DNA of 64,000 nt from the NCBI GenBank assembly GCA_021786295.1, contig JAJYNO010000024.1, positions 95,848 through 159,847 on the forward strand. The letters are read 5' to 3'. The position numbers and the translations under genes are program-made. Shown here piece after piece: positions 1 through 64,000 of this stretch. Source of the DNA: a bacterium (GTDB taxonomy: Bacteria; Elusimicrobiota; Elusimicrobia; Elusimicrobiales; UBA9959). The notes under the pieces are model-generated. The model did no database searches and was not told the DNA's origin. It saw only the letters and a program-made list of their open reading frames with translations. Numbering within the stretch: the first letter of the stretch is position 1; each line of letters starts with the position of its first letter.

Positions 1-2
1 CC

Positions 3-452
3 AACGGCTCCGTCGGCTGGGCCGGGGACCGGGAGTTCGCCGGCGGCCGGAGCTGGTCCATGGGGCTTAGCCTCAACCTGCCGCTCTTCTCTAACGGCCT
101 GACCTATGCCCCCAACAATATAAAGGCGGCCGGGCAGGCCTACAGGAGCGGAGAGGCCTCCCTGCAGGACGCCAAGAACTCCCTGCTCAACAGCATACGC
201 GACGGTTACAACAGCTTCCTGAACGCCAGGGACAACGCGCTGGTCAACGTGGCGGTGCTGGCCGCCGACGAGACGCGCTACAAGGAGTCGCAGATACAGT
301 ACCAGGCCGGCCAGATGAGCTTCATCGACCTGGAGACCGTGGAGCAGACCCTTGTGGACGCCCAGCTGAACCAGCTTTCCTACTACCAGCGCGCCAACAA
401 CAGCCTGATCTCCCTGCAGGGGCTGTTGGGAGTGGGCCTGGAGGACAGGTAA
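3..452 (+). CDS. TolC-family outer membrane efflux protein, C-terminal part
   Basis: This is the end of a gene that begins before the window: the frame is open from base 3, well upstream of the first internal ATG at 60. The residues match the last coiled-coil and barrel segment of TolC/OEP proteins (strands rich in aromatic residues such as WSMGLSLNLPLF, then a long helix with YQAGQMSFIDLETVEQTL). TolC proteins form the outer-membrane duct of tripartite exporters. It is followed after about 60 nt by a MacA-like adaptor and a MacB-like ABC pump, so the three probably form one exporter operon. The family call is firm; the substrate is unknown. Confidence 0.85.
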   Translation, partial: NGSVGWAGDREFAGGRSWSMGLSLNLPLFSNGLTYAPNNIKAAGQAYRSGEASLQDAKNSLLNSIRDGYNSFLNARDNALVNVAVLAADETRYKESQIQYQAGQMSFIDLETVEQTLVDAQLNQLSYYQRANNSLISLQGLLGVGLEDR

Positions 453-512
453 CGGGCGGCCTTTCCGGGGGAGCTGCGGCGAAGTTTTGAATCATCCGAC
501 TCAGGAGAAACT

Positions 513-1484
513 ATGAAGAAGATCCTTTCCGCGGTAATCGTCCTCGTCCTGCTGGGCGGCGGCGGATATTACTGGTACCGGGCCCGCCACAAGGAGGAGG
601 TCCGTTACGTCTCCGCGCAGGTGGTGTCCAAGACCATTTCCGAGTTCGTGGAGACCACCGGTTCCGTGGCCCCGCTCAACCGGGTGGAGATAGATCCTTC
701 CTCGGCCGGCCGCGTGGAGCAGATCCTGGTGAACGAGGGCGATAAGGTAAAGGCCGGACAGGTGCTGGCGCTGATGAGCTCCTCCGACCGGGTGGCCATA
801 CTCGACGCGGCCCGCGCGATGGGCGCGGCGCAGTACAAGTACTGGCAGGACACCTATAAGCCGATGAAAGTGGTCTCCCCGCTGGACGGCACCATCATCC
901 TGAAGAACGTGGTCGAGGGCCAGACCGTCAGCCAGTCCACCGTGCTCTTCGCGCTGTCCGACAGGCTGATAGTCGAGGCCAACGTGGACGAGTCGGACAT
1001 CGGAAAGGTCAAGCCGGGGCAGAAGGCGACCATAGTGCTGGACTCCTATCCCGACAGGCCGGTCAGGGGCCGCGTTTTCCAGATCCTGGACGAGGGCACC
1101 AACCAGAGCAACGTCATAACCTACACGGTCAAGATACAGCCGGACCAGGTGCCGTCCTTCTTCAGGTCCCAGATGACGGCCAATATAAAGATCGAGGTCT
1201 CCAGGAAGCAGCACGCCCTGCTGATCCCGACCGAGGCGGTCACCATCGATCCCTCCGGGCACACCGCCGTGATAACCTCCATTAAGGACGGCAAGCCCGC
1301 ATACCAGCGGATAGAGACCGGCCTGGACCAGGGCGACATGGTGGAGGTCACCAAAGGCCTGGAAGAGGGGGACACCGTCATGTACGCGGACAAGGGTTAC
1401 GTGCCGCAGCAGTCCCAGGGCACCAACCCGCTTATGCCCAAGCGGCCGCAGATGTCGCGCAACGCGCACCGGGCCATGCACTAA
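513..1484 (+). CDS. macA: MacA-like periplasmic adaptor (RND/HlyD membrane fusion protein)
   Basis: A 323-aa periplasmic adaptor of a tripartite efflux pump. An N-terminal membrane anchor (residues 1-22, VIVLVLLGGGGYYWY) is followed by a lipoyl/biotinyl-like half around residues 50-85 (GRVEQILVNEGDKVKAGQVL), a very short hairpin, the second lipoyl half (VVSPLDGTIILKNVVEGQTV), then beta-barrel and membrane-proximal domains. The alpha-helical hairpin is much shorter than in E. coli MacA. A Shine-Dalgarno (AGGAG) precedes the ATG. The macB-like gene follows after about 37 nt. The His/Met-containing tail (last ~25 residues) is not part of the family fold and might touch metal; that is speculation. 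Confidence 0.88.
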   Translation: MKKILSAVIVLVLLGGGGYYWYRARHKEEVRYVSAQVVSKTISEFVETTGSVAPLNRVEIDPSSAGRVEQILVNEGDKVKAGQVLALMSSSDRVAILDAARAMGAAQYKYWQDTYKPMKVVSPLDGTIILKNVVEGQTVSQSTVLFALSDRLIVEANVDESDIGKVKPGQKATIVLDSYPDRPVRGRVFQILDEGTNQSNVITYTVKIQPDQVPSFFRSQMTANIKIEVSRKQHALLIPTEAVTIDPSGHTAVITSIKDGKPAYQRIETGLDQGDMVEVTKGLEEGDTVMYADKGYVPQQSQGTNPLMPKRPQMSRNAHRAMH

Positions 1485-1521
1485 GAAGGCCGGTCCCGCC
1501 CGGCGGGCGGGGAGGCGCTTT

Positions 1522-3468
1522 ATGATAGAACTCAAGGGCATAACCAAGGTATACCAGATGGGCGGCGAGCCGCTGCGCATCCTGAAGGGCGTGGACCTGT
1601 CCGTCAAGGAGGGCGAGTTCGTCGCCATCATGGGCCCTTCCGGCTCGGGCAAGTCCACGCTGATGCACATCCTGGGCCTGCTGGACCGCCCCACCTCCGG
1701 CTCTTATAAGCTGTTCGGCAGGGAGGTCTCCGAGCTCGACGACGTGGAGCTCTCCTACCTGCGCGCCCGCATCCTGGGCTTCGTGTTCCAGCAGTTCAAC
1801 CTGCTGCCGCGCATCACCGCGGCCGAGAACGTGGCCCTGCCGCAGATCTACCTGGGAGAGAAGGCCCGCCCCGCCGAGGCCGGCAAGCACCTGGCGCAGG
1901 TGGGGCTGGCCGACCGCATGGACCACCGGCCCAACCAGCTCTCCGGCGGCCAGCAGCAGCGCGTGGCGATAGCCCGCTCGCTGGTCAACAACCCGAAGCT
2001 GATCTTCGCCGACGAGCCCACCGGCAACCTGGCCAGCGACCAGTCCAACGAGATCATGGGCATCTTCCGCAAGCTCAACGACCAGGGCATAACCGTGGTC
2101 ATCGTGACCCACGAGCCGGACATAGCCGCGTGGGCGGACCGCGTGATAAAGATCCGGGACGGGATGATCATAGAGGACGTGACCAAGAAGCCCCCCCAGA
2201 AGAAGGAGGAGGGCGGCCATCTGCGCATCCCCAAGTCCTTCTTCCTCTCCTGGCGCGAGGTCGTGGAGAACATGGCCTCCTCCATCAGCTCGATCGTGAG
2301 CAACAAGACCCGCTCGCTGCTGACGATGCTCGGCATCATCATCGGCGTCGGCGCGCTTATAGCCATGATGGCCGTGGGCACCGGCGCGCAGAAAGCCATA
2401 GAGAAGCAGATGTCCTCGCTGGGCACCAATCTGCTGGCCGTCATACCCGGCAACATCTCGCACGGCGGCATGTCGTTCGGCCGCGGCGCCACCAGCCGCA
2501 TCACGCTGGCCGACGCCGACGCGCTGCCCAAGTTCGTCCCGGACGTCACCAAGACCGACGCCGAGGTGCAGGGCTCCGTGCAGGTGGTCTACGGCCCGAC
2601 CAACTACCGCACGCAGCTGATGGGCGTGACCGCCAACTACCCGTCGATGCGCGCGGCCGAGCCGTATTTCGGCCGCTTCTTCTCCGAGGACGAGGACAAG
2701 GCGCTGAAGAAGGTCGCCGTAATCGGGCAGACCGTGGCCACGCAGCTCTTCGGCGCCTCGGACCCGGTGGGCAAGACGATGAAGATCAACGGCAAGAACT
2801 TCAGCGTGATAGGGGTCCTGCCGATGAAGGGCGCCTCCGGTTTCCGCGACCAGGACGACGTGGTCGTGGTGCCGCTGCACACGGCCATGAAGGTGCTGCT
2901 GGGCAAGCAGTACGTGGACTCCATCTGGGTGGAGGTCTCCAATTACAAGCTGATGCCCAAGGTGCAGGACGACATCATAGCGCTGATGCGCAAGCGCCAC
3001 AACATCCCGCCTTACAAGGACGACGACGTCTCGCTGATGAACATGGCCGATATCCAGAACATGCTCACCGGCACGATAAGGACGTTCAGCACGCTGCTGG
3101 GCATCATAGCGGGCATCTCGCTGATCGTGGGCGGCATAGGCATCATGAACATCATGCTGGTCAGCGTCAGCGAGCGGACCAAGGAAATAGGCCTCCGGAA
3201 GGCCATCGGCGCCACCCGGCGCGCGGTGCTGCTGCAGTTCCTGATAGAGGCGGTGATCATCTCGGTGATAGGCGGCCTGCTGGGCATACTGACCGGCGCC
3301 GGGGCCTCGCTGCTGCTGTCCAAGCTGTCCGGGTGGGCCATCTATATCTCTCCGGCCTCGGTGGGCCTGGCCTTCGGTTTCTCGGCCGGAGTGGGCGTGG
3401 TGTTCGGCTTCTGGCCCGCCAGGAAGGCTTCCGACCTGTCGCCGATAGACGCGCTTCGGTACGAATAA
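1522..3468 (+). CDS. macB: MacB-like ABC exporter, ATPase-permease fusion
   Basis: A 648-aa protein with the MacB order of domains. The ATPase (about 1-230) shows Walker [10 protein letters not shown] (38-46), the signature LSGGQQQR (~140) and Walker [12 protein letters not shown] (~160). A transmembrane helix (~265-285) follows, then a large periplasmic domain (~290-510) and three C-terminal helices in the FtsX-like pattern. MacB is a mechanotransmission pump that drives substrates through MacA and TolC without moving them through its own membrane domain; in relatives these are macrolides, peptides, siderophores or lipopeptides. The three upstream/downstream partners are adjacent here. The specific cargo cannot be read from the sequence. 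Confidence 0.93.
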
Positions 3469-3545
3469 TTTGATATCATAGGCGGAAGCCGGACGGGCGG
3501 CAGGCGCCGATCCCGCCGGACAGCCGATTCTCTGGAGGTCGTGTC

Positions 3546-3947
3546 ATGGTAAGCGTATCCGTAAAATGCCCGCATTGCGGCAAGTCGCTGATGAGCGCCG
3601 GAAAGAAGCTGGACGGCGCCAAGGCCATCGAGGTGAACCTGACCTACGCGGGCAAACACGCCCCGCTCTACCTGAGCGCCCTTTACGGCAGCTACCTGGC
3701 CGAGACCGAGCTGCCCGTTCCCTCGGGCAAGGTGGCCGGCTTCCGCTGTCCGCACTGCAAGGCCGACCTGAAGAGCACCCGCAAGTGCGACGCGTGCGGT
3801 TCCCAGATGGTGGCCTTCGACCTGAAGGACGGCGGGCAGGTGCAGATCTGCTCGCGGCGCGGCTGCAAGAAGCACGTGCTGGAGTTCCAGGACGCCGACA
3901 GCGAGCTGCAGGCCTTCTATAAATCCTATCTCAAGGCGCTGAAGTAG
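3546..3947 (+). CDS. Multi-zinc-ribbon protein of unknown function
   Basis: A 133-aa cytoplasmic protein with four Cys motifs: CPHCGKSL near the N terminus, CPHCKADL (~75), CDACGSQM (~88) and CSRRGCKKH (~110). The spacing suggests two or three zinc ribbons. No signal peptide or membrane segment is visible. The ATG has a good Shine-Dalgarno (GGAGG, 8 nt upstream) and a TATCAT -10-like box lies about 65 nt upstream, so it is probably transcribed on its own rather than with macB. Zinc ribbons can bind nucleic acid or protein; nothing here decides which. No family name recognised. Confidence 0.7.
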   Translation: MVSVSVKCPHCGKSLMSAGKKLDGAKAIEVNLTYAGKHAPLYLSALYGSYLAETELPVPSGKVAGFRCPHCKADLKSTRKCDACGSQMVAFDLKDGGQVQICSRRGCKKHVLEFQDADSELQAFYKSYLKALK

Positions 3948-4062
3948 CCTTCCCGCCGGCCGTGGGCGGGTCTTAGTTCAGACCTTAGCCTCCGGCCGGC
4001 TTTATTTTTGAACGCCGGTCCGTGTTTTCCGGGGACCGGCTCCGTGCCGAAGCCCCGACCTC

Positions 4063-4824
4063 ATGAAGAAGCACCTGTCCAAGGTCTTAGCCCTGCTGCC
4101 GCTGGTCCTGATGGGCGCGGGCGTCTGGTACTTCGTCCAGGTCCGCATGGGCGGGGACGAGGGCGGCGGTCCGGCCGCCTGGCTGAAGGCCTTGTCCGGC
4201 CGCCCGGGCGCCGCGGCTCCCGGTGCCTCCACCCCGGCGCCGCAGGCCCCTGTCCCGGTGGCGCCGGGAGTGGCCGCGGCCAGGCTGCCGCCCGCCTACG
4301 ATCCGCGCGTCGCCATGGACATACAGGGCTCCCCTGCGTTCAAGGGGCAGGTGCTGAGCGCCCTTAAGCTTATCTGGGCGGCGGACCGCGGCACCTTCCT
4401 GTTCGTCAAGAACAATCTCTCCGTCATCCGCAGCCAGAACATGACCGGCTTCTACATGGACCACGGGCAGACCGTTGCCGCCATCTCCGACGCCAACGCC
4501 TTCCGCTCCGTCACCTGGTGCGCGGGCATCATCGCCCACCAGGCCTGGCACGCGGCCTATTCCTTGTCCAAGAACAAGAACAAGGCGCTTCCTCCTCCCC
4601 CTCCTCCGGGCCAGAAGGCGGACCTGCGGGTGGACGCGAACCCGGTGCGCGTGGACTACCACGGCATGGACTCGCTGCTCGACATCGAGGCCAGGGCGTT
4701 CGCTTTCCAGCTGGACGTGCTGAGGAAGGTGGGGGCTCCGCGCTCGGAGACGCGCCCGCTGCTGCGCCGCCAGCCGGAGGATTTCAGTCTCGCCCACGAC
4801 GGCGACTACAACATCAACCCGTGA
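4063..4824 (+). CDS. Signal-anchored protein of unknown function
   Basis: A 253-aa protein with an N-terminal hydrophobic segment (about residues 6-27, LALLPLVLMGAGVWYFVQV), so it is anchored in or exported across the inner membrane. A Pro/Ala-rich linker follows (~45-75), then a globular part. The globular part contains AGIIAHQAWHAAYSL (~155-170), which faintly resembles the zinc-binding helix of metallopeptidase-like proteins but lacks a clear HExxH, and a run of six prolines just after it. Its stop overlaps the GTG start of the dus gene (GTGA), so the two are co-translated. No function is assigned. Confidence 0.6.
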   Translation: MKKHLSKVLALLPLVLMGAGVWYFVQVRMGGDEGGGPAAWLKALSGRPGAAAPGASTPAPQAPVPVAPGVAAARLPPAYDPRVAMDIQGSPAFKGQVLSALKLIWAADRGTFLFVKNNLSVIRSQNMTGFYMDHGQTVAAISDANAFRSVTWCAGIIAHQAWHAAYSLSKNKNKALPPPPPPGQKADLRVDANPVRVDYHGMDSLLDIEARAFAFQLDVLRKVGAPRSETRPLLRRQPEDFSLAHDGDYNINP

Positions 4825-5801
4825 CCGCCCCGCTGCTGCGCCCGCTGCGCTTAGGCGGGCTGGAACTCAGGAACAATCTCGCCCTGGCCCCGATGGCCGG
4901 CATCACCAACGCGGCCTTCCGCGTGCTGGCCGCCGGCGGAGGCGCCGGGCTGGTGGTGACCGAGATGGTCTCGGCGGAAAGCCTTAAGTACGGCAACAGG
5001 AAATCGTTCAGGATGCTCGAGCTGCTGCCCGGAGAGCGTCCGGCGGCGATACAGCTATTCGGGGCCGACCCGCAGTCCATGGCGCTGGCCGCGCAGGCGG
5101 CCGAGCGGGCCGGCGCGGACATCGTGGACGTCAACGCCGGCTGCCCGGTGAAGAAGGTGCGCCGCTCGGGGGCGGGAGCGGAACTGATGCGCTCCCCGCA
5201 GCTGCTGGCCGACATAGTCTCGCGCATGGTCAGGAGCGTCAGGGTCCCTGTGACGGTGAAGTTCCGCACGGGGCTGGAGGCCGGCGAGAACCTGGCCCCG
5301 CTGCTGGCGCGCGTCTGCGAGGAGGCCGGCGCCGCGGCGCTGACCGTTCACGGCAGGCCGGCTTCCCAGTTCCATTCGGGGCCTGTGAACCTGGAGCACC
5401 TGGCCGCCGCGGCCGCGGCCGTCAAGGTCCCGGTCTTCGGCAACGGCGGGGTGGGAAACGCGGAACAGGCCAGGGCGATGCTGGAGGGCGGCTGCTCCGG
5501 GGTCGCCGTAGGCAGGGCCGCCGTTTACAACCCGGCGGTATTCGCCGAGATAGCGGCCGGGCTTTCCGGAGAGAGCGTTCCCCGTCCGTCAGACGCCGAC
5601 CGCGTCAGGCTCTTCCTGCGCTACCTGGAGCTGAACGCCGGCATCTACGGAGAGGAACACGGCCTGGCCCGCGCCCGCAAGCTGGTGGGCTACTGGCTGA
5701 AGGGCCTGCCCGGGTCCGCCGGGGTGCGCGGGGCCTTCATGGGCCTCAAGACACTTAAAGAAGCGGAAGGGCTTTTGATACAATATACGCGGAAAAAGTA
5801 G
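4821..5801 (+). CDS. dus: tRNA-dihydrouridine synthase (DusB-type)
   Basis: A 326-aa FMN enzyme that reduces uridines in tRNA to dihydrouridine with NADPH. The TIM barrel starts at LAPMAGITNAAFR. The catalytic Cys is in NAGCPVKKV (~95), the FMN/RNA-binding residues are in KFRTG and VHGRP, and the phosphate-binding strand GNGGV is near residue 205. The start is taken as GTG at 4821 because it overlaps the upstream stop (GTGA) and because residues upstream of it in the same frame do not look like Dus; an ATG-initiated form is absent. The C-terminal helical domain is complete. The family is certain; the exact Dus subfamily is inferred. Confidence 0.92.
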   Translation: MTAPLLRPLRLGGLELRNNLALAPMAGITNAAFRVLAAGGGAGLVVTEMVSAESLKYGNRKSFRMLELLPGERPAAIQLFGADPQSMALAAQAAERAGADIVDVNAGCPVKKVRRSGAGAELMRSPQLLADIVSRMVRSVRVPVTVKFRTGLEAGENLAPLLARVCEEAGAAALTVHGRPASQFHSGPVNLEHLAAAAAAVKVPVFGNGGVGNAEQARAMLEGGCSGVAVGRAAVYNPAVFAEIAAGLSGESVPRPSDADRVRLFLRYLELNAGIYGEEHGLARARKLVGYWLKGLPGSAGVRGAFMGLKTLKEAEGLLIQYTRKK

Positions 5802-5941
5802 CCTGAAAGTGCCGGGCGCCGCTCGTCACTCGGGCTCGTCGCTTACGCAAGCCTCGCCCTCCGTGACGGTTCCGCTAACCCGGTCCGTAAGCCGCCCGGC
5901 GGGCGCGGATGCCGAGGCGCCGCGGAACGGACCCGACAATT

Positions 5942-8518
5942 ATGACCCAACAAGTGGAAACTCCCGAAACACCGTTGATGCAGCAGTATCAGGCGCTGAA
6001 GAAGGCGTATCCGCACGCCCTGCTCTTCTTCAGGCTGGGGGACTTCTACGAGCTGTTCTTCGACGACGCGAAGACCGCTAGTTCCGCGCTGGGGCTGACG
6101 CTGACGGCCCGCCAGGGCGTGCCGATGTGCGGCGTGCCGCACCATTCCGCCACCAATTATATAGCCCGGCTGCTGGCCGCGGGCCACAAGGTCGCCATCT
6201 GCGAGCAGGTCGCCCCCTCCGGGGACGCCAAGAAGGCCAAGCTCTTCAGGCGCGAGGTGGTGCGCCTGATAACGCCCGGCACCGTAGTGGAGGACGAGCT
6301 GCTGCAGCCGCGCTCTTCCCGCTACCTGGCGGCGCTGGAACTGGACATAGTCGGCTGGGGGCTGGCCTCCTTCGACGCGTCCACCGGCGACTTCCTGGCC
6401 ACGCAGAACCTCAACGACCCGGACCTTTACCAGCTCTCGGCCCTGCTCTCGCGCCTTTCCCCGGCGGAGCTCATAGCCGATCCCCGCACCATCAAGGAGA
6501 TCCGGAAGCGGGGCCTGGCTCTGGGCCCGGAGCCCACCGAGCACGTCCGCTCCGATTCGGACCTGCCGCCGTGGACCTCGCAGGCCGTCTGGCAGAACCA
6601 TAAGCTGGCCATGAAGACCGCGCTTAAGGTCACTTCGTACGTGCGCCAGACCCAGCCCGGCCTGAAGGAGGTCTTCTCTCCCTCCTATCACGAACCAGCC
6701 GACCGTCTGCAGCTCGACGAGTCGGCCATCAAGACGCTCGAGCTCGTCTCCTCTCCCGACGGCGACGATTCCAGGACGCTGTGGGGCGTGCTGGACCTGT
6801 GCCGCACCTCGATGGGCTCGCGCCTGCTGCGCCGCTGGCTGCTGGAGCCGCTGACGGACCTGCGCGAGATAAACTCCCGTCAGGACTTCACGGCCTTCCT
6901 CGCCGAGAACCGCGAAGCCCGCGAACAGCTGGGCGAGGTCCTGGCCCAGGTGCCGGACATCGAGCGGCTGCTGGGCCGCGTGATAAATCTTTCCGCTTCG
7001 CCGCGCGATCTCGGGGCCCTGCGCAAGGCGCTGACCCAGCTGCCGCGCCTTAAGCTGCTGATCAGCTCCGCCGGCTTCTTCGAACGCGCGCCCGAGCTGG
7101 CCGCCCGCCTGGACGCCGCCTCGCACGCGCTCAACAGCCTTCGGGGCGAGCTGGAGCGCGCCCTTTCCGAGACCCCGCCCGCCCGCCTGGCCGACGGCGG
7201 CGTTATACGCGAGGGCTACAGCCCGGAGCTGGACGAACTCAGGCTCGTCCGGCGCGACAGCCAGAAGCTTCTGACCGACATAGAGCTGAAAGAAAAGGAG
7301 AAGACCGGCATCCCGACGCTGAAGGTCGGCTACAACAGCGTATTCGGCTACTACGTAGAGGTCTCCAAGGCGCAGTCCCAGAAGGTGCCGCACTATTTCG
7401 TGCGCAAGCAGACGCTGGTGAACGCCGAGCGCTACATCACCGAGGACCTCAAGGCGCTGGAGAACCGGATCCTGGGAGCCGAGGAGAAGATGTCGCGGCT
7501 GGAGTCGCAGCTCTTCGCCGGACTGAGGGAGAAGGTGAAGGGCTCTGTAGCGGAGATAAAGACCTTCGCTTCCGGCGCGGCCGAGCTGGACGTCTTCTAC
7601 GCTCTCTCCGAGTGCGCGGTGCGCTACGAGTTCTCGCGCCCGAAGGTGACGTCGGGCGACCTGCTGAAGGTGGAGGAGGGCAGGCACCCCGCCGTCGAGC
7701 GCTTCCTGCCGGCCGGCGCGTTCGTGCCGAACGACCTGGAGATAGGCGATTCGGAGGCCCGCGTGATCATACTCACCGGCCCCAACATGAGCGGCAAGAG
7801 CGTTTACCTGCGCCAGGCAGCGGTCATCGTCATACTGGCGCAGATAGGCTCGTTCGTGCCGGCCCGCGCGGCTGAGATCGGCGTCGTGGACCGCATCATG
7901 ACGCGCATCGGCGCGCAGGACCGCATGGCCCGCGGCGAGTCGACGTTCATGGTGGAGATGCGCGAAACCTCCGCCATCATGCGCCTGGCCACGCCGAGGA
8001 GCCTGATCCTGCTGGACGAGGTCGGCCGCGGCACGTCCACTTTCGACGGCATCTCCATCGCCTGGGCCGTGGTGGAGCACCTCTACAGGCCGGAGGGCGG
8101 CCCGAAGGTGCTGTTCGCCACTCACTATTTCGAACTGACAGAGCTCGCGGAAAAGTTCGCCGGCATCAAGAACTGCAATATCGCCGTGAAGGAATGGACC
8201 AACGCCCTCGGCAGGACCGAGGTGGTCTTCCTGCACAAGATCTCCGGAGGGCCCGCCGACAAGTCCTACGGCATCCATGTCGCCCAGCTGGCCGGCCTTC
8301 CGGAGAGCGCCATAGCCCGCGCCAGGGAGATCCTGCTGACGCTGGAGACCAAGGGCAACATAAAGGTGGAGTCGAAGGACGAGAACCAGACCCCGCTGCT
8401 GCCCATCTTCTCCGGCCACCCCGTGCTCGACGAGCTGAAGATGTGCGACGCCGACAACATGACGCCCATGCAGGCGCTCGCCGCCATAACCGACTGGAAG
8501 AAGCGGCTCGGGGACTGA
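5942..8518 (+). CDS. mutS: DNA mismatch repair protein MutS
   Basis: An 858-aa MutS1 protein, the mismatch sensor of DNA repair. The N-terminal mismatch-binding loop reads RLGDFYELF, carrying the Phe-x-Glu pair that stacks on the mismatch. Connector, lever and clamp domains follow. The C-terminal ATPase has Walker A GPNMSGKS (~615), LLDEVGRGTSTFDG (Walker B and signature) and THYFELTEL. The ATG at 5942 (MTQQVETPE) is preferred to one 33 nt upstream because MutS proteins begin with a short polar stretch before the mismatch domain. No clear Shine-Dalgarno is seen. mutL lies 2 kb downstream on the same strand, separated by two unrelated genes. Confidence 0.97.
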   Translation: MTQQVETPETPLMQQYQALKKAYPHALLFFRLGDFYELFFDDAKTASSALGLTLTARQGVPMCGVPHHSATNYIARLLAAGHKVAICEQVAPSGDAKKAKLFRREVVRLITPGTVVEDELLQPRSSRYLAALELDIVGWGLASFDASTGDFLATQNLNDPDLYQLSALLSRLSPAELIADPRTIKEIRKRGLALGPEPTEHVRSDSDLPPWTSQAVWQNHKLAMKTALKVTSYVRQTQPGLKEVFSPSYHEPADRLQLDESAIKTLELVSSPDGDDSRTLWGVLDLCRTSMGSRLLRRWLLEPLTDLREINSRQDFTAFLAENREAREQLGEVLAQVPDIERLLGRVINLSASPRDLGALRKALTQLPRLKLLISSAGFFERAPELAARLDAASHALNSLRGELERALSETPPARLADGGVIREGYSPELDELRLVRRDSQKLLTDIELKEKEKTGIPTLKVGYNSVFGYYVEVSKAQSQKVPHYFVRKQTLVNAERYITEDLKALENRILGAEEKMSRLESQLFAGLREKVKGSVAEIKTFASGAAELDVFYALSECAVRYEFSRPKVTSGDLLKVEEGRHPAVERFLPAGAFVPNDLEIGDSEARVIILTGPNMSGKSVYLRQAAVIVILAQIGSFVPARAAEIGVVDRIMTRIGAQDRMARGESTFMVEMRETSAIMRLATPRSLILLDEVGRGTSTFDGISIAWAVVEHLYRPEGGPKVLFATHYFELTELAEKFAGIKNCNIAVKEWTNALGRTEVVFLHKISGGPADKSYGIHVAQLAGLPESAIARAREILLTLETKGNIKVESKDENQTPLLPIFSGHPVLDELKMCDADNMTPMQALAAITDWKKRLGD

Positions 8519-8643
8519 GCTCTCCGCCCGGGCGGCGCCGGACGCTTCTTTAGTCGTCCATAAGGCCTATAAAAGAAGCGGACCATGGGCCCATACCTTC
8601 CGGAAGTTTAATTATTATAATTTCAGGGTACATGGAGGCACAA

Positions 8644-9798
8644 ATGCTGAAGAATACAGCCGCCGCGCTTTCGTTCTTTCTGTTCACGGTCCCGGCTTTC
8701 GCCCAGACTTTCGCGCTCAACTCCTATGACGCCGCCGCCATCCCCGGGACCCCGGCCGCAAGGCCGCACGGCCCGGCGCCGGTGACCCCGCCCGGGGCCG
8801 CGATAGCCACTTACACCACGGACGAGACGTTCACTTTCGAAAGCCAGGCCAAGCCGGCCATGGACGCCCGCATAGCGGCGCTGCAGGCCGCGGGAATAAC
8901 CACGCTGGGCGGCCGCGTGGTGCCGGCAGGCAACGACTACAGCTTCGCGATAGACTACGTCCCGACGGTGAAGGACGGCGCGGCCCTGCCCCCCGCCGTG
9001 CTGGTGGAGACCTACAGCAACGGGGCCTCCTACTGGCCCTCCCAGAGCGCGGCGGCGGCGATGAACGACTGCGCGGCCGACTTCCGGGCCGCCCGCCTGT
9101 CCGTGGTCGGCTCCCGCACCGAGGACTCCGGCGCCAACGGCACCTTCTCCGTGGATTACCTGGTCGGCGACGCGCTGCCGCGCGCGCCCCAGTACGACGT
9201 GAAGTTCCGGACCTACACCGGCGGCAAGTTCACGTTCGAGAACGAAGCGAAGAACAACATCCCCGCCTACCTGGCCCTGTTCCGGCAGGCCGGCGTGCCC
9301 GCCATCCGCGGCGAGGCCGTGCCTCGCCCGGACGGCAACTACGCCGTGCGGGTGGAGTACGCCGTCAAGGCCGGCAAGGAAGGTCCGCGGCCGCAGTACT
9401 CGGTGGTCCGCTACGATGGCCGCGCGACGTTCCCGTTCGAGAAGGACGCGCTGGCAGCCGGCAAGGCCGCCCTGCCGCTCTTCGCCAGGGCCGGCGTGCC
9501 GCCGCTTTCCGCCGTCTCCAGGCCCGCCGGGAACGACTATTCCTATAGCGTGGACTTCCTGGTGCAGAACTTCTACCAGCATGGCGCCGTGGTCCCGTCG
9601 GCCGCCGTGGAGACCTACCAGGCCCAGGAGACCTTCACCTTCGAACAGGACGCTAAAAAGGCCCTGGCCGACAAGACCTCCGCTTTCGACGCGGCCGGCC
9701 TTACGGTGGTGGGCTCGGCCGTCACCGGCCAGCTCGGCAGCTTCTCCTACTCGCTGGACTACGTGGCCAAGGCCGGGCAGAGCGCCCCCGCGCGCTGA
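8644..9798 (+). CDS. Secreted protein with five tandem ~75-aa repeats
   Basis: A secreted protein of 384 aa. The start is placed at 8644, five nt after a GGAGG and after a TATAAT box at 8616-8621; an ATG 12 nt upstream overlaps that Shine-Dalgarno. A signal peptide (about 1-20, ending VPAFAQ) is followed by five copies of one domain. Each copy has an aromatic strand (TFTFE, TFPFE or FTFEN), a helix of ~20 residues, a GV/LTVxG turn and a closing strand such as YSFAIDYV, YSYSVDFLV or FSYSLDYV. I do not recognise the domain; the alpha/beta pattern is reminiscent of small secreted or periplasmic binding folds. It sits between mutS and mutL with no evident functional link. Confidence 0.75.
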   Translation: MLKNTAAALSFFLFTVPAFAQTFALNSYDAAAIPGTPAARPHGPAPVTPPGAAIATYTTDETFTFESQAKPAMDARIAALQAAGITTLGGRVVPAGNDYSFAIDYVPTVKDGAALPPAVLVETYSNGASYWPSQSAAAAMNDCAADFRAARLSVVGSRTEDSGANGTFSVDYLVGDALPRAPQYDVKFRTYTGGKFTFENEAKNNIPAYLALFRQAGVPAIRGEAVPRPDGNYAVRVEYAVKAGKEGPRPQYSVVRYDGRATFPFEKDALAAGKAALPLFARAGVPPLSAVSRPAGNDYSYSVDFLVQNFYQHGAVVPSAAVETYQAQETFTFEQDAKKALADKTSAFDAAGLTVVGSAVTGQLGSFSYSLDYVAKAGQSAPAR

Positions 9799-9844
9799 GC
9801 CGCCCGACGCCGTTCCGGGCCCGGGGCGTTCCCGGGCCCTTTCT

Positions 9845-10585
9845 ATGCAAGGACCCAACCCGTTCTCCGGGATAAAGACCTATACCGACTACAGGCACCT
9901 CTGGCTGCTTACGGCGCTGGTGATACTGCTGCAGATAGCGGTGTCCGCCGGCGTAACGCTGCTGGAGCGGCATTTCGGCGTCAGCCTCGGGACCTTCGGC
10001 GGCTTCCTGCCGGCCCTGCTGGTCACCGGCTACATCTCCTGGGCCGTGCTGGCCGGTATGGGGGTTTCCTGGCGCGGCGCCCTGGCCGACTGGCGCGCCC
10101 GGGCCGGGCGCGACCTCGCCCTGGCGCTGCTTTATTTCGCCGGCTACGCCGTCCTGCTGGCCGGCATAGCCGCGGCCCTTTACGCCGGTTACTATTTCCT
10201 GGGCGACAGACTGGCGGCCGCCATGCACCCGCTGGACGTCCGCAACACGGCCGAGAACATGGCCCTCTACAAGGCGGCCGTCTCCGCCCGCCCCAGCTTT
10301 CTGCTGGCGCTGCTGAGCGCCTGCGTCGTCGCGCCCGCGGTGGAGGAGACCTTCTTCCGGCGCATCGTCTACACCACGATAAGGCTGAAGAACGGCTTCT
10401 GGGCCAGCGCCTTCTGGTCCGGCCTGCTGTTCGCGCTGTTCCACGGCGAGGGCGCCCCCATCATCTTCCCGGTGGGCGTCTACCTGGCCTGGGTCTACGA
10501 GCGGGAGCGCCGCCTGTCCCTCAACATCCTGCTGCACGCGCTGATCAACGTCAGCATGATGTCGCTGAAAGTGCTAATAAAGTAG
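9845..10585 (+). CDS. CPBP-family intramembrane metalloprotease
   Basis: A 246-aa polytopic membrane protein with about six hydrophobic helices. It carries the three motifs of the CPBP (CAAX protease/bacteriocin-processing) family: EETFFR (~170), FALFH (~200) and HALIN near the C terminus. Together they hold the catalytic Glu and the zinc-ligating His/Asn residues inside the membrane. Relatives cleave prenylated or membrane peptides or protect against bacteriocins. The substrate here is unknown. Its stop codon forms part of the -10 box of mutL, which starts 10 nt downstream. Confidence 0.88.
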   Translation: MQGPNPFSGIKTYTDYRHLWLLTALVILLQIAVSAGVTLLERHFGVSLGTFGGFLPALLVTGYISWAVLAGMGVSWRGALADWRARAGRDLALALLYFAGYAVLLAGIAAALYAGYYFLGDRLAAAMHPLDVRNTAENMALYKAAVSARPSFLLALLSACVVAPAVEETFFRRIVYTTIRLKNGFWASAFWSGLLFALFHGEGAPIIFPVGVYLAWVYERERRLSLNILLHALINVSMMSLKVLIK

Positions 10586-10594
10586 AATCGTCTT

Positions 10595-12367
10595 ATGCCC
10601 GAGATAAAGGTCCTGCCCGAAGAGGTCGTGTCCAAGATAGCCGCGGGCGAGGTGATAGAGCGCCCGGCCTCCGTGCTGAAGGAGCTGATAGAGAACTCGC
10701 TGGACGCCGGGGCCTCCAGGATCGGGATAGAGATAAAGAAGGCCGGCCGCGGCCTGATCCGCGTGCACGACGACGGGCGCGGCATGGACCGCGAGGACCT
10801 GCGGCTGGCGCTCGGGCGCCACGCCACCAGCAAGCTGGGCGTCTTCGAGGACATCTACTCGCTGGCCACGTTCGGTTTCCGCGGCGAGGCGTTATATTCC
10901 ATTTTCGCGGTTTCCCGCCTGAAGCTTACCTCCTTCAAAGCCGGCTCCGATTCCGGTTTCTCCATCGAGGGCGAGGGCGGCCGCGTTACGGCCGAGCTGC
11001 CGGCCCCGCCGGTGAAGGGGACTACGGTTGAGGCCGCCGACCTTTTTTTCAACACTCCCGCCCGCGCCAAGTTCATGAAGAGCGACGCCGCCGAGCGCGC
11101 GCAGCTGATACGGACCGTGGAGGAGGCCGCGCTGGCCAACCTCGGCGTCTCGTTCCGGCTGGTCGTAGACGGCGCCTCCGTGCTGGAGCTGCCGGCGCTG
11201 CCGGGCGGCCCGTGGGAGAACCTCAAGAACCGCGCCGCCGCCGTCTTCGGCAAAAGCGTCTACGGCGGGCTGGCGCGCGTGGAGGGCAGGACGGAGGGGA
11301 TGGCCGTCTACGGGCTGGTCTCCCGCCCCGACGCGCTGGCCGCCACGCGCGCCAACCAGCACTATTTCGTCAACCGCCGCCCCGTCTCCTCCGCGCTGCT
11401 GCGCCAGGCGCTTTACCGCGGCTACGGGCACATGCTGACCGGCCGCCACCCGGCGTGCGCGCTGTTCGTGGAGCTGGACCCCGGCTCCTTCGACGCCAAC
11501 ATCCACCCGCAGAAGCGCGACGTCAAGTTCTCGTCAGAGAACGAGATCTTCAAGACCGTTTCCAACGCCGTGTACGAGGAGCTGCTCTCCAAGCAGACGG
11601 CTGAGGTTACCCTGCCTTCTCCCGGCGCCGCCGCCGGGTTCTCCGCCCCCGACGTCCCCGCCTACCGCGAGGCGCCGCCCTCCCCCCCGCCGGCCGCGGC
11701 GGAGACCGGCAGCCTGTTCGGCGCCGCTCCGGCCCCGCAGGAAGTCCCCTCGCCCGCCGCGGCCTCTCCCGACTGGCGCTCGCGCGAGCTTTCCTACCTG
11801 GGCCAGCTGGCCAGGAGCTACCTCCTTTTCGAGTCCGACGCCGGCCTGTTGGTGGTGGACCAGCACGCGGCCCAGGAGCGCGTGCTGTTCGAGAAGTACC
11901 TGGACGAATTCGACAAGGGCGGCGTGAAGGTTCAGCCGCTGCTGGTGCCGCTGGAGGCGGAGCTTTCGCGCTCCCAGATGGAGACTGTGCTGAAGTGGCG
12001 GGACTGGCTCAAGACCGCCGGTTTCGAGATAGACCAGCGCGGCCCCGCCACGGCGGTCCTGCGCGCGGCCCCGGCGCTGTTCTATTTCACGCAGGCCGCC
12101 TTCGCCGAGTTCCTCGGCTACCTCTCCGAGGTGCTGGGCGAGCCGGAAAAGGCCGCCGAGGACATGAAGCGCAGCGTCATCGCCACTATGGCGTGCAAGA
12201 AATCCATCAAGGCCCACGATTTCGTGAAGCCGCAGGAGGCCCTGCGGCTCATGGAAGACCTCAAGCGCACCAAGGACAGCTACCACTGCCCCCACGGCCG
12301 CCCGACTCTCTTCTTCCTCTCCGGCGGCGACATCGCCCGCCGCTTCCAGCGCGGTTCCGCGGTGTAG
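10595..12367 (+). CDS. mutL: DNA mismatch repair protein MutL (endonuclease type)
   Basis: A 590-aa MutL. The N-terminal GHKL ATPase has AAGEVIERPASVLKELIEN, DDGRGMD, ATSKL and GFRGEAL. After a Pro-rich linker (~340-400) the C-terminal dimerisation domain has DQHAAQERVLFE, which fits the DQHA-x2-E-x4-E endonuclease motif, and CPHGRP near the end. It should therefore be the nicking type used by bacteria without MutH. A TAGAAT box at 10583-10588 ends 6 nt before the ATG and there is no Shine-Dalgarno, which suggests a leaderless transcript. It partners with mutS upstream. Confidence 0.97.
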   Translation: MPEIKVLPEEVVSKIAAGEVIERPASVLKELIENSLDAGASRIGIEIKKAGRGLIRVHDDGRGMDREDLRLALGRHATSKLGVFEDIYSLATFGFRGEALYSIFAVSRLKLTSFKAGSDSGFSIEGEGGRVTAELPAPPVKGTTVEAADLFFNTPARAKFMKSDAAERAQLIRTVEEAALANLGVSFRLVVDGASVLELPALPGGPWENLKNRAAAVFGKSVYGGLARVEGRTEGMAVYGLVSRPDALAATRANQHYFVNRRPVSSALLRQALYRGYGHMLTGRHPACALFVELDPGSFDANIHPQKRDVKFSSENEIFKTVSNAVYEELLSKQTAEVTLPSPGAAAGFSAPDVPAYREAPPSPPPAAAETGSLFGAAPAPQEVPSPAAASPDWRSRELSYLGQLARSYLLFESDAGLLVVDQHAAQERVLFEKYLDEFDKGGVKVQPLLVPLEAELSRSQMETVLKWRDWLKTAGFEIDQRGPATAVLRAAPALFYFTQAAFAEFLGYLSEVLGEPEKAAEDMKRSVIATMACKKSIKAHDFVKPQEALRLMEDLKRTKDSYHCPHGRPTLFFLSGGDIARRFQRGSAV

Positions 12368-12409
12368 CGGGAAGATGCTTTTTACTTCGCGGTCAATTGG
12401 CGGCGAGCA

Positions 12410-13816
12410 TCACTCGCCCAGAGCGACCCTGTCGGCGAACTTTACTGCCAGTTTGTAAAGGCCGTCAACGGTTGAAGCGGTTCCCGTAAAGGCATAATCC
12501 TGGGCGCCGGTTTCCACATCTACGGCTTTTATGGTCAGCGAGTACTCATTTCCGACTTTAAGCGCTGATATACTGAATATCTTTCTTGCCCCCAGTAATT
12601 TACCGGCCTCCACAGCGCAATCGCTGGAGGCGCAAACCGAATACTGGAACCTCTGTTCCTTAAGCACCTGTTCCGTTTCCTCTCGCGCTATCAGTTGTAA
12701 TCTGGGGCTTTTCCCCAGTCCGGAACGTATCGCGTCTGCTATGGCCGCGCCCTGCTCCGCGGTTACCCCTCCTCCGGTTTCCGGCTGCAATACGGAAACG
12801 GGTATCCTTGGACCTTTATACTTATAGCCCATGGCGAGAGCTTTTCTTTTCAGCCCGCGCTGTTTGAATATGAGAGCTCGGGACGCGTCATCAGAACTGC
12901 CAAAGTTAACGCACAGGCTGAACCTTTGTATAGCTTCGCCAAGGTCCCCGGCGGGCTGAAAGCCGTAATCGAGCGAGATACCTTTAATGTTCACCCCGAT
13001 ACCGGTCGTCAAACTCGTCGCATCGTTGAACCGGGTTATGCCGGCCCGCACAGCCAGCGGAAGGGCGGTAAAGGCGTATTCCGCCCCGGCTCCTCCGTTC
13101 AAAGAAGCGGCATCGGATGGCTTTTCAGCGGTCATCCCTATAGTGAACCGGTCCTGGCCTACCTGGAACCTGTACCCCGCTTCTCCCCTGATAACCCGCG
13201 GCAGCGGATCGGCCGCAGTCTTGTACTTCAAGCTTCCGTTAATGTTCTGTACGCCCGCGCCCAGGGTAAAGTTATCGTCAAGGCTTTTGTACATTATCCC
13301 CGCGTCGAACGTTACCGCGTTGGCGCTGTAGGTCTCGGCTAGTTTGCTGTTCACGCTTTTCGCCTGTCCGCCGAAGAACAGCTCCTCCCCCAGGTTCCTT
13401 CCCCAGCCGGCCGACACGGCATAATCTTTTTCAAGAGTTATGTCCGAAGGGTTGCCGTTGAGATCGTAGATCTCTTCCGAACCGCTGTCGTAACCGAGGT
13501 AATTTATGCCGAAAGACCCTGCGCGTCCGGCGTTCAGCACGATCCCGGCGAAGCTGTACTGGCTGATAGCGTCAAGTCCTTTCCAGGCAGAAAGTTCGAT
13601 ATGGTCGCCGGTCATGTCGCCCAGCGCGGCCGGGTTTATGTATGCAGCCCCGGGATCGTTGATCAGCGGCAGATATACGCCGCCCATGGAAAAGCCGCGC
13701 GCGGTAGGCTGCTCCCGCAGGAACGGAGCGGAGGTAGTGCCGGCCCCCGAGGCGAAGGAAAGTGCCGGGAACAAGAGCAGCGTCGAAAATAGCGCCAGGT
13801 ATTTATTCTGCCTCAT
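12410..13816 (-). CDS. PorV/UPF0164-like outer-membrane barrel fused to a CsgG-like domain
   Basis: A 468-aa exported protein. After a signal peptide (1-23, ending LSFASG) residues ~30-320 look like the PorV/UPF0164 barrel family: an N-terminal ARGFSMGGVYLPLINDPGAAYINPAAL stretch followed by many amphipathic strands. Residues ~350-468 (PVSVLQPETGG, AIADAIRSGLG, LIAREETEQVLKEQ, GARKIFSISALKVGNEYSLTIKAVDVETG) resemble the periplasmic CsgG-like fold used by secretion channels. It starts 1 nt after the stop of the upstream 1249-aa surface protein, so the pair is an operon. PorV is an outer-membrane component of type IX secretion; whether this one serves a similar role is inference. Confidence 0.7.
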   Translation of the reverse strand: MRQNKYLALFSTLLLFPALSFASGAGTTSAPFLREQPTARGFSMGGVYLPLINDPGAAYINPAALGDMTGDHIELSAWKGLDAISQYSFAGIVLNAGRAGSFGINYLGYDSGSEEIYDLNGNPSDITLEKDYAVSAGWGRNLGEELFFGGQAKSVNSKLAETYSANAVTFDAGIMYKSLDDNFTLGAGVQNINGSLKYKTAADPLPRVIRGEAGYRFQVGQDRFTIGMTAEKPSDAASLNGGAGAEYAFTALPLAVRAGITRFNDATSLTTGIGVNIKGISLDYGFQPAGDLGEAIQRFSLCVNFGSSDDASRALIFKQRGLKRKALAMGYKYKGPRIPVSVLQPETGGGVTAEQGAAIADAIRSGLGKSPRLQLIAREETEQVLKEQRFQYSVCASSDCAVEAGKLLGARKIFSISALKVGNEYSLTIKAVDVETGAQDYAFTGTASTVDGLYKLAVKFADRVALGE

Positions 13817-13817
13817 A

Positions 13818-16800
13818 TTATTTCACCACCAGCACGCGCTTCGTGGTTTTTACTCCCGGACCTTCTATCCTTATAAGATAGACACCGCTGGCGACCGTGG
13901 AGCCGTCGGTATTTTTCCCGTCCCACTCATCCGAATAACTGCCGGCGTTCCTGTCTCCGTCGAACAGCGTGCGGATCAAGCGGCCAAGAGAGTCGTATAT
14001 CTTTACCGTGGCCCTACCGGGAGTTGATATATGTGTGACCACGTAGGATTTTCCTCCGCTTGCTGGATCAAAAACCCCGCCGTAAACTTTCGCTGGCTCG
14101 GTCTGGGGAGCGAGCACCAGAAAGGCGTTCGCGGAAACGGCAGCCGGCAGGCCGGGAACGGTCAGTGCTACGTCCCATTGTCCCCCCGCCGCTCCGCTCA
14201 GGTCCAGGTCGCAGGCTACCTGCGCGGCACTTACAAAGACCACGTTGGTCCCTTGGATATCCGTCTGGCCGGTTTTGGATAATTTTACGGTTGTGCCGGC
14301 TGTAAAATTGGCGCCGTCAATGACGATATGGACGGCGGACCCCATTCCGGATGACGGAGCAATGTTTAAGATCGTCGGTGCCGGAGGGGTTATCGTGAAT
14401 CCTCCGGAGAGGACGCCGCTCTGCCCATCCGGGTTTGTCACTACCACGTCCCATGCGCCCGTTGTTTTCCCGGAAATAGGGAGGACGCAGGTTATCTTAA
14501 GGGTGCTCTCCACGGTGACATTGGTCGCGTTGATGTCGAACTCTCCCGTTTTGACCAGTTTGACCGTGGCACCGTTCTGGAAGCCGGTTCCAGCAAGGTC
14601 CGTTATGCTTACCGGGGCACCATTGCTTCCCGTATTAGGAGCGATGGCGGTGGGCACCGGCGGAGGATCGTTTACCGCGAAGCCGTCAGTAAGTTCTCCT
14701 GATTGGCCATCCGGATTGACGACCAGTATATTCCACTGCCCTGTAGCGGCGCCGGCAAGAGGCAGTGTGCATGTAAGTTCGGTAGAATTTACAAAGCCCA
14801 CGATCGTCGCGGCGATGGCGGTCTGCCCAGTCCTGGTCAGTTTTACGGCCGCGCCATTCTGGAAGCCCGTCCCGGTAAGGTCCGTTATATCCACTGACGT
14901 ATTAACGGTGCCGGAACTGGGGGCAATGGATGATACCGAAGGAGCCGGCGCCAGCGTTGCTGTAGATATCTCGTTCAGGCTGAACGAGATATCCGTCTCC
15001 GTGGCAAGTTTAACTTTAAAGTAATAGGTTGTAGAACTGTCCAACGCCGAAAAATCTTTTGAATTTGAAGTTATGGTCGAAGATGATTTTGCCGGTGAAA
15101 AAGAGCTGACGCTGGATAAAACAACAACATAATCCGCCCCGGGAACATTATCCCATGAAGCAGTAAGGCTGCTGCTGCTGCGAGAGATAAACAGGGGATT
15201 TAACCCCGTGGCAGAAAGGCCGGAGCTGTAGATCGTTACGCGGTTGTTCCCGGAATCCGCTGCGTATAAATTGTCCTGATCGTCGAACGTTAAAAAAGTG
15301 GGCCAGTTCAGCGTATCTGCGTCTGCATAGCCTCCTCTGTTGGTGGAGCCAGAGGTAAAGTTCGGCTGTCCGATAACATTGGTGGCAGTCATTCCGTTCG
15401 AAAATGGCGGGGCATACTCCATAATTCTGTTATTACGGTAGTCTGGCACCCATACATTGCCGAACATATCAAGAGTGGCGGCATACGGATTATTAAGACT
15501 ATTCTGGTTGGCGCCGCTAATTGATGAAGAATTAAATCCTCCTTGGCCGAGCACTAAGGAAGCAGATTGGCCGTTAGAAATAGGCCCATTAAATTTTAAG
15601 ATACGCGAATTTGCCATGTCTGCCACCCAGACATTGTTGGAAGAATCCTGGAACACCCCAGTCGGCTGGCAAAGAGAATTGTCGCTCGGGTTTGAATTAC
15701 CCCGATTACATGAGTTGGAAGCAAAATCGGCTTGTCCCAGCACAAAGGACGCATCCGCTCCGTTGGTTAACGATGCGGCAGAAAATCCCAACACCCGATG
15801 ATTAAACTCATCGGCAACCCAGACATTGCCGGAACTGTCAACATGTACCCCGACAGGCTGATACATCCCGCCGGCAGATACCGCGCCCCCCCTATTTGCC
15901 TGGCCGGAAACGAAGTCGGACTGGCCCAGCACCAGGTTGGCGCTCATCCCGGTAGCAAGACCGGCCCCGGAAAAGCGCAACACCCGGTTATGCATTTCAT
16001 CGGCTACATATAGATTGCCTTCTGCATCTACGGCAACTCCTCCAGGATTGCAGATTTTGTTGTCAGCGGCTGCACTGCATTGGTTGGAATAGAAGTCCGT
16101 CTGGCCTATTACGCCATCCGCAGGCCTTTGCGTGAAAAGAGGGGAAGCGTTATTCCACCATAACACGCGATTATTATCAAGGTCAGATACAAATATCCGT
16201 TTATATTTCGGATCATATACTATGCTATTCGGGTAATAAAAACCTTTACCTTCTACGGAGTTGATATAAGTGTAACTGAAGTTTGGAGCACCCAGCACCA
16301 GGGAGGCGCTGCTTCCGCTTATATTTGTATTGGCAAAACTTAATATTCTGGAATTGTAATCAATGGTCCAGATATTTCCCCCATAGCCGTTAGTTCCCCC
16401 ATAAACTCCTACGGGTAAATATATGTTCCCTGTTGAATAGCTGAAGTTGAAACTGTTTGACGTAAAGTCGTTTTGTCCAAAAACTACGGATGCGTTCTGC
16501 CCGGAGGTATATGGCGAGGTATATTTTAAAACCCTGTTATTGCCCGCATCTGAGATCAGAAGATAATCTGTGGCATCGTGCACTAACGATATCCCGTTAA
16601 ATCCCGCCCCGGGTCCTCTTGGCCCGCCGCGGCCAAAGAGATTGAGCGTGTTTGCAGTGGTGCCACCTGAGCCGGAAGTAAAATTCTGCTGGCCAAGGAC
16701 AATATCCGCGGCGGCATAGTCAGAGGATGGGGAGGGGAATCGCAAGGCTCTGTTAAAGTAAGGCTCCAGAACCCATACATCCCCGTTGTCCGGGTTTACC

Positions 16801-17567
16801 CTTACACCGGTAGGGTCCGCCAGGCACGTCGCGGTGGGTCCTATGCAGTTATGGTCTGAGGTCATGGCTGGTTGTCCCAGCTCCAAGCTGGCATCCATGC
16901 CGGAAGAAAGAGCTCCCCCGCTATATTTAAGAACGCGCGCGTTCCCTTCGTCTGCTACCCACACATCGCCAGTTACCCTATTGACATCAACTCCAACAGG
17001 AAGGTTCAATGTGTTCGCGGCGACGCTTCCTCCACGGTTTGTCATAGTGGAGGTAAAGTTAGTTTGCCCTAGGACCATATCGGCGGTCGCGCCTATATTA
17101 GGGGGATCAGTAAAGCGAAGAACGCGGTTATTGCCGCAATCGGCGATCCATACGTACTTATGCCCCCCGATCGTGTCTTCCGCTACGCCGCAGGGCTGGT
17201 TGAGCGTGTTGTTCGCGGCGGCGCCGCCTCTGTTCGGTTTTCCGGAATTAAAGTCCGTCTGGCCGATTACCCCCTCCATGGATTCTCCATTCGAAGTGGC
17301 GTAGCTTTCGTTTAAGAAAACCACCCTGTTGTTGCTCCGATCCACTACCCATAAACCGTCACTAATGTATATCCCGGCCGGTCCGTTAAACCGGTTGTTT
17401 TCAATAACATTGATATAAGAACTCTGCAGATCCTGCTGTCCCAGAACAATGTCCGCGTCGCCGTTAGAAATAGTTGCGGATACCATAGCGGCAAATAGGG
17501 AGATTAGGGCCGGCGTACAAAGAACGGGGTAAATTGTTTTTCGTAAATTTATAATCAGCTTATTCAT
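13818..17567 (-). CDS. Large NHL-repeat / TIG surface protein with FlgD-like C-terminal domain
   Basis: A 1249-aa exported protein. A signal/anchor helix (about 10-32) is followed by many NHL-type propeller repeats to about residue 780, each with a DVWVADxxNxRVL or DNLYAADSGNNRV strand and a VLGQxxFxS turn. Next come an FN3-like domain (~785-875), three IPT/TIG domains (~880-1145; GTGFQNGAxVKLxxTG) and a C-terminal FlgD-like/T9SS-type domain (last ~92 residues: VKIYDSLGRLI, YSDEWDGKNTDGSTVASGVYLIRI). Such tails act as sorting signals or stalks in type IX systems. The base composition is a little less GC-rich than that of neighbours. A PorV-like protein is encoded immediately downstream. It is probably a cell-surface adhesin or binding protein. 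Confidence 0.8.
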   Translation of the reverse strand: MNKLIINLRKTIYPVLCTPALISLFAAMVSATISNGDADIVLGQQDLQSSYINVIENNRFNGPAGIYISDGLWVVDRSNNRVVFLNESYATSNGESMEGVIGQTDFNSGKPNRGGAAANNTLNQPCGVAEDTIGGHKYVWIADCGNNRVLRFTDPPNIGATADMVLGQTNFTSTMTNRGGSVAANTLNLPVGVDVNRVTGDVWVADEGNARVLKYSGGALSSGMDASLELGQPAMTSDHNCIGPTATCLADPTGVRVNPDNGDVWVLEPYFNRALRFPSPSSDYAAADIVLGQQNFTSGSGGTTANTLNLFGRGGPRGPGAGFNGISLVHDATDYLLISDAGNNRVLKYTSPYTSGQNASVVFGQNDFTSNSFNFSYSTGNIYLPVGVYGGTNGYGGNIWTIDYNSRILSFANTNISGSSASLVLGAPNFSYTYINSVEGKGFYYPNSIVYDPKYKRIFVSDLDNNRVLWWNNASPLFTQRPADGVIGQTDFYSNQCSAAADNKICNPGGVAVDAEGNLYVADEMHNRVLRFSGAGLATGMSANLVLGQSDFVSGQANRGGAVSAGGMYQPVGVHVDSSGNVWVADEFNHRVLGFSAASLTNGADASFVLGQADFASNSCNRGNSNPSDNSLCQPTGVFQDSSNNVWVADMANSRILKFNGPISNGQSASLVLGQGGFNSSSISGANQNSLNNPYAATLDMFGNVWVPDYRNNRIMEYAPPFSNGMTATNVIGQPNFTSGSTNRGGYADADTLNWPTFLTFDDQDNLYAADSGNNRVTIYSSGLSATGLNPLFISRSSSSLTASWDNVPGADYVVVLSSVSSFSPAKSSSTITSNSKDFSALDSSTTYYFKVKLATETDISFSLNEISTATLAPAPSVSSIAPSSGTVNTSVDITDLTGTGFQNGAAVKLTRTGQTAIAATIVGFVNSTELTCTLPLAGAATGQWNILVVNPDGQSGELTDGFAVNDPPPVPTAIAPNTGSNGAPVSITDLAGTGFQNGATVKLVKTGEFDINATNVTVESTLKITCVLPISGKTTGAWDVVVTNPDGQSGVLSGGFTITPPAPTILNIAPSSGMGSAVHIVIDGANFTAGTTVKLSKTGQTDIQGTNVVFVSAAQVACDLDLSGAAGGQWDVALTVPGLPAAVSANAFLVLAPQTEPAKVYGGVFDPASGGKSYVVTHISTPGRATVKIYDSLGRLIRTLFDGDRNAGSYSDEWDGKNTDGSTVASGVYLIRIEGPGVKTTKRVLVVK

Positions 17568-17758
17568 ACATTAATAACACCTCTGCAAACCTAAGGCTTC
17601 GCTTCTGTTTGTTGTGCAACCTGTGCGGCTATAACAGAAAAAATATCTGAACTCGGAGGTAAAATGGGGTTCGTCATTATTATGCCGTCTGTTGGGGTGG
17701 GGGAGGACGGCGACGATGGCGGCGCGGCGCTTCTGTCTTGTTTGCCGGGCCCATTGAG

Positions 17759-18208
17759 TTATTCCGCTATCTTAAGGCCGGCCGCTCTGAGCGATGTCTT
17801 GGAGAGGCGCAGGACGACCACGCAGCCGTCGTCGTTGCTCCAGGAACTCCTGACGATCTCGGCGCCTTTTATGACGTTGTTTATCTTGGTGGCCAGGATG
17901 GAATCCGTTTCTATGGCTTTCGCAACGCTCACTCCGCCTTCCAGTTGGACGCCTTTGACGAAAGACAGTATGTTATACTGGCCGTTTACGATGGCCGCGT
18001 TGCGCGCGGTGGCCATGCGCTGCGTCTTGTTCGTAAGCGTCTGATCGGCGGCGCCTATCCCGCGGGCAAAAATATAATTCTTTGTAATACCTTCCTCGGT
18101 CCATTCCCGGTTCAGTTCTCCGTTCTTTGAAATCATGCTTTTATCCGGTGCGGAAGAACAGCCCCACGCCAACAGGACGAAAGCCGATATTGCTAAGGAT
18201 CTTTTCAT
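17759..18208 (-). CDS. LPP20-like lipoprotein
   Basis: A 149-aa lipoprotein. The signal peptide ends in the lipobox AWGC (Cys17). The mature part has an LPP20-type core: a FARGIGAADQT strand, then helices with regularly spaced alanines (RMATARNAAIVNGQYNILSFVKG) and a final strand VVVLRLSKTSL. LPP20-like proteins are outer-membrane lipoproteins of unknown function, often near surface structures. The gene stands alone on the minus strand about 190 nt upstream of the NHL-repeat protein gene and diverges from the XRE regulator. Confidence 0.7.
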   Translation of the reverse strand: MKRSLAISAFVLLAWGCSSAPDKSMISKNGELNREWTEEGITKNYIFARGIGAADQTLTNKTQRMATARNAAIVNGQYNILSFVKGVQLEGGVSVAKAIETDSILATKINNVIKGAEIVRSSWSNDDGCVVVLRLSKTSLRAAGLKIAE

Positions 18209-18300
18209 AATGAAGACCTCGTGTAAGTGAATTTATTGCGCGAGGCGGGGGCCTGATCGGAGAGAAATCTGTTTTGCCTTTAACTGTTTTATTCTGCAAT

Positions 18301-18315
18301 AGTGCTATAAGCACT
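18301..18315. promoter_or_regulatory. Palindromic operator candidate upstream of XRE gene
   Basis: AGTGCT-ATA-AGCACT is a perfect 6-bp inverted repeat about 60 nt upstream of the XRE gene start, and a further AATAGTG half-site lies just downstream. The spacing fits autoregulation by the XRE protein, but this is inferred only from position and symmetry. Confidence 0.4.
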
Positions 18316-18373
18316 GTCAATAGTGTCTATGATATCTTCCTGCCCCGCGAAAAATGTCTTTCAATAAAGGGCT

Positions 18374-18709
18374 ATGGACAGATTTTACGCGGAGATGGGC
18401 GGGCGCATGCGGGTGGTCCGCGCGGCGCTCGGGCTTACGCAGGCGCAGGTGGCCGAAAAGGCCGGGATAGACACTTCCTTTTACGGGCAGATAGAGCGCG
18501 GGGTCAATGTGCCCAGCCTGAAGACGTTCACGGCTATAGCCGCGGCGCTGAAGGTGGGCCCGTCGGAGCTTCTCTCCTCAAGGACGGAGGGAAAAGAAGG
18601 GCTTTACGAGGCGGCCATTGGGAATTTGTTGAAGGGCCTGGACACAAAAAGAAAGGCCCGTGTGCTCGGTCTTATGAAGGATATTGTCGCGGGGTACAAG
18701 GCCCGCTGA
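18374..18709 (+). CDS. XRE-family helix-turn-helix regulator
   Basis: A 111-aa DNA-binding protein. Residues ~10-65 form a Cro/C1-type HTH (MRVVRAALGLTQAQVAEKAGIDTSFYGQIERGVNVPSLKTFTAIAAAL in segments), followed by a short helical tail with KARVLGLMKDIV. The HTH is of the one-domain type common in chromosomal and phage regulators. A weak AAGG precedes the ATG. A small perfect palindrome lies upstream. It converges on the PAS-domain gene. The regulated genes are unknown. Confidence 0.88.
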   Translation: MDRFYAEMGGRMRVVRAALGLTQAQVAEKAGIDTSFYGQIERGVNVPSLKTFTAIAAALKVGPSELLSSRTEGKEGLYEAAIGNLLKGLDTKRKARVLGLMKDIVAGYKAR

Positions 18710-18722
18710 CCCCCCGCCTGTC

Positions 18723-19061
18723 TTACGGTTTGCGGACGAAGTGGGGCATTTCGGCGGGGATCTCCAGGGACAGCTCCACGAGCCCCGAGAACTTCCCTTC
18801 CTCGTACCACGGGGCCTGGTAGATGAGCTTCTTCACGCCGTTCTTTTCTATGGTGTAGGCGTTGGTAAAAGGTTCCGCCAGCATCTTGCGGAGCTTGGCG
18901 TTGGATTCCCCCGGGTGGCAGTCCAGCAGGCTTTTGCCGACCAGTTCCCTGCCGCCTCTTTTGGCGAACGTGGCCGCGGACTTGTCGTTCATCTCGAGTA
19001 CCTTCCCTTCCGCGTCGCAAACGGTTATGGCGAAGTTGACGCCGTCCTTCCAGTTGTTCAT
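18723..19061 (-). CDS. Stand-alone PAS-domain protein
   Basis: A 112-aa cytoplasmic protein that is a single PAS fold with no output domain. Residues 8-30 (FAITVCDAEGKVLEMNDKSA) form the first strands, LLDCHPGESNAKLRKML is the typical helical segment that carries a Cys/His in DUF438-type PAS proteins, and LIYQAPWYEEGKFSGLVELSL is the terminal sheet. The ATG follows a good Shine-Dalgarno (GGAGG). Single PAS proteins may sense redox state or bind heme or another ligand and act in trans. The ligand is unknown. Confidence 0.8.
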   Translation of the reverse strand: MNNWKDGVNFAITVCDAEGKVLEMNDKSAATFAKRGGRELVGKSLLDCHPGESNAKLRKMLAEPFTNAYTIEKNGVKKLIYQAPWYEEGKFSGLVELSLEIPAEMPHFVRKP

Positions 19062-19115
19062 AAGCCTCCGTTGCCATTCCGCAAATGGCGCTCCCTGATA
19101 TTATAAAATATGCCT

Positions 19116-19664
19116 ATGCCGGAATCCCGCTTTCTGCAGCTGGCCGCCGCGCGCCGCAGCGTGCGCAAGTACAGGCCCGACCCGGTGGAAAGGGAGAAGC
19201 TGGACGTCTGTCTCGAGGCCGCGCGCCTGGCGCCTTCGGCCTGCAACGCCCAGCCCTGCCGCTTCGTCGTGCTGGACGAGCCCGCGCTCAAGAACAAGTT
19301 CTGCGAGGCCGTTTTCAGCGGGGTGTATTCCGCCTGCAAGTTCGCCGCCGCGGCGCCCGTCATCGTCGCCGTTATCTCCGATACCGGCAAGCTGACGGCC
19401 TGGCTGGGCAACCAGGTACAGGACACCAACTTCCGGCTGATAGACGTCGGTATAGCGGCCGAGCATTTCGTCCTGGCCGCCGCCGACCAGGGCCTGGGCA
19501 CCTGCTGGATAGGCTGGTTCGGCCAGCGCGCCGGCGCGAAGGCCCTGGGCCTGCCGCGCGGCAAGAAGATACAGGTGCTGATAGCGGTCGGTTACCCGGA
19601 AACCGTGCCGCCGCCGCGGCCCCGCAAGACCAAAGAGGAATTCTGCTCCTACAACAAGCCATGA
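19116..19664 (+). CDS. Nitroreductase-family FMN oxidoreductase
   Basis: A 182-aa flavin enzyme of the nitroreductase superfamily. The N-terminal AARRSVRKYRPDPV holds the Arg/Ser residues that bind FMN phosphate, then APSACNAQPCRFVVL follows, and GLGTCWIGWFG near residue 130 closes the site. The protein is a short form. The ATG at 19116 is preferred to one at 19110 because a TAAAAT box (19104-19109) ends 6 nt before it, which suggests a leaderless message. Its stop overlaps the next start (ATGA). Substrate unknown: such enzymes reduce nitroaromatics, quinones or flavins. Confidence 0.88.
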   Translation: MPESRFLQLAAARRSVRKYRPDPVEREKLDVCLEAARLAPSACNAQPCRFVVLDEPALKNKFCEAVFSGVYSACKFAAAAPVIVAVISDTGKLTAWLGNQVQDTNFRLIDVGIAAEHFVLAAADQGLGTCWIGWFGQRAGAKALGLPRGKKIQVLIAVGYPETVPPPRPRKTKEEFCSYNKP

Positions 19665-20080
19665 AAAGATATCTTCTGCCGGCCGCTTTGCTCCTGGCCT
19701 CCGCCCCCTGCTGGGCCGATTGCGCCAAGAGCACGGACGCCTGCTCCGCCGGGAACAGGAAACTTTCCCCCTTTCTGGAGGCCGCGATGCTGCGCGATAT
19801 GAGTTCCCCGTCCGCGGCGCGCAAGCGCGCCGCCGCAGGCGGGAGTGCTTCGGCCGCCAGGTCCACGAAAGCTGCGGCGCCGGCGGCTAAGCCCGCCGCC
19901 GTGGCCGGGGCGGCCGCCGGAGCGCCGCTCGCCCGGCAGGCTCCCGCAGCTTCCTCCCCGGCTTCCCCCGGCGATAAGCTCTCCAGCCCGCTGTGGCTCG
20001 GCTTCATAGGCGCCGGCCTGGCCGCGCTCTATTTCTACCTCGCGGGCCTGCCGCGCCGCGCCAGGGGCAGGAAGAAGTGA
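19661..20080 (+). CDS. Secreted Ala-rich protein with C-terminal membrane helix
   Basis: A 139-aa protein that overlaps the nitroreductase stop by 4 nt. It has a signal peptide (1-19, ending APCWA) and a short Cys-containing segment (DCAKSTDACSAG). A long Ala/Pro-rich low-complexity middle follows, then one transmembrane helix (LWLGFIGAGLAALYFYLAGL) and a basic tail (PRRARGRKK). The topology suggests a membrane-tethered periplasmic protein. No family recognised. The next gene overlaps it by 4 nt (GTGA). Confidence 0.55.
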   Translation: MKRYLLPAALLLASAPCWADCAKSTDACSAGNRKLSPFLEAAMLRDMSSPSAARKRAAAGGSASAARSTKAAAPAAKPAAVAGAAAGAPLARQAPAASSPASPGDKLSSPLWLGFIGAGLAALYFYLAGLPRRARGRKK

Positions 20081-20715
20081 TAATAGACTACGCGGACTTC
20101 ACCCGCGCCTCCAACCTGATACATCCCATACAGGGGGCGGCCCTGCTGCTGCTGGGCGCGGCCGAGGCCTACGCGCTGGACAACGGCGGACGCCGTTTCA
20201 CGCTGACGGCCGCGGCGGCCCTGGCGATTTCCGGAGCGTTGATGTTCGCCGCCATACTGGCGCTGCCGGGGCGCTGGAGCCCGGCCCAACTGGCCCTGGC
20301 CCTTTCGGTCCGCCGCGGTTTCTACATCTTCATCTCCTTCGCCTGCGTCTATTCCGCCGCCGGCCTGAGCCTGCTGACCAAGGAGGCCGTCGGCCGCCGC
20401 GGCGGGGGCTGGCTGGCCACGTTCCTGGGCCTGCTCGCCTTCGCCGGCGTCCTTTACTTCGTCCTGGCCTGGCGCGTCAACGAGGAGGCCCGGCGCCGCG
20501 TGCTGGTCTGGCACGCCGCCATAGGGAGCACGCTGCTGCTGGCCGTCGCAGCCCGCGCCGCTGACGTCCTGCGCCCGCGCCGGCCGCTGAGGCTGGCCTG
20601 GGCCGCGCTGCTGCTGCTGACAGGGTTCCAGCTGGCGCTCTACCGCGAAACCCCCTCGGCTTTCGCGCCCAGGCTGATAACCGTGGAGAGCTCTACGGGC
20701 CGGGCCGGCCGCTGA
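20077..20715 (+). CDS. Polytopic membrane protein of unknown function
   Basis: A 212-aa protein with about six hydrophobic helices and almost no soluble domain. The GTG at 20077 is chosen because it overlaps the upstream stop, and residues encoded further upstream in this frame are a translation of the other gene. It ends with a TGATG overlap onto pyrC, so it belongs to the run nitroreductase-membrane proteins-pyrC. No motif betrays its role. Confidence 0.6.
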   Translation: MIIDYADFTRASNLIHPIQGAALLLLGAAEAYALDNGGRRFTLTAAAALAISGALMFAAILALPGRWSPAQLALALSVRRGFYIFISFACVYSAAGLSLLTKEAVGRRGGGWLATFLGLLAFAGVLYFVLAWRVNEEARRRVLVWHAAIGSTLLLAVAARAADVLRPRRPLRLAWAALLLLTGFQLALYRETPSAFAPRLITVESSTGRAGR

Positions 20716-21980
20716 TGCTGCTGATAAAGAACGGTCTTCTGATAGACCCGGTTTCCGGGGAGAGGCCCGGGGACCTGCTGCTGGCCGGCGGGCGCATAAG
20801 GCTGGCCGGCGGGCGCATAAAGGCGCCGCCTTCCTGCGAGGTGCTGGACGCTTCCGGGCTGTGGGTCTTCCCGGGCTTCGTGGACGCCCACGTGCACGCC
20901 CGCGAGCCCGGCGCCGAGGGCGCCGAAACGCTGGAGAGCGCGGCCCGCGCGGCCGCGGCCGGCGGCGTTACCACCGCGCTGCTGATGCCGAACACCGCCC
21001 CTCCGCTGGATTCCCCCTCCCTGCTGCGCCGCCTGCGCCGCAGGGCGAAAAACCTGCCGGCCTCTCTCCTTTTCTCGGCCGCCGCCACCAGGGGCCGGGC
21101 CGGCGGGGCCGCGGCGCCGCTGGCCGCCCTGAAGCGGGCCGGCGCCCGCGCCTTCACCGACGACGGCTCCTGCCTGCCCCGCCTGCTGCTGCCGGGGCTG
21201 ATCCGGAAAGCGGCCTCCCTGGGGCTTCCGCTGCTGGACCACCCGGAGGATTTCCGCCTGACCGGGGACGGGGTGGTGAACGCGGGGCCGGCCGCCCGCA
21301 GGCTGGGCCTGCCCGGCATCCCGCCCATGGCAGAACTGCGGGCCGTGATAAGCGGTCTCCTGGCCGCGGCCGACAACGGCCCGCTGCATCTGCAGCACCT
21401 GAGCCTCGCCTCCTCAGTGGCAGCGCTCCGGGCGGCCAAGGCTTCCGGGTGGCCCGTCACCGGGGAGACCTGCCCTCACTATTTCACGCTTTCCGACGCG
21501 GACATAGTGGCGGACGACGCGGACTTCAAGATGAAGCCGCCGCTCCGCTCGGAGGCCGACAGGCGCGCCGTGCTGCGCGGCCTGGCCGACGGCACCATAG
21601 ACATGATAGCCACCGACCACGCCCCGCACGAGCGGCGGCTGAAGACGCTGGGCCTGCGGCGCGCGCCGTTCGGGGTCATAGGACTGGAGACGCTGGCCCC
21701 GCTTTGCGTTACCGAGCTCGCGCTCAAGGGCGTGGTGACGAAAGTCCGCCTGGCGGCGCTGCTCAGCCTGAACCCGGCCAGGCTGCTGGGCCTGCGGAAA
21801 AAGGGCAGGCTGGCGCCCGGCTTCGACGCCGACGTGGCGCTGCTGGACCCGCGCCGCGCCTGGCGGGTGCCGGAGCGGTTCGTCTCCGGCTCCTCCAATT
21901 CGCCTTTCGTCGGGCGGAGGCTCCGGGGCTGGCCCGCCGCCGCCGTGCTGGCAGGGAAGATAGTCTTCCGCGCGGGCTGA
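20715..21980 (+). CDS. pyrC: Dihydroorotase
   Basis: A 421-aa amidohydrolase that closes carbamoyl-aspartate to dihydroorotate, the third step of pyrimidine synthesis. Metal ligands are visible: DAHVHARE (~57-63), the Asp/His pair DHPED (~180), HLQHLS (~220) and TDHAPH (~301-306). The last carries the catalytic Asp of class I dihydroorotases. The start overlaps the previous stop (TGATG). The gene for aspartate transcarbamylase (pyrB), often beside pyrC, is not in the window. Confidence 0.93.
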   Translation: MLLIKNGLLIDPVSGERPGDLLLAGGRIRLAGGRIKAPPSCEVLDASGLWVFPGFVDAHVHAREPGAEGAETLESAARAAAAGGVTTALLMPNTAPPLDSPSLLRRLRRRAKNLPASLLFSAAATRGRAGGAAAPLAALKRAGARAFTDDGSCLPRLLLPGLIRKAASLGLPLLDHPEDFRLTGDGVVNAGPAARRLGLPGIPPMAELRAVISGLLAAADNGPLHLQHLSLASSVAALRAAKASGWPVTGETCPHYFTLSDADIVADDADFKMKPPLRSEADRRAVLRGLADGTIDMIATDHAPHERRLKTLGLRRAPFGVIGLETLAPLCVTELALKGVVTKVRLAALLSLNPARLLGLRKKGRLAPGFDADVALLDPRRAWRVPERFVSGSSNSPFVGRRLRGWPAAAVLAGKIVFRAG

Positions 21981-22011
21981 GCCGCGTTTTTGGTAGAATC
22001 GTACCACTTCT

Positions 22012-23064
22012 ATGGGATTTCTATACCGCAAGCTCGTAAGGCAGCTGCTCTTCAGGCTGAATCCGGAAACCGCCCACGACGCGGTCATAAGGACGGCGCG
22101 GGCCGCCCAGCGCCTGCCGCCGGCCGCCTCGCTGGCGCGCCTGCTGACGCGCTCTAAGGACATCCCGGTGGAGGCCGCCGGCCTCAGGTTCCGCAACCCG
22201 GTCGGGCTGGCGGCGGGCTTCGACAAGAACTGCGAGGCCGCGCGCTTTCTGGCCGGGCTCGGCTTCGGCTTCCTGGAACTGGGCACGGTGACGCTGCGCC
22301 CGCAGCCCGGCAACCCGAAGCCGCGGCTTTTCCGGCTGCGCGAGGACAGGGGCATCATCAACCGCATGGGTTTCAACAACGTCGGGGCCTGGCAGGCCGC
22401 CCGCTCGCTGGAGAAGCTGCTGCCGCTGCCGGTGCCGGTGGGCATAAGCGTGGGCAAGAACGCGGACTGCTCGCTGGAGGAGGCGCCTCGGAACTACCTG
22501 GAGGCGCTGAAGGTCATGTACGAGTTCGGCGATTACTTCGCCGTGAACATCAGCTCCCCCAATACGCTGCAGCTGCGCTCGCTGCACGGGCGCGACAGGC
22601 TGCGCCGCCTGGTGGAGCCGATGCTGGACTTCGCCGCCGGCACGAAGAAGGCCAGGCCTTTCTTCGTCAAGATAGCGCCGGACCTGGAGGAGGCCGACCT
22701 GGAGGCCGCCGCCTCCCTGGCCGTGGAGAAGGGCTTCGGCCTGATAGCGACCAACACTACGGTCAGCCGCGAGTCCGTGCCGGCTTACTGGCGCTCCTAC
22801 GAAGGAGGTCTGAGCGGCAGGCCCCTGCGCGAGCTCTCCAACTCGGTGCTGGCCAGGACCGCGGCCCTGGTGAAGGGCAGGGTCCCTCTGATAGGCTCCG
22901 GAGGGGTCACGGACGGTCCCAGCGCGCTGGAGAAACTGAGGCTTGGGGCCGACCTGGTACAGGTCTATTCCGGGCTCATCTACGAAGGCCCTTTCCTGGT
23001 CAGGGAGATCCTCGAGCACCTGCACCGCCAGGGCTTCCGCGGTTCAGCCGGCCGCCGCGGCTGA
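22012..23064 (+). CDS. pyrD: Dihydroorotate dehydrogenase, class 2 (quinone-linked)
   Basis: A 350-aa FMN enzyme that oxidises dihydroorotate to orotate. An N-terminal hydrophobic/basic helix (MGFLYRKLVRQLLFRLNPETAH) is the membrane-associating segment specific to class 2, which passes electrons to quinone. NPVGLAAGFDKN, the GTVTLRPQPGNPKPR segment, INRMGFNN, NISSPNT with the catalytic Ser, and the phosphate site IGSGGV are all present. A TAGAAT box (21994-21999) lies 12 nt upstream of the ATG, so it may have its own promoter. Confidence 0.95.
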   Translation: MGFLYRKLVRQLLFRLNPETAHDAVIRTARAAQRLPPAASLARLLTRSKDIPVEAAGLRFRNPVGLAAGFDKNCEAARFLAGLGFGFLELGTVTLRPQPGNPKPRLFRLREDRGIINRMGFNNVGAWQAARSLEKLLPLPVPVGISVGKNADCSLEEAPRNYLEALKVMYEFGDYFAVNISSPNTLQLRSLHGRDRLRRLVEPMLDFAAGTKKARPFFVKIAPDLEEADLEAAASLAVEKGFGLIATNTTVSRESVPAYWRSYEGGLSGRPLRELSNSVLARTAALVKGRVPLIGSGGVTDGPSALEKLRLGADLVQVYSGLIYEGPFLVREILEHLHRQGFRGSAGRRG

Positions 23065-23128
23065 CTCCCCGCCGGACCGTTCGGGCCGGGGATTTTTATA
23101 TAATTTACCCGGCGCAGCCGCGCTTCCT

Positions 23129-23806
23129 ATGCAAAAGACCGAGCTCATAGCCGCCCTGGACGCCGACACGTTGAAGTCGGCCGAAAGCCTCCTTGAAAGG
23201 CTGGAGGGGCAGGTGAAGTATTTCAAGATAGGGTCAGTCCTCTTTACGGCCGCCGGTCCGGCGGCCGTGGACCTGGTGCACAGGCGCGGCGGCAAGGTGT
23301 TCCTGGACCTCAAGTTCCACGACATCCCCAACACGGTCAAGGGCGCCGTGAAGCACGCGGCCGCTCTGGGCGTCTACTCCGTATCGCTGCACCTTTCCGG
23401 CGGCGCCGACATGCTGAGGGCCTGCTCCGAACTGGAGAAGCGCCCCAGGCTCTGGGGCATAACGGTGCTGACCAGCTTCGACGAGCACGGCCTGTTCCGC
23501 GCCGGCTTCCGCTGCGGCATAGCCAAGACGGTCAGGCAGCTGGCCGCGCTTGGGCTGGAAAACGGGGCGGACGGGGTGGTCTGCTCCCCGCTGGAGGCCG
23601 CCGGGCTCAGGAAGCTGCACGGCGGCAGAATAAAACTGATAACTCCGGGCATAAGGCCGGCGGTTCTGGGCGACGACCAGAAGCGCGCGGTGAGCCCGGC
23701 GGCCGCCAGGGCGGCGGGCTCCGATTTCATAGTAGTGGGAAGGCCCATCATAGCGGCCGCCGACCCCGCCGCGGCCGCCGCGGCCATACTTAAGGAGCTG
23801 GAATGA
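23129..23806 (+). CDS. pyrF: Orotidine 5'-phosphate decarboxylase
   Basis: A 225-aa class I OMP decarboxylase, the last step to UMP. The start is ATG at 23129 (MQKTELIAALD), because the enzyme family begins with this first beta strand. The catalytic Lys/Asp set is in DLKFHDIPNTV (~60), and the phosphate-binding strands are ITPGIRP (~173) and VVGRPI. A hairpin with T-rich tail (23066-23098) and a TATAAT box (23099-23104) lie just upstream, so a new transcript may start here. It overlaps pyrE by 4 nt. Confidence 0.94.
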   Translation: MQKTELIAALDADTLKSAESLLERLEGQVKYFKIGSVLFTAAGPAAVDLVHRRGGKVFLDLKFHDIPNTVKGAVKHAAALGVYSVSLHLSGGADMLRACSELEKRPRLWGITVLTSFDEHGLFRAGFRCGIAKTVRQLAALGLENGADGVVCSPLEAAGLRKLHGGRIKLITPGIRPAVLGDDQKRAVSPAAARAAGSDFIVVGRPIIAAADPAAAAAAILKELE

Positions 23807-24378
23807 TAGAAGAGGAAGAACTCCGTTCCTACCTGGCCTCTTCCGGGGCTTTCCTGGAAGGTCATTTCCTGCTTTCGTCCGGGCTTCACAGCCCCAACTA
23901 CGTGCAATGCGCGCTGGCGCTGAAAGCCCCGGCCTGGGCCGGCAGGATGGGCTCGGCGCTGGCCGAGGGCTGGAGCGGGCCGAAACCCGACCTGGTCCTC
24001 TCCCCCGCCATGGGCGGGCTCATTATCGGGCACGAGGCGGCCCGCGCCTTCGGCGTGGATTTTCTTTTCACGGAGCGGGAGAACAACGCGATGACCCTGC
24101 GGCGCGGCTTCGTCCTGCCCAGGGGCGCCAGGCTGGTCATAGTGGAGGACGTTTTTACTACGGGCAAGTCCACGCTGGAGACCGCCGCCGTGGCCGCGGC
24201 GGCCGGCGCCGTGACCCTGGGGGCCATGTCCGTTATAAACCGGATGGGAGAGAGGACGCTGCCGTTCCCGGCGCTCAGCCTGCTGAGGCTGGGCCTGACC
24301 ACCTACCAGCCGGAGAAATGCCCCCTCTGCGCCGCCGGCGTCCCGCTGGTGAAGCCTGGCTCCCGCAAGTTCGGCTGA
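23803..24378 (+). CDS. pyrE: Orotate phosphoribosyltransferase
   Basis: A 191-aa type I phosphoribosyltransferase that joins orotate and PRPP to give OMP. The PRPP-binding loop is VIVEDVFTTGKS (~110-121). The N-terminal half has LLSSGLHSPNYVQC, where the family binds orotate. The C terminus carries a CPLCAAGVP segment, seen in several bacterial PyrE proteins. It overlaps pyrF (ATGA) and ends the pyr operon; the next gene is convergent. Confidence 0.94.
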   Translation: MIEEEELRSYLASSGAFLEGHFLLSSGLHSPNYVQCALALKAPAWAGRMGSALAEGWSGPKPDLVLSPAMGGLIIGHEAARAFGVDFLFTERENNAMTLRRGFVLPRGARLVIVEDVFTTGKSTLETAAVAAAAGAVTLGAMSVINRMGERTLPFPALSLLRLGLTTYQPEKCPLCAAGVPLVKPGSRKFG

Positions 24379-24400
24379 GCCGCGCCCGCCCCCGGCGCCG

Positions 24401-25084
24401 TCAGCGCAGGAACATCAGCCTGTCGAAGAAGAGCAGCGCCCCGGCGATCACCAGCAGCGAGCCGGCTATTATCTCCACCCAGCGCATGGCCTTCCGGAAG
24501 CGCGCCATGAACCCGAAGAATTTAGCCGTCAGCGCGGCCGCCGCCAGCAGCGGCACCGCCATGCCGGCTGAATAAGCCAGCAGCAGGGACATTCCCTTGA
24601 CCGCCGTGCCGGCGACGGCGGCCATTCCCAGGATGGCCGCGAGGATGGGGCCTATGCAGGGCGACCAGCCCAGCGCGAAAGCGAAGCCCATCAGGAAGGC
24701 GCCCAGCGGGCCCCGCGCCATGCCGCGCGTGGAGAAGCGCTTCTCGTAGTTGAGGAACTTCAGGTTGACCAGTCCCGTCATGTGCACCCCTAACAGCGCC
24801 ATCACTAGGCCGAGCACCCGGAGAAGCAGCTGCTTGTAGTCGAAGAGCAGGCCGCCTATGCTGGAAGCCGCCGCTCCCATCCCGACGAAGGCCGTGGTGA
24901 AGCCCACCACGAAGATCAGCGCGCTGCCCACCACCTTGCGCGTCACCACTTTGGCGTCTCCCTTCACGATCTCCCCGGCCGAGAACCCGGAGAGCATGGA
25001 GAGGTATGCGGGCAGCAGCGGCAGGATGCACGGCGAAAAGAACGAGGCGGCGCCGGCGCCGAAAGCGGTCAGAAATTGTCCCAT
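24401..25084 (-). CDS. ccdA: CcdA-like thiol-disulfide electron transporter
   Basis: A 227-aa membrane protein with six helices in the CcdA/DsbD-beta pattern. The two redox cysteines sit in FSPCILPLLPAYLS (Cys18) and GWSPCIGPILA (~Cys140), each with the conserved prolines. CcdA carries electrons from cytoplasmic thioredoxin to periplasmic thiol proteins, for cytochrome c maturation or disulfide reduction. No cytochrome c genes are adjacent. A secreted protein gene is 5 nt upstream in the operon. Confidence 0.92.
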   Translation of the reverse strand: MGQFLTAFGAGAASFFSPCILPLLPAYLSMLSGFSAGEIVKGDAKVVTRKVVGSALIFVVGFTTAFVGMGAAASSIGGLLFDYKQLLLRVLGLVMALLGVHMTGLVNLKFLNYEKRFSTRGMARGPLGAFLMGFAFALGWSPCIGPILAAILGMAAVAGTAVKGMSLLLAYSAGMAVPLLAAAALTAKFFGFMARFRKAMRWVEIIAGSLLVIAGALLFFDRLMFLR

Positions 25085-25089
25085 GGAGT

Positions 25090-25542
25090 TCAGTCCTTCG
25101 CCCCGGGCTTCCCCGGGGACCGTTCCTCTATCTTGGAAATGTCCAGCCCGCCCCAGGCCCCGTCCTGCACCCAGAAGACCAGCGTGTATTTGGCTCCGGA
25201 CGGGTCCTTGAAGCGGGCGGTCACGGCGGTGGCGCCGTTATCGTCGGTGCGGGTGTCCTTCTCCACGGCGGAGAGCTGCAGCTTCAGGACTTTCCCGGAG
25301 GCCTTGTCCTCGAAGAAGAAAGCGCCCTTGAGCCGGATGTCCCTGCGGATGTAGTCGGTCACGAAATCGGTCAGGTCTTCCGAGCTCTCCTGGATCAGCG
25401 GCTGGGAGTCCTCGTCCTCCCCCGCGCCGGCCTGGACGTCCGCCGCCTGGGAAACGGAGGTCTCCGTCGCGTTCTCGTCGGGGTTGGCCGCGGCCGGGGC
25501 CGCGCAGGCGAGCGCCAGCAGCGCGCAGACGGCGTATCTCAT
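25090..25542 (-). CDS. Secreted protein of unknown function
   Basis: A 150-aa protein with a signal peptide (1-19, ending APAAA), an acidic linker (residues ~20-50), and a C-terminal domain of about 95 residues with alternating strands (GAFFFEDKASGKVLKLQLSAVEKD, TAVTARFKD, YTLVFWVQDGAWGGLDISKIE in segments). It lacks cysteines that would make it an obvious CcdA client. Its start overlaps the kdsC stop by 4 nt and ccdA follows. Co-transcription suggests envelope function. No family recognised. Confidence 0.6.
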   Translation of the reverse strand: MRYAVCALLALACAAPAAANPDENATETSVSQAADVQAGAGEDEDSQPLIQESSEDLTDFVTDYIRRDIRLKGAFFFEDKASGKVLKLQLSAVEKDTRTDDNGATAVTARFKDPSGAKYTLVFWVQDGAWGGLDISKIEERSPGKPGAKD

Positions 25543-26138
25543 TTCCCCCCCCGCGGTCCAGGCTGCCTGACTATCTTCAGCGGGCCCTTTTTTATCTCCG
25601 GCCAGTGCGCGCTTTCGACGTACCTCATTACGGTCTCCCAGCGCCCCTGGCTTTTCAGTATCAGGTCGCAGACCTCGCGCACCGCGCCGGTCCCGCCGTC
25701 CTTGGCGGTCACGAAATGGGCGGCCTTCCTGGCCTCTGGCATGGCGTTGGCCGGAGCGCAGGCCAGCCCGGCCTTCTTCAGCACCGGGATGTCCGTCCAG
25801 TCGTCGCCCATGTAGGCCGCGTTCTCCGGTTTGAGCCCGGTTTCGGCCAGGATGCGCTCCAGCGGCTCCAGTTTGGACAGGAAGCCCTGGTAGGCGTAGG
25901 ACATGCCCAGTCCCCGCGCGCGGGCCACGGTGCCAGGCGATTCCCTGCCGGTGATGACCCCTGTCGTCACGCCGAACTGGTTGAGCAGGCGCAGGCCTAT
26001 CCCGTCGAGGGAATGGAAGGAGCGCACCTCGGCCAGGCCCCGGCCCGCCGGCACGAAGTACATCTTGCCGTCGGTCAGGACGCCGTCCACGTCCATCAAA
26101 AAGATCTTTATTTTTCCGGCTCTCTGCGCTAGTGTCAT
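25539..26138 (-). CDS. kdsC: 3-deoxy-D-manno-octulosonate 8-phosphate phosphatase (KdsC)
   Basis: A 199-aa HAD-family phosphatase (type C0, no cap domain) that dephosphorylates KDO-8-phosphate, giving KDO for the lipopolysaccharide core. Motif I is MDVDGVLTDGKMYF with the nucleophilic Asp, then motif II TGRES, a Lys in FLSKLEPL, and motif III YMGDDWTDIPVLKKAG. The start at 26138 overlaps the upstream epimerase stop (ATGA); an ATG 15 nt upstream would overlap it by 19 nt. The C terminus is about 25 residues longer than usual and Pro/Gly-rich. Confidence 0.9.
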   Translation of the reverse strand: MTLAQRAGKIKIFLMDVDGVLTDGKMYFVPAGRGLAEVRSFHSLDGIGLRLLNQFGVTTGVITGRESPGTVARARGLGMSYAYQGFLSKLEPLERILAETGLKPENAAYMGDDWTDIPVLKKAGLACAPANAMPEARKAAHFVTAKDGGTGAVREVCDLILKSQGRWETVMRYVESAHWPEIKKGPLKIVRQPGPRGGK

Positions 26139-27127
26139 CTTTCCGCCTTCCATTTTTCGGCCAGCTCCAGCTCCCGCTTGCGCGAGGCGTAGTTCTTCGG
26201 CGCCGGCCCCGTGTAGCTGAAGAGGTACCAGTGTATGGTCTCCTCCAGCCAGGCCGCCGCCGGGGTGGAGGCCCAGCCCAGCTCTTTTTCGGCCTTCGCT
26301 ATGTCCAGCACGAAATCAGAGCCCATGGAGAACGGCGAGGCCGCCATGTCGAACCCGCTCTCTTTGAGCCTGGCGTAGTCAGGGTATATGATCCCGGCTT
26401 CCTTGTGCATTATGCGCGCCGAAAGTTTTACGAGGTCCTCCAGCGTCATGGTCTGCGAGTCTCCGACGTTGTACGTCCTGCCGTGCGGCTCCACGGCGTA
26501 AACCAGCGTTTCCATGGCCCGGGCCAGATCTTTCGAGAAGACGTAGCGGTTCCTGAAATGCGCCCCGGGCAGGAAGAGGGGCCCGCCGTCGGCCAGCCGC
26601 AGCCAGTACGAGTAAGCCCGCAGCGTAGGGTCGCCGGGGCCGATCACCACGGGCGGGCGTATTATGACGGCCGGGAACTTCTTTTCCGCGAAAGCCCGCA
26701 GGAATTCCTTCTCGGCCAGATATTTACCCAGGCCGTAGGCGTACTTTTCCTTTAGTTCCGCCTTGGGGGGCAGCAGTTCGGTCAGGTTTTCCCGGAACGG
26801 CGAGGCCGCTCCCTCCAGGACCGGGTATACAGCGGCCGTCGAGGTGAAAAGGTAGAGACCGGTGCGGCCGTTGAAGACTTTTATGGCCTTCCGCGCGTCC
26901 TCGGGCGAGTAACAGATGTTGTCTATCACGGCGTCCCAGGGTTCCACGGCCATGCGGTTCAGATCTATCTCCACCGTTCTGTCCCCGCGGGATTGTTTTA
27001 TGTCCAGCGGGAGGCCGTCTATGGGCGCGCGCCGCGAGAAGACCGTTACTTCGTTGCCGGCCTTCTGCAGTCTCAGCGCGGCTTCCCTGCCGAAGAAGCT
27101 GGTGCCGCCAAGTATCAGGATGCGCAT
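26135..27127 (-). CDS. NAD-dependent epimerase/dehydratase family protein
   Basis: A 330-aa short-chain (extended) reductase. The NAD-binding Rossmann motif is GGTSFFGREAA at the N terminus. The middle has LFTSTAAVYP and, later, YGLGKYLAEKEFL with the YxxxK pair, so it should be catalytic. The order of motifs matches sugar-nucleotide epimerase or RNA-binding NAD proteins of the CSP41 type; the substrate is not decided. The ATG at 27127 is chosen, with TATACT (27138-27133) ending 5-6 nt upstream and no Shine-Dalgarno; a TTG 6 nt earlier is possible. It begins the operon to kdsC and ccdA. Confidence 0.82.
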   Translation of the reverse strand: MRILILGGTSFFGREAALRLQKAGNEVTVFSRRAPIDGLPLDIKQSRGDRTVEIDLNRMAVEPWDAVIDNICYSPEDARKAIKVFNGRTGLYLFTSTAAVYPVLEGAASPFRENLTELLPPKAELKEKYAYGLGKYLAEKEFLRAFAEKKFPAVIIRPPVVIGPGDPTLRAYSYWLRLADGGPLFLPGAHFRNRYVFSKDLARAMETLVYAVEPHGRTYNVGDSQTMTLEDLVKLSARIMHKEAGIIYPDYARLKESGFDMAASPFSMGSDFVLDIAKAEKELGWASTPAAAWLEETIHWYLFSYTGPAPKNYASRKRELELAEKWKAER

Positions 27128-27277
27128 TGTCAAGTATATAGTATATAAATTTTCCCCGCTTTTCCGTCGTTCCGGCCGAAACAGCGCAATACGCTTTTGT
27201 CCGGGGTGCGTTTTTGGGCGGTTTTGCCGGGCTTGTCCCGGCCCGCGGTCTTGGTTTTGCGCGCTGCGTAGAAAATG

Positions 27278-27293
27278 GTTAACAGGTGTTAAC
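27278..27293. promoter_or_regulatory. Palindromic operator candidate 1
   Basis: GTTAACA-GG-TGTTAAC, perfect 7-bp arms. The same sequence with one mismatch recurs 93 nt downstream, immediately before the HTH gene. Two matched sites around a small DNA-binding protein gene suggest its operators. Confidence 0.55.
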
Positions 27294-27319
27294 TATTTTA
27301 TTCTCCATGAAAAGTTTTT

Positions 27320-27342
27320 TAATATTTTATGGGAAAATATTA
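27320..27342. repeat. AT-rich perfect inverted repeat
   Basis: TAATATTTT-ATGGG-AAAATATTA, perfect 9-bp arms, preceded by a T6 run on the plus strand. It lies between the two GTTAACA operators. It could be a terminator for the minus strand, a DNA-bending site or a binding site. Nothing decides which. Confidence 0.4.
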
Positions 27343-27359
27343 AAAATGTGCGGATGTGC

Positions 27360-27394
27360 TTGAAAAATTGGTTAACATGTGTTAATATATTGCT
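27360..27394 (+). promoter_or_regulatory. Promoter with operator 2 of the HTH gene
   Basis: TTGAAA (27360-27365) and TAATAT (27383-27388) are 17 nt apart; the start codon at 27395 is where transcription would begin. GTTAACA-TG-TGTTAAT (27371-27386) fills the space between the two boxes. Binding there would block RNA polymerase, so autorepression is likely (inference). Confidence 0.5.
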
Positions 27395-27655
27395 ATGGCA
27401 AGGGAATATTACTCTATTCCTGAGGCCGCCGCCATGCTCGGGCTTAGCCGTATCGCTGTCTTCAAGCGGGTGAAATCCGGGCGGCTTGCGGCTTTGCGCG
27501 TTGGGCGCAACTGGGCTATCCCGGCCTCGCTCCTCCCGGCGACGGGGGGGGCTGGGGCGGGCGGTCCTGCCGCCGTCCAGGCTCCGGCGGCGCAGGAGCA
27601 GACCGGGAGGGCGGAATCGAACGACTCCGCCTTGGATTCAATGGGCTGGGATTGA
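27395..27655 (+). CDS. Excisionase-like helix-turn-helix protein
   Basis: An 86-aa protein. Residues 1-50 form a MerR/excisionase-type winged helix (YYSIPEAAAMLGLSRIAVFKRVKSGRLAALRVGRNWAIPASLL in segments), followed by an Ala/Gly/Pro-rich tail that ends DSMGWD. Such proteins bind DNA as small regulators or recombination accessory factors. No integrase is nearby, so a regulatory role is favoured. There is no Shine-Dalgarno; a promoter with an embedded palindrome ends at the ATG. The gene precedes the parS/parAB region by about 430 nt. Confidence 0.75.
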   Translation: MAREYYSIPEAAAMLGLSRIAVFKRVKSGRLAALRVGRNWAIPASLLPATGGAGAGGPAAVQAPAAQEQTGRAESNDSALDSMGWD

Positions 27656-27724
27656 TCCTGCCGCTGTCCGGGCCGGCGGGGGGACAAAATACTTCATATC
27701 TTCCGGCTGGCGATAAGCCGGTCT

Positions 27725-27741
27725 TGTTTTCATGTAAAACA
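27725..27741. promoter_or_regulatory. parS-like site 1 (diverged)
   Basis: TGTTTTCATGTAAAACA. It keeps the TGTTT...AAACA arms of the parS consensus with a CATG rather than CACGTG centre. Weakest of the four. Confidence 0.5.
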
Positions 27742-27780
27742 TGGCCCCGCGCTGCCGGTGGTGTTTTATGCGCGTTCGGA

Positions 27781-27797
27781 TGTTTCATGTGAAAACA
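27781..27797. promoter_or_regulatory. parS-like site 2
   Basis: TGTTTCATGTGAAAACA. One base longer than the 16-bp consensus because of an extra A in the right arm. The identical 17-mer recurs at site 4. Confidence 0.6.
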
Positions 27798-27913
27798 TGA
27801 TATCGGCGTCGTCGCGGGGAGGCTGAGGGGGCATGGCCTCGCCGGGACGAGAGTTGCGGCGGCAGCTGGTGCGGCGCTGCGGCGGCTAAGGGTCGCTGGC
27901 CGCCAGAAAAGAG

Positions 27914-27929
27914 GGTTTCACGTGAAACA
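27914..27929. promoter_or_regulatory. parS site 3 (near-consensus)
   Basis: GGTTTCACGTGAAACA differs from the widely conserved bacterial parS TGTTTCACGTGAAACA at one end base; the 14-bp core GTTTCACGTGAAAC is a perfect palindrome. It should be the primary ParB-binding site of the chromosome partition system encoded just downstream. Confidence 0.85.
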
Positions 27930-28040
27930 TCGGGAGCGGGCCCTGCCGCGCAATAGCGGCCATGGAAGGTGCCGCCGCGTTTGGATTGACTTCGCTTCCT
28001 CAAAACTATACAATTTGTCTGTTCTTAGTGGCGGAGCCGG

Positions 28041-28057
28041 TGTTTCATGTGAAAACA
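28041..28057. promoter_or_regulatory. parS-like site 4
   Basis: TGTTTCATGTGAAAACA, identical to site 2, 31 nt before the parA start. ParB bound here could also repress parAB. Confidence 0.6.
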
Positions 28058-28087
28058 ACGGTTGCGCTTCATACTTAAGGAGAACAT

Positions 28088-28927
28088 ATGGCAGAGATAG
28101 TGGCTATAGCTAATCAGAAGGGCGGCGTGGGGAAGACCACTACGGCCATAAACCTGGCCGTGGCTCTGGCCGCCTTCGATTACGAGACGCTGCTTATAGA
28201 TTTCGATCCGCAGAGCAACGCGACCTCCGGCCTCGGGGTGGACATCACCAAGAACAACAAGAACATCTATGACGTTCTGAGCGGCCGCTCCTCCGTGGAG
28301 GCGGCCATACATCAGACTTCGGTGGAATGGCTGGACATAATCCCTACCAGCCATAATCTGGCCGGGGCGGAAATAGAGCTGGTAAGCGAGTTCTCGCGCG
28401 AATCGGTCCTTAAGCGCTCCCTTGAGAAGGTGGGGGGGATGTATAAGTTCGTTGTCATAGACTGTCCTCCGTCGCTGGGGCTGCTGACGGTCAACGCGCT
28501 CAATGCCGCGAATTCGGTGGTAACTCCGGTGCAGTGCGAATATTATGCCATGGAAGGTCTGGCCTATTTCATGAACACCGTGGAGAAGATAAAGCAGGCC
28601 CTTAACCCGGGCTTGAAGATAGACGGCGGGGTGGTGACAATGTTCGATTCGCGCATAAACCTGGCCAACCAGGTGCGGGAAGAGATAAGCCGCTACTACG
28701 GGGAGAAGCTCTACAAGACCGTGATCCCGCGCAATGTCCGCCTGGCGGAGGCGCCCAGTTACGGGCAACCCATCTTCGTCTATGACCCCAGCTCGCGCGG
28801 CGCTCTGGCCTATAAAGAATTGACTCTGGAATTCCTGTCCCGCCGGGGCGTGGACGTCTCCGTATACAAGAATTCGGACCTGTACGTCAACGAGGAGGCT
28901 GAGCCGGAATACGACCTGGGCGGCTAG
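28088..28927 (+). CDS. parA: Chromosome partitioning ATPase ParA/Soj
   Basis: A 279-aa ParA of the short chromosomal type. The deviant Walker A KGGVGKTT (11-18) starts near the N terminus, so there is no N-terminal HTH. Walker A' is LLIDFDPQSNATSGLG, Walker B VVIDCPPSLGLL (~118), and the C-terminal RxxxLAEAPSYGQPI motif is present. ParA-ATP coats the nucleoid and pulls ParB-parS complexes. A strong Shine-Dalgarno (AAGGAG) precedes the ATG. parB follows after 38 nt and parS-like sites lie upstream. The C terminus has an unusual acidic tail (NEEAEPEYDLGG). Confidence 0.96.
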   Translation: MAEIVAIANQKGGVGKTTTAINLAVALAAFDYETLLIDFDPQSNATSGLGVDITKNNKNIYDVLSGRSSVEAAIHQTSVEWLDIIPTSHNLAGAEIELVSEFSRESVLKRSLEKVGGMYKFVVIDCPPSLGLLTVNALNAANSVVTPVQCEYYAMEGLAYFMNTVEKIKQALNPGLKIDGGVVTMFDSRINLANQVREEISRYYGEKLYKTVIPRNVRLAEAPSYGQPIFVYDPSSRGALAYKELTLEFLSRRGVDVSVYKNSDLYVNEEAEPEYDLGG

Positions 28928-28965
28928 GCGGCTCAGCGGGCCTCAACATTAAGGAAGGACAACAT

Positions 28966-29835
28966 ATGAGAAAAGCTCTTGGCAGAGGCATAGACTCCCT
29001 GATAACCAAGGTTCAGAATAACGACATTTCCGGGGATATAGTGCAGAAGATCCCGGTCGACAGGATAATCCCCAACCCGTACCAGCCGCGCCGCATCTTC
29101 GACGAGGCCAAGCTGGCCGAATTGGCGGAGTCCATAAAGGCCGGGGGTCTGCTGCAGCCCATCACCGTCTGGAAGAACGGCGGAGATGACGGGTATACGG
29201 TGCTGGCCGGCGAGCGGCGTCTGCGCGCCTGCAGGCTGGCCGGCCTGGAAGATATAGACGCGATAGTAAAAAAGAACCTGGACGACGAGCAGAAACTGGG
29301 CCTCTCCCTTATAGAGAACATACAGCGCGAGGACCTGAACGCCGTGGATACCGCGATGGCTTACCGTCAGCTGATGGACAAATTCGGCGTTTCGCAGTCC
29401 GATATCGCCGGCCGGGTGGGGAAGTCCCGTTCGGCCGTTTCCAACACGCTGCGTCTGCTGGAACTGGACGCGGAGATCCGCCAGGGGGTTCAGAGCGGGA
29501 CGATAGACGAGGGCCACGCCCGCGCCCTGATCTCCGTCCCCGACTCGGCCAAGCGCCGCGAGCTCTACCAGCGCATAGTGGCGGAGCGGATGACGGTGCG
29601 CGAGGTGGAAGCCCTGGCGCACGGCTTCCATCCGGACAGGCCGCGCGCCCCCAGGGCCCCCCGGGCCGGTTCCCGCCGCACGCCGGAGGTGGTGGAGCTG
29701 GAATCCGTGCTGGAGAAGACGCTGGGTACCAAGGTCGAAGTCGTCCCCGGCCCGGGCCCGCAGAACGGTAAAATTGTGATACACTATTTCTCGCTGGACG
29801 ATCTGGATAGGGTGACACAAATTATAAAAAAGTGA
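28966..29835 (+). CDS. parB: Chromosome partitioning protein ParB/Spo0J
   Basis: A 289-aa ParB. The N terminus begins RKALGRGIDSLI, the ParA-stimulating peptide. The CTPase/nuclease fold follows (IIPNPYQPRRIFDEAKLAELAESI, TVLAGERRLRACRLAGL with the GERRxRA motif, LIENIQREDLNAVD). The HTH (SQSDIAGRVGKSRSAVSNTLRLL) recognises parS and a C-terminal dimerisation domain ends LDDLDRVTQIIKK. Shine-Dalgarno AAGGAAGG. Its stop overlaps an in-frame GTG of the next gene, though that gene probably starts at ATG 29847. Confidence 0.96.
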   Translation: MRKALGRGIDSLITKVQNNDISGDIVQKIPVDRIIPNPYQPRRIFDEAKLAELAESIKAGGLLQPITVWKNGGDDGYTVLAGERRLRACRLAGLEDIDAIVKKNLDDEQKLGLSLIENIQREDLNAVDTAMAYRQLMDKFGVSQSDIAGRVGKSRSAVSNTLRLLELDAEIRQGVQSGTIDEGHARALISVPDSAKRRELYQRIVAERMTVREVEALAHGFHPDRPRAPRAPRAGSRRTPEVVELESVLEKTLGTKVEVVPGPGPQNGKIVIHYFSLDDLDRVTQIIKK

Positions 29836-29846
29836 CACAACAGAGC

Positions 29847-31040
29847 ATGGAACGCAATCTGCTGGCGGCGGCGCTGCTGGTCCTTTTGGCGGCCGTTCCG
29901 CCGGCGCAGGCCGCTCCCGCGGGCGGCGGGCCGGCCTTCTCGGCCGGGGCCACGTCGTTCGTCCCGGCGTATTTCGCGCCCGAGATGAACCTCGGGCGCT
30001 ATTACATGTACGCCGACGGCGGCTTCAGCGCCGACTGGTACGTGGGCTATAACAACTGCTGGATAGTCAAGCTGCCGCCGATCCCGACGGGCGGCTACGC
30101 GCGGGCCTTCATCGGCGCCAAGCTGGGCCGCGCCAAGATCATGTCGTGGCCGTCCCCCTGGGACACGGACCCCATCCCCGGCAAGATCTACATGGCCGTC
30201 AACCAGACTCCGGATTTCAGCTCGGACCATACCTATTTCCTGGTGGACGCGGCCGATCTGCCGAGGGAGCCCCTGCCGAACGACTCTCTCGACGGCGTGG
30301 ACTCCTCCCGCTGGTTCTGGGCGGAAGTCCCGCTCTCGCGCGTTTCCTCCGACAAGGACAACTATCTGGCGCTGTGGTCCTCGTCGCAGTATTTCGTCTC
30401 CTCGTCCAGCTCCCCGATAATAGCGGCCGCCATCAGCTCCGACAAGGACCAGGACGTCTGGCTGAACCGCTCCGTAATGGGCAACGCTCCTTCCGGCGGC
30501 GACGTCCTGGAGACCCCGATAAAAGGCATAAAGCCGGCTATGGCGGTCAAACTGGTGCCCTCCAACCCCTACAAGGTCTTCATCAAGGGCTTTTCGGCGG
30601 AATTGACCCCGGACGAGATAAACGTCTTCTTCACCGCCATAGGCGAGGACATCCACGCCGCCTGGCTGGAGGTCTCCTACGACAAGTTCGACTGGCAGCG
30701 CGTGACGCGCTATTTCTTCCGCTCGCCATATTTCTGGACCTTCAAGCGCGACGCGATCTCCCGGGACATGTTCTACCTGCGAGCCGCCGCCGCGGACGGC
30801 CTGGAGAACGTCGGATATTCCAATCCTATAACCATTCCGGCGATGCCGGCGGCCGCCGCCCAGCCCGGCGGCCAGGACCAGGGGCAGGCGCAGGACCAGG
30901 GCCAGGACCAGGGGCAGGCGCAGGACCAGGGCCAGGACCAGGGGCAGGCGCAGGACCAGGGCCAGGCCCAGGGGCAGGAGCAGGGACAGGGCGGCGGGCA
31001 ACAGGATAATTCCGGCGGCGGGTATGACAATGGCGACTGA
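29847..31040 (+). CDS. Secreted protein with Gln/Asp/Gly-rich repeat tail
   Basis: A 397-aa secreted protein directly after parB. The signal peptide is residues 1-23 (ending PAQAAP); the ATG at 29847 is chosen over a GTG at 29832 because the signal peptide then starts cleanly. The main domain (~30-335) is rich in Trp, Tyr and Phe, with a jelly-roll or FN3-like feel (YDKFDWQRVTRYFFRS) but no family I recognise. The tail is a low-complexity repeat GQDQGQAQDQ encoded by exact 30-nt repeats. It overlaps asd by 17 nt. Association with parAB is likely only positional. Confidence 0.65.
   Translation: MERNLLAAALLVLLAAVPPAQAAPAGGGPAFSAGATSFVPAYFAPEMNLGRYYMYADGGFSADWYVGYNNCWIVKLPPIPTGGYARAFIGAKLGRAKIMSWPSPWDTDPIPGKIYMAVNQTPDFSSDHTYFLVDAADLPREPLPNDSLDGVDSSRWFWAEVPLSRVSSDKDNYLALWSSSQYFVSSSSSPIIAAAISSDKDQDVWLNRSVMGNAPSGGDVLETPIKGIKPAMAVKLVPSNPYKVFIKGFSAELTPDEINVFFTAIGEDIHAAWLEVSYDKFDWQRVTRYFFRSPYFWTFKRDAISRDMFYLRAAAADGLENVGYSNPITIPAMPAAAAQPGGQDQGQAQDQGQDQGQAQDQGQDQGQAQDQGQAQGQEQGQGGGQQDNSGGGYDNGD
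30871..30990 (+). repeat. 30-nt tandem repeat inside a coding region
   Basis: Three exact copies of a 30-nt unit (30871-30900, 30901-30930, 30931-30960) and a diverged fourth. Each encodes 10 residues of the Gln-rich tail (GQDQGQAQDQ register). Exact copies suggest recent slippage expansion. Confidence 0.9.
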
Positions 31041-32055
31041 CAAGGGCGCTGCAAAATTCGACGTGGCCGTGGTCGGAGCCTCGGGTATGGTGGGCGGGGA
31101 ACTGCTTGGTCTGCTCGAGAGCAGGGATTTCCCCGTAGGGGAGCTGTACGCCTTCAATTCCGGCCGTAGAAACGCCAAGGTCCGCTTCCGCGGAAGGGAA
31201 TACGACTGTTCTGCCCCGACCTTCGCCGCCCTTAAAAAGGCCGGCCTGGTCTTTTTCGTTTCCAACGAGGAGGTCGCTGACCGTTTCGCGCCGCGGCTGG
31301 CGGCCGCGGGCGTCTGGTGCATAGACGATTCCTCCCGTTTCCGCCTCTCGCGCGGCGTTCCGCTCGTCATCCCCGAGGTCAACGGGGCGGAAATAAAGCC
31401 CTCGCGTAAGCTGATAGCCGGGCCCAACTGCACCATTACCGGAGCCGCGGTTGCGCTGGCCGGGGTGCACCGTCGTTTCCGCGTCACCGAACTGCGCGTA
31501 GCCACCTACCAGGCCGTTTCAGGGGCCGGAAGATCGGCCATGGGCGTTCTGGAGGAGGAACTCAAGGGCTATTTCAGGTCCGGTTCGGTCCGGCGCCGGG
31601 CCGCCAGCGGGTTCCCGCGCCCGATAGCCTTCAACCTGTTCCCGCAGGTGGGGGGCTTCGACGGGGAGGGGAATTCCGGCGAAGAGAACAAGGTGAGGGC
31701 TGAGCTTAAGAAGATCTGGGACGACGGGAGCGTGAGGATCAGTTCCACCGCCGTGCGCGTGCCGGTGCTGCGCGGACATTCGCTGGCCGTCTGGTTCCGG
31801 ACCCGGCGCCCGGCTTCCCTGGCCGCGCTGCAGAAGGAACTGGGGCGTACGCCCGGTCTCAAGTTCTTCTCCAGGCCCGAGGATTATCCCACGCCGCTGG
31901 AGAACGGGCTCCGCACGGAGACCGTCTACGCCGGGCGGCTGCGCAGGGCGGGGACGGCGCCCGGGGAATACCAGATTTGGATAGTTTCGGACAATCTGTA
32001 CAAGGGCGCCGCCCTGAATTCGGTACAGATAGCGGAAAGGATAGCGGCTCTTTAA
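31024..32055 (+). CDS. asd: Aspartate-semialdehyde dehydrogenase
   Basis: A 343-aa enzyme that makes aspartate semialdehyde for lysine, threonine, methionine and diaminopimelate synthesis. The NADP site is VVGASGMVGGELL, the catalytic Cys is in GPNCT (~Cys136), and the substrate-binding QAVSGAGRS and VPVLRGHS (His) motifs are present. The ATG at 31024 overlaps the previous gene; an ATG at 31030 is equally possible. The family call is firm. Confidence 0.94.
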   Translation: MTMATDKGAAKFDVAVVGASGMVGGELLGLLESRDFPVGELYAFNSGRRNAKVRFRGREYDCSAPTFAALKKAGLVFFVSNEEVADRFAPRLAAAGVWCIDDSSRFRLSRGVPLVIPEVNGAEIKPSRKLIAGPNCTITGAAVALAGVHRRFRVTELRVATYQAVSGAGRSAMGVLEEELKGYFRSGSVRRRAASGFPRPIAFNLFPQVGGFDGEGNSGEENKVRAELKKIWDDGSVRISSTAVRVPVLRGHSLAVWFRTRRPASLAALQKELGRTPGLKFFSRPEDYPTPLENGLRTETVYAGRLRRAGTAPGEYQIWIVSDNLYKGAALNSVQIAERIAAL

Positions 32056-32073
32056 AAGAGCGGGGGAGGGGGA

Positions 32074-32241
32074 ATGCGGATAAAGCTTATGGCCGCGGCG
32101 CTGGCCGTTCTGGCCGCGCTCGCCGCGTGCGATACCAGGAAAAAACCTCCGGAGAACGTTCCGAGGCCGAGGGCCTCGGGCGCCGGCGCGCGCGTCCCGG
32201 CGGACGCGCCGGCCGGGCATTCCGGGGCTTTTGACAACTAG
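32074..32241 (+). CDS. Small Pro/Ala-rich lipoprotein
   Basis: A 55-aa protein. The signal peptide ends in the lipobox LAAC (Cys19), and the mature part is only 37 residues, rich in Pro, Arg and Ala (DTRKKPPENVPRPRA). A Shine-Dalgarno (GGGAGGGGG) precedes the ATG by a few bases. Its stop codon lies inside the ArsR operator, so it belongs to the upstream unit. Function unknown; small lipoproteins of this type are often anchored periplasmic peptides. Confidence 0.55.
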   Translation: MRIKLMAAALAVLAALAACDTRKKPPENVPRPRASGAGARVPADAPAGHSGAFDN

Positions 32242-32260
32242 TTTAGCATTTGCTAAACTA
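32231..32260 (+). promoter_or_regulatory. Promoter with embedded 22-bp ArsR operator
   Basis: TTGACA (32231-32236) is followed after exactly 17 nt by TAAACT (32254-32259). TAGTTTAGCA and TGCTAAACTA, perfect 10-bp arms around TT, occupy 32239-32260, between and over the -10. An ArsR dimer bound here would exclude RNA polymerase. The repressor gene starts 7 nt downstream. Confidence 0.75.
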
Positions 32261-32266
32261 CTATAC

Positions 32267-32569
32267 ATGAGGAAGGTCATGCTCGCCCGCGCGGAAGAGA
32301 TCTCGGCCACCCTCTCCTGCGTCGCGCACCCGGCGCGTCTGATGATCACCTGCATGCTGCTCAAGCGCGAGATGTACGTGCACGAACTCGTCAAAAAACT
32401 CGGCACTACCAAGGGCAACATCTCGCAGCATCTGCGCGTGATGGCCGACCGCGGTCTGATCCAGAAGCGCCGCGACGGCAACCGGATCTTCTACAGCATC
32501 AGGGACCCGAACCTCGCCGACCTCATAGCAAGGGTCAAGAAGCTCTATTGCCCGAATTTCGATATTTAG
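32267..32569 (+). CDS. ArsR-family repressor of the SqrR/BigR persulfide-sensor type
   Basis: A 100-aa winged-helix repressor. The HTH is VHELVKKLGTTKGNISQHLRVMADRGL and the wing is KRRDGNRIFYSI. It has a Cys in RLMITC (Cys29) and one in KKLYC (Cys95), 66 residues apart. In SqrR the sensing cysteines are Cys41 and Cys107, also 66 apart and in the same surroundings (RLxILC; LYC). That pair forms a tetrasulfide bridge with persulfides and releases DNA. So this is a likely sulfane-sulfur sensor (inference from alignment by eye). ATG 32267 would be leaderless; ATG 32279 with AGGAAGG is an alternative start. It heads the TusA/Hdr/DsrE operon. Confidence 0.85.
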   Translation: MRKVMLARAEEISATLSCVAHPARLMITCMLLKREMYVHELVKKLGTTKGNISQHLRVMADRGLIQKRRDGNRIFYSIRDPNLADLIARVKKLYCPNFDI

Positions 32570-32585
32570 CTTAATGGAGGAAATC

Positions 32586-32831
32586 ATGGACCTGAAAGAC
32601 GTGAAAGCAGCTAAAGTCGTTGACGCCCGCTCGATGGCCTGCCCGGGCCCGCTCCTGGAGGCCAAGAAGGGGATAGCCGGCGTGCCGGTCGGCGGCGTGC
32701 TGGAGATCCAGTCCGGCGACAAGGGCAGCCGCGAGGACATTCCGGCGTGGTGCTCCAAGTCCGGCCATGAGTATATGGGCGTGCTGGAGCGCGACGGCTA
32801 CGACAGCCTGTTCGTAACCCGCAAGAAGTAA
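32586..32831 (+). CDS. tusA: TusA-family sulfur carrier
   Basis: An 81-aa protein of the TusA/SirA family. The persulfide-carrying Cys is in MACPGPLLEAKK (Cys19), the hallmark of the family. The rest shows the compact two-layer fold (GVLEIQSGDKGSREDIPAWC, GYDSLFVTRKK). TusA proteins hand sulfane sulfur between enzymes, to DsrE-type proteins or to heterodisulfide-reductase-like complexes. An excellent Shine-Dalgarno (GGAGG) precedes the ATG. It is the first structural gene after the repressor, 16 nt downstream of its stop. Confidence 0.9.
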   Translation: MDLKDVKAAKVVDARSMACPGPLLEAKKGIAGVPVGGVLEIQSGDKGSREDIPAWCSKSGHEYMGVLERDGYDSLFVTRKK

Positions 32832-32845
32832 CCGCTGAGATCCTC

Positions 32846-32887
32846 GGCATCCGGCGCCGGTTCCTCCTTTTTCCGGCGCCGGATGCC
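32846..32887 (+). other. Perfect 15-bp hairpin between tusA and the MvhD-like gene
   Basis: GGCATCCGGCGCCGG pairs with CCGGCGCCGGATGCC across a 12-nt pyrimidine loop. No T-run follows, so it is not a classical terminator. It may stabilise the mRNA end of the repressor-tusA part or attenuate transcription, giving unequal expression in the operon. Confidence 0.6.
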
Positions 32888-32917
32888 CGCCGTTCCCGTC
32901 AGAGAGAGCCAAAAGAA

Positions 32918-33304
32918 ATGCCACCCAACAAAAAAAAGATACTGATAATCACCACCAACCACAGTTCCTATCCCGGGGCGGACGCCGTGGGACAGGCCCG
33001 CCTGGCCTATGAGGCCAATACCTATATCATACGCGTTCCGGACCCGGTCATGTTCCCCGAGGACTTCTACCTCGGGGCTTTCGACAAAGGCATAGGCGGC
33101 ATCATCATCATGTCGTCCGGCTCCGACTGCCCGTACGAGGGCGCCTACGAGCGCCTTTCCAAGCGCGTGGCCCGGGTCTACGAGAAGATGAAGGCCAGGG
33201 GCATAAAGGCGGACCGCCTGAAGCTCACCACCATCTGCACGGTGTGCCGGGCGGCCTTCCTCAAAGAGATCTCCGAAATGGAAAAGGCGGTGGCGGCGGC
33301 ATGA
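32918..33304 (+). CDS. MvhD/HdrF-like protein without its iron-sulfur cysteines
   Basis: A 128-aa protein of the methyl-viologen-reducing-hydrogenase delta (MvhD) family, which normally carries a [2Fe-2S] cluster and passes electrons between hydrogenase or formate dehydrogenase and HdrA. The fold is clear (ILIITTNHSSYPGADAVGQARLA, IIRVPDPV, YLGAFDKGIGGIII, CPYEGAYERLSKRV, MKARGIKADRLKL). The positions where MvhD has cysteines read NHSSYPGAD, RVPDPV and MSSGSD; only Cys71 remains, plus a separate CTVC (107-110). Binding of the usual cluster is therefore doubtful. The stop overlaps the next start (ATGA). Confidence 0.8.
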   Translation: MPPNKKKILIITTNHSSYPGADAVGQARLAYEANTYIIRVPDPVMFPEDFYLGAFDKGIGGIIIMSSGSDCPYEGAYERLSKRVARVYEKMKARGIKADRLKLTTICTVCRAAFLKEISEMEKAVAAA

Positions 33305-34590
33305 GCGACATGGAAAAAATAGAGGTTGACGCGCTGGTAGTGGGCTCCGGCATAGCCGGCCTGCAGTCGGCGCTGGACATGGCCGACCAGGGCCTCTCGG
33401 TGGTCATCGTGGAGAAGCGCCCGAGCATCGGCGGCAAGATGATCAGCCTGAGCAAGGTGTTCCCGACGCTGGACTGCGCGAGCTGCATCACGACTCCGCG
33501 CATGGCCTCTGTCTCCCACCATCCGCGCATCACGACGCTGACCTACAGCACCGTGGACGCGATAAAGCGCGAGAACGGCGTCTTCACCGCCGCCGTCACG
33601 CGCAAGCCGCGCTACATCGACGAGAAGGAGTGCATCTCCTGCAAGCGCTGCGAGGACGTGTGCCCCGTCTATCTCCCCGACGAGTACGAAGAGGGCATGG
33701 GCGCCAAGAAGGCCATCACGATCCCGTTCACCAACGCGATCCCGCAGCTGCCGGTCATGGACCCGGAACACTGCATCCGCTGCGGCGCCTGCGCCCGCGC
33801 CTGTCCGAAGGACTGCATAGATTTTCTGCAGCAGCCCGCCCCGGTCGAGATCAAGGCCAAGGCCGTGATCCTGGCCACGGGCTACGAGACCACGCCGATG
33901 ACCGCCAAGAAACAGTACGGCATGGCCAAACTCCCGAACGTGATCTCCCCGATGGCCGCCGAGCGCCTGCTGGCGCCGCACGGCCCGTACGGCCGCGTGC
34001 TGCGCCCGTCGGACGGCATGGTGCCGGGCTCGATAGCCTACGTGCAGTGCGCGGGCTCCCGCGACAAGAGCATCGGGGTGCCTTACTGCTCCCGCGTCTG
34101 CTGCATGTACGCTATAAAGCAGGCGATCCTCCTGTCCGGCTCGCTGCCTATAGCGGACATCACGATCTACTACATGGACATCCGCGCGTTCGGCAAGGGC
34201 TACGAACAGTTCTACAACAACGCGAGGGCGATGGGCATCAACTTCGTCAAGGCCAAGGTGGCCAGGATCACCGAGGACGAGAAGCATAACCCGATCCTGC
34301 GCATAGAGCGGCAGGAGGGGAGCTCCGCCCCGGAGGAAGTGAAGCACGAGCTCGTGGTGCTCTCGCAGGGCCTGCGGCCCGGAGACGACGTGTCCCGCTA
34401 CGGCCTCGGCGCGGAGCTCAACGACTTCGGCTTCGTCAAACTGTCCGACGAGACCGTCTCTTCGGCGGTCACGGCCGGAGCCGGCGTGTTCGCCGCCGGA
34501 GTCTCGAAGGGCCCCCGCGACATCCCCGACTCCGTGGTCGACGCGGGTTCTGCCGCGATGGAAGCCATCAGCTATATAAGGAAACTGTGA
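33301..34590 (+). CDS. Short HdrA/QmoA-like flavoprotein with inserted ferredoxin domain
   Basis: A 429-aa FAD protein. The dinucleotide fold begins VDALVVGSGIAGLQSAL, then comes IGGKM. DCASC (Cys59, Cys62) follows, as in HdrA/QmoA proteins. An inserted bacterial ferredoxin domain holds two [4Fe-4S] motifs, CISCKRCEDVCP (111-122) and CIRCGACARACP (~158-169). The second half has YVQCAGSRD, YCSRVCCMYAIKQA and DIRAFGKGYEQF, typical of HdrA. The N-terminal HdrA domain (ICHCGGN) is absent. The start at 33301 overlaps the upstream stop. QmoA/HdrA-like proteins handle electrons between quinone, flavin and disulfides. Confidence 0.88.
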   Translation: MSDMEKIEVDALVVGSGIAGLQSALDMADQGLSVVIVEKRPSIGGKMISLSKVFPTLDCASCITTPRMASVSHHPRITTLTYSTVDAIKRENGVFTAAVTRKPRYIDEKECISCKRCEDVCPVYLPDEYEEGMGAKKAITIPFTNAIPQLPVMDPEHCIRCGACARACPKDCIDFLQQPAPVEIKAKAVILATGYETTPMTAKKQYGMAKLPNVISPMAAERLLAPHGPYGRVLRPSDGMVPGSIAYVQCAGSRDKSIGVPYCSRVCCMYAIKQAILLSGSLPIADITIYYMDIRAFGKGYEQFYNNARAMGINFVKAKVARITEDEKHNPILRIERQEGSSAPEEVKHELVVLSQGLRPGDDVSRYGLGAELNDFGFVKLSDETVSSAVTAGAGVFAAGVSKGPRDIPDSVVDAGSAAMEAISYIRKL

Positions 34591-36380
34591 TGGACGAGAA
34601 AATAAAGGAAGAAGCCTCTAAGGACAATTACCGGCAGGAGCCGAAGGTCGGCGTCTACATCTGCCACTGCGGCGGCAACATCTCCGACGTGGTGGACGTC
34701 AAGAAGGTGGCCGAGGAGCTCTCGAAGTATCCCGGCGTGACCGTGGCGCGCGAGTACCCCTTCATGTGCTCCTCCAACGGCCAGGACCTGATCACCGAGG
34801 ACATAAAGAACCTCGGCATCAACCGCACCGTAGTCGCGGCGTGCTCCCCCAGCCTGCACGACCTGACCTTCCGCGGCGTGCTGCAGCGCGCCGGCGTGAA
34901 CCCGTACCTGCACGAGCACGTCAACATCCGCGAACAGGACAGCTGGGTGCATAAGCTCGACCACGCCGGCGCCACCGCGAAGGCGATAAAGCTCGCCCAG
35001 GCGGGCGTGGAGAAGGTGCGCCGCAAGGACCCGCTGAACGCGATACGCGTGGCGGCGGAGCAGCGCGTGGCCGTGATAGGCGGCGGCGTCTCCGGCATGC
35101 GCGCGGCTCTCTCCGCGGCCGGCAAGGGCCTGGAGGCCGTCATCCTCGAGAAGGGCCCGCGTCTCGGCGGCAAGCTGCTGGACCTTGGCCGCCTCTACCC
35201 GTCCGGGGAGGAGGCCTCCGCCGTGGTGAAGAAGCTCGAGGACCTTGTTCGCGCTGACAAGAAGATAACCGTCCACACCGACGCCGACATAGACTTCGTC
35301 GGCGGCTTCGTCGGCAACTTCAAGATAAACTTCAAGCTTCCCGGCGGCAAGTCCCAGCAGGTGAAGGCCGGCGCCATCGTCATGGCCACCGGCTACGAGC
35401 ACTACAAGCCCTACAAGGGCGAGTTCGGCTACGGCGAGGCCGCCAACGTGCTCACGCTGCCCGAGTTCATCTCGCTGATGAAGAAGCTGCCCGCCGGGCG
35501 GCTGGAGTACGGCGGCAGGGAGATAAAGAGCCTGGCGCTGATACACTGCGTGGGCTCCCGTCAGGTGGAAGGCGTGCACAAGCCGCAGGCGGACGGCAAG
35601 ATCAACGACTACTGCTCGCGCGTCTGCTGCACGGCGGCCATCAACACCGCCAACCAGATCAAGGAAAAGTACCCCGGCGTGCGGATCTACGACGTGTACC
35701 GCGACATCCGCACCTACGGCATGATGCACGAGAGCTATTACGAGCAGGCCTCCAAGAACGGCGTGCTGTTCTTCCGCCATACCGAGACCGACCAGCCCGT
35801 GGTGACCTCCGACCGCACCGGCCACAATGTAAAGGTGAAGGACGTGCTGACCTGGGGCGAGGAGCTGGAGTTCAAGGCGGACCTCGTGGTGCTGGTCACC
35901 GGCCTTGTGCCCTCCGACATCTCGCTGATAAAGTCGCAGATGAAGATGCCGTCGAGCGCCGACCGTTTCCTGCAGGAGGTGCACCTGAAGCTGCGTCCGG
36001 TGGAACTGGCCAACGCCGGCATTTTCATAGCCGGCGCCGCGCAGTACCCGATGGACTCCACCGAGGCGATGGCTTCGGCCGGCACCGCCGCCTCCAAGGC
36101 CGGCATCCTGCTGGCCGAGCCGGACATCCCGCTGGAGCCGTTCGTCGCGGTCGTCGACGAGAAGAAGTGCACCGGCTGCGGGCTCTGCCCCGCGGAGTGC
36201 TCCTATGACGGCGCGCTGACGATGTCCGAGAAGAACGGCAAAAAAGTGGCCGTCGTGAACCCCGCGCTCTGCAAGGGCTGCGGCGCCTGCGTGGCGGTCT
36301 GCGAGCCGCGCGCTATAGACGTGGCCGGCTGGACGCTGGCCCAGTTCGACGCGATGGTGGAAGCCATCGCAAAGGAATAA
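34590..36380 (+). CDS. HdrA/QmoB-like flavin- and iron-sulfur-protein
   Basis: A 596-aa HdrA-type protein. The N terminus has VGVYICHCGGNISDVVDV and MCSSNGQDLI, then ACSPSLHDLTFR and NIREQDSWVH. The FAD fold is VAVIGGGVSGMRAAL (~160) with LGGKLLDL. YCSRVCCTAAINTANQI and DIRTYGMMHESYYEQA follow. The C-terminal ferredoxin domain carries two clusters (CTGCGLCPAECS, ~527; CKGCGACVAVCEP, ~561). Unlike the short paralogue it lacks the internal ferredoxin insertion, and unlike QmoB it has no fused MvhD domain; a separate MvhD-like gene lies upstream. The ATG at 34590 makes a TGATG overlap. Confidence 0.92.
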   Translation: MDEKIKEEASKDNYRQEPKVGVYICHCGGNISDVVDVKKVAEELSKYPGVTVAREYPFMCSSNGQDLITEDIKNLGINRTVVAACSPSLHDLTFRGVLQRAGVNPYLHEHVNIREQDSWVHKLDHAGATAKAIKLAQAGVEKVRRKDPLNAIRVAAEQRVAVIGGGVSGMRAALSAAGKGLEAVILEKGPRLGGKLLDLGRLYPSGEEASAVVKKLEDLVRADKKITVHTDADIDFVGGFVGNFKINFKLPGGKSQQVKAGAIVMATGYEHYKPYKGEFGYGEAANVLTLPEFISLMKKLPAGRLEYGGREIKSLALIHCVGSRQVEGVHKPQADGKINDYCSRVCCTAAINTANQIKEKYPGVRIYDVYRDIRTYGMMHESYYEQASKNGVLFFRHTETDQPVVTSDRTGHNVKVKDVLTWGEELEFKADLVVLVTGLVPSDISLIKSQMKMPSSADRFLQEVHLKLRPVELANAGIFIAGAAQYPMDSTEAMASAGTAASKAGILLAEPDIPLEPFVAVVDEKKCTGCGLCPAECSYDGALTMSEKNGKKVAVVNPALCKGCGACVAVCEPRAIDVAGWTLAQFDAMVEAIAKE

Positions 36381-36381
36381 T

Positions 36382-36675
36382 ATGGCCGACGTTAAGAAAC
36401 TCGCCGAACAGCTGAAGAAGCTCAACGAGCTCCGCGGCCCGGTGCCGGTTGAGCTGCGCGACTACGTGGCAGCCCAGAACAAGGCGCAGAAGGCGATCCT
36501 CGACGCGCTGAAGGACGGGCCGAAGACGCCGCAGGAGATAGCGGCCGCCGCCGGCCTGCCGCACGACAAGACCATCTGGTACATCGCCGGCCTGCGCAAG
36601 TACGGCAGGCTCGCCGACGTTCCCGCCAAGGGGGACTGGCCCAAGTACGAGCTGAAGAACTCGGAGGCGAAATAA
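36382..36675 (+). CDS. Small winged-helix-like protein in the Hdr operon
   Basis: A 97-aa cytoplasmic protein between the HdrA-like and QmoC-like genes, 1 nt after the former and overlapping the latter. Residues ~30-90 look like a winged helix (AQKAILDALKDGPKTPQEIAAAAGLPHDKTIWYIAGLRKYGRLADV, then PKYEL as wing). It could be a regulator, but its place inside a membrane-complex operon suggests a structural or assembly subunit. No Cys. The function is unknown. Confidence 0.7.
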   Translation: MADVKKLAEQLKKLNELRGPVPVELRDYVAAQNKAQKAILDALKDGPKTPQEIAAAAGLPHDKTIWYIAGLRKYGRLADVPAKGDWPKYELKNSEAK

Positions 36676-37757
36676 TGAAGGTCAACCCGGAACTGATCGA
36701 CGAGATAAAGAAGTACGGCGCCTTCGACATCTCCGCGTGCTTCAACTGCGGCAACTGCACCGCGGTCTGCCCGCTCTCCAAGGAGGACGCCTCGTTCCCG
36801 CGCAAGCTGATCCGCGCCGGCCACGTGGGCATGGAGGAGAAGATAACCTCCGCGATAGAGCCCTGGCACTGCTACTACTGCGGCGAGTGCTCGCAGACAT
36901 GTCCGCGCGAGGCCCAGCCCGGCGAGTACATGATGGCGCTGCGCCGCTACCTGATAGCCAAGTACGACATCACCGGCCTGTCCAAGATCTTCTACAAGAC
37001 CGGCTGGCTGCAGACCTGGCTGACCGCCGGCCTCTTCGCCGCGGTGCTGTGGCTCTATAACGGCTACACCGGGGACTTCGGGGCGCTGGCCGGGAAAATA
37101 GAGATGGCCTTCCCGGTGTACGTGACCATCGCCATAGCCGGCTACCTGTTAAACATGTACCGGCACGCGATAGTCAAACCGCTGGGCGGCATCAAGGCTT
37201 CGCTGAAGCCCGCGCACATCATAGAGACGTTCCTGCACGGCTTCACGCAGAAGAACTTCAACGGCTGCGAGGAGACGGACCTGGTGCGCTGGGGCTCCCA
37301 CCTGCTGGTGATGAGCGGCTACACCCTGACGCTGGTCATCTCCAACTTCCACATGCTGGAGCCGCTGGACAGGCAGTACTCCGCGTTCAGCCCGGTCAGC
37401 CTGCTGGTGTGGTACGCCGGCTTCGCGATAATCGCCGGCGGCGGCGTCATGACGCTGCGCCGCCTGTTCAAGAGCGCCGAGTCGTCCAAGTTCACCCATC
37501 CGAGCGACTGGCTGTTCGTCGTCATGCTGTTCCTGATAGGCCTTTCCACCGTGACGACCCTGGGCTTGAACGTGCTGCACGGCCCGGCCGACCCGCTGCT
37601 GGCCAAGGTGTACCGCGTGAACATAGCCATCGAGACGGTGTGGATACTCCTGGTGGTGCCGTTCACCAAGTGGATACACATCTTCTTCAGGCCGCTGGCG
37701 GTCTACTTCCAGCACGTCAGGAAGGAGGCGGAGGCCGGCACGGCCTTCAGTCTGTAA
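36675..37757 (+). CDS. qmoC: QmoC-like HdrC-cytochrome b membrane subunit
   Basis: A 360-aa fusion. Residues 1-100 are an HdrC-type ferredoxin domain with CFNCGNCTAVCP (22-33) and CYYCGECSQTCP (~66-77). Five or so membrane helices follow (~115-345) in a NarI/HdrE-like cytochrome b domain; candidate heme ligands are in MYRHAIV, FLHGF, WGSHLLV, NVLHGP and KWIHIFF. The HdrC-HdrE architecture without HdrB is that of QmoC, the membrane subunit that links the soluble Qmo flavoproteins to menaquinone. The tail (FQHVRKEAEAG) is cytoplasmic. No aprAB or dsrAB is in the window. Confidence 0.88.
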   Translation: MKVNPELIDEIKKYGAFDISACFNCGNCTAVCPLSKEDASFPRKLIRAGHVGMEEKITSAIEPWHCYYCGECSQTCPREAQPGEYMMALRRYLIAKYDITGLSKIFYKTGWLQTWLTAGLFAAVLWLYNGYTGDFGALAGKIEMAFPVYVTIAIAGYLLNMYRHAIVKPLGGIKASLKPAHIIETFLHGFTQKNFNGCEETDLVRWGSHLLVMSGYTLTLVISNFHMLEPLDRQYSAFSPVSLLVWYAGFAIIAGGGVMTLRRLFKSAESSKFTHPSDWLFVVMLFLIGLSTVTTLGLNVLHGPADPLLAKVYRVNIAIETVWILLVVPFTKWIHIFFRPLAVYFQHVRKEAEAGTAFSL

Positions 37758-38117
37758 ATGGACAAGATAGTTTACGTCGCCACGCATTTCAAGGATTCGC
37801 CGGAGAAGGCCATGCTCCCGTTCGTGCTGTCCAACGCCAGCTTCGCTATGGACGTGCAGCCCCTCATCATAGTGCAGGGCGAGGGCGTGAACCTGGCGGT
37901 CAAAGGCAAGGCTGCGGAAATAAACCACGCGCCCTTCGACCCGCTGGAGAAACTGTTCGCCTCCTACGCGGAGCAGGGCGGCCGGCTGCTGGTCTGCTCC
38001 CCGTGCCTGAAGGCGCGCGGCTACACGGAGGCGGACCTGGTCCCCAACGCCAAAATAGTCGGCGCGGCGAAGGTGATAGAAGAGATCACCTCCGCCAAGA
38101 CGGTGCTGTCGTACTGA
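37758..38117 (+). CDS. DsrE-family protein (1)
   Basis: A 119-aa small alpha/beta protein starting directly after the QmoC stop. The DsrE/TusD fold is visible as IVYVATHF strand, FVLSNASFAMD helix, PLIIVQGEGVNLA, and LLVCSPCLKARG with Cys80 and Cys83. One of these is the expected sulfur-relay cysteine. DsrE proteins accept sulfane sulfur from TusA-type carriers. Here one TusA and two DsrE-type proteins bracket the redox complex. Confidence 0.85.
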   Translation: MDKIVYVATHFKDSPEKAMLPFVLSNASFAMDVQPLIIVQGEGVNLAVKGKAAEINHAPFDPLEKLFASYAEQGGRLLVCSPCLKARGYTEADLVPNAKIVGAAKVIEEITSAKTVLSY

Positions 38118-38130
38118 TCTAAGGAGAATT

Positions 38131-38682
38131 ATGGCTGATATCAAGGAACTGGAAGCGCAGGTGGCGGCCCTCAGGGCCGAGGTGGACACGCTGAAGGCCA
38201 ACGCCCCGGCCGACAAGCTCAGCATGGTGGTGATGAGCGGCGACATGGACAAGCTGCTGGCCTCGTTCATCATAGCCACCGGCGCCGCGGCGATGTACGA
38301 GAAGGTGGTGATGTTCTTCACGTTCTGGTCCATCCCGGCCCTGAAGGACCCAAAGAAGACCGTCTCCAAGGACGCCGTCGGCAAGATGTTCGAGATGATG
38401 CTGCCCAACGGCGCCGCCGGCACCAAGCTCAGCAAGATGAACATGTGCGGCATGGGCAAGGCCATGATCAAGGCCATCATGAAGAAGCATCACGTGATGA
38501 GCCTGCCGGAGCTGATGAAGACCGCGGCCGATTCCGGCGTGGAGATCTACGTCTGCCAGATGAGCATGGACCTGATGGGCTACAAGATGGAAGAGATGAT
38601 AGACTATCCCGGCATGAAGAGCGCGGGCGTCGCCAAGTTCCTCGGCGAGGCCGGCACCAGCAAGGCGACGCTGTTCATCTGA
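38131..38682 (+). CDS. DsrE2-like protein
   Basis: A 183-aa protein with a helical N terminus (ELEAQVAALRAEVDTLKA coiled coil) and a DsrE2 core: LSMVVMSGDMDKLLASFIIATGAAA, FTFWSIPAL, MNMCGMGKAMIK (Cys106), and EIYVCQMSMDLMGYKMEEM (Cys142). Both Cys are conserved in DsrE2 proteins, which are thought to act in sulfur trafficking and often sit beside TusA and rhodanese. AAGGAG precedes the ATG. It closes the operon; a terminator follows after 20 nt. Confidence 0.88.
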   Translation: MADIKELEAQVAALRAEVDTLKANAPADKLSMVVMSGDMDKLLASFIIATGAAAMYEKVVMFFTFWSIPALKDPKKTVSKDAVGKMFEMMLPNGAAGTKLSKMNMCGMGKAMIKAIMKKHHVMSLPELMKTAADSGVEIYVCQMSMDLMGYKMEEMIDYPGMKSAGVAKFLGEAGTSKATLFI

Positions 38683-38702
38683 GCGGTATTAGCTCCGCTT
38701 AT

Positions 38703-38741
38703 ACGGGCATTATAATTTTTAATTATAATGCCCGTTTTTAT
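38703..38741 (+). terminator. Rho-independent terminator after the Hdr/DsrE operon
   Basis: ACGGGCATTATAATT pairs perfectly (15 bp) with AATTATAATGCCCGT around a TTT loop, followed by TTTTTATTTA. This ends the ArsR-to-DsrE2 transcript. Confidence 0.92.
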
Positions 38742-38765
38742 TTATATATGATTGTTTAGGAAGCA

Positions 38766-38783
38766 AACGCCGGTACCGGCGTT
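38766..38783. promoter_or_regulatory. Perfect 18-bp palindrome upstream of the FadL-like gene
   Basis: AACGCCGGTACCGGCGTT, perfectly self-complementary, ends about 8 nt before the GGAGG of the FadL-like gene. Position suggests an operator or a hairpin controlling translation. Confidence 0.4.
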
Positions 38784-38801
38784 CATCTTATGGAGGAAAA
38801 A

Positions 38802-39998
38802 GTGAAAAAAATAGCGATGTTAGCGGTCCTCGTTCTTACCGGGACCAGCATGGTTTACGCCACCAACGGCGACAACCTCATCGGCGTGGGCCCTACCTCG
38901 CGCGCGATGGGCGGCACCGGCATTGCGGCGTCGCAGGACGCCATCAGCGCCATCTTCTCGAACCCGGCCGCGCTCTCGCAGCTCCCCGGTTCCCAGTTCA
39001 ACTTCGCCGGCACGGACTTCAGCCCGACGGTGAAGGCGAACGTGACAATGCCCGGCGGTTACGGCGGCCCCTGGAAAGCCACCAGCCAGGACGCGGTCTA
39101 CGCGGTTCCTGCCATAGGCGTGGCCACCCCGATAAACGACAAGATGAACTTCGGCATAGCCGCCTACGGCGTGTCCGGCATGGGCGTGGACTACCGCAAC
39201 AAGGACCCGATGAACACCAACACCAAGGTGTCGGTCATGAAGTTCGTCCCGGCGGTATCCTACAAGCAGGGCGCCTTCTCCTACGGCCTCGGCATGGACA
39301 TAGACTACCAGGCCGCCGACTTCGGCGAGGGGCTCTCCCATAACTACGCCGTCGGCGCGCGTCTCGGCGCGGGCTACGAGTATAAGAAGTGGAACTTCGG
39401 CCTGACCTACGTCACCCCGCAGACCGTGGACCACAAGCGCATCTACAACTTCGACGCTTCGGCGCCCTGGAACAGCAAAACCTACGACGACCTCAAACTG
39501 GCCAATCCCGCCCAGTACGGCGCCGGCGTGGCCTACAAGGGCCTCGACAAATGGCTGTTCACGGCGGACGTGAAGTACATAGACTGGGCCAACGCCAAGG
39601 GCTATAAGGACTTCGACTGGCAGGGCCAGACCGTGTTCGCGGTGGGCGTGCAGAACAGGACCACCGACAAGCTGACGCTGCGCGCCGGCTGGAACTACGG
39701 CAAGAACCCGGTCAAGAAGCACTCCGCCTTCAACTCCTCCGACGCCACCGACGTGCAGGGTACGCCCATGAGCAGGTTCGGCTACGAGTACTTCCGCGTG
39801 ATTGGTTTCCCCGGCATAGTGGAGAACCACTTCACCCTGGGCGCCGGCTACGAGTTCTCGCCCAAGTTCGCGCTGAACCTGGGCTACATGCTGGCCCCGG
39901 CCACGACCATCAGCGAGACCGACAACAGCGGCGCCATCACCCTCAAGTCCAAGCTGTCCGAGCAGTCCCTGGACCTGGGCCTGAACTTCAAGTTCTAA
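38802..39998 (+). CDS. FadL/OmpP1-type outer-membrane transporter
   Basis: A 398-aa outer-membrane barrel. The mature N terminus, TNGDNLIGVGPTSRAMGGTGIAASQDAISAIFSNPAALSQL in segments, is the hatch motif of the FadL/TodX family, which lets hydrophobic compounds (fatty acids, aromatics) diffuse through the outer membrane. Many amphipathic strands follow, ending in the barrel-sorting signal LGLNFKF with terminal Phe. GTG at 38802 is preferred: it has GGAGG at the right distance and gives a clean signal peptide ending VYA. An ATG 12 nt upstream overlaps that GGAGG. Confidence 0.88.
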   Translation: MKKIAMLAVLVLTGTSMVYATNGDNLIGVGPTSRAMGGTGIAASQDAISAIFSNPAALSQLPGSQFNFAGTDFSPTVKANVTMPGGYGGPWKATSQDAVYAVPAIGVATPINDKMNFGIAAYGVSGMGVDYRNKDPMNTNTKVSVMKFVPAVSYKQGAFSYGLGMDIDYQAADFGEGLSHNYAVGARLGAGYEYKKWNFGLTYVTPQTVDHKRIYNFDASAPWNSKTYDDLKLANPAQYGAGVAYKGLDKWLFTADVKYIDWANAKGYKDFDWQGQTVFAVGVQNRTTDKLTLRAGWNYGKNPVKKHSAFNSSDATDVQGTPMSRFGYEYFRVIGFPGIVENHFTLGAGYEFSPKFALNLGYMLAPATTISETDNSGAITLKSKLSEQSLDLGLNFKF

Positions 39999-40020
39999 AG
40001 GACCTGAAGCCAAAGAAAAA

Positions 40021-40044
40021 GGGCGGCTCCGGCCGCCCTTTTTT
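40021..40044 (+). terminator. Rho-independent terminator after the FadL-like gene
   Basis: GGGCGGC and GCCGCCC pair around TCCG, preceded by an A-run and followed by TTTTTTG. Confidence 0.9.
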
Positions 40045-40108
40045 GTTATCATAATGCGGGGGGCTAAACCTTGGCGCGCTCCCGCGCGTCAATATTAACG
40101 TGGAAGAA

Positions 40109-40687
40109 ATGATGGCGGAAGAAAAGGCCGAGAAAGCCGCTGGCGCCCCGGGTATAGACCCGGATACGGCGTTCGGGCTGCTGGTGGAAGAGCACCAGCG
40201 CCGCGTCTACGCGGCGGCGTACCGGCTCACCGGCAACGCCGCGGCGGCCGAGGACATCACGCAGGAGACCTTCATAGCAGCCTGGCGCCATCTGAAAAGC
40301 TTCCGCGGCGAGAGCTCTTTGAAGACCTGGCTGCTGCGCATAGCGGCCAACAAAAGCCGCTCCTACTGGCGCTGGAAGAAGCTGCGCACGTGGGTGGGCC
40401 TGGACCAGCGCGACGCGGACGGCGAGGGGCCGGCCCTGCAGGAAATGCTGCCGGACGACCCGGCCGGACGCCCGGAGCAGGCAGCGCTGGCGGCCGACCT
40501 GGAGCGGCGCGTGCAGGCCGCCATAAGCGCCCTGCCGCCGCGCCAGCGGGAGGTGGCGGCGCTGAGGGCGCAGGAACTGAGCGTGGCCGAGATCGCGGCG
40601 ATACTCGGCATGGCCGAGGGCACGGTGAAGGCCCATTGGTTCGAGGCCCGGCGCAGGCTGGAGGCCGCGCTGGGGGAATATTTATGA
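40109..40687 (+). CDS. ECF-type RNA polymerase sigma factor
   Basis: A 192-aa sigma-70 family protein. Region 2 is FGLLVEEHQRRVYAAAYRLTGNAAAAEDITQETFIAAWRHLKSFRG, containing the DxTQETF motif that binds the -10, and region 4 is ALPPRQREVAALRAQELSVAEIAAILGMAEGTVKAHWFEARRRL, which binds the -35. No region 1 or 3: hence ECF. The start is uncertain among GTG 40100, ATG 40109 and ATG 40112. It overlaps the next gene (ATGA), a candidate anti-sigma factor. It probably transcribes its own operon; no matching promoter was identified. Confidence 0.9.
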   Translation: MMAEEKAEKAAGAPGIDPDTAFGLLVEEHQRRVYAAAYRLTGNAAAAEDITQETFIAAWRHLKSFRGESSLKTWLLRIAANKSRSYWRWKKLRTWVGLDQRDADGEGPALQEMLPDDPAGRPEQAALAADLERRVQAAISALPPRQREVAALRAQELSVAEIAAILGMAEGTVKAHWFEARRRLEAALGEYL

Positions 40688-40983
40688 ACGACGAAGAGAA
40701 AGAGAAGAAGCTGCTTTCCGCGCTGGCCGTGAGCCGGCCGGAGGCTTTCTGGGCGCGGCAGCGCGCGGCCATAAGGGCCGCCGCCGGGCCCGCCAGGCGC
40801 CCGCGCGCCTGGCTCCTGCTGCCCGCCGCCGGCCTCGCCGCGCTGCTGGTGGCGGTGCTGGCCGAAAGGACGCGCCGTCCGTCCGCTCCGGAGCCGCAGG
40901 CCGTAAGCCTGGCCTTTATAGAGCACATGGACATGCTGGCCGATATGGACGTGCTGGAGGCGGTGCCGGAGGGGAAGTTATGA
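40684..40983 (+). CDS. Single-helix membrane protein, candidate anti-sigma factor
   Basis: A 99-aa protein with a charged cytoplasmic N terminus (1-45), one helix (AWLLLPAAGLAALLVAVL), and a ~40-residue periplasmic tail. The topology and place (overlapping the sigma gene) suit an anti-sigma factor, but the zinc-binding HxxxCxxC motif of common anti-ECF proteins is missing: there is no Cys at all. The following gene overlaps it. Role is inferred from context. Confidence 0.6.
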   Translation: MNDEEKEKKLLSALAVSRPEAFWARQRAAIRAAAGPARRPRAWLLLPAAGLAALLVAVLAERTRRPSAPEPQAVSLAFIEHMDMLADMDVLEAVPEGKL

Positions 40984-41237
40984 GGAAGAGGCTTGTCTGG
41001 CCGCTGGTCCTCGGGCTCTTCGTCCCGGCGGCCCTGGCCGAGCAGGCGGCCCCGGCCGAGGTCCTGACGAACCTGGAGTTCTTCAGGGACCTGGAACTGT
41101 TCTCCAATCTGGAGCTGGTGGAGAACGGCTTCGGCGGCCAGGCGGTCGAGGCGTCCACGGCCGCGGCTAAGGGAACGGAGGTGGCCAGCTCCAGCGGGAC
41201 GGTCAGGATCTCCACCGCAACGGGAGGCGGGTTATGA
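40980..41237 (+). CDS. Small secreted protein of the sigma operon
   Basis: An 85-aa protein with a signal peptide (1-20, ending AALAEQ). The mature part has an acidic stretch (LTNLEFFRDLELFSNLELVENGF) with a repeated LEF/LEL pattern and a Ser/Thr/Ala tail. It overlaps both neighbours by 4 nt, which supports it as a real gene. No family recognised. Confidence 0.55.
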   Translation: MRKRLVWPLVLGLFVPAALAEQAAPAEVLTNLEFFRDLELFSNLELVENGFGGQAVEASTAAAKGTEVASSSGTVRISTATGGGL

Positions 41238-41695
41238 AGACGATGAAATTGCTGCTGACGGCCGCTCTGCTGGCCGCAGCCGCTTGGGCCCCGGCAGCAG
41301 ATGCCCCGGCCGCTCAGGCCGGGAAGGCCCCGGCCAAGACCGCCGCGGCTAAAGAGGCGGCCGGGAAAGCGGCCTGGGAAAAAATGCCGGAGAAGGAAAA
41401 AGAGGCCGTGCTCGCCAATTACGCCAAATGGAAGGCGCTTTCTCCCGAAGAACAGGCGGAGATAAAGGCCCGGTATAAACGCTTTTTGGCCATGCCCAGG
41501 GAGCAGCAGCAGCTCCTGCGCGCCAGGTGGGCCAGGTTCAAGGCCCTGCCCGAGGCCAAGAAAGAGGAAATACTGAAGAAGTACGAAAAGTGGAAGAAGC
41601 TTTCCGGGGAGCGCCGCGAGGAACTGCGCCGCGAGTACAGGCAGGAGAGGCAGGGCGAAAGGCGGCATGGCGGCGCCGCCGGCAGGCGCAACTAA
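41234..41695 (+). CDS. DUF3106-like secreted helical protein
   Basis: A 153-aa secreted protein with a signal peptide ending PAADA and an Ala-rich linker. About three ~22-residue repeats follow with the DUF3106 pattern (KWKALSPEEQAEIKARY, RFKALPEAKKEEILKKY, KWKKLSGERREELRREY). This family is periplasmic, helical and of unknown role; it is often found with ECF sigma factors. The tail is Arg/Gly-rich. It overlaps the upstream gene. Confidence 0.78.
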   Translation: MKTMKLLLTAALLAAAAWAPAADAPAAQAGKAPAKTAAAKEAAGKAAWEKMPEKEKEAVLANYAKWKALSPEEQAEIKARYKRFLAMPREQQQLLRARWARFKALPEAKKEEILKKYEKWKKLSGERREELRREYRQERQGERRHGGAAGRRN

Positions 41696-41752
41696 ACCTT
41701 TTCGGCGGTGCCGGCGTCAGTATGTTTACAGGACGCAGGACGAGGAGGGGTT

Positions 41753-42313
41753 ATGAAGACTAAGATGAAGATGCTGGCTGTGCTGGGCCTTATCTCGGTC
41801 CTTCCCGCCTCCGGGGCTTTCGCCCAGGACGCCGCCAAGGACCAGCTCAGGACCCGCGACCAGCTCAAGACCCAGGACCAGCTGAAGGAGCAGGACCAGC
41901 TCGGGACCCGCGACCAGCTCAAGACCCGGGACCAGCTGCAGGAGCAGGACCAGCTCGGGACCCGCGACCAGCTCAAGGCCCGGGACCAGCTGCAGGAGCA
42001 GTCCCAACTGAGGGCCAGGGAGCAGTTGAAGGAGCAGGACAAGGCTGGTACCGGGGAGAAGGCTCAGGTCAAGGAGCAGGCCCGCACCCGCGAGATGACC
42101 GGTTCCGATAACGGCAAAGGCGAGACGGTCCGCGAGGCCGCCCGCAACGCCGGCGGGGAGCAGACCCTGAAGAACCAGGAGAAGACCGCCGCCGGCAAGG
42201 TCATAAAAAAAGCCTCTGCTTCCGAGAAGGCCGCCGAGCGCCGCCGCGCCATCAATGCGGAGCGCAAAGCCGCCCGCTCGGAGAACAGGGGCATGGGGGG
42301 CAAGCGCAGGTAA
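41753..42313 (+). CDS. Secreted hexapeptide-repeat (DQLxxx) protein
   Basis: A 186-aa secreted protein: signal peptide (ending SGAFAQ), then eleven hexads of the type DQLKTR, DQLQEQ, DQLGTR (residues ~30-95). A basic, Ala/Lys/Arg-rich C terminus follows (EKAAERRRAINAERKAAR). The repeats should form a long charged helix or coiled coil. A Shine-Dalgarno (GAGGAGGGG) precedes the ATG at 41753. Located after the DUF3106-like gene in the sigma operon. Function unknown. Confidence 0.65.
   Translation: MKTKMKMLAVLGLISVLPASGAFAQDAAKDQLRTRDQLKTQDQLKEQDQLGTRDQLKTRDQLQEQDQLGTRDQLKARDQLQEQSQLRAREQLKEQDKAGTGEKAQVKEQARTREMTGSDNGKGETVREAARNAGGEQTLKNQEKTAAGKVIKKASASEKAAERRRAINAERKAARSENRGMGGKRR
41840..42037 (+). 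repeat. 18-nt tandem repeats (11 units) inside a coding region
   Basis: Eleven 18-nt units encoding DQLxxx hexads. Units 4-6 and 7-9 also repeat as a 54-nt higher-order block, differing at few bases, which points to recent duplication. Confidence 0.88.
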
Positions 42314-42372
42314 CGGTGCGGCCGGCCGCCCCCTCCTCACGGGAGGGGGCGCCGGTATTCCCTGGAGGCAAT

Positions 42373-43239
42373 ATGATCTCACGACTGCTCGCCGCTCTTT
42401 TGTTCTTCGTTTCCCTGCCGGCCGCGGCCGGCTATTTCGACGCCGGCGCCCGTTATACTTTTGGGCCCGACAACTATGCCGGGATCTCCGGCTTCGGAGA
42501 GGCCGGCGGCGGCGCCTATTACCTGCGCGGGGCCTACCGCACTTATAAAAGCGGCCTCTCTGACCGCTTTAGCACCTATTCGCTGGGCGCCGGGCTGGAC
42601 CGGACCTATTGGAGCGCGTCGGCCGAACTCTCGGCTACCCCGGAGACGGGGGGCTACAAGAATTCCGGCTTTTACGCCGACCTCCTCTGGCTGCCGCTGG
42701 GCGAGCCCGGGGAGGGCGCGGCTGTGCAGGACCTCTACCTCGGTGCCTTCTCCGCCCTGACCCGGCACGAGGACGCTTACGCCGCCTCCACCACCACCGT
42801 CTCCGGCGGCAGGCGCGGGGCCTCCCCGGTGGCGCGCACCTCGGTTTTCAGGCTGGCGCAGACCGATTACGGTCTGACGGCCTCGGTCCTGGCTTACGGC
42901 GTCCGTCTCAGCGGCCGCTATGCCTGGACCTCCTACGACCAGAACCTCACCGCTCTGGACCGCCAGCTGCCGGTGGACATAGGCGGCATCGGCACTACCG
43001 GCTTCCCGGCCAGGGCCGCGAGCTGCCGGATAAAGTTCCCTTCGCTGCCGCTCTCCCCGGAGGCCGGCTACGCCAAGACCTGGTACAAACTGGACCAGCC
43101 GGACTCGGAATCGGTGAGCGCCGGCCTTTCGCGGCGGCTGGGCGCGGCTGAGCTGTCCGCCGGCTGGGAGAACTACAACCCCGGCGGCGGCGCGCCCAAG
43201 TCCGACTATTATTCGCTGGGTGTCACGCTCTCTTTCTGA
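42373..43239 (+). CDS. Outer-membrane beta-barrel protein
   Basis: A 288-aa protein with a signal peptide (1-18, ending PAAAG) and alternating aromatic strands throughout (YFDAGARYTFG, GAYYLRGAYRTYKSG, YSLGAGLDRTYWSASAEL). It ends in YYSLGVTLSF with terminal Phe, a typical barrel-assembly signal. Predicted 12-14 strands. No conserved family name. It follows the hexapeptide-repeat gene by 59 nt and precedes a strong terminator, so it closes the sigma-factor operon. Confidence 0.75.
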   Translation: MISRLLAALLFFVSLPAAAGYFDAGARYTFGPDNYAGISGFGEAGGGAYYLRGAYRTYKSGLSDRFSTYSLGAGLDRTYWSASAELSATPETGGYKNSGFYADLLWLPLGEPGEGAAVQDLYLGAFSALTRHEDAYAASTTTVSGGRRGASPVARTSVFRLAQTDYGLTASVLAYGVRLSGRYAWTSYDQNLTALDRQLPVDIGGIGTTGFPARAASCRIKFPSLPLSPEAGYAKTWYKLDQPDSESVSAGLSRRLGAAELSAGWENYNPGGGAPKSDYYSLGVTLSF

Positions 43240-43247
43240 GCCGGGCG

Positions 43248-43278
43248 GGGGCCCCGCCGCGGCGGGGCCCCTTTTTTT
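43248..43278 (+). terminator. Rho-independent terminator
   Basis: GGGGCCCCGCCG followed directly by its complement CGGCGGGGCCCC, then TTTTTTT. Ends the ECF sigma operon before the NikR-like gene. Confidence 0.93.
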
Positions 43279-43312
43279 GCCCTCACTCATAATTTTTAAT
43301 AGAATAGTATGA

Positions 43313-43723
43313 ATGAAACAGGAACATCTGGACCGCTTCACCGTCTGCCTGGAGAAGGGGCTGCTGCCGCGCCTCGATGAGATCTCCGCCGAGCGCGGCT
43401 ACCACAGCCGCTCGCAGGCCGTGGCCGATTTCATCCGCCGCGCCCTCGTCAGGAAGGAATGGAAGAAGGGCTCGGTCTGCGCCGCTACGATCTCCGTGGT
43501 CTACGACGCCTCCGATCCGCGCCCAGGCCGCGGCGTGGAGGAACTGCTGCGCGCCAATTCGGCCGGGGTCCTGTCCTCGCAGGCCCATCAGCTAAAAGGC
43601 GGCAGGACGCTGTGCACCGTAACCGCCGTCGGCCGCCCCGCGGCCCTGCAGCGCCTGGCCGACGAGCTGCGCGCCCTCAAGGGCGTGGAGCACGGCGCGT
43701 TCTCCATCGTGGCGCCGCTGTAG
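43313..43723 (+). CDS. NikR-like ribbon-helix-helix regulator with degenerate nickel site
   Basis: A 136-aa regulator. Residues 1-48 are a ribbon-helix-helix (RFTVCLEKGLLPRLDEISAERGYHSRSQAVADFIRRAL) as in NikR, and 55-136 an ACT-like domain (ATISVVYDASDP, CTVTAVGRPAAL, GVEHGAFSIVAP). E. coli NikR binds Ni with His76, His87, His89 and Cys95. Here the matching stretch is VLSSQAHQLKGGRTLC: one His (92) and one Cys (101) remain with spacing off by one. It may sense another metal or none. TAGAAT (43300-43305) ends 7 nt before the ATG: leaderless. It is 3 nt upstream of the TonB receptor gene. Confidence 0.82.
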   Translation: MKQEHLDRFTVCLEKGLLPRLDEISAERGYHSRSQAVADFIRRALVRKEWKKGSVCAATISVVYDASDPRPGRGVEELLRANSAGVLSSQAHQLKGGRTLCTVTAVGRPAALQRLADELRALKGVEHGAFSIVAPL

Positions 43724-43726
43724 CCC

Positions 43727-45751
43727 ATGAAAAAGCTTCTCTGCGCCTGCCTGCCCCTCTTCTGCGCCGCTCCGCTCTCCGCGGCCGACGTGAACATAAG
43801 CGTGGTCACCCCCTACCGCCTGGCGCGCTCCATAGCCGACGTGCCCGGAGACGTGCAGGTGGTGACCGCCCGGGAGCTCCGTGAGACTCCGGGGGACACA
43901 TTGAATGAAAAGCTGGCCAGCCTCGTGCCGGGCGCGGTCTCCAACAGGGCCTCCGGCATCTACTCCTACACCTCGGTAGTCAGCCTGCGCGGGCTGCCGG
44001 CCTCCGACCAGGGGCGCACGCTGGTGCTGCTCGACGGCGTTCCGGTGAACACCGGGGCCACCGGCTCCGTGAACTGGAACAGGCTGGCCGCCGAGGACAT
44101 AGAGCGCGTGGAGGTGTTCCAGGGGCCGGTCTCGTCCCTCTACGGCCCGGACGGCGCGGCCGGCGTCATAAACATCATCACCAAAAAGGCCGCGCCGGGC
44201 TACCGCGCCGGGCTTTCCTACGGCACCTACAATACCCTGGGGGCTCGCGCCGGCGCCGGCGCCAGGATAAAGGGCCTTACGCTCTCGGCCGACGGCGCCT
44301 ACCTCTCCAGCGACGGCTACAACACTGTCCCGTCCGCCTACAGGACGGCGGCGCAGTACAATTCCGACAGTTACGTCAGGGAGAAGAACGCCTCGGTGAA
44401 GGCTTCGCTGGACCTGAAGGAGGCGGGCGCGCTGGACGCGCAGTACTCGCGGGACGAGGGGCTTTACGGCGAAGGGACGCGCATACTTACGGCGGAGGGG
44501 GCGCACCGCGGTTTCGGCACCGACGCCGCCCGTCTCTCCTGGCACGGGGACGACGGTTCCCTGGCCTGGCAGACCCAGGCCTATTACCAGCTGGAAAACT
44601 ACACCAGGCTCAACGAATTCTACAGCGGCCCGAATTACGCCAGAGTGGACACCGCGGTCGCGCGCCAGGACGCGGGCTGGCAGGCCGCCCTCTCAAAGCC
44701 CCTGTGGGGCCTTACGGCCACCTTCGGCGCGGACTTGAGGGACGGCCTGGCGGACGGCACTGACCACAACCGGGCCGTAGGGGCGACCCCGGCCTACGAC
44801 GACAGGGACCGCGGCCGGGTCACGCAGTTCGCCCCGTACGCTCAGGCCGACACCAGGCTGTTCTCGGGGCGCCTCAAACTGCTGGCCGGCCTGCGCTACG
44901 ACAACGCCGTTTATTCCGACGGCTATTTTTACAATCCCTCCAACCCCTCGTACGGCCCGGCCAACGGGGACCAGCGGGACCGTTACTGGGACAAGTTCTC
45001 TCCGAAACTGGCCGCCAGCTGGCGGTACTCGGACTCCGCGGAGCAGTACGTCTCCTGGGGGCGCGGCTTCAGGGCGCCGTCGCTCGAGGACATGTGCCTG
45101 ACCCTGCTGAGGAAGAACGGCATCCTTACCATCGCCAACCCCGCCCTGAAGCCCGAGACGGTGGACACGGCCGAGACCGGCTTCAGGCTGGAGCCGGCCG
45201 ACGGGCTTTATGCGGACCCCGCGGCCTATTACACGGTCGGGCGCGACTTCATCTACAATACCAGGATCGGTCCCTCTGAAGCGCAGATGAAGAACGTGGG
45301 GAAGGTGGAGATCTACGGCGCCGAGCTGCCGGTTAGATATTACAGCGGGCCCTTCTCGCTTTCGGCCTCCTACACCCTGTCCCGCAGCGAGGTGACCGAC
45401 GACCCAGGCAACAGCGCGCTGCAGGGCAAGACCCTTACCTACGCCCCGCGCCGGACTGCCTCGGCTTCAGCCGGCCTGAAGACGGCGCTCGCCGAGTTTA
45501 CGCTGAGCTGGCTTTACAAGTCCAAGCAGTACACGCAGGACGATAACAGCGAATGGACGCGCGGGTACCACGTTGTTTCGGCGGCCGCCTCGCGGGCCTT
45601 CGCGCGCGGCCTTAAGACCAGGCTGGCGGTGGACAATATTTTCGACAACAGGCGCCTGGACGGCTACGTCGTGGCCCCGGCCGGCTCCAAGACCGTGCCC
45701 GACCTGGCCCCTGGCAGGACCGTGACCGTCTCGGTGGAGGCTGAATTCTGA
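43727..45751 (+). CDS. TonB-dependent outer-membrane receptor
   Basis: A 674-aa receptor with a signal peptide (ending PLSAAD). The plug domain (~30-145) has DVPGDVQVVTARELRETPG, VVSLRGLPAS, LVLLDGVPVNTG, IERVEVFQGPVSSLYGPDGAAGVINIITK, and a 22-strand barrel follows, ending VSVEAEF with terminal Phe. The receptor class is that of BtuB/FhuA/siderophore and metal-chelate receptors. With an upstream NikR-like regulator it could import a metal complex or cobalamin-like molecule. It overlaps the next gene (TGATG). Confidence 0.93.
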   Translation: MKKLLCACLPLFCAAPLSAADVNISVVTPYRLARSIADVPGDVQVVTARELRETPGDTLNEKLASLVPGAVSNRASGIYSYTSVVSLRGLPASDQGRTLVLLDGVPVNTGATGSVNWNRLAAEDIERVEVFQGPVSSLYGPDGAAGVINIITKKAAPGYRAGLSYGTYNTLGARAGAGARIKGLTLSADGAYLSSDGYNTVPSAYRTAAQYNSDSYVREKNASVKASLDLKEAGALDAQYSRDEGLYGEGTRILTAEGAHRGFGTDAARLSWHGDDGSLAWQTQAYYQLENYTRLNEFYSGPNYARVDTAVARQDAGWQAALSKPLWGLTATFGADLRDGLADGTDHNRAVGATPAYDDRDRGRVTQFAPYAQADTRLFSGRLKLLAGLRYDNAVYSDGYFYNPSNPSYGPANGDQRDRYWDKFSPKLAASWRYSDSAEQYVSWGRGFRAPSLEDMCLTLLRKNGILTIANPALKPETVDTAETGFRLEPADGLYADPAAYYTVGRDFIYNTRIGPSEAQMKNVGKVEIYGAELPVRYYSGPFSLSASYTLSRSEVTDDPGNSALQGKTLTYAPRRTASASAGLKTALAEFTLSWLYKSKQYTQDDNSEWTRGYHVVSAAASRAFARGLKTRLAVDNIFDNRRLDGYVVAPAGSKTVPDLAPGRTVTVSVEAEF

Positions 45752-47415
45752 TGCCGGCCGGACGGAACGCCCTGTTGTGGCGCAAGGCGGCGGTGCTGGG
45801 GGGGATCTGGGCCTCCTCGGAGATAGTGCTGGGCAGTTTTCTGCACAACGCGCGGCTGCCCTTTTCCGGCGAGCTGCTCACCTGCATAGGCATAGCCTTG
45901 CTGGCGGCCGGGCACAGGCTCTGGCCCGAACGCGGCCTGCTATGGCGCTCTGGCCTGGTCTGCGCCGCGATGAAGTCGGTCTCGCCCAGCGCCGTCATCC
46001 TCGGCCCCATGGTCTCCATAGCCATGGAGGGCTTCCTGATGGAGGCCGGGGTGGACCTGCTTGGCGGCAACGCCGCAGGCTACGCGCTGGCCGGCGGGCT
46101 TACGATGCTGGGCACGCTGGCCTACAAGCTGGCGAAGCTCTTCATTGTATACGGCCCCGACACCGTGCGGGTCTATCTGAGGGGAGTGCAATGGCTGCGC
46201 GGCCTGGGGCTCCCGGTCCACGGCGCCGCCGGGCCGCTGGTGGCCGCGGCGGCGGTATATTTCCTGGCCGGGGGCGCGGCCGCCCTGGCCGGCCTGGGAG
46301 CGGGAGGCGACGCCGTCGCGGCGCCGGCCGCCTCCGGCGCGGGATTCGAACGCTCTTCGTCCGAAAAGCCGCGCGCGCGCTATCATTCTCCGGCCGTTCT
46401 GGCCGCGCACGCCGTCTTCACGGCGGCCGTTCTGGCCTCCGGCAAGGCCGTGCCGCCCTACGCCCTGGCCCTCACCGCCGCCGGCTACGGCGCGCTCTGC
46501 GCCGCCCTCTACCCCCGCGCGCGCCGGCTGCTGGGCCGCGCCGGCCTCTGGGTCGGCGTCGCCGCCGCCTCGGCCGCCGCCGGGCTGCTGCTGGGCAGCC
46601 TCCAGGCCGGCGTCTACATGGCCCTGCGGGCCTTCCTGGTGACCATAGGCTTCTCCGCCATAGGCGAGGAGCTGGCCAACCCGGCCCTGCGCCGCCTGCT
46701 GGAGCGGCTCTTCGGGGGGATCTTTTTCGAGACGCTGGAATATTCCTTCGCTTCGCTGCCCGGCATCATAGCCGGCCTGCCTTCTGCGCGGGACTTCGCC
46801 CGCAGGCCGCTGGCCTGCCTCGGCGCCGCCGTGCGCCGGGCCCCCCACCTGCTGGAGAACGCCGCGGGGCGGCCGGTCTTTCTCATAACCGGCAGGCGCG
46901 GCGCCGGGAAGACCGGCCTGGCCCGGGAACTGGCGGAGCTGCTGAAGAGCTCTGGCAGGAGACCGGGCGGCATACGGGCCGACGGCTTCTGGGAGAACGG
47001 CAGGCGCGGCGGTTTCGACCTGGTGGACCTCTCCGACGGCTCGCGCACGCCGCTCTGCCGCAGGGGGGCCCGGGAAAAGGTCATGGCCGGCGAGTTCGGC
47101 TTCTTCCCGGCCGGGCTGGCGGCCGGCGCCGCGGCGCTGTCTCCGGAGAGGCTGGCCTTGGCCGACGTCGTCTTCATCGACGAGGTCGGTCCGCTGGAGC
47201 TGGAGGGCGGAGGCTGGGCCCGCGCGCTGCGGTCTTTCCTGGCCGGCGGCGGCGCGGCGCCGCTGGTGCTTACCGTGCGCGAGGAACTGGCGGAAGCGGT
47301 GTGCTCCCGTTGGGGGCTCAGGCCGGCCCCCGCCTGGCGCGCCGGCGAGACCGCCGCCGAGGACGCTTTCGCGGCCCTGCTGGGCTGCATTGACGCGGCG
47401 CCGCCAAGTTGTTAA
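45751..47415 (+). CDS. Membrane transporter-like protein fused to a THEP1-type NTPase
   Basis: A 554-aa fusion. Residues ~10-360 form about ten hydrophobic helices with an early conserved-looking block (WASSEIVLGSFLHN, LVCAAMKSVSPSAVILGPMVSIAMEGFLME) reminiscent of energy-coupling substrate-binding membrane proteins. Residues ~374-554 are a P-loop NTPase of the nucleoside-triphosphatase/THEP1 (DUF265) family: Walker A GRRGAGKT (~381-388), GGIRADGFWENGRR, and Walker B VVFIDEVGPLELEG. It overlaps the TonB receptor stop and is probably its inner-membrane partner. No ABC or CbiMNQ genes are near. Function inferred. Confidence 0.75.
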   Translation: MPAGRNALLWRKAAVLGGIWASSEIVLGSFLHNARLPFSGELLTCIGIALLAAGHRLWPERGLLWRSGLVCAAMKSVSPSAVILGPMVSIAMEGFLMEAGVDLLGGNAAGYALAGGLTMLGTLAYKLAKLFIVYGPDTVRVYLRGVQWLRGLGLPVHGAAGPLVAAAAVYFLAGGAAALAGLGAGGDAVAAPAASGAGFERSSSEKPRARYHSPAVLAAHAVFTAAVLASGKAVPPYALALTAAGYGALCAALYPRARRLLGRAGLWVGVAAASAAAGLLLGSLQAGVYMALRAFLVTIGFSAIGEELANPALRRLLERLFGGIFFETLEYSFASLPGIIAGLPSARDFARRPLACLGAAVRRAPHLLENAAGRPVFLITGRRGAGKTGLARELAELLKSSGRRPGGIRADGFWENGRRGGFDLVDLSDGSRTPLCRRGAREKVMAGEFGFFPAGLAAGAAALSPERLALADVVFIDEVGPLELEGGGWARALRSFLAGGGAAPLVLTVREELAEAVCSRWGLRPAPAWRAGETAAEDAFAALLGCIDAAPPSC

Positions 47416-47453
47416 TCTCTGAATTATCCGCCGCGCGCGGCAAAGGGGATGAC

Positions 47454-47879
47454 ATGGAAGCGCACGATAAAAAACACCGCGGCATAAGCCACCGCTCGCA
47501 CTCCGCCTGCGTCGCCTGCGGCGACGCCAACCCGGCGGGCCTCAAGCTCAGGTTCAGGAAGCAGCCGGACGGTTCCGTCGCCGCCGCCGTTTTCTGCCGC
47601 CGCGAGGTCATGGGTTACGACGGGCTGCTGCACGGCGGCGTGGCCGCCCTGATGCTGGACAGCGCCATGACCAACTGCCTGTTCTCCCTGGGGATAGCCG
47701 CTTTCACTGCGGAACTGAACATAAAGTACAAGGCCCCTGTCCTTATAGGCCGCGCGGCGGAGGTTTCCGGCAGGCTGGTCTCGGACATGGCCCCGCTGTA
47801 CGTGATGAAGGCCGAGCTCAGGCAGGACGGCAACCCCAAGGTCCTGGCCGAGGCCAAGTTCATGAAGAACGAGTTCTGA
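47454..47879 (+). CDS. Hotdog-fold thioesterase (PaaI-like)
   Basis: A 141-aa protein. The hotdog helix is YDGLLHGGVAALMLDSAMTN, where HGG and the Asp are the common active-site residues of PaaI/acyl-CoA thioesterases. TAELNIKYKAPVLIGR is the family's central strand. A CVAC motif at the N terminus is an addition, found in some thioesterases, that might hold zinc. Start at ATG 47454 with AAAGGGGA upstream. Substrate unknown. Confidence 0.85.
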   Translation: MEAHDKKHRGISHRSHSACVACGDANPAGLKLRFRKQPDGSVAAAVFCRREVMGYDGLLHGGVAALMLDSAMTNCLFSLGIAAFTAELNIKYKAPVLIGRAAEVSGRLVSDMAPLYVMKAELRQDGNPKVLAEAKFMKNEF

Positions 47880-47889
47880 AAGGCGGCTG

Positions 47890-47935
47890 TTGACAGGCCC
47901 GCGCCCCGAAACGTATAATTGAGAATAATTCTCAA
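47890..47935 (+). promoter_or_regulatory. Consensus promoter with Fur box 1
   Basis: TTGACA (47890-47895) and TATAAT (47914-47919) match the sigma-70 consensus perfectly, with an 18-nt spacer. TTGAGAATAATTCTCAA (47919-47935), a perfect 8-1-8 palindrome that fits the Fur-box 7-1-7 scheme, covers the expected start of transcription. The Fur-family gene begins 5 nt later, so autoregulation is likely. Confidence 0.88.
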
Positions 47936-47939
47936 CAAT

Positions 47940-48407
47940 ATGCGACACGGAAAAGGACACGACCCGGACTGCTGCTGCCGCAGGATACGCGGTTACGGCC
48001 GCCGCATGACCGCCGCCCGGCACGCCGTGCTGGACGCGCTCAGCGCCAGGGGCGAGCACCTTACCGCGGAGGAAGTGTTCAAGGCGGCGCGCAGGCTCTA
48101 CCCCAACCTGGGCCTGGCTACCGTCTACAGGACGCTGGAGCTGCTGACCCGGATAGGACTGGTCAGCAAGTTCGACACCGGCGACGACAGGGCGCGCTAC
48201 GAGTTCGCCGACCCCGCCGGCACCAAGGGCCATCATCATCACCTCGTCTGCACCTCCTGCCGCAGGATAGTGGACTACAAGGATTTCATAAAGGAGGAGA
48301 CCGAGCTGCTCCGCCGCACCGAAGAGGGGCTGGCGAAGAAGTACGGCTTCAGGATCGACAGCCACGTCATCCAGTTCTACGGGCTGTGCCGTGATTGTGC
48401 GCGATAA
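47940..48407 (+). CDS. Fur-family metal-dependent repressor
   Basis: A 155-aa Fur/PerR-type protein. The winged helix is MTAARHAVLDALSARGEHLTAEEVFKAARRLYPNLGLATVYRTLELLTRIGLVSKF. The metal region has GHHHHLVCTSC and GLCRDC, two CxxC pairs for structural zinc with the regulatory His cluster. The N terminus is unusual: a Cys/His-rich HGKGHDPDCCCRR. The ATG sits 5 nt past Fur box 1. A second, similar box follows its stop, before a Fe-S/cofactor gene cluster, so these are likely its targets. Whether it senses Fe or peroxide is undecided. Confidence 0.92.
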   Translation: MRHGKGHDPDCCCRRIRGYGRRMTAARHAVLDALSARGEHLTAEEVFKAARRLYPNLGLATVYRTLELLTRIGLVSKFDTGDDRARYEFADPAGTKGHHHHLVCTSCRRIVDYKDFIKEETELLRRTEEGLAKKYGFRIDSHVIQFYGLCRDCAR

Positions 48408-48418
48408 TTTTTTTGGCC

Positions 48419-48443
48419 ATTATTGAGAATATCTCTCAATAAT
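48419..48443 (+). promoter_or_regulatory. Fur box 2
   Basis: ATTATTGAGA and TCTCAATAAT, perfect 10-bp arms, 5-nt spacer. The core TTGAGAATATCTCTCAA (48423-48439) has the same length and half-sites as Fur box 1. It lies 66 nt upstream of the DUF5320 gene, consistent with metal control of the downstream cluster. Confidence 0.82.
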
Positions 48444-48508
48444 GCCGGATGGAACGTGTAAAGCCGCCCCGCGCGCAGGCGCGAGACGCCGACGGAAAGG
48501 AGGAAATT

Positions 48509-48739
48509 ATGCCTTACAGGAACGGAACGGGGCCTATGGGCCGGGGACCGATGAGCGGCAGGGGAATGGGGCGCTGCGGCGGGGGCCGCGGACAGGGGCC
48601 CGGGTACGGACGCGGCCCCGGCATGGGCCGGCGCGCCGGCGCGGCCTGGCGGGGTGGCGACGCCCTCCCGCAGGACGACGTGGACGCCCTGAACGCCCGC
48701 GTCGAAGAACTTGAAAGGAAGCTCGCCGACAAGAACTAG
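48509..48739 (+). CDS. DUF5320-family small Gly-rich protein
   Basis: A 76-aa protein. The N terminus MPYRNGTGPMGRGPMSGRGMGRCGGG is the DUF5320 signature (MPxxxGTGPxGxGPxTGRxxGxC), then a Gly/Arg-rich stretch and a C-terminal helix (DDVDALNARVEELERKLADKN) that should form a coiled coil. The family accompanies NifX-like and MinD-ferredoxin proteins in anaerobes; role unknown. A strong Shine-Dalgarno (AAAGGAGG) decides the start at 48509. Confidence 0.85.
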   Translation: MPYRNGTGPMGRGPMSGRGMGRCGGGRGQGPGYGRGPGMGRRAGAAWRGGDALPQDDVDALNARVEELERKLADKN

Positions 48740-48761
48740 GAAAGCGAGAACGGGAGATAAA

Positions 48762-49136
48762 ATGAAAATAGGTATCACGCTTAACGACGACGGCGGCCTG
48801 AAGAGCGAGGTCTGCGCCCACTTCGGCCAGTGCAGCCATTTCCTGATAGTGGAGACGGACGGCAAGAGCATCACCTCCTCCAAAGTGGTCCCGAACGGGG
48901 CCATGCACGGCGGCGGGGGCTGCCAGGCCGTGGGGGAGATCCTCAAGCACGGCGTGACGCACGTGATAGCGGGCGGCATGGGCATGGGAGCCCAGAACAA
49001 GTTCGCGGCCGCCGGCGTGCCGATATTCGGCTGCTCCGGCCCCGCGGAGGACGCCGTAAAGGCGCTGCTCGCGAGCAGTCTCGGCGGCATAGACCCGTGC
49101 GCCGGCCACGACCACGGCGGCGGCTGCGGGCATTGA
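48762..49136 (+). CDS. NifX/NifB-C-terminal-like cofactor-binding protein (1)
   Basis: A 124-aa protein of the dinitrogenase iron-molybdenum cofactor-binding family. The fold is KIGITLNDDGGLKSEVCAHFGQCSHFLIVE, GGGCQAVGEIL, THVIAGGMGMGAQNKFAAAGVPIFGC. It carries a GHDHGGGCGH His/Cys tail that may bind metal. Proteins of this type bind or carry Fe-S-metal cofactors; no nitrogenase genes are in the window. Its stop overlaps the next start (TGATG). Confidence 0.9.
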   Translation: MKIGITLNDDGGLKSEVCAHFGQCSHFLIVETDGKSITSSKVVPNGAMHGGGGCQAVGEILKHGVTHVIAGGMGMGAQNKFAAAGVPIFGCSGPAEDAVKALLASSLGGIDPCAGHDHGGGCGH

Positions 49137-49975
49137 TGAAGGTCGCCGTAGCCAGCGGGAAAGGCGGCACGGGGAAGACCAGCCTGGCCTGCGCTCTGGC
49201 GCGGGCGCTGGGACCCCGCGCCGCCCTGCTGGACTGCGACGTGGAGGAGCCCGACTGCGCGCTCTTCCTGAAGCCGGAGATAACTCAGGAGATAACTTTT
49301 ACCGTGCCCGTGCCGGCCGTGGACCCCGCGAAATGCGTGGGACACGGCCGCTGCCAGGAGGTGTGCGTCTACAACGCCGTCAAAGTGTTCAAGGGCAAGC
49401 CGTTCCTGTTCGAGCATATGTGCCATTCCTGCGGCGGCTGCGCGCTGGCCTGCCCGGAAGGGGCCATAACGGAGGTCCCGCACGGCTCCGGCCTGGTGCG
49501 TATAGGCACGGCCGCTGGGAGCTTCTTCGCCGACGGCCTGCTCAACGTGGGCGAGGCCAGCCCGGTGCGGCTGATAAAGGCCGTGAAGAAAGCGGCCCCT
49601 CCGGACGGGGACGTGATCATAGACTGCCCGCCCGGCACCTCCTGCCCGATGATGACGGCCGTGAGCGGCGCGGACTTCTGCCTGCTCGTGAGCGAGCCGA
49701 CGCCGTTCGGCCTGAGCGACCTGAGGCTGGCGGTGCAGACGCTGGAGAAGACCGGGATGCCGCACGCGCTCGTCATCAACCGCGCGGACCTGGGCGACGG
49801 GGAAATGGAGCGGTGGTGCTTGGAAAAGGGGCTGAAAGTGCTGCTGAAGATCCCTTTCGACAGGAAGATAGCCGAGGCCTATTCCCGCGGCGGCACCCTG
49901 CTGGAGTCCAGGCCGGAGTACGGCGAAAAGCTGAGGGAGATGTTCGGGGCCCTGGGCGCGGAGGCGGCGGCGTGA
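49136..49975 (+). CDS. MinD/Mrp-like ATPase with ferredoxin insertion (1)
   Basis: A 279-aa deviant Walker A ATPase (ASGKGGTGKTSL at the N terminus) with an inserted ferredoxin-like domain: CVGHGRCQEVC and CHSCGGCALACP at ~62-115. The later switch is IIDCPPGTSC (~165), then LLVSEPTPFGLSDL and NRADLG. Such paired ATPases, common in anaerobes, are thought to load or move Fe-S clusters. The first cluster motif has a CVGHGRC rather than CxxCxxC spacing, so one ligand may be missing. It overlaps the second ATPase (GTGA). Confidence 0.9.
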   Translation: MKVAVASGKGGTGKTSLACALARALGPRAALLDCDVEEPDCALFLKPEITQEITFTVPVPAVDPAKCVGHGRCQEVCVYNAVKVFKGKPFLFEHMCHSCGGCALACPEGAITEVPHGSGLVRIGTAAGSFFADGLLNVGEASPVRLIKAVKKAAPPDGDVIIDCPPGTSCPMMTAVSGADFCLLVSEPTPFGLSDLRLAVQTLEKTGMPHALVINRADLGDGEMERWCLEKGLKVLLKIPFDRKIAEAYSRGGTLLESRPEYGEKLREMFGALGAEAAA

Positions 49976-50838
49976 AGCAGGTGCTGATCCTGAGCGGCAA
50001 AGGGGGGACCGGCAAGACCACGGTGGCCGGGGCCTTCGCCAGGCTGGCCGCGCCCTGCGTCACGGCCGACTGCGACGTGGACGCGGCCGACCTGCATCTC
50101 ATCCTTTCTCCGGAGCCCGCGGAGCGGAACGAATTTTACGGCGGCAAGAAGGCGGCCATAGACCCGGCTAAATGCTCTTCCTGCGGCCGCTGCGCCGAGG
50201 TGTGCCGCTTCGACGCCGTGCGGCGGGAGCCGTATTCCGTGGACAGGCTTTCCTGCGAGGGCTGCGGCGTCTGCGCCTGGAACTGCCCGGAGGGCGCCAT
50301 AAGCCTTACGGGGTCTTTGAGCGGGACCTGGGCCGTTTCAAAATTCCGCTTCGGCGTCTTCGCCGGCGCGCGGCTGGAGCCCGCCGAGGAGAACTCCGGC
50401 AAACTGGTGGCTATCCTCAAGACGGAGGCCGTGAAAGCCGCGGAGGCCGCCGGCGCAGAGTGGCTGATACTGGACGGCTCGCCGGGCATAGGCTGCCCGG
50501 TGCTGGCCTCGCTGGGGGGCGTGGCCGCCGCCGTGGTGGTGGCCGAGCCCACCGTCTCGGGCAGGCACGATTTTTTGCGGCTGGCCGGACTGCTGAAAGA
50601 ACAGAAGGTGCGCGGCTTTCTGCTGGTGAACAAGTGGGACCTGAACCCGGGCGAGACCGCGGAACTGGAGAAAGCGGCCGCCGGGTACGGCTTCGGCCTG
50701 CTGGGCAGGGCGCCGTTCGACAGGGGAGTGGTGGAGACCCTGCTGGCCCGGGAGACGCTGGGCGAGCGCGGACGGACGCCGGCCGCCGAAGCCGTGGAGT
50801 CGGCCTGGAAGAAATTGAGGGCCGCGCTGGAGAACTGA
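49972..50838 (+). CDS. MinD/Mrp-like ATPase with ferredoxin insertion (2)
   Basis: A 288-aa paralogue of the preceding protein. Walker A is LSGKGGTGKTTV, the inserted ferredoxin has both full motifs, CSSCGRCAEVCRF and CEGCGVCAWNCPEG, and the later switch reads LILDGSPGIGCPV. The GTG start at 49972 overlaps the upstream stop. The two paralogues probably form a heterodimer, as in related operons (inference). The NifU-like gene follows after 1 nt. Confidence 0.9.
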   Translation: MKQVLILSGKGGTGKTTVAGAFARLAAPCVTADCDVDAADLHLILSPEPAERNEFYGGKKAAIDPAKCSSCGRCAEVCRFDAVRREPYSVDRLSCEGCGVCAWNCPEGAISLTGSLSGTWAVSKFRFGVFAGARLEPAEENSGKLVAILKTEAVKAAEAAGAEWLILDGSPGIGCPVLASLGGVAAAVVVAEPTVSGRHDFLRLAGLLKEQKVRGFLLVNKWDLNPGETAELEKAAAGYGFGLLGRAPFDRGVVETLLARETLGERGRTPAAEAVESAWKKLRAALEN

Positions 50839-50839
50839 T

Positions 50840-51202
50840 ATGGAAGACCGCAAGATGGCATTGGAAGACGCGCTGACGCATTACGAGGGCAGGCTGAACG
50901 ACCCGGACGCCTCCGCCTCGCTTACCGGGCCCTGCGGCGACACGATGGAGTTCTACATAAATTTCGAAGGCGACAAGATAAAGGAGATACGCTATCACGC
51001 CGACGGCTGCGGCGTTACGAAGGCCTGCGGGGCGATAGCGGCCTTCTACGCGGACCAGCGCGAGCTCGAGGAGGCCATGTACGTGTCTCCGGGGCTGATA
51101 ATAAAGACGCTCGGAGGCGTGCCCGAGGACCATAAGCACTGCCCGGTGCTGGCCGCCTCGGCTTTCTACAAAGCCGTCGGCGAATACCTGGCGAGGCCGT
51201 AG
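50840..51202 (+). CDS. NifU/IscU-like iron-sulfur scaffold protein
   Basis: A 120-aa protein of the NifU N-terminal/IscU fold. The three scaffold cysteines are in GPCGDTMEFYI (~Cys32), DGCGVTKACGA (~57-62) and HCPVLA (~100). The fold builds Fe-S clusters and hands them on. It is tightly packed with MinD-type ATPases and NifX-like proteins, so the operon may make or insert a metal cofactor. Start at 50840 or at Met6; both plausible. Confidence 0.87.
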   Translation: MEDRKMALEDALTHYEGRLNDPDASASLTGPCGDTMEFYINFEGDKIKEIRYHADGCGVTKACGAIAAFYADQRELEEAMYVSPGLIIKTLGGVPEDHKHCPVLAASAFYKAVGEYLARP

Positions 51203-51249
51203 GACGCCGGCCGGGATCTTTGCTCTAACTGCGTTCTTAAGGAGAGGAT

Positions 51250-51573
51250 ATGAAGATCTGCGTGTCCGCGATGGGCGGTTCCCTGGAGGCGAAGGTCAGC
51301 GAGCGGTTCGGCCGCGCGCCGTATTTCGTCGTAGTCGATGCGGAGAACATGAAGTTCACCGCGGTCAGCAATTCCGCCGCCGGGGCGCAGGGCGGGGCTG
51401 GGCCGGAGGCCGTGCGGCAGATAGCCGCGGCCGGAGCCGGGGCGGTTCTTACCGGAGAACTGGGACCCAACGCTAAGACCGCCCTCGAGGCGGCGGGCAT
51501 AAAAGGCGTAACGGGCGTATCGGGTTCCAAGACGGTGCGGCAGGCGCTGGAGGAATACCTGGCGGGGAAATAA
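51250..51573 (+). CDS. NifX/NifB-C-terminal-like cofactor-binding protein (2)
   Basis: A 107-aa protein, paralogue of the one 2.5 kb upstream but without the His/Cys tail. It shows KICVSAMGGSLEAKVSERFGRAPYFVVVD, GGAGPEAVRQIAAAGAGAVLTGELGPNAKTALEAAGI and VSGSKTVRQALEEYL, the full family fold. A strong Shine-Dalgarno (AAGGAGAGG) precedes it. It is probably a second cofactor carrier in the Fur-box-controlled cluster. Confidence 0.9.
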   Translation: MKICVSAMGGSLEAKVSERFGRAPYFVVVDAENMKFTAVSNSAAGAQGGAGPEAVRQIAAAGAGAVLTGELGPNAKTALEAAGIKGVTGVSGSKTVRQALEEYLAGK

Positions 51574-51592
51574 GTCGCCCCGCGGCGGTCCT

Positions 51593-52315
51593 ATGGAACT
51601 TCTTGTGGAAAGACTGATAGAGAGGACGGAGGACAGGACGGTGGTCTCCGCCCATCTGGGGGAGTTCACCACGGCCGTCGTCTCCTCCGGGGCGGACGGC
51701 TGGCGCTGCGGCCTGGCCTCCAGACTGGAGGGGATAGGCTGCGAAACCGAGCTGAAAGGCGGCTGCGCCACGGGGATGCGCACGCGTGACCTGGCCTGCC
51801 TGGCCGCCGGCTCCGGCCCCGAGACCTCCCTGGGGATGGCGGCGATAAACTCCTCTTTGCCGAGGCCGGAACTGGAAGAACTGAACGCCGCCGACCTCAT
51901 AGAGGAGAAAGGCCGGGACGCCAGGGTGGCGGTCATCGGCCATTTTCATTTCACGGAGCGGCTGCGGGCTTCGGCCAGGGAAACAATGGTCTTCGAACTG
52001 GAGCCGAAGGACGAGCGGGACCTGCCGGCGGAGAGGATGGCGGAGCTGCTGCCCTCCGCCGACGTCGTGGCGGTGACCGGTCTGACGCTGCTGAACGGCA
52101 CGTTCCTCGACGTGCTCGCCCATTGCCGTCCCGGCGCCTTCAAGGTGCTGCTCGGACCCTCAGTTCCCCTGAGCCCGGTGCTGTTCGACTACGGCATGGA
52201 CGCGGTGGGCGGCGCCGTGGTCAGGGACATCCCCGCGCTGGTGCACGCGCTTACGTCCGGCGTCAATTTCCGCGGTCTGCCCGGCAGGCGGACCGTGCTG
52301 CTGCGCAAAAGGTGA
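51593..52315 (+). CDS. DUF364-family protein
   Basis: A 240-aa protein of the DUF364 type: an enolase-N-like first part (VVSAHLGEFTTAVVSSG, GCATGMRTRDLACLAAG) and a Rossmann-like second part (DARVAVIGHFHFTERLRA, ADVVAVTGLTLLNGTFLDVLAHC, VLLGPSVPLSPVLFDYGMDAVGGAVV). Family members are suggested to bind or chelate heavy metal or cofactors. It ends the cofactor cluster. No catalytic residues are established. Confidence 0.82.
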   Translation: MELLVERLIERTEDRTVVSAHLGEFTTAVVSSGADGWRCGLASRLEGIGCETELKGGCATGMRTRDLACLAAGSGPETSLGMAAINSSLPRPELEELNAADLIEEKGRDARVAVIGHFHFTERLRASARETMVFELEPKDERDLPAERMAELLPSADVVAVTGLTLLNGTFLDVLAHCRPGAFKVLLGPSVPLSPVLFDYGMDAVGGAVVRDIPALVHALTSGVNFRGLPGRRTVLLRKR

Positions 52316-52424
52316 CACCCTGCCCGAGGCTGGCACTTCGCTCGTCGTCCGGACGCCGGCGCGGGAACCGGAAAAAAGAGAAAATAAAGCCGGGAAGCGG
52401 CCTTCGGCCGCGCATGGAGGAAAG

Positions 52425-52799
52425 ATGAAAGCCATAGAGACTCTGAAAGAGGCATGGGGCCTGCGAGCTGGCCCGGCCATTCTCGCCACGGTGGACGCCG
52501 AAGGCAACCCTAACTCCGTCTACGTGCTCAGCATGAAGCTGCTTGACGACGGGCGAATCGCCGTGATGGACAACTATTTCCACAAGACGCGCGAGAACAT
52601 AAAGAACGGCAGCCGCGGCTCCTTCCTTTTTCTCGCGAAGCCGCGGAAGCCCTATCAGGCCAAGGGGCCGATAGAATATCTTTCCGCAGGCCCGGTCTAC
52701 GAGGGCCTGAAGGCGGCGGTGGACCCTAAGCACCCGCGCGTGGCCGCCGCCGTCCTGACGGTGGAGGAACTCTACTCCGGCGCGGAAAAACTCCTATAG
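52425..52799 (+). CDS. Pyridoxamine 5'-phosphate oxidase-like flavin-binding protein
   Basis: A 124-aa split-barrel protein (PNPOx-like). PAILATVDAEGNPNSVYVLSMKLLDDGRIAVMDNYFHKTRENIKN contains the first strands and the FMN-phosphate-binding Lys/Thr/Arg region. The tail lacks the substrate pocket of true PdxH, so it is probably a small FMN- or heme-binding protein. Shine-Dalgarno GGAGG precedes the ATG. A GC-rich hairpin lies between it and the DUF364 gene. Confidence 0.82.
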   Translation: MKAIETLKEAWGLRAGPAILATVDAEGNPNSVYVLSMKLLDDGRIAVMDNYFHKTRENIKNGSRGSFLFLAKPRKPYQAKGPIEYLSAGPVYEGLKAAVDPKHPRVAAAVLTVEELYSGAEKLL

Positions 52800-52858
52800 G
52801 CCGGCCGGCGCCGCCGGGGGGCGCCTTCTGCCGGCTCCCGGTTTGATATAATTGACCG

Positions 52859-53131
52859 ATGGGTAAGTGGCTCGCGAGGACCGCGTTCGGCCTGATGACG
52901 GCGGCTTTGTTCGTCATGACGGCCCATATTTTCACCCATATACGCGGCTCTTCCGCCGAGGATTTCGTTCATTGCCGTCTGTGCCAGAACCTGGCCGGCA
53001 TCTCCGCTCCCGCTGCCCCGGTGGTGGCTCCGCCTCCGGCCGTGGTGCTGGAGGTCCCGCCCCCGCAGTCTCCGGCGGAACCTTCCCTGCCGGCAGCTCC
53101 CGGCTTCGCCAGGGCCCCTCCCGCCGCCTAA
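52859..53131 (+). CDS. Small membrane protein with Pro-rich tail
   Basis: A 90-aa protein with one N-terminal helix (TAFGLMTAALFVMTAHIF), a short HCRLCQNL motif that could bind metal or form a disulfide, and a proline/alanine-rich tail of about 45 residues. TATAAT (52847-52852) ends 6 nt before the ATG and there is no Shine-Dalgarno, which suggests a leaderless transcript. It is the last native gene before the ISL3 element. Function unknown. Confidence 0.6.
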   Translation: MGKWLARTAFGLMTAALFVMTAHIFTHIRGSSAEDFVHCRLCQNLAGISAPAAPVVAPPPAVVLEVPPPQSPAEPSLPAAPGFARAPPAA

Positions 53132-53239
53132 GCCCGAAGGCATTCCCCGCGCCGGAGCTGATTGTTCCCGGCGCAGTCGCTAACATCGTTTAACGCGGCG
53201 CCGGATACCGCGTGGAGAGACGGGACTGATGAAACATAC

Positions 53240-54589
53240 GGGTCTTCCGGGTTTGCTGTGCATAACTTAGGGCTCTTTTAGGAACGAAGTAATCACTTTC
53301 AGCCGCAGATATTCCAGGTCTTTTATCCCGTAAGCCCGCCGCTGTATCACCCGGATCTTGTTGTTCAGCCCTTCCATAAAGCCCAACGAAACCTTGTTCT
53401 CGGGGTGGCAGTAACTTTCGATTCCGTCCCAGTGCCGCTCTATCATCCGCGCGAACTTCCGGTACGGCTCAAGCCGGCTCCATTTCAACTGCTCCTTCCA
53501 GTTCTCGAAGAACCGCCGGCTCCAGCCGGGGGTGTTGTAGTCCCACAACTGCTCGAACTCTTCTTTCAGCAGGTACGCCTTGTTCAGCCGCTTGTTGGCC
53601 TTCAACAGCATCCTTAACGCCCGGCGGCCATCCACATCCAGGCTGGTCTTGTGCGACAGCAGCGTGTAGCGCTGCCCCTTGATGTAGGTCCGTTCCTCGC
53701 CAGCCACGCGCTTGTACTCCGCCCGGCGCACCTCGTCGAGCGCCTTTGACAGGTGGCTCAGGATATGGAACTTGTCGAAGACTATCCGCGCATTCGGCGC
53801 CTTCTCGCGAATCACGTTGCGGAACGGCTTCCACATGTCCATCACCGCCAGCTCTATCTTCCGGCAGCGCTTCTTCCCCAGCGTCTTGAAGAAAGGCTTG
53901 AAATCCTTCTCCTTGCGCCCTTCCTCGCCCATCCAGATAGGCCTCTTCAGGTCCAGGTCGGCCACCACGACCACGTAGCTCTGGCCCTTGTGGATGGACA
54001 CCTCGTCCACCCCGATGGCCCGGACCTTCTCCGGCAGGGGATTGGCCGCCAGCAAGCGGCGCATGTAGTCCATCTCGATGCGCCTGGTCTGGTCCCATGT
54101 CAGGCCATTATTATCGGCGACCTGCTTGATGGACATCTCCCGGCACTGATGGCCGATTTTGTCTTCCATCCGCAGGGTGAAACGGCCGGAATCTGCCAGC
54201 CAAATAAGGCGCTCCTGCTTCACGGCCTTGCACCCGGGGCACAAGACCCGGCGGTACTCGAATTCAAGGTAGATGTGCCGCAGGCCGCTGTCCACGTCCC
54301 GGATCTGATGGGTTCTGCGGTCACGGAAATTACGGACCACCTTGCCGCAACAGCCGCAGACCGTTTTTTTTGACGGCGCTGCAGGGTTATTATGACCCCG
54401 CACGGGTCTAGGGGGTGCAGTCTGGCCATGGCCTTGGCGCGAAAGCCGGGGAAGCCATAGATATCTTTGACGTGTATGCCAGCAGTCATAATCCCACTTT
54501 AGCGCCTGCCGGCAAACGTGTCAAGTTTTCAAAGAGCGTTTTCCCAATGAGAACCGCTAAAATTCACGCACAGCAAACCCGGAAGAGCC
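53240..54589 (-). mobile_element. ISL3-family insertion sequence (1350 bp)
   Basis: Terminal inverted repeats are visible: TCTTCCGGGTTTGCTGTGC at 53243-53261 and its exact complement at 54568-54586, with GGG versus GGC outside. Length 1350 bp and one transposase gene fit ISL3. The 8 bases outside each end (AAACATAC and CTTTATCG) do not match, so the target duplication is absent. Left of it the DNA is GC-rich native sequence; right of it an AT-rich truncated gene begins, so a deletion or recombination at the element is likely. Confidence 0.88.
53267..54489 (-). CDS. ISL3-family transposase with a -1 frameshift at an A8 run
   Basis: The catalytic part (53267-54403) shows the ISL3 plan: zinc-binding CGCCGK and CPGC near the N terminus, an HTH (MSIKQVADNNGLTWDQTRRI), and a DDE domain with IGVDEVSIHKG, VMDMWKPF, DKFHILSHL and GFMEGLNNKI. 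Its first residues lie in another frame starting at ATG 54489 (MTAGIHVKDIYGFPGFRAKA). A -1 slip on the A8 run (54364-54371) joins RRQKK to TVCGCCGK and gives a normal N terminus. It may be programmed slippage or an inactivating indel. Confidence 0.8.
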
Positions 54590-55876
54590 CTTTATCGTGC
54601 AGGACGTATTTTCCGCACACTCCCAACAGACAAATATTTCGACAACTTTGAGATAAGATCCATATATAAAATTGGAGATAAAATCCTAATCGGAGCTTAT
54701 AAACCACCAAAGGTATTATCATCTTCAATGCTATCCTCCAGGCAGCTCAATGATAACTGCCGAAACCCTCCAATTGAAGGGTATAAAGGCGCACTATATG
54801 TGGGGGATGCCGAAGCGGTGCACTTCGAAAAAATAGATCCCAATGGGATTTTTTCGAACAGCACTAAACATGGCATCTTATATGATATCTATCCCTCCAC
54901 AATCCCCGGCCATATAGTACTAGCTTATGGGAATAATTATACGCTCGACACAGTTACAATCAGTAGCGCTGCACTCGGCGGAATCGGGAGATTTCAAACT
55001 AGCCACTGCCCCATCGACAAATACAGTCCTTTTCTAGCCGGAATTGCCAGAACGGGGAAGAGTATTTATACTCCAGTTGGGAACGCGGTAGAGGATTTCC
55101 TGGAACAAGGCTTTCGATATATGCCCTCAGCGGCACAAATATGGGGTTATGATGCGAAATTTACCATATGGGCAAGGAAAGATAAATGGAAAAGATTTCT
55201 TAAGTTAGCAAATCCCGACCGCTTGTGGGCTGCTGCATTTCTCTCTCAATATCCTACGACAAAAGCGCAAAAAACGCTCTTAGAGTTGGTGAAAGAAACC
55301 GGTGCCAGTGCTGGGATAGTTCAAAGAATGGAAAATGGGAAGAGCCAATTGGTCGATCATCTTTTGGTTTCTATCATAAAAATGCAGGTTCCTTTTGCCA
55401 AGGCAACAAAAGACAAAACAATAGGACTTGCCGATTCCAGGAATCCAGATTTGATCCGCAAAGCTGCTATCCGCAGTTTAAAATCAAGACTTGGAGTAAA
55501 TGCGGCCCCTCACTTTCTAGCACTTATCAATTCCGACTCCGAATTACCAGAAGAAATAGAAAAAAACATTCATCAGACACTTTACGATTTAGCGCCTGGT
55601 AAATGGTCTCTTCAAAATGTGGTTGTTTCTGGATTCATGCCCCCAAAAGATTTTCACAGCACCAAGAGTGGCCCTTATTTAACCACGAAGAAGAATCCCG
55701 CACGCATAGTACGAGCAGCCTATATCTCTCTGTTCAATAAATTCACCGGTGAATTTAAATTCACGTTACCTTATCCGCTAAAGGGCAAATACATCCTTCA
55801 CTACGGAAAAGACGATTCAAAGAGCATTTCCTTTTATCTAAATAAAGCAAAAATAAATCTTGGAAACTTGAAGTGA
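54590..55876 (+). pseudogene. 5'-truncated gene of unknown function, cut by the ISL3 element
   Basis: The frame of a 382-residue ORF beginning at ATG 54728 is open without a stop for a further 138 nt, right up to the IS end. The upstream residues (RIFRTLPTDKYFDNFEIRSIYKIGDKILIGAYKPP) look like real protein, so this is the remnant of a longer gene whose 5' part is lost. The product has a beta-rich front part (HIVLAYGNNYTLDTVTISSAALGGIG) and a helical middle (~180-300) of HEAT-like feel. AT-rich, unlike the flanking chromosome. No family recognised. Confidence 0.7.
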
Positions 55877-55912
55877 GTGCACATTAACAGAGGGGTATAT
55901 ATTGGAGAAACT

Positions 55913-56479
55913 ATGAAGCGGATATACTGTTCTATGGCTATCTTGGTGCTATCTTCCTCAGCATGGGCCACAGATTTGACAGTGTTGGCGGCCACGACAA
56001 ACAAACCGGCGACTCAGACCGAGGCAAAACACGCTAATTCTTTCAAACAGAACGTGGCTTTCACCATCGACAGCCATTCATTGACTAAATTCAAGATCAA
56101 CAGCAAAATAATGAAAGTGATGTCTGATTCAATGGAGGATTGGACAAAGAGTCTGGATGCCACAGGAGTCAAGATAGATTTGAACAAAGATGGGATTCCA
56201 GATTATTTCGTGGCTCCCGACTACCCCTCTTCTTGCGGAACCGGCGGCTGTGCCTATGCCCTTTTTGACGGTGCCCACAACTCACTGATAGGCGAATTCT
56301 CCGGGGATCCAATTTGGTTAATGAAACAGAAAATTAACGGCATGCCGGTAGTGCAGAGCTTTAGCCACCAAAGCTCTGACAGTGGCTTCTTTAAGTGTTA
56401 TGTCTTCGACGGAAATCGATATATTGAGGTTTCGTCCATTATGCTTCACGGGAAAGATCGTGATCCACTCTTTAAATAG
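55913..56479 (+). CDS. Secreted protein with DxNxDGxPD motif
   Basis: A 188-aa secreted protein; signal peptide 1-19 ends SSAWA. It has IDLNKDGIPDYFVAPDYP, a calcium-loop-like FG-GAP/EF-hand signature, then SSCGTGGCAYALF with two close cysteines. A Shine-Dalgarno (GGAGAAA) fixes the ATG at 55913. AT-rich, in the island. It follows the truncated gene by 36 nt. Function unknown. Confidence 0.65.
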   Translation: MKRIYCSMAILVLSSSAWATDLTVLAATTNKPATQTEAKHANSFKQNVAFTIDSHSLTKFKINSKIMKVMSDSMEDWTKSLDATGVKIDLNKDGIPDYFVAPDYPSSCGTGGCAYALFDGAHNSLIGEFSGDPIWLMKQKINGMPVVQSFSHQSSDSGFFKCYVFDGNRYIEVSSIMLHGKDRDPLFK

Positions 56480-56495
56480 TCCACAGGGACAACTC

Positions 56496-56807
56496 ATGGC
56501 AATGCATGCAACTCCAGTAAAAAAGACTCTCGGACTTAAGCTTCCATGCTTGATGGTAGGCGTGGGCGCACTCTGCCTTTTTGTAGCGCTGAGTTTTGGG
56601 CTAAAGATAGTTCTTCCGATCTTTTTTTCTGACAGAGCCCCCGAATCTATTATCGCAACCAGTAAGTTCCCTTTACTATACTGCAACCCAGGGGAATTTG
56701 TGGTGCTATTTTTGCTAATAGCCTTCCTTTCTTTGGCTGCGGTGCTATCTGGTGTGGTTATCTTTATTTTGCGTAGGAACAAGGTGGAGGCTAGGAGACG
56801 TTCCTAA
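56496..56807 (+). CDS. Small two-helix membrane protein
   Basis: A 103-aa protein with two membrane helices (CLMVGVGALCLFVALSFGLKIVLPIFF and FVVLFLLIAFLSLAAVLSGVVIFIL) and a basic tail (RRNKVEARRRS). The ATG at 56496 is chosen as the nearest one before the first helix; no strong ribosome site. It follows the secreted protein by 16 nt in the AT-rich island. No family recognised. Confidence 0.55.
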   Translation: MAMHATPVKKTLGLKLPCLMVGVGALCLFVALSFGLKIVLPIFFSDRAPESIIATSKFPLLYCNPGEFVVLFLLIAFLSLAAVLSGVVIFILRRNKVEARRRS

Positions 56808-57390
56808 AGCCTTGCGTTAATGTCTTAAAATTAGGAATAAGGAATGACCGTCCCCTCAAACACACACTTCAAAACTTGACCACGAATTAGATTGTTTATG
56901 GGTCCAATAATACTTCTCGACAAGTCAATATTTCAAAGTCTTTCTCACGATGAGGTGGGCTTTCTTTTCAAGCATTATACCGTGTGTATTCCACCTGTGC
57001 TTATTTTAGAAATCATGGGGGACATATCGAAGCCACCACGAGAGGAATATTTCAAACTAAATGATGCCCAATGGCTAGCACAAAAAGTCGAAGGGAGCGA
57101 TTCTGGAATTCCAGTAAATTGCAGAAAGATGCTTACAGCATCGCTGCTTGGGAACCCAATTCCAATGACAGGGCAGATTCCCCTAGACACTGGCGTCCGT
57201 GTCCCAGACTCAAAAGGTGGTTATGGGGTAGTCTTTGAAGAACCCTATGCGCGCAAGCTGCTTCGCAAATGGGCCGCAGGGACCTTTACGGACAAAGATC
57301 ATGAAACATCGAATATTCTACGCGAAACCATACAAACCTTCGATTTGGAAGGGTTTAAAAACAATCACCCTCCGGTAGAGGATGAAATGA

Positions 57391-57930
57391 ACTCACTCCC
57401 CGGCCTAAAGGCCGGGGTTTCCCGCCTCTGGCATAATCTGGAGGTTACTTCGCTTTGTCCTGGTTTTCTATATACTTACGCACCACTTCTTCATCAACCT
57501 GGCCCACCGTCTCGGCAAAATAGCCGTCCGCCCAGAAACTGTCGCCCCACAGGAACTCTTCGAGCTCAGGAAACTCCTTGCGTATCGCTCGACTGCTCCC
57601 GCCTTTCAAAATCTGCACGACCTCGGCGACGCTGTTACGCGGGTTCAGTTGTATCAGCAGGTGCACGTGGTCCGGCTGGATGCTGATCTGCTTCGTCCAC
57701 CACCGATTCATCCGGCAGCCCTCAAAGATGAAATTCTTTAAGCGGACGGCTATTTTGCCTCTCAATACCCTCTTGCGATATTTTGGCACCCACACGAGGT
57801 GGAATTGCAGGCGGTGTCTTGTATGAGTTCCGCTCCAGTATCTGGCCATAGGCCAGATTATGCCAAAATTGGCCTCCGCTTCGCTCCGGGCTGCCATTCA
57901 TCCCCGGCCTTAAAAGGCCGGGGTTTTCTG
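57391..57930 (-). mobile_element. IS200/IS605-family element (tnpA only)
   Basis: Imperfectly placed ends: subterminal hairpins CCCCGGCCT-AA-AGGCCGGGG (57398-57417) and CCCCGGCCTT-AA-AAGGCCGGGG (57902-57923) are the ssDNA recognition structures of IS200/IS605 elements, which insert without target duplication. One tnpA gene lies between them on the minus strand. The exact outer ends cannot be set without a relative to compare. Confidence 0.82.
57445..57849 (-). CDS. tnpA: IS200/IS605 transposase TnpA (Y1 HUH)
   Basis: A 134-aa single-strand transposase. It starts MARYWSGTHTRHRLQFHLVWVPKYRKRVL, has the HUH motif in QPDHVHLLIQL, and the nucleophilic Tyr in VRKYIENQ. It excises and inserts single-stranded DNA at the hairpin ends. 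The short (IS200) length is complete. A longer form with an upstream ATG at 57897 would add 16 residues that are not part of the family. Confidence 0.9.
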   Translation of the reverse strand: MARYWSGTHTRHRLQFHLVWVPKYRKRVLRGKIAVRLKNFIFEGCRMNRWWTKQISIQPDHVHLLIQLNPRNSVAEVVQILKGGSSRAIRKEFPELEEFLWGDSFWADGYFAETVGQVDEEVVRKYIENQDKAK

Positions 57931-58655
57931 GCAGGGAAGATAAAAAAAGCAAAATCAATCGAAGATGTCATTAAAATTGCCGACCTAGTCCTTGATTCCG
58001 ACAACCCGGACATAAAACTTGCAAATCTAAATCACTGCCTAGGGATGTTTTATGTTAGCGAACCTATAAGAAAGTTGGTCCATACGCGCTGGTTAAATTT
58101 AGGATTGCCAAAGCTATCCGATTTCGCACCTTATGCGTCATTTTGTTTCCGGGCTTACACAACTTTCATAATAGGCATTTCCACAGGAGCAATTTCGACA
58201 CGAGCGTCTAATGTAATTGACCTGGAGTATATTTGGTATTTGCCATTTTGCTGGATTTTCGTCTCATCCGATATTTTACACAAACGGCTTGTTCCGCCCT
58301 TTCTTCGCGCGGACCAAGAATTCGTTGATGGCACCATATTAAAGGCCGATTTGGGAAATATTGTTAGAGATTGGAAATCTCTTGATGAGAATGCGCTGGA
58401 AGAACGCCGCATCCATTATGGGTCATATCCTCCTGAAGTCGATGGGTCGTTTACACATAAAATGTACAAAAAGTATTGCAAGCCGCGTTCTCCATATTGT
58501 GGGGACCCTCTAGCTAAATTTCCAAAGGAAAAGCGCCAAGAAATTGAACGCAATATCGTCGAGGAGCTAAATCGTAAGTTAAAACCATATCGAGACCTTA
58601 AAAAGGATTAAATCGGGAACAGGAACCGTACAAGGCCGGGGCGGGATATAAGCAC

Positions 58656-59306
58656 ATGAACTTAATAACAAATTGCCGAAGAACCGTAATCTGCCTAATC
58701 GCACTATTCCTATGTGCTTGTAGTTCAACGCTAGTTATTCAAAACGTTCCTGTACCATTGCCAGGAACGCCCTATGATTTGAAATTAGGGTTATCCTTGG
58801 CTGATTTCCTACACGATAATCCGAAGACAACAGTTAAACAGAGTCATCCCCGGATCAGTATTGCATCCCTTCCTATCCTTCCGAAACAGGGGGATATAAT
58901 TTACCCAGGAACAGCTGTTTTCCTCGATGAAAAACTAGTAGGAATTACCCTCTTCCCTGCCGTGCTCAGAAGAGAGCCAATTGAGCAGAAAGATTTTAAA
59001 GACCTTCAAGCTGAATTACAGAAGAAGTACTTGGATTTTTATGGCGGCCATCCAGAAAAGACTTTAGTACCTGGTCCACACGCTGAAGGGCTAGCACAAC
59101 GATTTACGTGGGTTAATAGCGATTATGTAGTAACCCTAACCATGCTTCCAAGCAAACCGAAGATGTATAAACTTGAAATGCTCTGCGCCTTAATTATCAC
59201 TCCGACCCAGCTGTATTTTAGGAAGCATAACTGGACTCAAGATGATATGAATCAAGTGGAATCTATTTTCCATGAGACGGGACAACCCGCCGCTGAACAG
59301 AATTAG
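58656..59306 (+). CDS. Lipoprotein of the AT-rich island
   Basis: A 216-aa lipoprotein with a signal peptide (VICLIALFLCAC) and lipobox Cys22, then STLVIQNVPVPLPGTPYDLKLG. The mature part has alternating strands and a helix (KDFKDLQAELQKKYLDFYGG). No family recognised. It lies 44 nt after the interrupted gene and is the last of the AT-rich genes. Confidence 0.6.
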   Translation: MNLITNCRRTVICLIALFLCACSSTLVIQNVPVPLPGTPYDLKLGLSLADFLHDNPKTTVKQSHPRISIASLPILPKQGDIIYPGTAVFLDEKLVGITLFPAVLRREPIEQKDFKDLQAELQKKYLDFYGGHPEKTLVPGPHAEGLAQRFTWVNSDYVVTLTMLPSKPKMYKLEMLCALIITPTQLYFRKHNWTQDDMNQVESIFHETGQPAAEQN

Positions 59307-59988
59307 CTGTCTCAACATAAGCCGGGCCAGGGCGGGGGCGGAGGCCAAGCGGGGGCCGGAGCTACCGCCCTGGCTTTTCCTTTTGGTCTTTGCAGTTTCG
59401 GCCTCTGCGGTGGCGGCGATAATTGAACAGGAAAGACCGCCCGGGCGGCCGCGAAGCGGACGCCGGGGCGGTGTTTCTTAATATCTGCTGCCACCCATAA
59501 GCGCAGGACACCTCTTCTTGCAGTGCGCGCGGGGGATGATTTTCTTGCTGTTTAAGAGCGGGATACCTTATGGGGGAGCAGAGCGAAGGCGCAATGGGCC
59601 TGAGCCTGCGGACCCGCTACTTAGCGGCAAGCAGGGGCGGGCGGAGGCCCGGCCTTGCGGCATCTCGCGGATAAGCTCCCCGTACCGCTTAACCAGGGAA
59701 GAAAGCGGAACTTATAATGTTCCCTCGGGATGTTGCGCAAAGAAGGTCATAACTTGTGCCTGAAATGCACCCCAAAGATTTAAAAATTGGAAATTCCCTG
59801 ACGCCGCGCCCCGCGCGGCGTTAAAATTTTGCAGCCCATAATGGCCCGATGGATTGCCCCGCTTGAAAGCGGGGCATTTTCCATTTTCAGGCGTTGACCG
59901 GCCTGAATACAATCGCTACAATTTATCCGAAGTGCAGACCCTGCGGAATGGGAGTCACGGGATCAACTAGCCACAAAAATGCCGCCAT
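59307..59988. other. Gene-poor junction between AT-rich island and native DNA
   Basis: About 680 nt with no ORF I can support. Short open frames exist but lack start signals or family resemblance. Two hairpins are visible: ACGCCGCGC/GCGCGGCGT (59801-59821) and GCCCCGCTT/AAGCGGGGC (59856-59875), each followed by an A/T-rich stretch. They may be terminators or mobile-element ends. No tRNA was found that could act as an attachment site. Confidence 0.6.
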
Positions 59989-61176
59989 ATGGCCGTTCTT
60001 AGTACGGTATTTCTATTTCTCTTCGCTTTTCTGACCTCACACCTCGTCGTGAGGGTTTTCCCGCAGGCCTCGATGGTGCTGAAAAACGACCGGGCGAAGC
60101 GCAACGTCACGATAGACGGGCTCCGGGGGTTCCTGGCTTACGCGGTTTTTCTCCATCACGGCATGATAACGGCTTCCTACAACAACAGCGGCAGCTGGAC
60201 GGCTCCCGCCTCTAATGTCGTAAATCAATACGGGCAGGGGGCCGTTTCACTGTTTTTCATGATCACCGCATTTTTGTTCGTGGGTCAAATAATCGACAAA
60301 AAAGGGGATATCGATTTTTTGAATCTGTATATAAGGCGGTTCTTCAGACTGTACCCGCTCTATATACTGGTTGTCGGGTGCGTGATGCTCGTCGCTTTAT
60401 ATAAGACCGGTTTTCATTTGGATGCGGCCGGCATGAGCCTTCCCAGGGGCATAGTCCATTGGCTCTTTTTTTTGCCGGCGAACCTGAACAACTATAAGCT
60501 GTCCGGGCAAATAGTCGCCGGGGTGGTCTGGACGTTGAGATACGAAGTGCTGTTCTATCTGTCGCTTCCCCTTTTCTGCATCCCGTTCACCAGGAGGATA
60601 ACCACCGAGGGAGTTGTTTCTTTTTTCCTTCTGGGCGCTGTCTTCCTCCTCAACCTGAAATATCAGCTGTTCCTTTATACGCGGCTCATGCTGTTCCTGG
60701 GCGGAGCGTTGGCCGCGGTTGTTTCCAGGAAAGACTGGCTCCGCGGATTCCTTATGTCCGGTTATTCCGCTGTATTCTCCGCTGCGGCGCTGGCCTCCTG
60801 CCTGATCTTCTTCCATGACCCCTATTCCGCGGTCCCCGCCATCCTGCTCTCGCTCTTTTTTGCGGTAATCGCTTCCGGGAACAGTTTATTCGGTCTTCTT
60901 AAACTACGGGCGATACGATGGATGGGGGAGATCAGCTACAGCACATACCTGTCGCATGGCTTGCTGCTGTTCATCTTTATGGAGAATCTCCTCATAGCCC
61001 GCACGCTCCGCGGATATTTTGTGGAGAGCGTGTTTTTAACGGTTCTGCTGGTCCTGCTGAACACGGTCTCTTATCTGTACGTCGAACTGCCTGGTATCGC
61101 CCTCGGGAAAAAACTCTCCGGGATGCGGCTGGTAACTCCTGGCGAGCCCAGCATAGCCGCTTCGCCGCCACTATGA
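59989..61176 (+). CDS. Acyltransferase-3 family membrane protein
   Basis: A 395-aa protein with about ten membrane helices. It has the acyltransferase-3 signatures: GLRGFLAYAVFLHHG (RxxxxxxxxHH), the RRFFRLYPLY segment, and a WTLRYEVLFYL stretch (Glu after Trp). Such enzymes O-acetylate or acylate surface polysaccharides and antibiotics. ISYSTYLSHG is the late conserved segment. ATG 59989 is the only good start. The acceptor is unknown; the LuxR-type gene follows. Confidence 0.88.
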   Translation: MAVLSTVFLFLFAFLTSHLVVRVFPQASMVLKNDRAKRNVTIDGLRGFLAYAVFLHHGMITASYNNSGSWTAPASNVVNQYGQGAVSLFFMITAFLFVGQIIDKKGDIDFLNLYIRRFFRLYPLYILVVGCVMLVALYKTGFHLDAAGMSLPRGIVHWLFFLPANLNNYKLSGQIVAGVVWTLRYEVLFYLSLPLFCIPFTRRITTEGVVSFFLLGAVFLLNLKYQLFLYTRLMLFLGGALAAVVSRKDWLRGFLMSGYSAVFSAAALASCLIFFHDPYSAVPAILLSLFFAVIASGNSLFGLLKLRAIRWMGEISYSTYLSHGLLLFIFMENLLIARTLRGYFVESVFLTVLLVLLNTVSYLYVELPGIALGKKLSGMRLVTPGEPSIAASPPL

Positions 61177-61198
61177 AGCCCCCGCGCTCGCCGTTTAT

Positions 61199-61597
61199 AT
61201 GGGAAAGACCGACGGCCTGAGGAAGGCGCTGGACGGCCTCTATTCCGCGATAGAGGCCTACCTGGGGGCGTTCCGCGGGGACGCGGCCGCGCTGCGGGCG
61301 CTGGACGAGCTGCGCCGCCTGGCGAAAGAGGCGCGGAACGAGCTGGCCGACATCGAGCTGGAGGCCCTGCCGGCCGGGACGAAAGACGCGGACTCGCTTA
61401 CGCCGAGGGAGCTGGAGATACTATCGCTGATAGCGGCGGGGCTCGGCAACAAGGAGATAGCCTACCGTCTCTCCATCTCGGACCGCACCGTGCAGTTTCA
61501 CGTCCGTTCCATCTTCGAAAAGACCGGCGCGCGCTCGCGCACCGAGGCCGCGATACTGGGCCTCAGAAAAGGGCTCATCCGGCAGCGCGGCTCCTGA
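61199..61597 (+). CDS. LuxR-type HTH regulator without receiver domain
   Basis: A 132-aa regulator. The N-terminal ~60 residues are helical (DGLRKALDGLYSAIEAYLGAFRG, LRRLAKEARNEL), with no receiver Asp. The C-terminal HTH is LTPRELEILSLIAAGLGNKEIAYRLSISDRTVQFHVRSIFEKTGARSRTEAAILG, a full GerE/LuxR motif. The signal sensed by the helical part is unknown. It starts 22 nt after the acyltransferase. Confidence 0.86.
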   Translation: MGKTDGLRKALDGLYSAIEAYLGAFRGDAAALRALDELRRLAKEARNELADIELEALPAGTKDADSLTPRELEILSLIAAGLGNKEIAYRLSISDRTVQFHVRSIFEKTGARSRTEAAILGLRKGLIRQRGS

Positions 61598-61690
61598 ACA
61601 GCGACAGCGGGTACCTGTGGTAAATGCCGATACCGCCGGGCGGCGGTTTACGGTAGACTCTATACAGGAAGCGGCTAAACGGAGGACGAT

Positions 61691-62707
61691 ATGAAGAGCC
61701 AAAAACGCGGAGGGAAAAAGGCTGAGGCCGGGGACCTGCAGAAAGCTTTCGGCCCCCTCTGGAAATACTACTCGGCCCCGGACGTGAGCGACATCCTGAT
61801 AGACGCCTTCGACCGTATGTCCGTGGAGCGGAAAGGCAAGCTGGAAAGCGTGCCTTCCGTCTTCGGTTCCGGGGCGGCCCTGAACGCCGTGGCGAAGGCG
61901 CTGCGCGAACTGCCGGGCAGCGCCTGCCGCAGTTCCGCCTTCGGCTCCGGCGAAGTCCTGGACATACACCTGCCGGACAGGACCGTGGTAACGCGCGCCG
62001 AGGGCGAGACCTACAGCGCTATGACGATAAAGAAGGCCCCCGTTTCAGAACCCGGCTGGGACGGGCTGGTAAAGCTCGGCTGCCTGCCCGAAGCTGGCCG
62101 CAGGCTCTTCGAACGCATAACGGAGCGCGGCGAGAGCCTGCTGGTGACAGGCGGCGCCGCCTCCGGCAAGACCACCACCCTGAGCGCCGCGGCGGGCTCC
62201 ATCCCGGCCGGCAGGAGGATAGTGGCAGTGGAGACGGCCCCCGAGCTCAGGCTGGAGCGCCCTTCCTGCCTGAGGCTGGGCGCCTCCTCAGACGAGGAGT
62301 TCGCGGGACTCCTGAGGAACGCGGCCAGGTTCCTGCCGGACTACCTGGTGACCGACAGTCTGGACGTCATAGGCGTGCCGGAGATAGTGAAGGCGATGAG
62401 GGAGGGGATCCCGGTGCTGGCCTCGTGCCACGCCGACGGGGTGCTGGACGCGCTGAAACGGCTCGAGCTGATGTACCTCTCCGCCAAGACTTTCTTCGGT
62501 CTGGACGAGATACGCGCGATGCTGGCCTCCGGCCTCAGGTACGTCAGCCACCAGGAGCGCGGGGGGGACGGCAAGCGCCGGCTTCTGGAACTTTCCCGGA
62601 TAGCTGGCTACGAGGACGGCCGCTACGTAATAGAACCGCTCCTGAAGTACAACGGGGAAACAAAAGCCTTCGATCTGACGCCGGCCGGCGGGGAACTGCT
62701 CGGCTAA
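61691..62707 (+). CDS. VirB11/CpaF-like secretion ATPase homologue (orphan)
   Basis: A 338-aa ATPase of the type II/IV secretion superfamily. The Walker A is LLVTGGAASGKTTT (~152-165), followed by a RRIVAVETAPELRL block, the equivalent of the Asp/VirB11 box (VxxVEDxxEL), a Walker B-like LPDYLVTDSLDVIG and the SCHADG His-box (~240). The N terminus shows YYSAPDVSDILIDAFDRMSVERKGK, as in CpaF/TadA. No pilus or secretion genes are adjacent. Shine-Dalgarno is GGAGGA. Domain sizes are shorter than CpaF, so function is open. Confidence 0.82.
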   Translation: MKSQKRGGKKAEAGDLQKAFGPLWKYYSAPDVSDILIDAFDRMSVERKGKLESVPSVFGSGAALNAVAKALRELPGSACRSSAFGSGEVLDIHLPDRTVVTRAEGETYSAMTIKKAPVSEPGWDGLVKLGCLPEAGRRLFERITERGESLLVTGGAASGKTTTLSAAAGSIPAGRRIVAVETAPELRLERPSCLRLGASSDEEFAGLLRNAARFLPDYLVTDSLDVIGVPEIVKAMREGIPVLASCHADGVLDALKRLELMYLSAKTFFGLDEIRAMLASGLRYVSHQERGGDGKRRLLELSRIAGYEDGRYVIEPLLKYNGETKAFDLTPAGGELLG

Positions 62708-62771
62708 CCGGGAACCGGGCCGCGCGCCAGCGGCGCCGCAAGCGGGAAATTTCTTATAATTGTAGCGCGGC

Positions 62772-63665
62772 ATGAGGAAACTTTCAGTGATCCTGCTTCT
62801 CGCGGTCTCTCCGGCTGCGGCCCAGCTCGCCGGCGGCCAGGCCGCTCCACAGGCCCCCGCGGCGCAGACCGGCCCCGTGCCCGCGCCTCCGGCCGTTTAC
62901 GCCTCGCCGGCCGCGCCCCCCGCCGTCTCCACGGCGCAGCCGGCAGCCGCGCCCTTCATTTCCACGGCCCAGCCGGCAGCCGTCCCGGAGGTCTCCATCT
63001 CCACCGCGCCTCCGCCCAGGAAATGGCGGGACTCCGCGCAGCTTTCCTACGTGAAGACCTCCGGCAACACCCGCGTCTCCACTCTCGCGGCCAAGAACAC
63101 CTACAACTACGACTGGTCCAAGGCTTCGCTCGAACTGGAGGCCTCCGGGCTTGGCACGCAGAGCGCCGGAGTCGTAACGGCGGAGCAGTACGACTCCCAC
63201 GAGAAGGTCAGCCGCAAGCTTTCCGGGAACGACTACGCCTTCGAGAAGGGCACCTGGAGCAAGGACCGTTTTTCCGGCGTGAGGGACCATTACGAGCTGG
63301 CTCTCGGCCTCGGGCGCGACCTGCTGCACGGCGCCATCAACAAGTTGTTCACCGAGTTGGGCGGCGGCTGGGTGATAGAGAACCGCATCAATTCCCCGGA
63401 CCAGTCCTACGGCTCCTATCGCGCCTACGCCAGGTATACGCACGATTTCTCTCCTACGGCCAGTTTCTCGCAGGACCTGGAATACCTCGGCAGTTTCCAG
63501 AGCGCCTCGGACTACCGCATGAACGCCGACACCGCGCTGGTCACCACGATAAACTCCCATTTCTCCTTCAAAGCCTCCTACGTCTGGAAATACGTGAACA
63601 GCCCGGCGGACGGCTTCGGCAGGACCGACGCCACCACCTCGATGGCGCTGATCTTCAACTACTAG
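62772..63665 (+). CDS. DUF481 (YdiY-like) outer-membrane protein
   Basis: A 297-aa secreted protein. After the signal peptide (1-16, ending PAAA) an Ala/Pro-rich linker (~20-75) leads to a DUF481 barrel (WRDSAQLSYVKTSGNTRVSTLAAKNTYNYDW, then strands to MALIFNY). The family is an outer-membrane barrel, salt-inducible in E. coli. TATAAT (62755-62760) is 11 nt upstream of the ATG and no Shine-Dalgarno is seen. Function beyond an outer-membrane location is unknown. Confidence 0.85.
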   Translation: MRKLSVILLLAVSPAAAQLAGGQAAPQAPAAQTGPVPAPPAVYASPAAPPAVSTAQPAAAPFISTAQPAAVPEVSISTAPPPRKWRDSAQLSYVKTSGNTRVSTLAAKNTYNYDWSKASLELEASGLGTQSAGVVTAEQYDSHEKVSRKLSGNDYAFEKGTWSKDRFSGVRDHYELALGLGRDLLHGAINKLFTELGGGWVIENRINSPDQSYGSYRAYARYTHDFSPTASFSQDLEYLGSFQSASDYRMNADTALVTTINSHFSFKASYVWKYVNSPADGFGRTDATTSMALIFNY

Positions 63666-63733
63666 GCTGGCGGGGCTTCCGCGCATAAAGTTAGAATGTA
63701 GGTGGCGCGCAGGCTGGCGCCCGGGACCATATT

Positions 63734-64000
63734 ATGGAAATACTGCTGACCAACGACGACGGGATCTACGCGGAGGGCATCTACCGGCTTGCCTGCGCCC
63801 TCAGAAAAGCCGGCAACGTGACCGTGGTCGCGCCGGACACGCAGCGCAGCGCGGTGGGGCACGCCATAACGCTCACCGACCCGCTGCGCGTCACCAGGGC
63901 CTGCCGCGACGGCAAATTCTTCGGCTACGCGGCCAGCGGCACTCCGGCCGACTGCGTGAAGCTGGGGATAAAGGCGATAATGAAAAAGCGGCCGGACCTG
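63734..64000 (+). CDS. surE: 5'-nucleotidase SurE, N-terminal part
   Basis: The gene runs off the window after 89 codons. The N-terminal residues MEILLTNDDGIYAEGIYRLACALRKAG contain the NDDG metal-binding motif of SurE, then VVAPDTQRSAVGHAITLTDPLR and YAASGTPADCVKLGI, all family motifs. SurE dephosphorylates nucleoside 5'- and 3'-monophosphates and helps stationary-phase survival. A TAGAAT box lies at 63692-63697. Confidence 0.93.
   Translation, partial: MEILLTNDDGIYAEGIYRLACALRKAGNVTVVAPDTQRSAVGHAITLTDPLRVTRACRDGKFFGYAASGTPADCVKLGIKAIMKKRPDL

Follow-up and report, generated by a model that had tools for sequence, protein, structure and literature searches.

The stretch of DNA analyzed here, 64,000 nucleotides long and hereafter called the window, belongs to a 2.3-Mb Elusimicrobiota metagenome-assembled genome that is 79% complete (G000). 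It encodes a small ArsR-type regulator, which is preceded by a promoter containing a palindrome and followed on the same strand by genes for putative sulfur carriers, electron-transfer proteins and an outer-membrane protein. The features of the locus are as follows.

32231-32236, + strand: -35 element TTGACA (1.7-2.0 bits per base in close relatives)
32239-32260, no strand assigned: predicted operator TAGTTTAGCA-TT-TGCTAAACTA, with 10-bp arms and a 2-bp centre, overlapping the spacer and the -10 element
32254-32259, + strand: -10 element TAAACT, 17 bp from the -35 element and inside the right operator arm
32267-32569, + strand: predicted ArsR-type sulfane-sulfur repressor, 100 aa, with the candidate sensing pair Cys29 (codon 32351-32353) and Cys95 (codon 32549-32551)
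32586-32831, + strand: TusA sulfur carrier (Pfam TusA, 65.4 bits; Cys19 of the CPGP motif invariant in 23 of 23)
32918-33304, + strand: MvhD/FlpD-like protein (Pfam FlpD, 66 bits; three cysteines invariant in 23 of 23)
33301-34590, + strand: HdrA/QmoA-like FAD and [4Fe-4S] protein (partial match to the HdrA2 model, 456.8 bits; PDB HdrA, 2e-110)
34587-36380, + strand: second HdrA-like, QmoB-like FAD and [4Fe-4S] protein (partial match to the HdrA2 model, 474.4 bits)
36382-36675, + strand: 97-aa protein without a family match (predicted model a winged helix)
36675-37757, + strand: QmoC-like protein with two [4Fe-4S] motifs and a membrane cytochrome-b-like part (NF038018, 137 bits, below the cutoff of 300)
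37758-38117, + strand: DsrE-like sulfurtransferase (Cys80 and Cys83 invariant in 10 of 10; undetected in many relatives)
38131-38682, + strand: DsrE2-like sulfurtransferase (Pfam DrsE_2, 155.9 bits; Cys142 invariant in 21 of 21)
38790-39998, + strand: FadL/OmpP1-type outer-membrane protein (Pfam Toluene_X, 95 bits; a regulon member by its own operator in one relative, G043, and a near-operator in another, G026)

The cysteine pair and its subfamily

The 100-residue protein matches the ArsR winged-helix family HTH_5 in Pfam with 50 bits against a cutoff of 22. Two other starts were rejected: an upstream TTG at 32231 lies inside the -35 element, and an ATG at codon 5 is preceded by AGGAAGG in the window, but close relatives lack AGGAAGG and keep the first ATG. 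Cysteines occur at positions 18, 29 and 95 only. A preliminary description of this DNA had likened Cys29 (RLMITC) and Cys95 (KKLYC), 66 residues apart, to Cys41 and Cys107 of the persulfide sensor SqrR, and the spacing is confirmed; Cys50 and Cys116 of sHdrR lie at the same distance (PMC12423496). Spacing alone was nevertheless dropped as proof of sensor type, because the HlyU pair (38/101) is 63 residues apart (PMC10509353) and YgaV carries a one-residue insertion, so that it is the alignment that counts.

Ranked by E-value, the solved relatives are YgaV (5.5e-16), SqrR (3.6e-15) and BigR (1.3e-14). In each of them both sensing cysteines share columns with Cys29 and Cys95; the alignment is free of gaps for SqrR and BigR and includes the one-residue insertion for YgaV. 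Cysteines lying off the sensing-pair columns had been named at the outset as the result that would speak against the match; the alignment was run, and the two correspond column for column. Among Elusimicrobiota, we aligned the window protein with 32 relatives that are 43-97% identical to it. Sixteen residues are invariant across these 33 rows, including Cys29, Cys95 and no other cysteine; roughly one row in three has S, A or H in place of Cys18. As a control for chance we aligned 20 further ArsR proteins, all from the bacterial family of the window, and found a cysteine at column 29 or 95 in none of them.

In a phylogenetic tree the Elusimicrobiota sensors form one clade (support 100/98), which joins YgaV, SqrR and BigR (80/76) apart from the 20 paralogues and Rv0081; with few references included, the sequences lend moderate support to a clade shared with the characterized sensors. 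An AlphaFold model of the monomer (pLDDT 73.8) has helices at residues 22-33 and 83-94 and places Cys29 in helix 2 and Cys95 at the end of helix 5. The N-terminal helix is poorly modeled (pLDDT below 50) and the rmsd to PDB chains is 8-12 Å; a fold search with this model returned YgaV, SqrR, BigR and HlyU first. The BigR equivalog model (NCBIfam NF040642) scores 76.8 bits, below its cutoff of 155. Because the cysteine columns, the paralogue control, the tree and the fold search agree, there is good sequence-based support for placing the protein in the SqrR/BigR/YgaV-type subfamily of reactive-sulfur sensors.

Operator and promoter

The palindrome at 32239-32260, which the preliminary description had called an operator within the promoter, overlaps TTGACA-17-TAAACT. 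It had also been described as a perfect palindrome of 22 bp; the two 10-bp arms are indeed perfect, whereas the TT centre is unpaired, which leaves 20 of 22 bases pairing. When the surrounding 50 bases were shuffled 20,000 times under a Markov model, 5 of the shuffles contained an inverted repeat with 10-bp arms (spacer 0-6). The footprint is sharp in about 30 relatives, close and distant, at roughly 2 bits per base compared with about 0.3 in the flanks: 19 close sequences give the consensus TTGACAacTAGTTTAGnATatnCTAAACTACTATAcATG, most positions of which carry nearly 2 bits, and a TAGTTTAGTATtTgCTAAACTACTA-like site persists in 11 distant ones. The half-sites TAGTTTAG and CTAAACTA are fixed among relatives; the inner positions vary, and their pairing is not kept.

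The site is also tied to the presence of the regulator. The motif GTTTAGN6CTAAAC occurs once in the window genome and likewise once in most genomes that carry the regulator, and it is absent from most genomes that lack it. A few regulator-less genomes of the order contain single operator-like matches, which are probably due to chance. Matches inside a coding gene (G133/G166) and those outside any regulator-like context (G048 C17 and G051 C35) were set aside as chance. When the whole phylum was scanned with a longer operator pattern, 26 of 295 genomes contained it, almost all of them from the bacterial family of the window.

The start codon of the regulator follows the -10 element by only 7 nt (32254-32269), as it does in most relatives, and on these grounds its mRNA is probably leaderless.

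Gene sets behind the sensor

The order of the operon is largely conserved in about 20 genomes, although the DsrE gene is undetected in many of them and DsrE and DsrE2 are swapped in some. All cysteines of the TusA, MvhD, HdrA-like, QmoC-like and DsrE proteins are invariant; in DsrE2 this is true of Cys142 and not of Cys106. Of the genomes of the same genus that were searched, every one with a closely similar regulator also has DsrE2, which was found in none that lack such a regulator. The 97-aa winged-helix protein (36382-36675) is conserved between the QmoB-like and QmoC-like genes and, from its predicted model, is possibly a second regulator or a subunit of the complex. PF12139 (APS reductase, the AprAB partner of QmoABC) has no match in the genome, and the control genomes gave none either.

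Some other elements of the region were noted in passing. A 15-bp GC-rich hairpin lies between tusA and mvhD (32846-32887), and a bigger structured element often occupies the corresponding gap of relatives. In one of them (L036) the gap contains a dispersed imperfect-palindrome repeat of roughly 90-115 bp, which is found genome-wide in G028, G024 and G013, in tens of copies per genome and in both orientations; it has no Rfam match, and the window has a weak match to it near 5829-5881. The predicted proteins at 29832-31040 and 41708-42313 contain short Gln/Asp-rich tandem repeats (GQAQDQGQ; RTRDQLKTQDQL).

In other genomes, relatives of the sensor, mostly with the same operator, precede different gene sets. 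Four genomes (G026, G018, G011 and G017) have the sensor before a 525-aa multihaem cytochrome. That of G011 belongs to the octaheme cytochromes of the tetrathionate-reductase family (588.9 bits, cutoff 375; solved relative 1sp3, 1e-129). Behind it come a cytochrome b and a pair of YeeE-type sulfur-transport halves, of which one terminates in a rhodanese-like domain. In three others (G045, G052 and G039) the sensor precedes a flavoprotein of the CoA-disulfide/persulfide reductase group, which scores 216 bits against a model cutoff of 578.8; in the PDB it matches the CoA-persulfide reductase 8a56, and an NADH oxidase slightly better. The FadL-like gene follows the regulator in G017, stands ahead of it with a 14/16 operator match in G026, and in G043 lies about 235 nt from the operon with an operator of its own (16/16). 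The palindrome of the regulator is also found about 30 nt upstream of nuoA, the complex I gene, in two species of one genus (G043, L098:4299; G051, L123:1501). G017 has three copies of the sensor (L059, L060 and L062), each with an operator; two precede multihaem cytochromes and one the FadL-like gene.

This exchange of sulfur modules between genomes, behind one sensor and one operator, independently supports sulfur as the likely signal.

Proposed mechanism, alternatives and comparison with known systems

Taken together, the locus is strongly predicted to encode an autoregulated repressor of the SqrR/BigR/YgaV kind that controls a sulfur operon and is released by sulfane sulfur. In its reduced form, the homodimeric winged-helix repressor would bind TAGTTTAG-N6-CTAAACTA, between and over the -35 and -10 elements, and so block its own promoter together with the sulfur operon downstream; this would be the kind of site at which known persulfide sensors block promoters. 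In characterized relatives, persulfide donors produce a tetrasulfide between the two cysteines and the protein leaves the DNA (HlyU, PMC10509353; sHdrR, PMC12423496), whereas H2O2 and disulfide cause neither bridging nor release (PMC10509353; PMC12423496). By analogy, the same persulfide chemistry, repression and release are expected in the window protein: when persulfide or polysulfide is present, a polysulfide bridge would join Cys29 and Cys95, and the bridged dimer would leave the DNA, allowing the regulator, TusA, MvhD, the HdrA/Qmo-like subunits, DsrE, DsrE2 and the FadL-like porin to be made. Sulfane sulfur probably then enters through the porin and is relayed by TusA, DsrE and DsrE2 to a membrane-bound Qmo/Hdr-like complex, which would reduce it with electrons from the quinone pool.

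We give this reductive direction roughly even weight, with moderate support; it is favored because the alternative modules belong to reductase families and because complex I joins the regulon in one genus. The main rival, which we consider less likely, keeps the sensor as described and reverses the operon, so that the Hdr/Qmo-like complex oxidizes sulfane sulfur delivered by TusA and DsrE and passes the electrons to quinone, as sHdr of Hyphomicrobium does. In regulation the nearest parallel is sHdrR, which does govern a sulfur-oxidizing Hdr-like system (PMC12423496), and TusA and DsrE proteins adjoin hdr genes in sulfur-oxidizing archaea (PMC4175335). However, Pfam finds no HdrB-type CCG protein among the ten operon proteins, and the CCG matches of the window genome lie on another contig, in a frame of about 486 aa. 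The NIR_SIR domain of sulfite reductases such as DsrAB was likewise not found in the operon-bearing genomes, and ten close relatives agree, all of these genomes being incomplete. The reductase families behind the same sensor also speak against oxidation.

A rather unlikely alternative is that the operon serves the detoxification of sulfide and polysulfide or the supply of sulfur for biosynthesis, rather than energy metabolism. Several sensors of the SqrR/BigR type govern the clearance of sulfide and persulfide (general knowledge of the family; PMC10509353), but a QmoC-like membrane subunit and two HdrA-like electron-transfer proteins exceed what detoxification needs, and the operator is shared with complex I in one genus.

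It is improbable that the cysteines sense another signal, such as peroxide or disulfide stress, heme or a thiophilic metal. ArsR proteins that use cysteines to sense metals, metalloids or peroxide are known (PMC10509353). Against this, the CVC motif typical of metal or arsenic sensors is present in most of the 20 paralogues from the same family, while the window protein has neither a CxC in helix 3 nor a His in its C-terminal helix. Moreover, characterized proteins with the same pair answer persulfides rather than H2O2 or disulfide (PMC10509353), and the genes linked to the sensor are sulfur genes in three different contexts. Lastly, that the palindrome is an RNA hairpin or terminator is suggested by its perfect 10-bp arms but is very improbable, and we rejected it on the footprint pattern (fixed half-sites, with inner positions changing without preserving pairing) and on the copies at the unlinked nuoA and FadL-like genes; it also sits upstream of the predicted transcription start.

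Returning to the sulfane-sulfur repressor, a wider reading is possible, though tentative: an Elusimicrobiota sulfane-sulfur regulon in which sensor and operator stay fixed while sulfur-reduction modules are exchanged behind them, namely the Qmo-like TusA/DsrE2 complex, the octaheme tetrathionate-reductase-family system with its YeeE transporter, and the persulfide reductase, with sulfur entering by the FadL-like porin and with complex I included in one genus. Were this so, organisms without Dsr would respire sulfur by means of a new Qmo-like sulfur reductase linked to quinol. If the sensor itself is as described, it would name the signal, sulfane sulfur, for an operon whose function is otherwise unclear, the exact operator would allow the regulon to be mapped in uncultured genomes, and the sulfur metabolism indicated would be one that lacks both sulfite reductase and HdrB. 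With modules exchanged behind a single sensor, the function of each may be guessed from the others. The findings suggest that little-known Elusimicrobia may switch on sulfur chemistry when reactive sulfur is present.

In the open literature we found neither a persulfide sensor described from Elusimicrobiota nor one placed before a Qmo-like operon. The sensor is of a known kind, in a phylum where we found none described, and the regulon would be the more surprising part; most surprising would be the exchange of modules and the Qmo-like operon lacking HdrB and sulfite reductase, the operons having been compared within Elusimicrobiota.

The window regulator shares the ArsR winged-helix fold and the sensing-cysteine columns with SqrR of Rhodobacter capsulatus, BigR of Xylella and Acinetobacter, and YgaV of E. 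coli. It differs from them in scoring below the BigR equivalog cutoff, in forming part of a clade of its own and in having its own operator sequence and target operon. The sHdrR and SoxR proteins of Hyphomicrobium denitrificans belong to the same subfamily, and sHdrR governs Hdr-like sulfur genes (PMC12423496), whereas the target here is a Qmo/MvhD/DsrE2 operon that lacks the HdrB-type CCG subunit of the sulfur-oxidizing sHdr system. Like QmoABC of sulfate reducers, the operon encodes two HdrA-like flavoproteins and a QmoC-like membrane subunit, in that order. Unlike QmoABC, its QmoC-like protein falls short of the family cutoff, MvhD is a separate gene and sulfurtransferases lie inside the operon; the genomes bearing it also gave no sulfite reductase. 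It has TusA and a DsrE-like protein in common with the YTD cluster of sulfur disproportionators (PMC12998232), but it has no Pfam match to Sulf_transp, the YedE transporter, and contains Hdr/Qmo-like genes. Finally, the dsrE3A-dsrE2B-tusA cluster beside the hdr genes of Metallosphaera (PMC4175335) likewise sets TusA and DsrE-family carriers next to Hdr-like genes; to this arrangement the window operon adds QmoC-like and MvhD genes, under an ArsR regulator.
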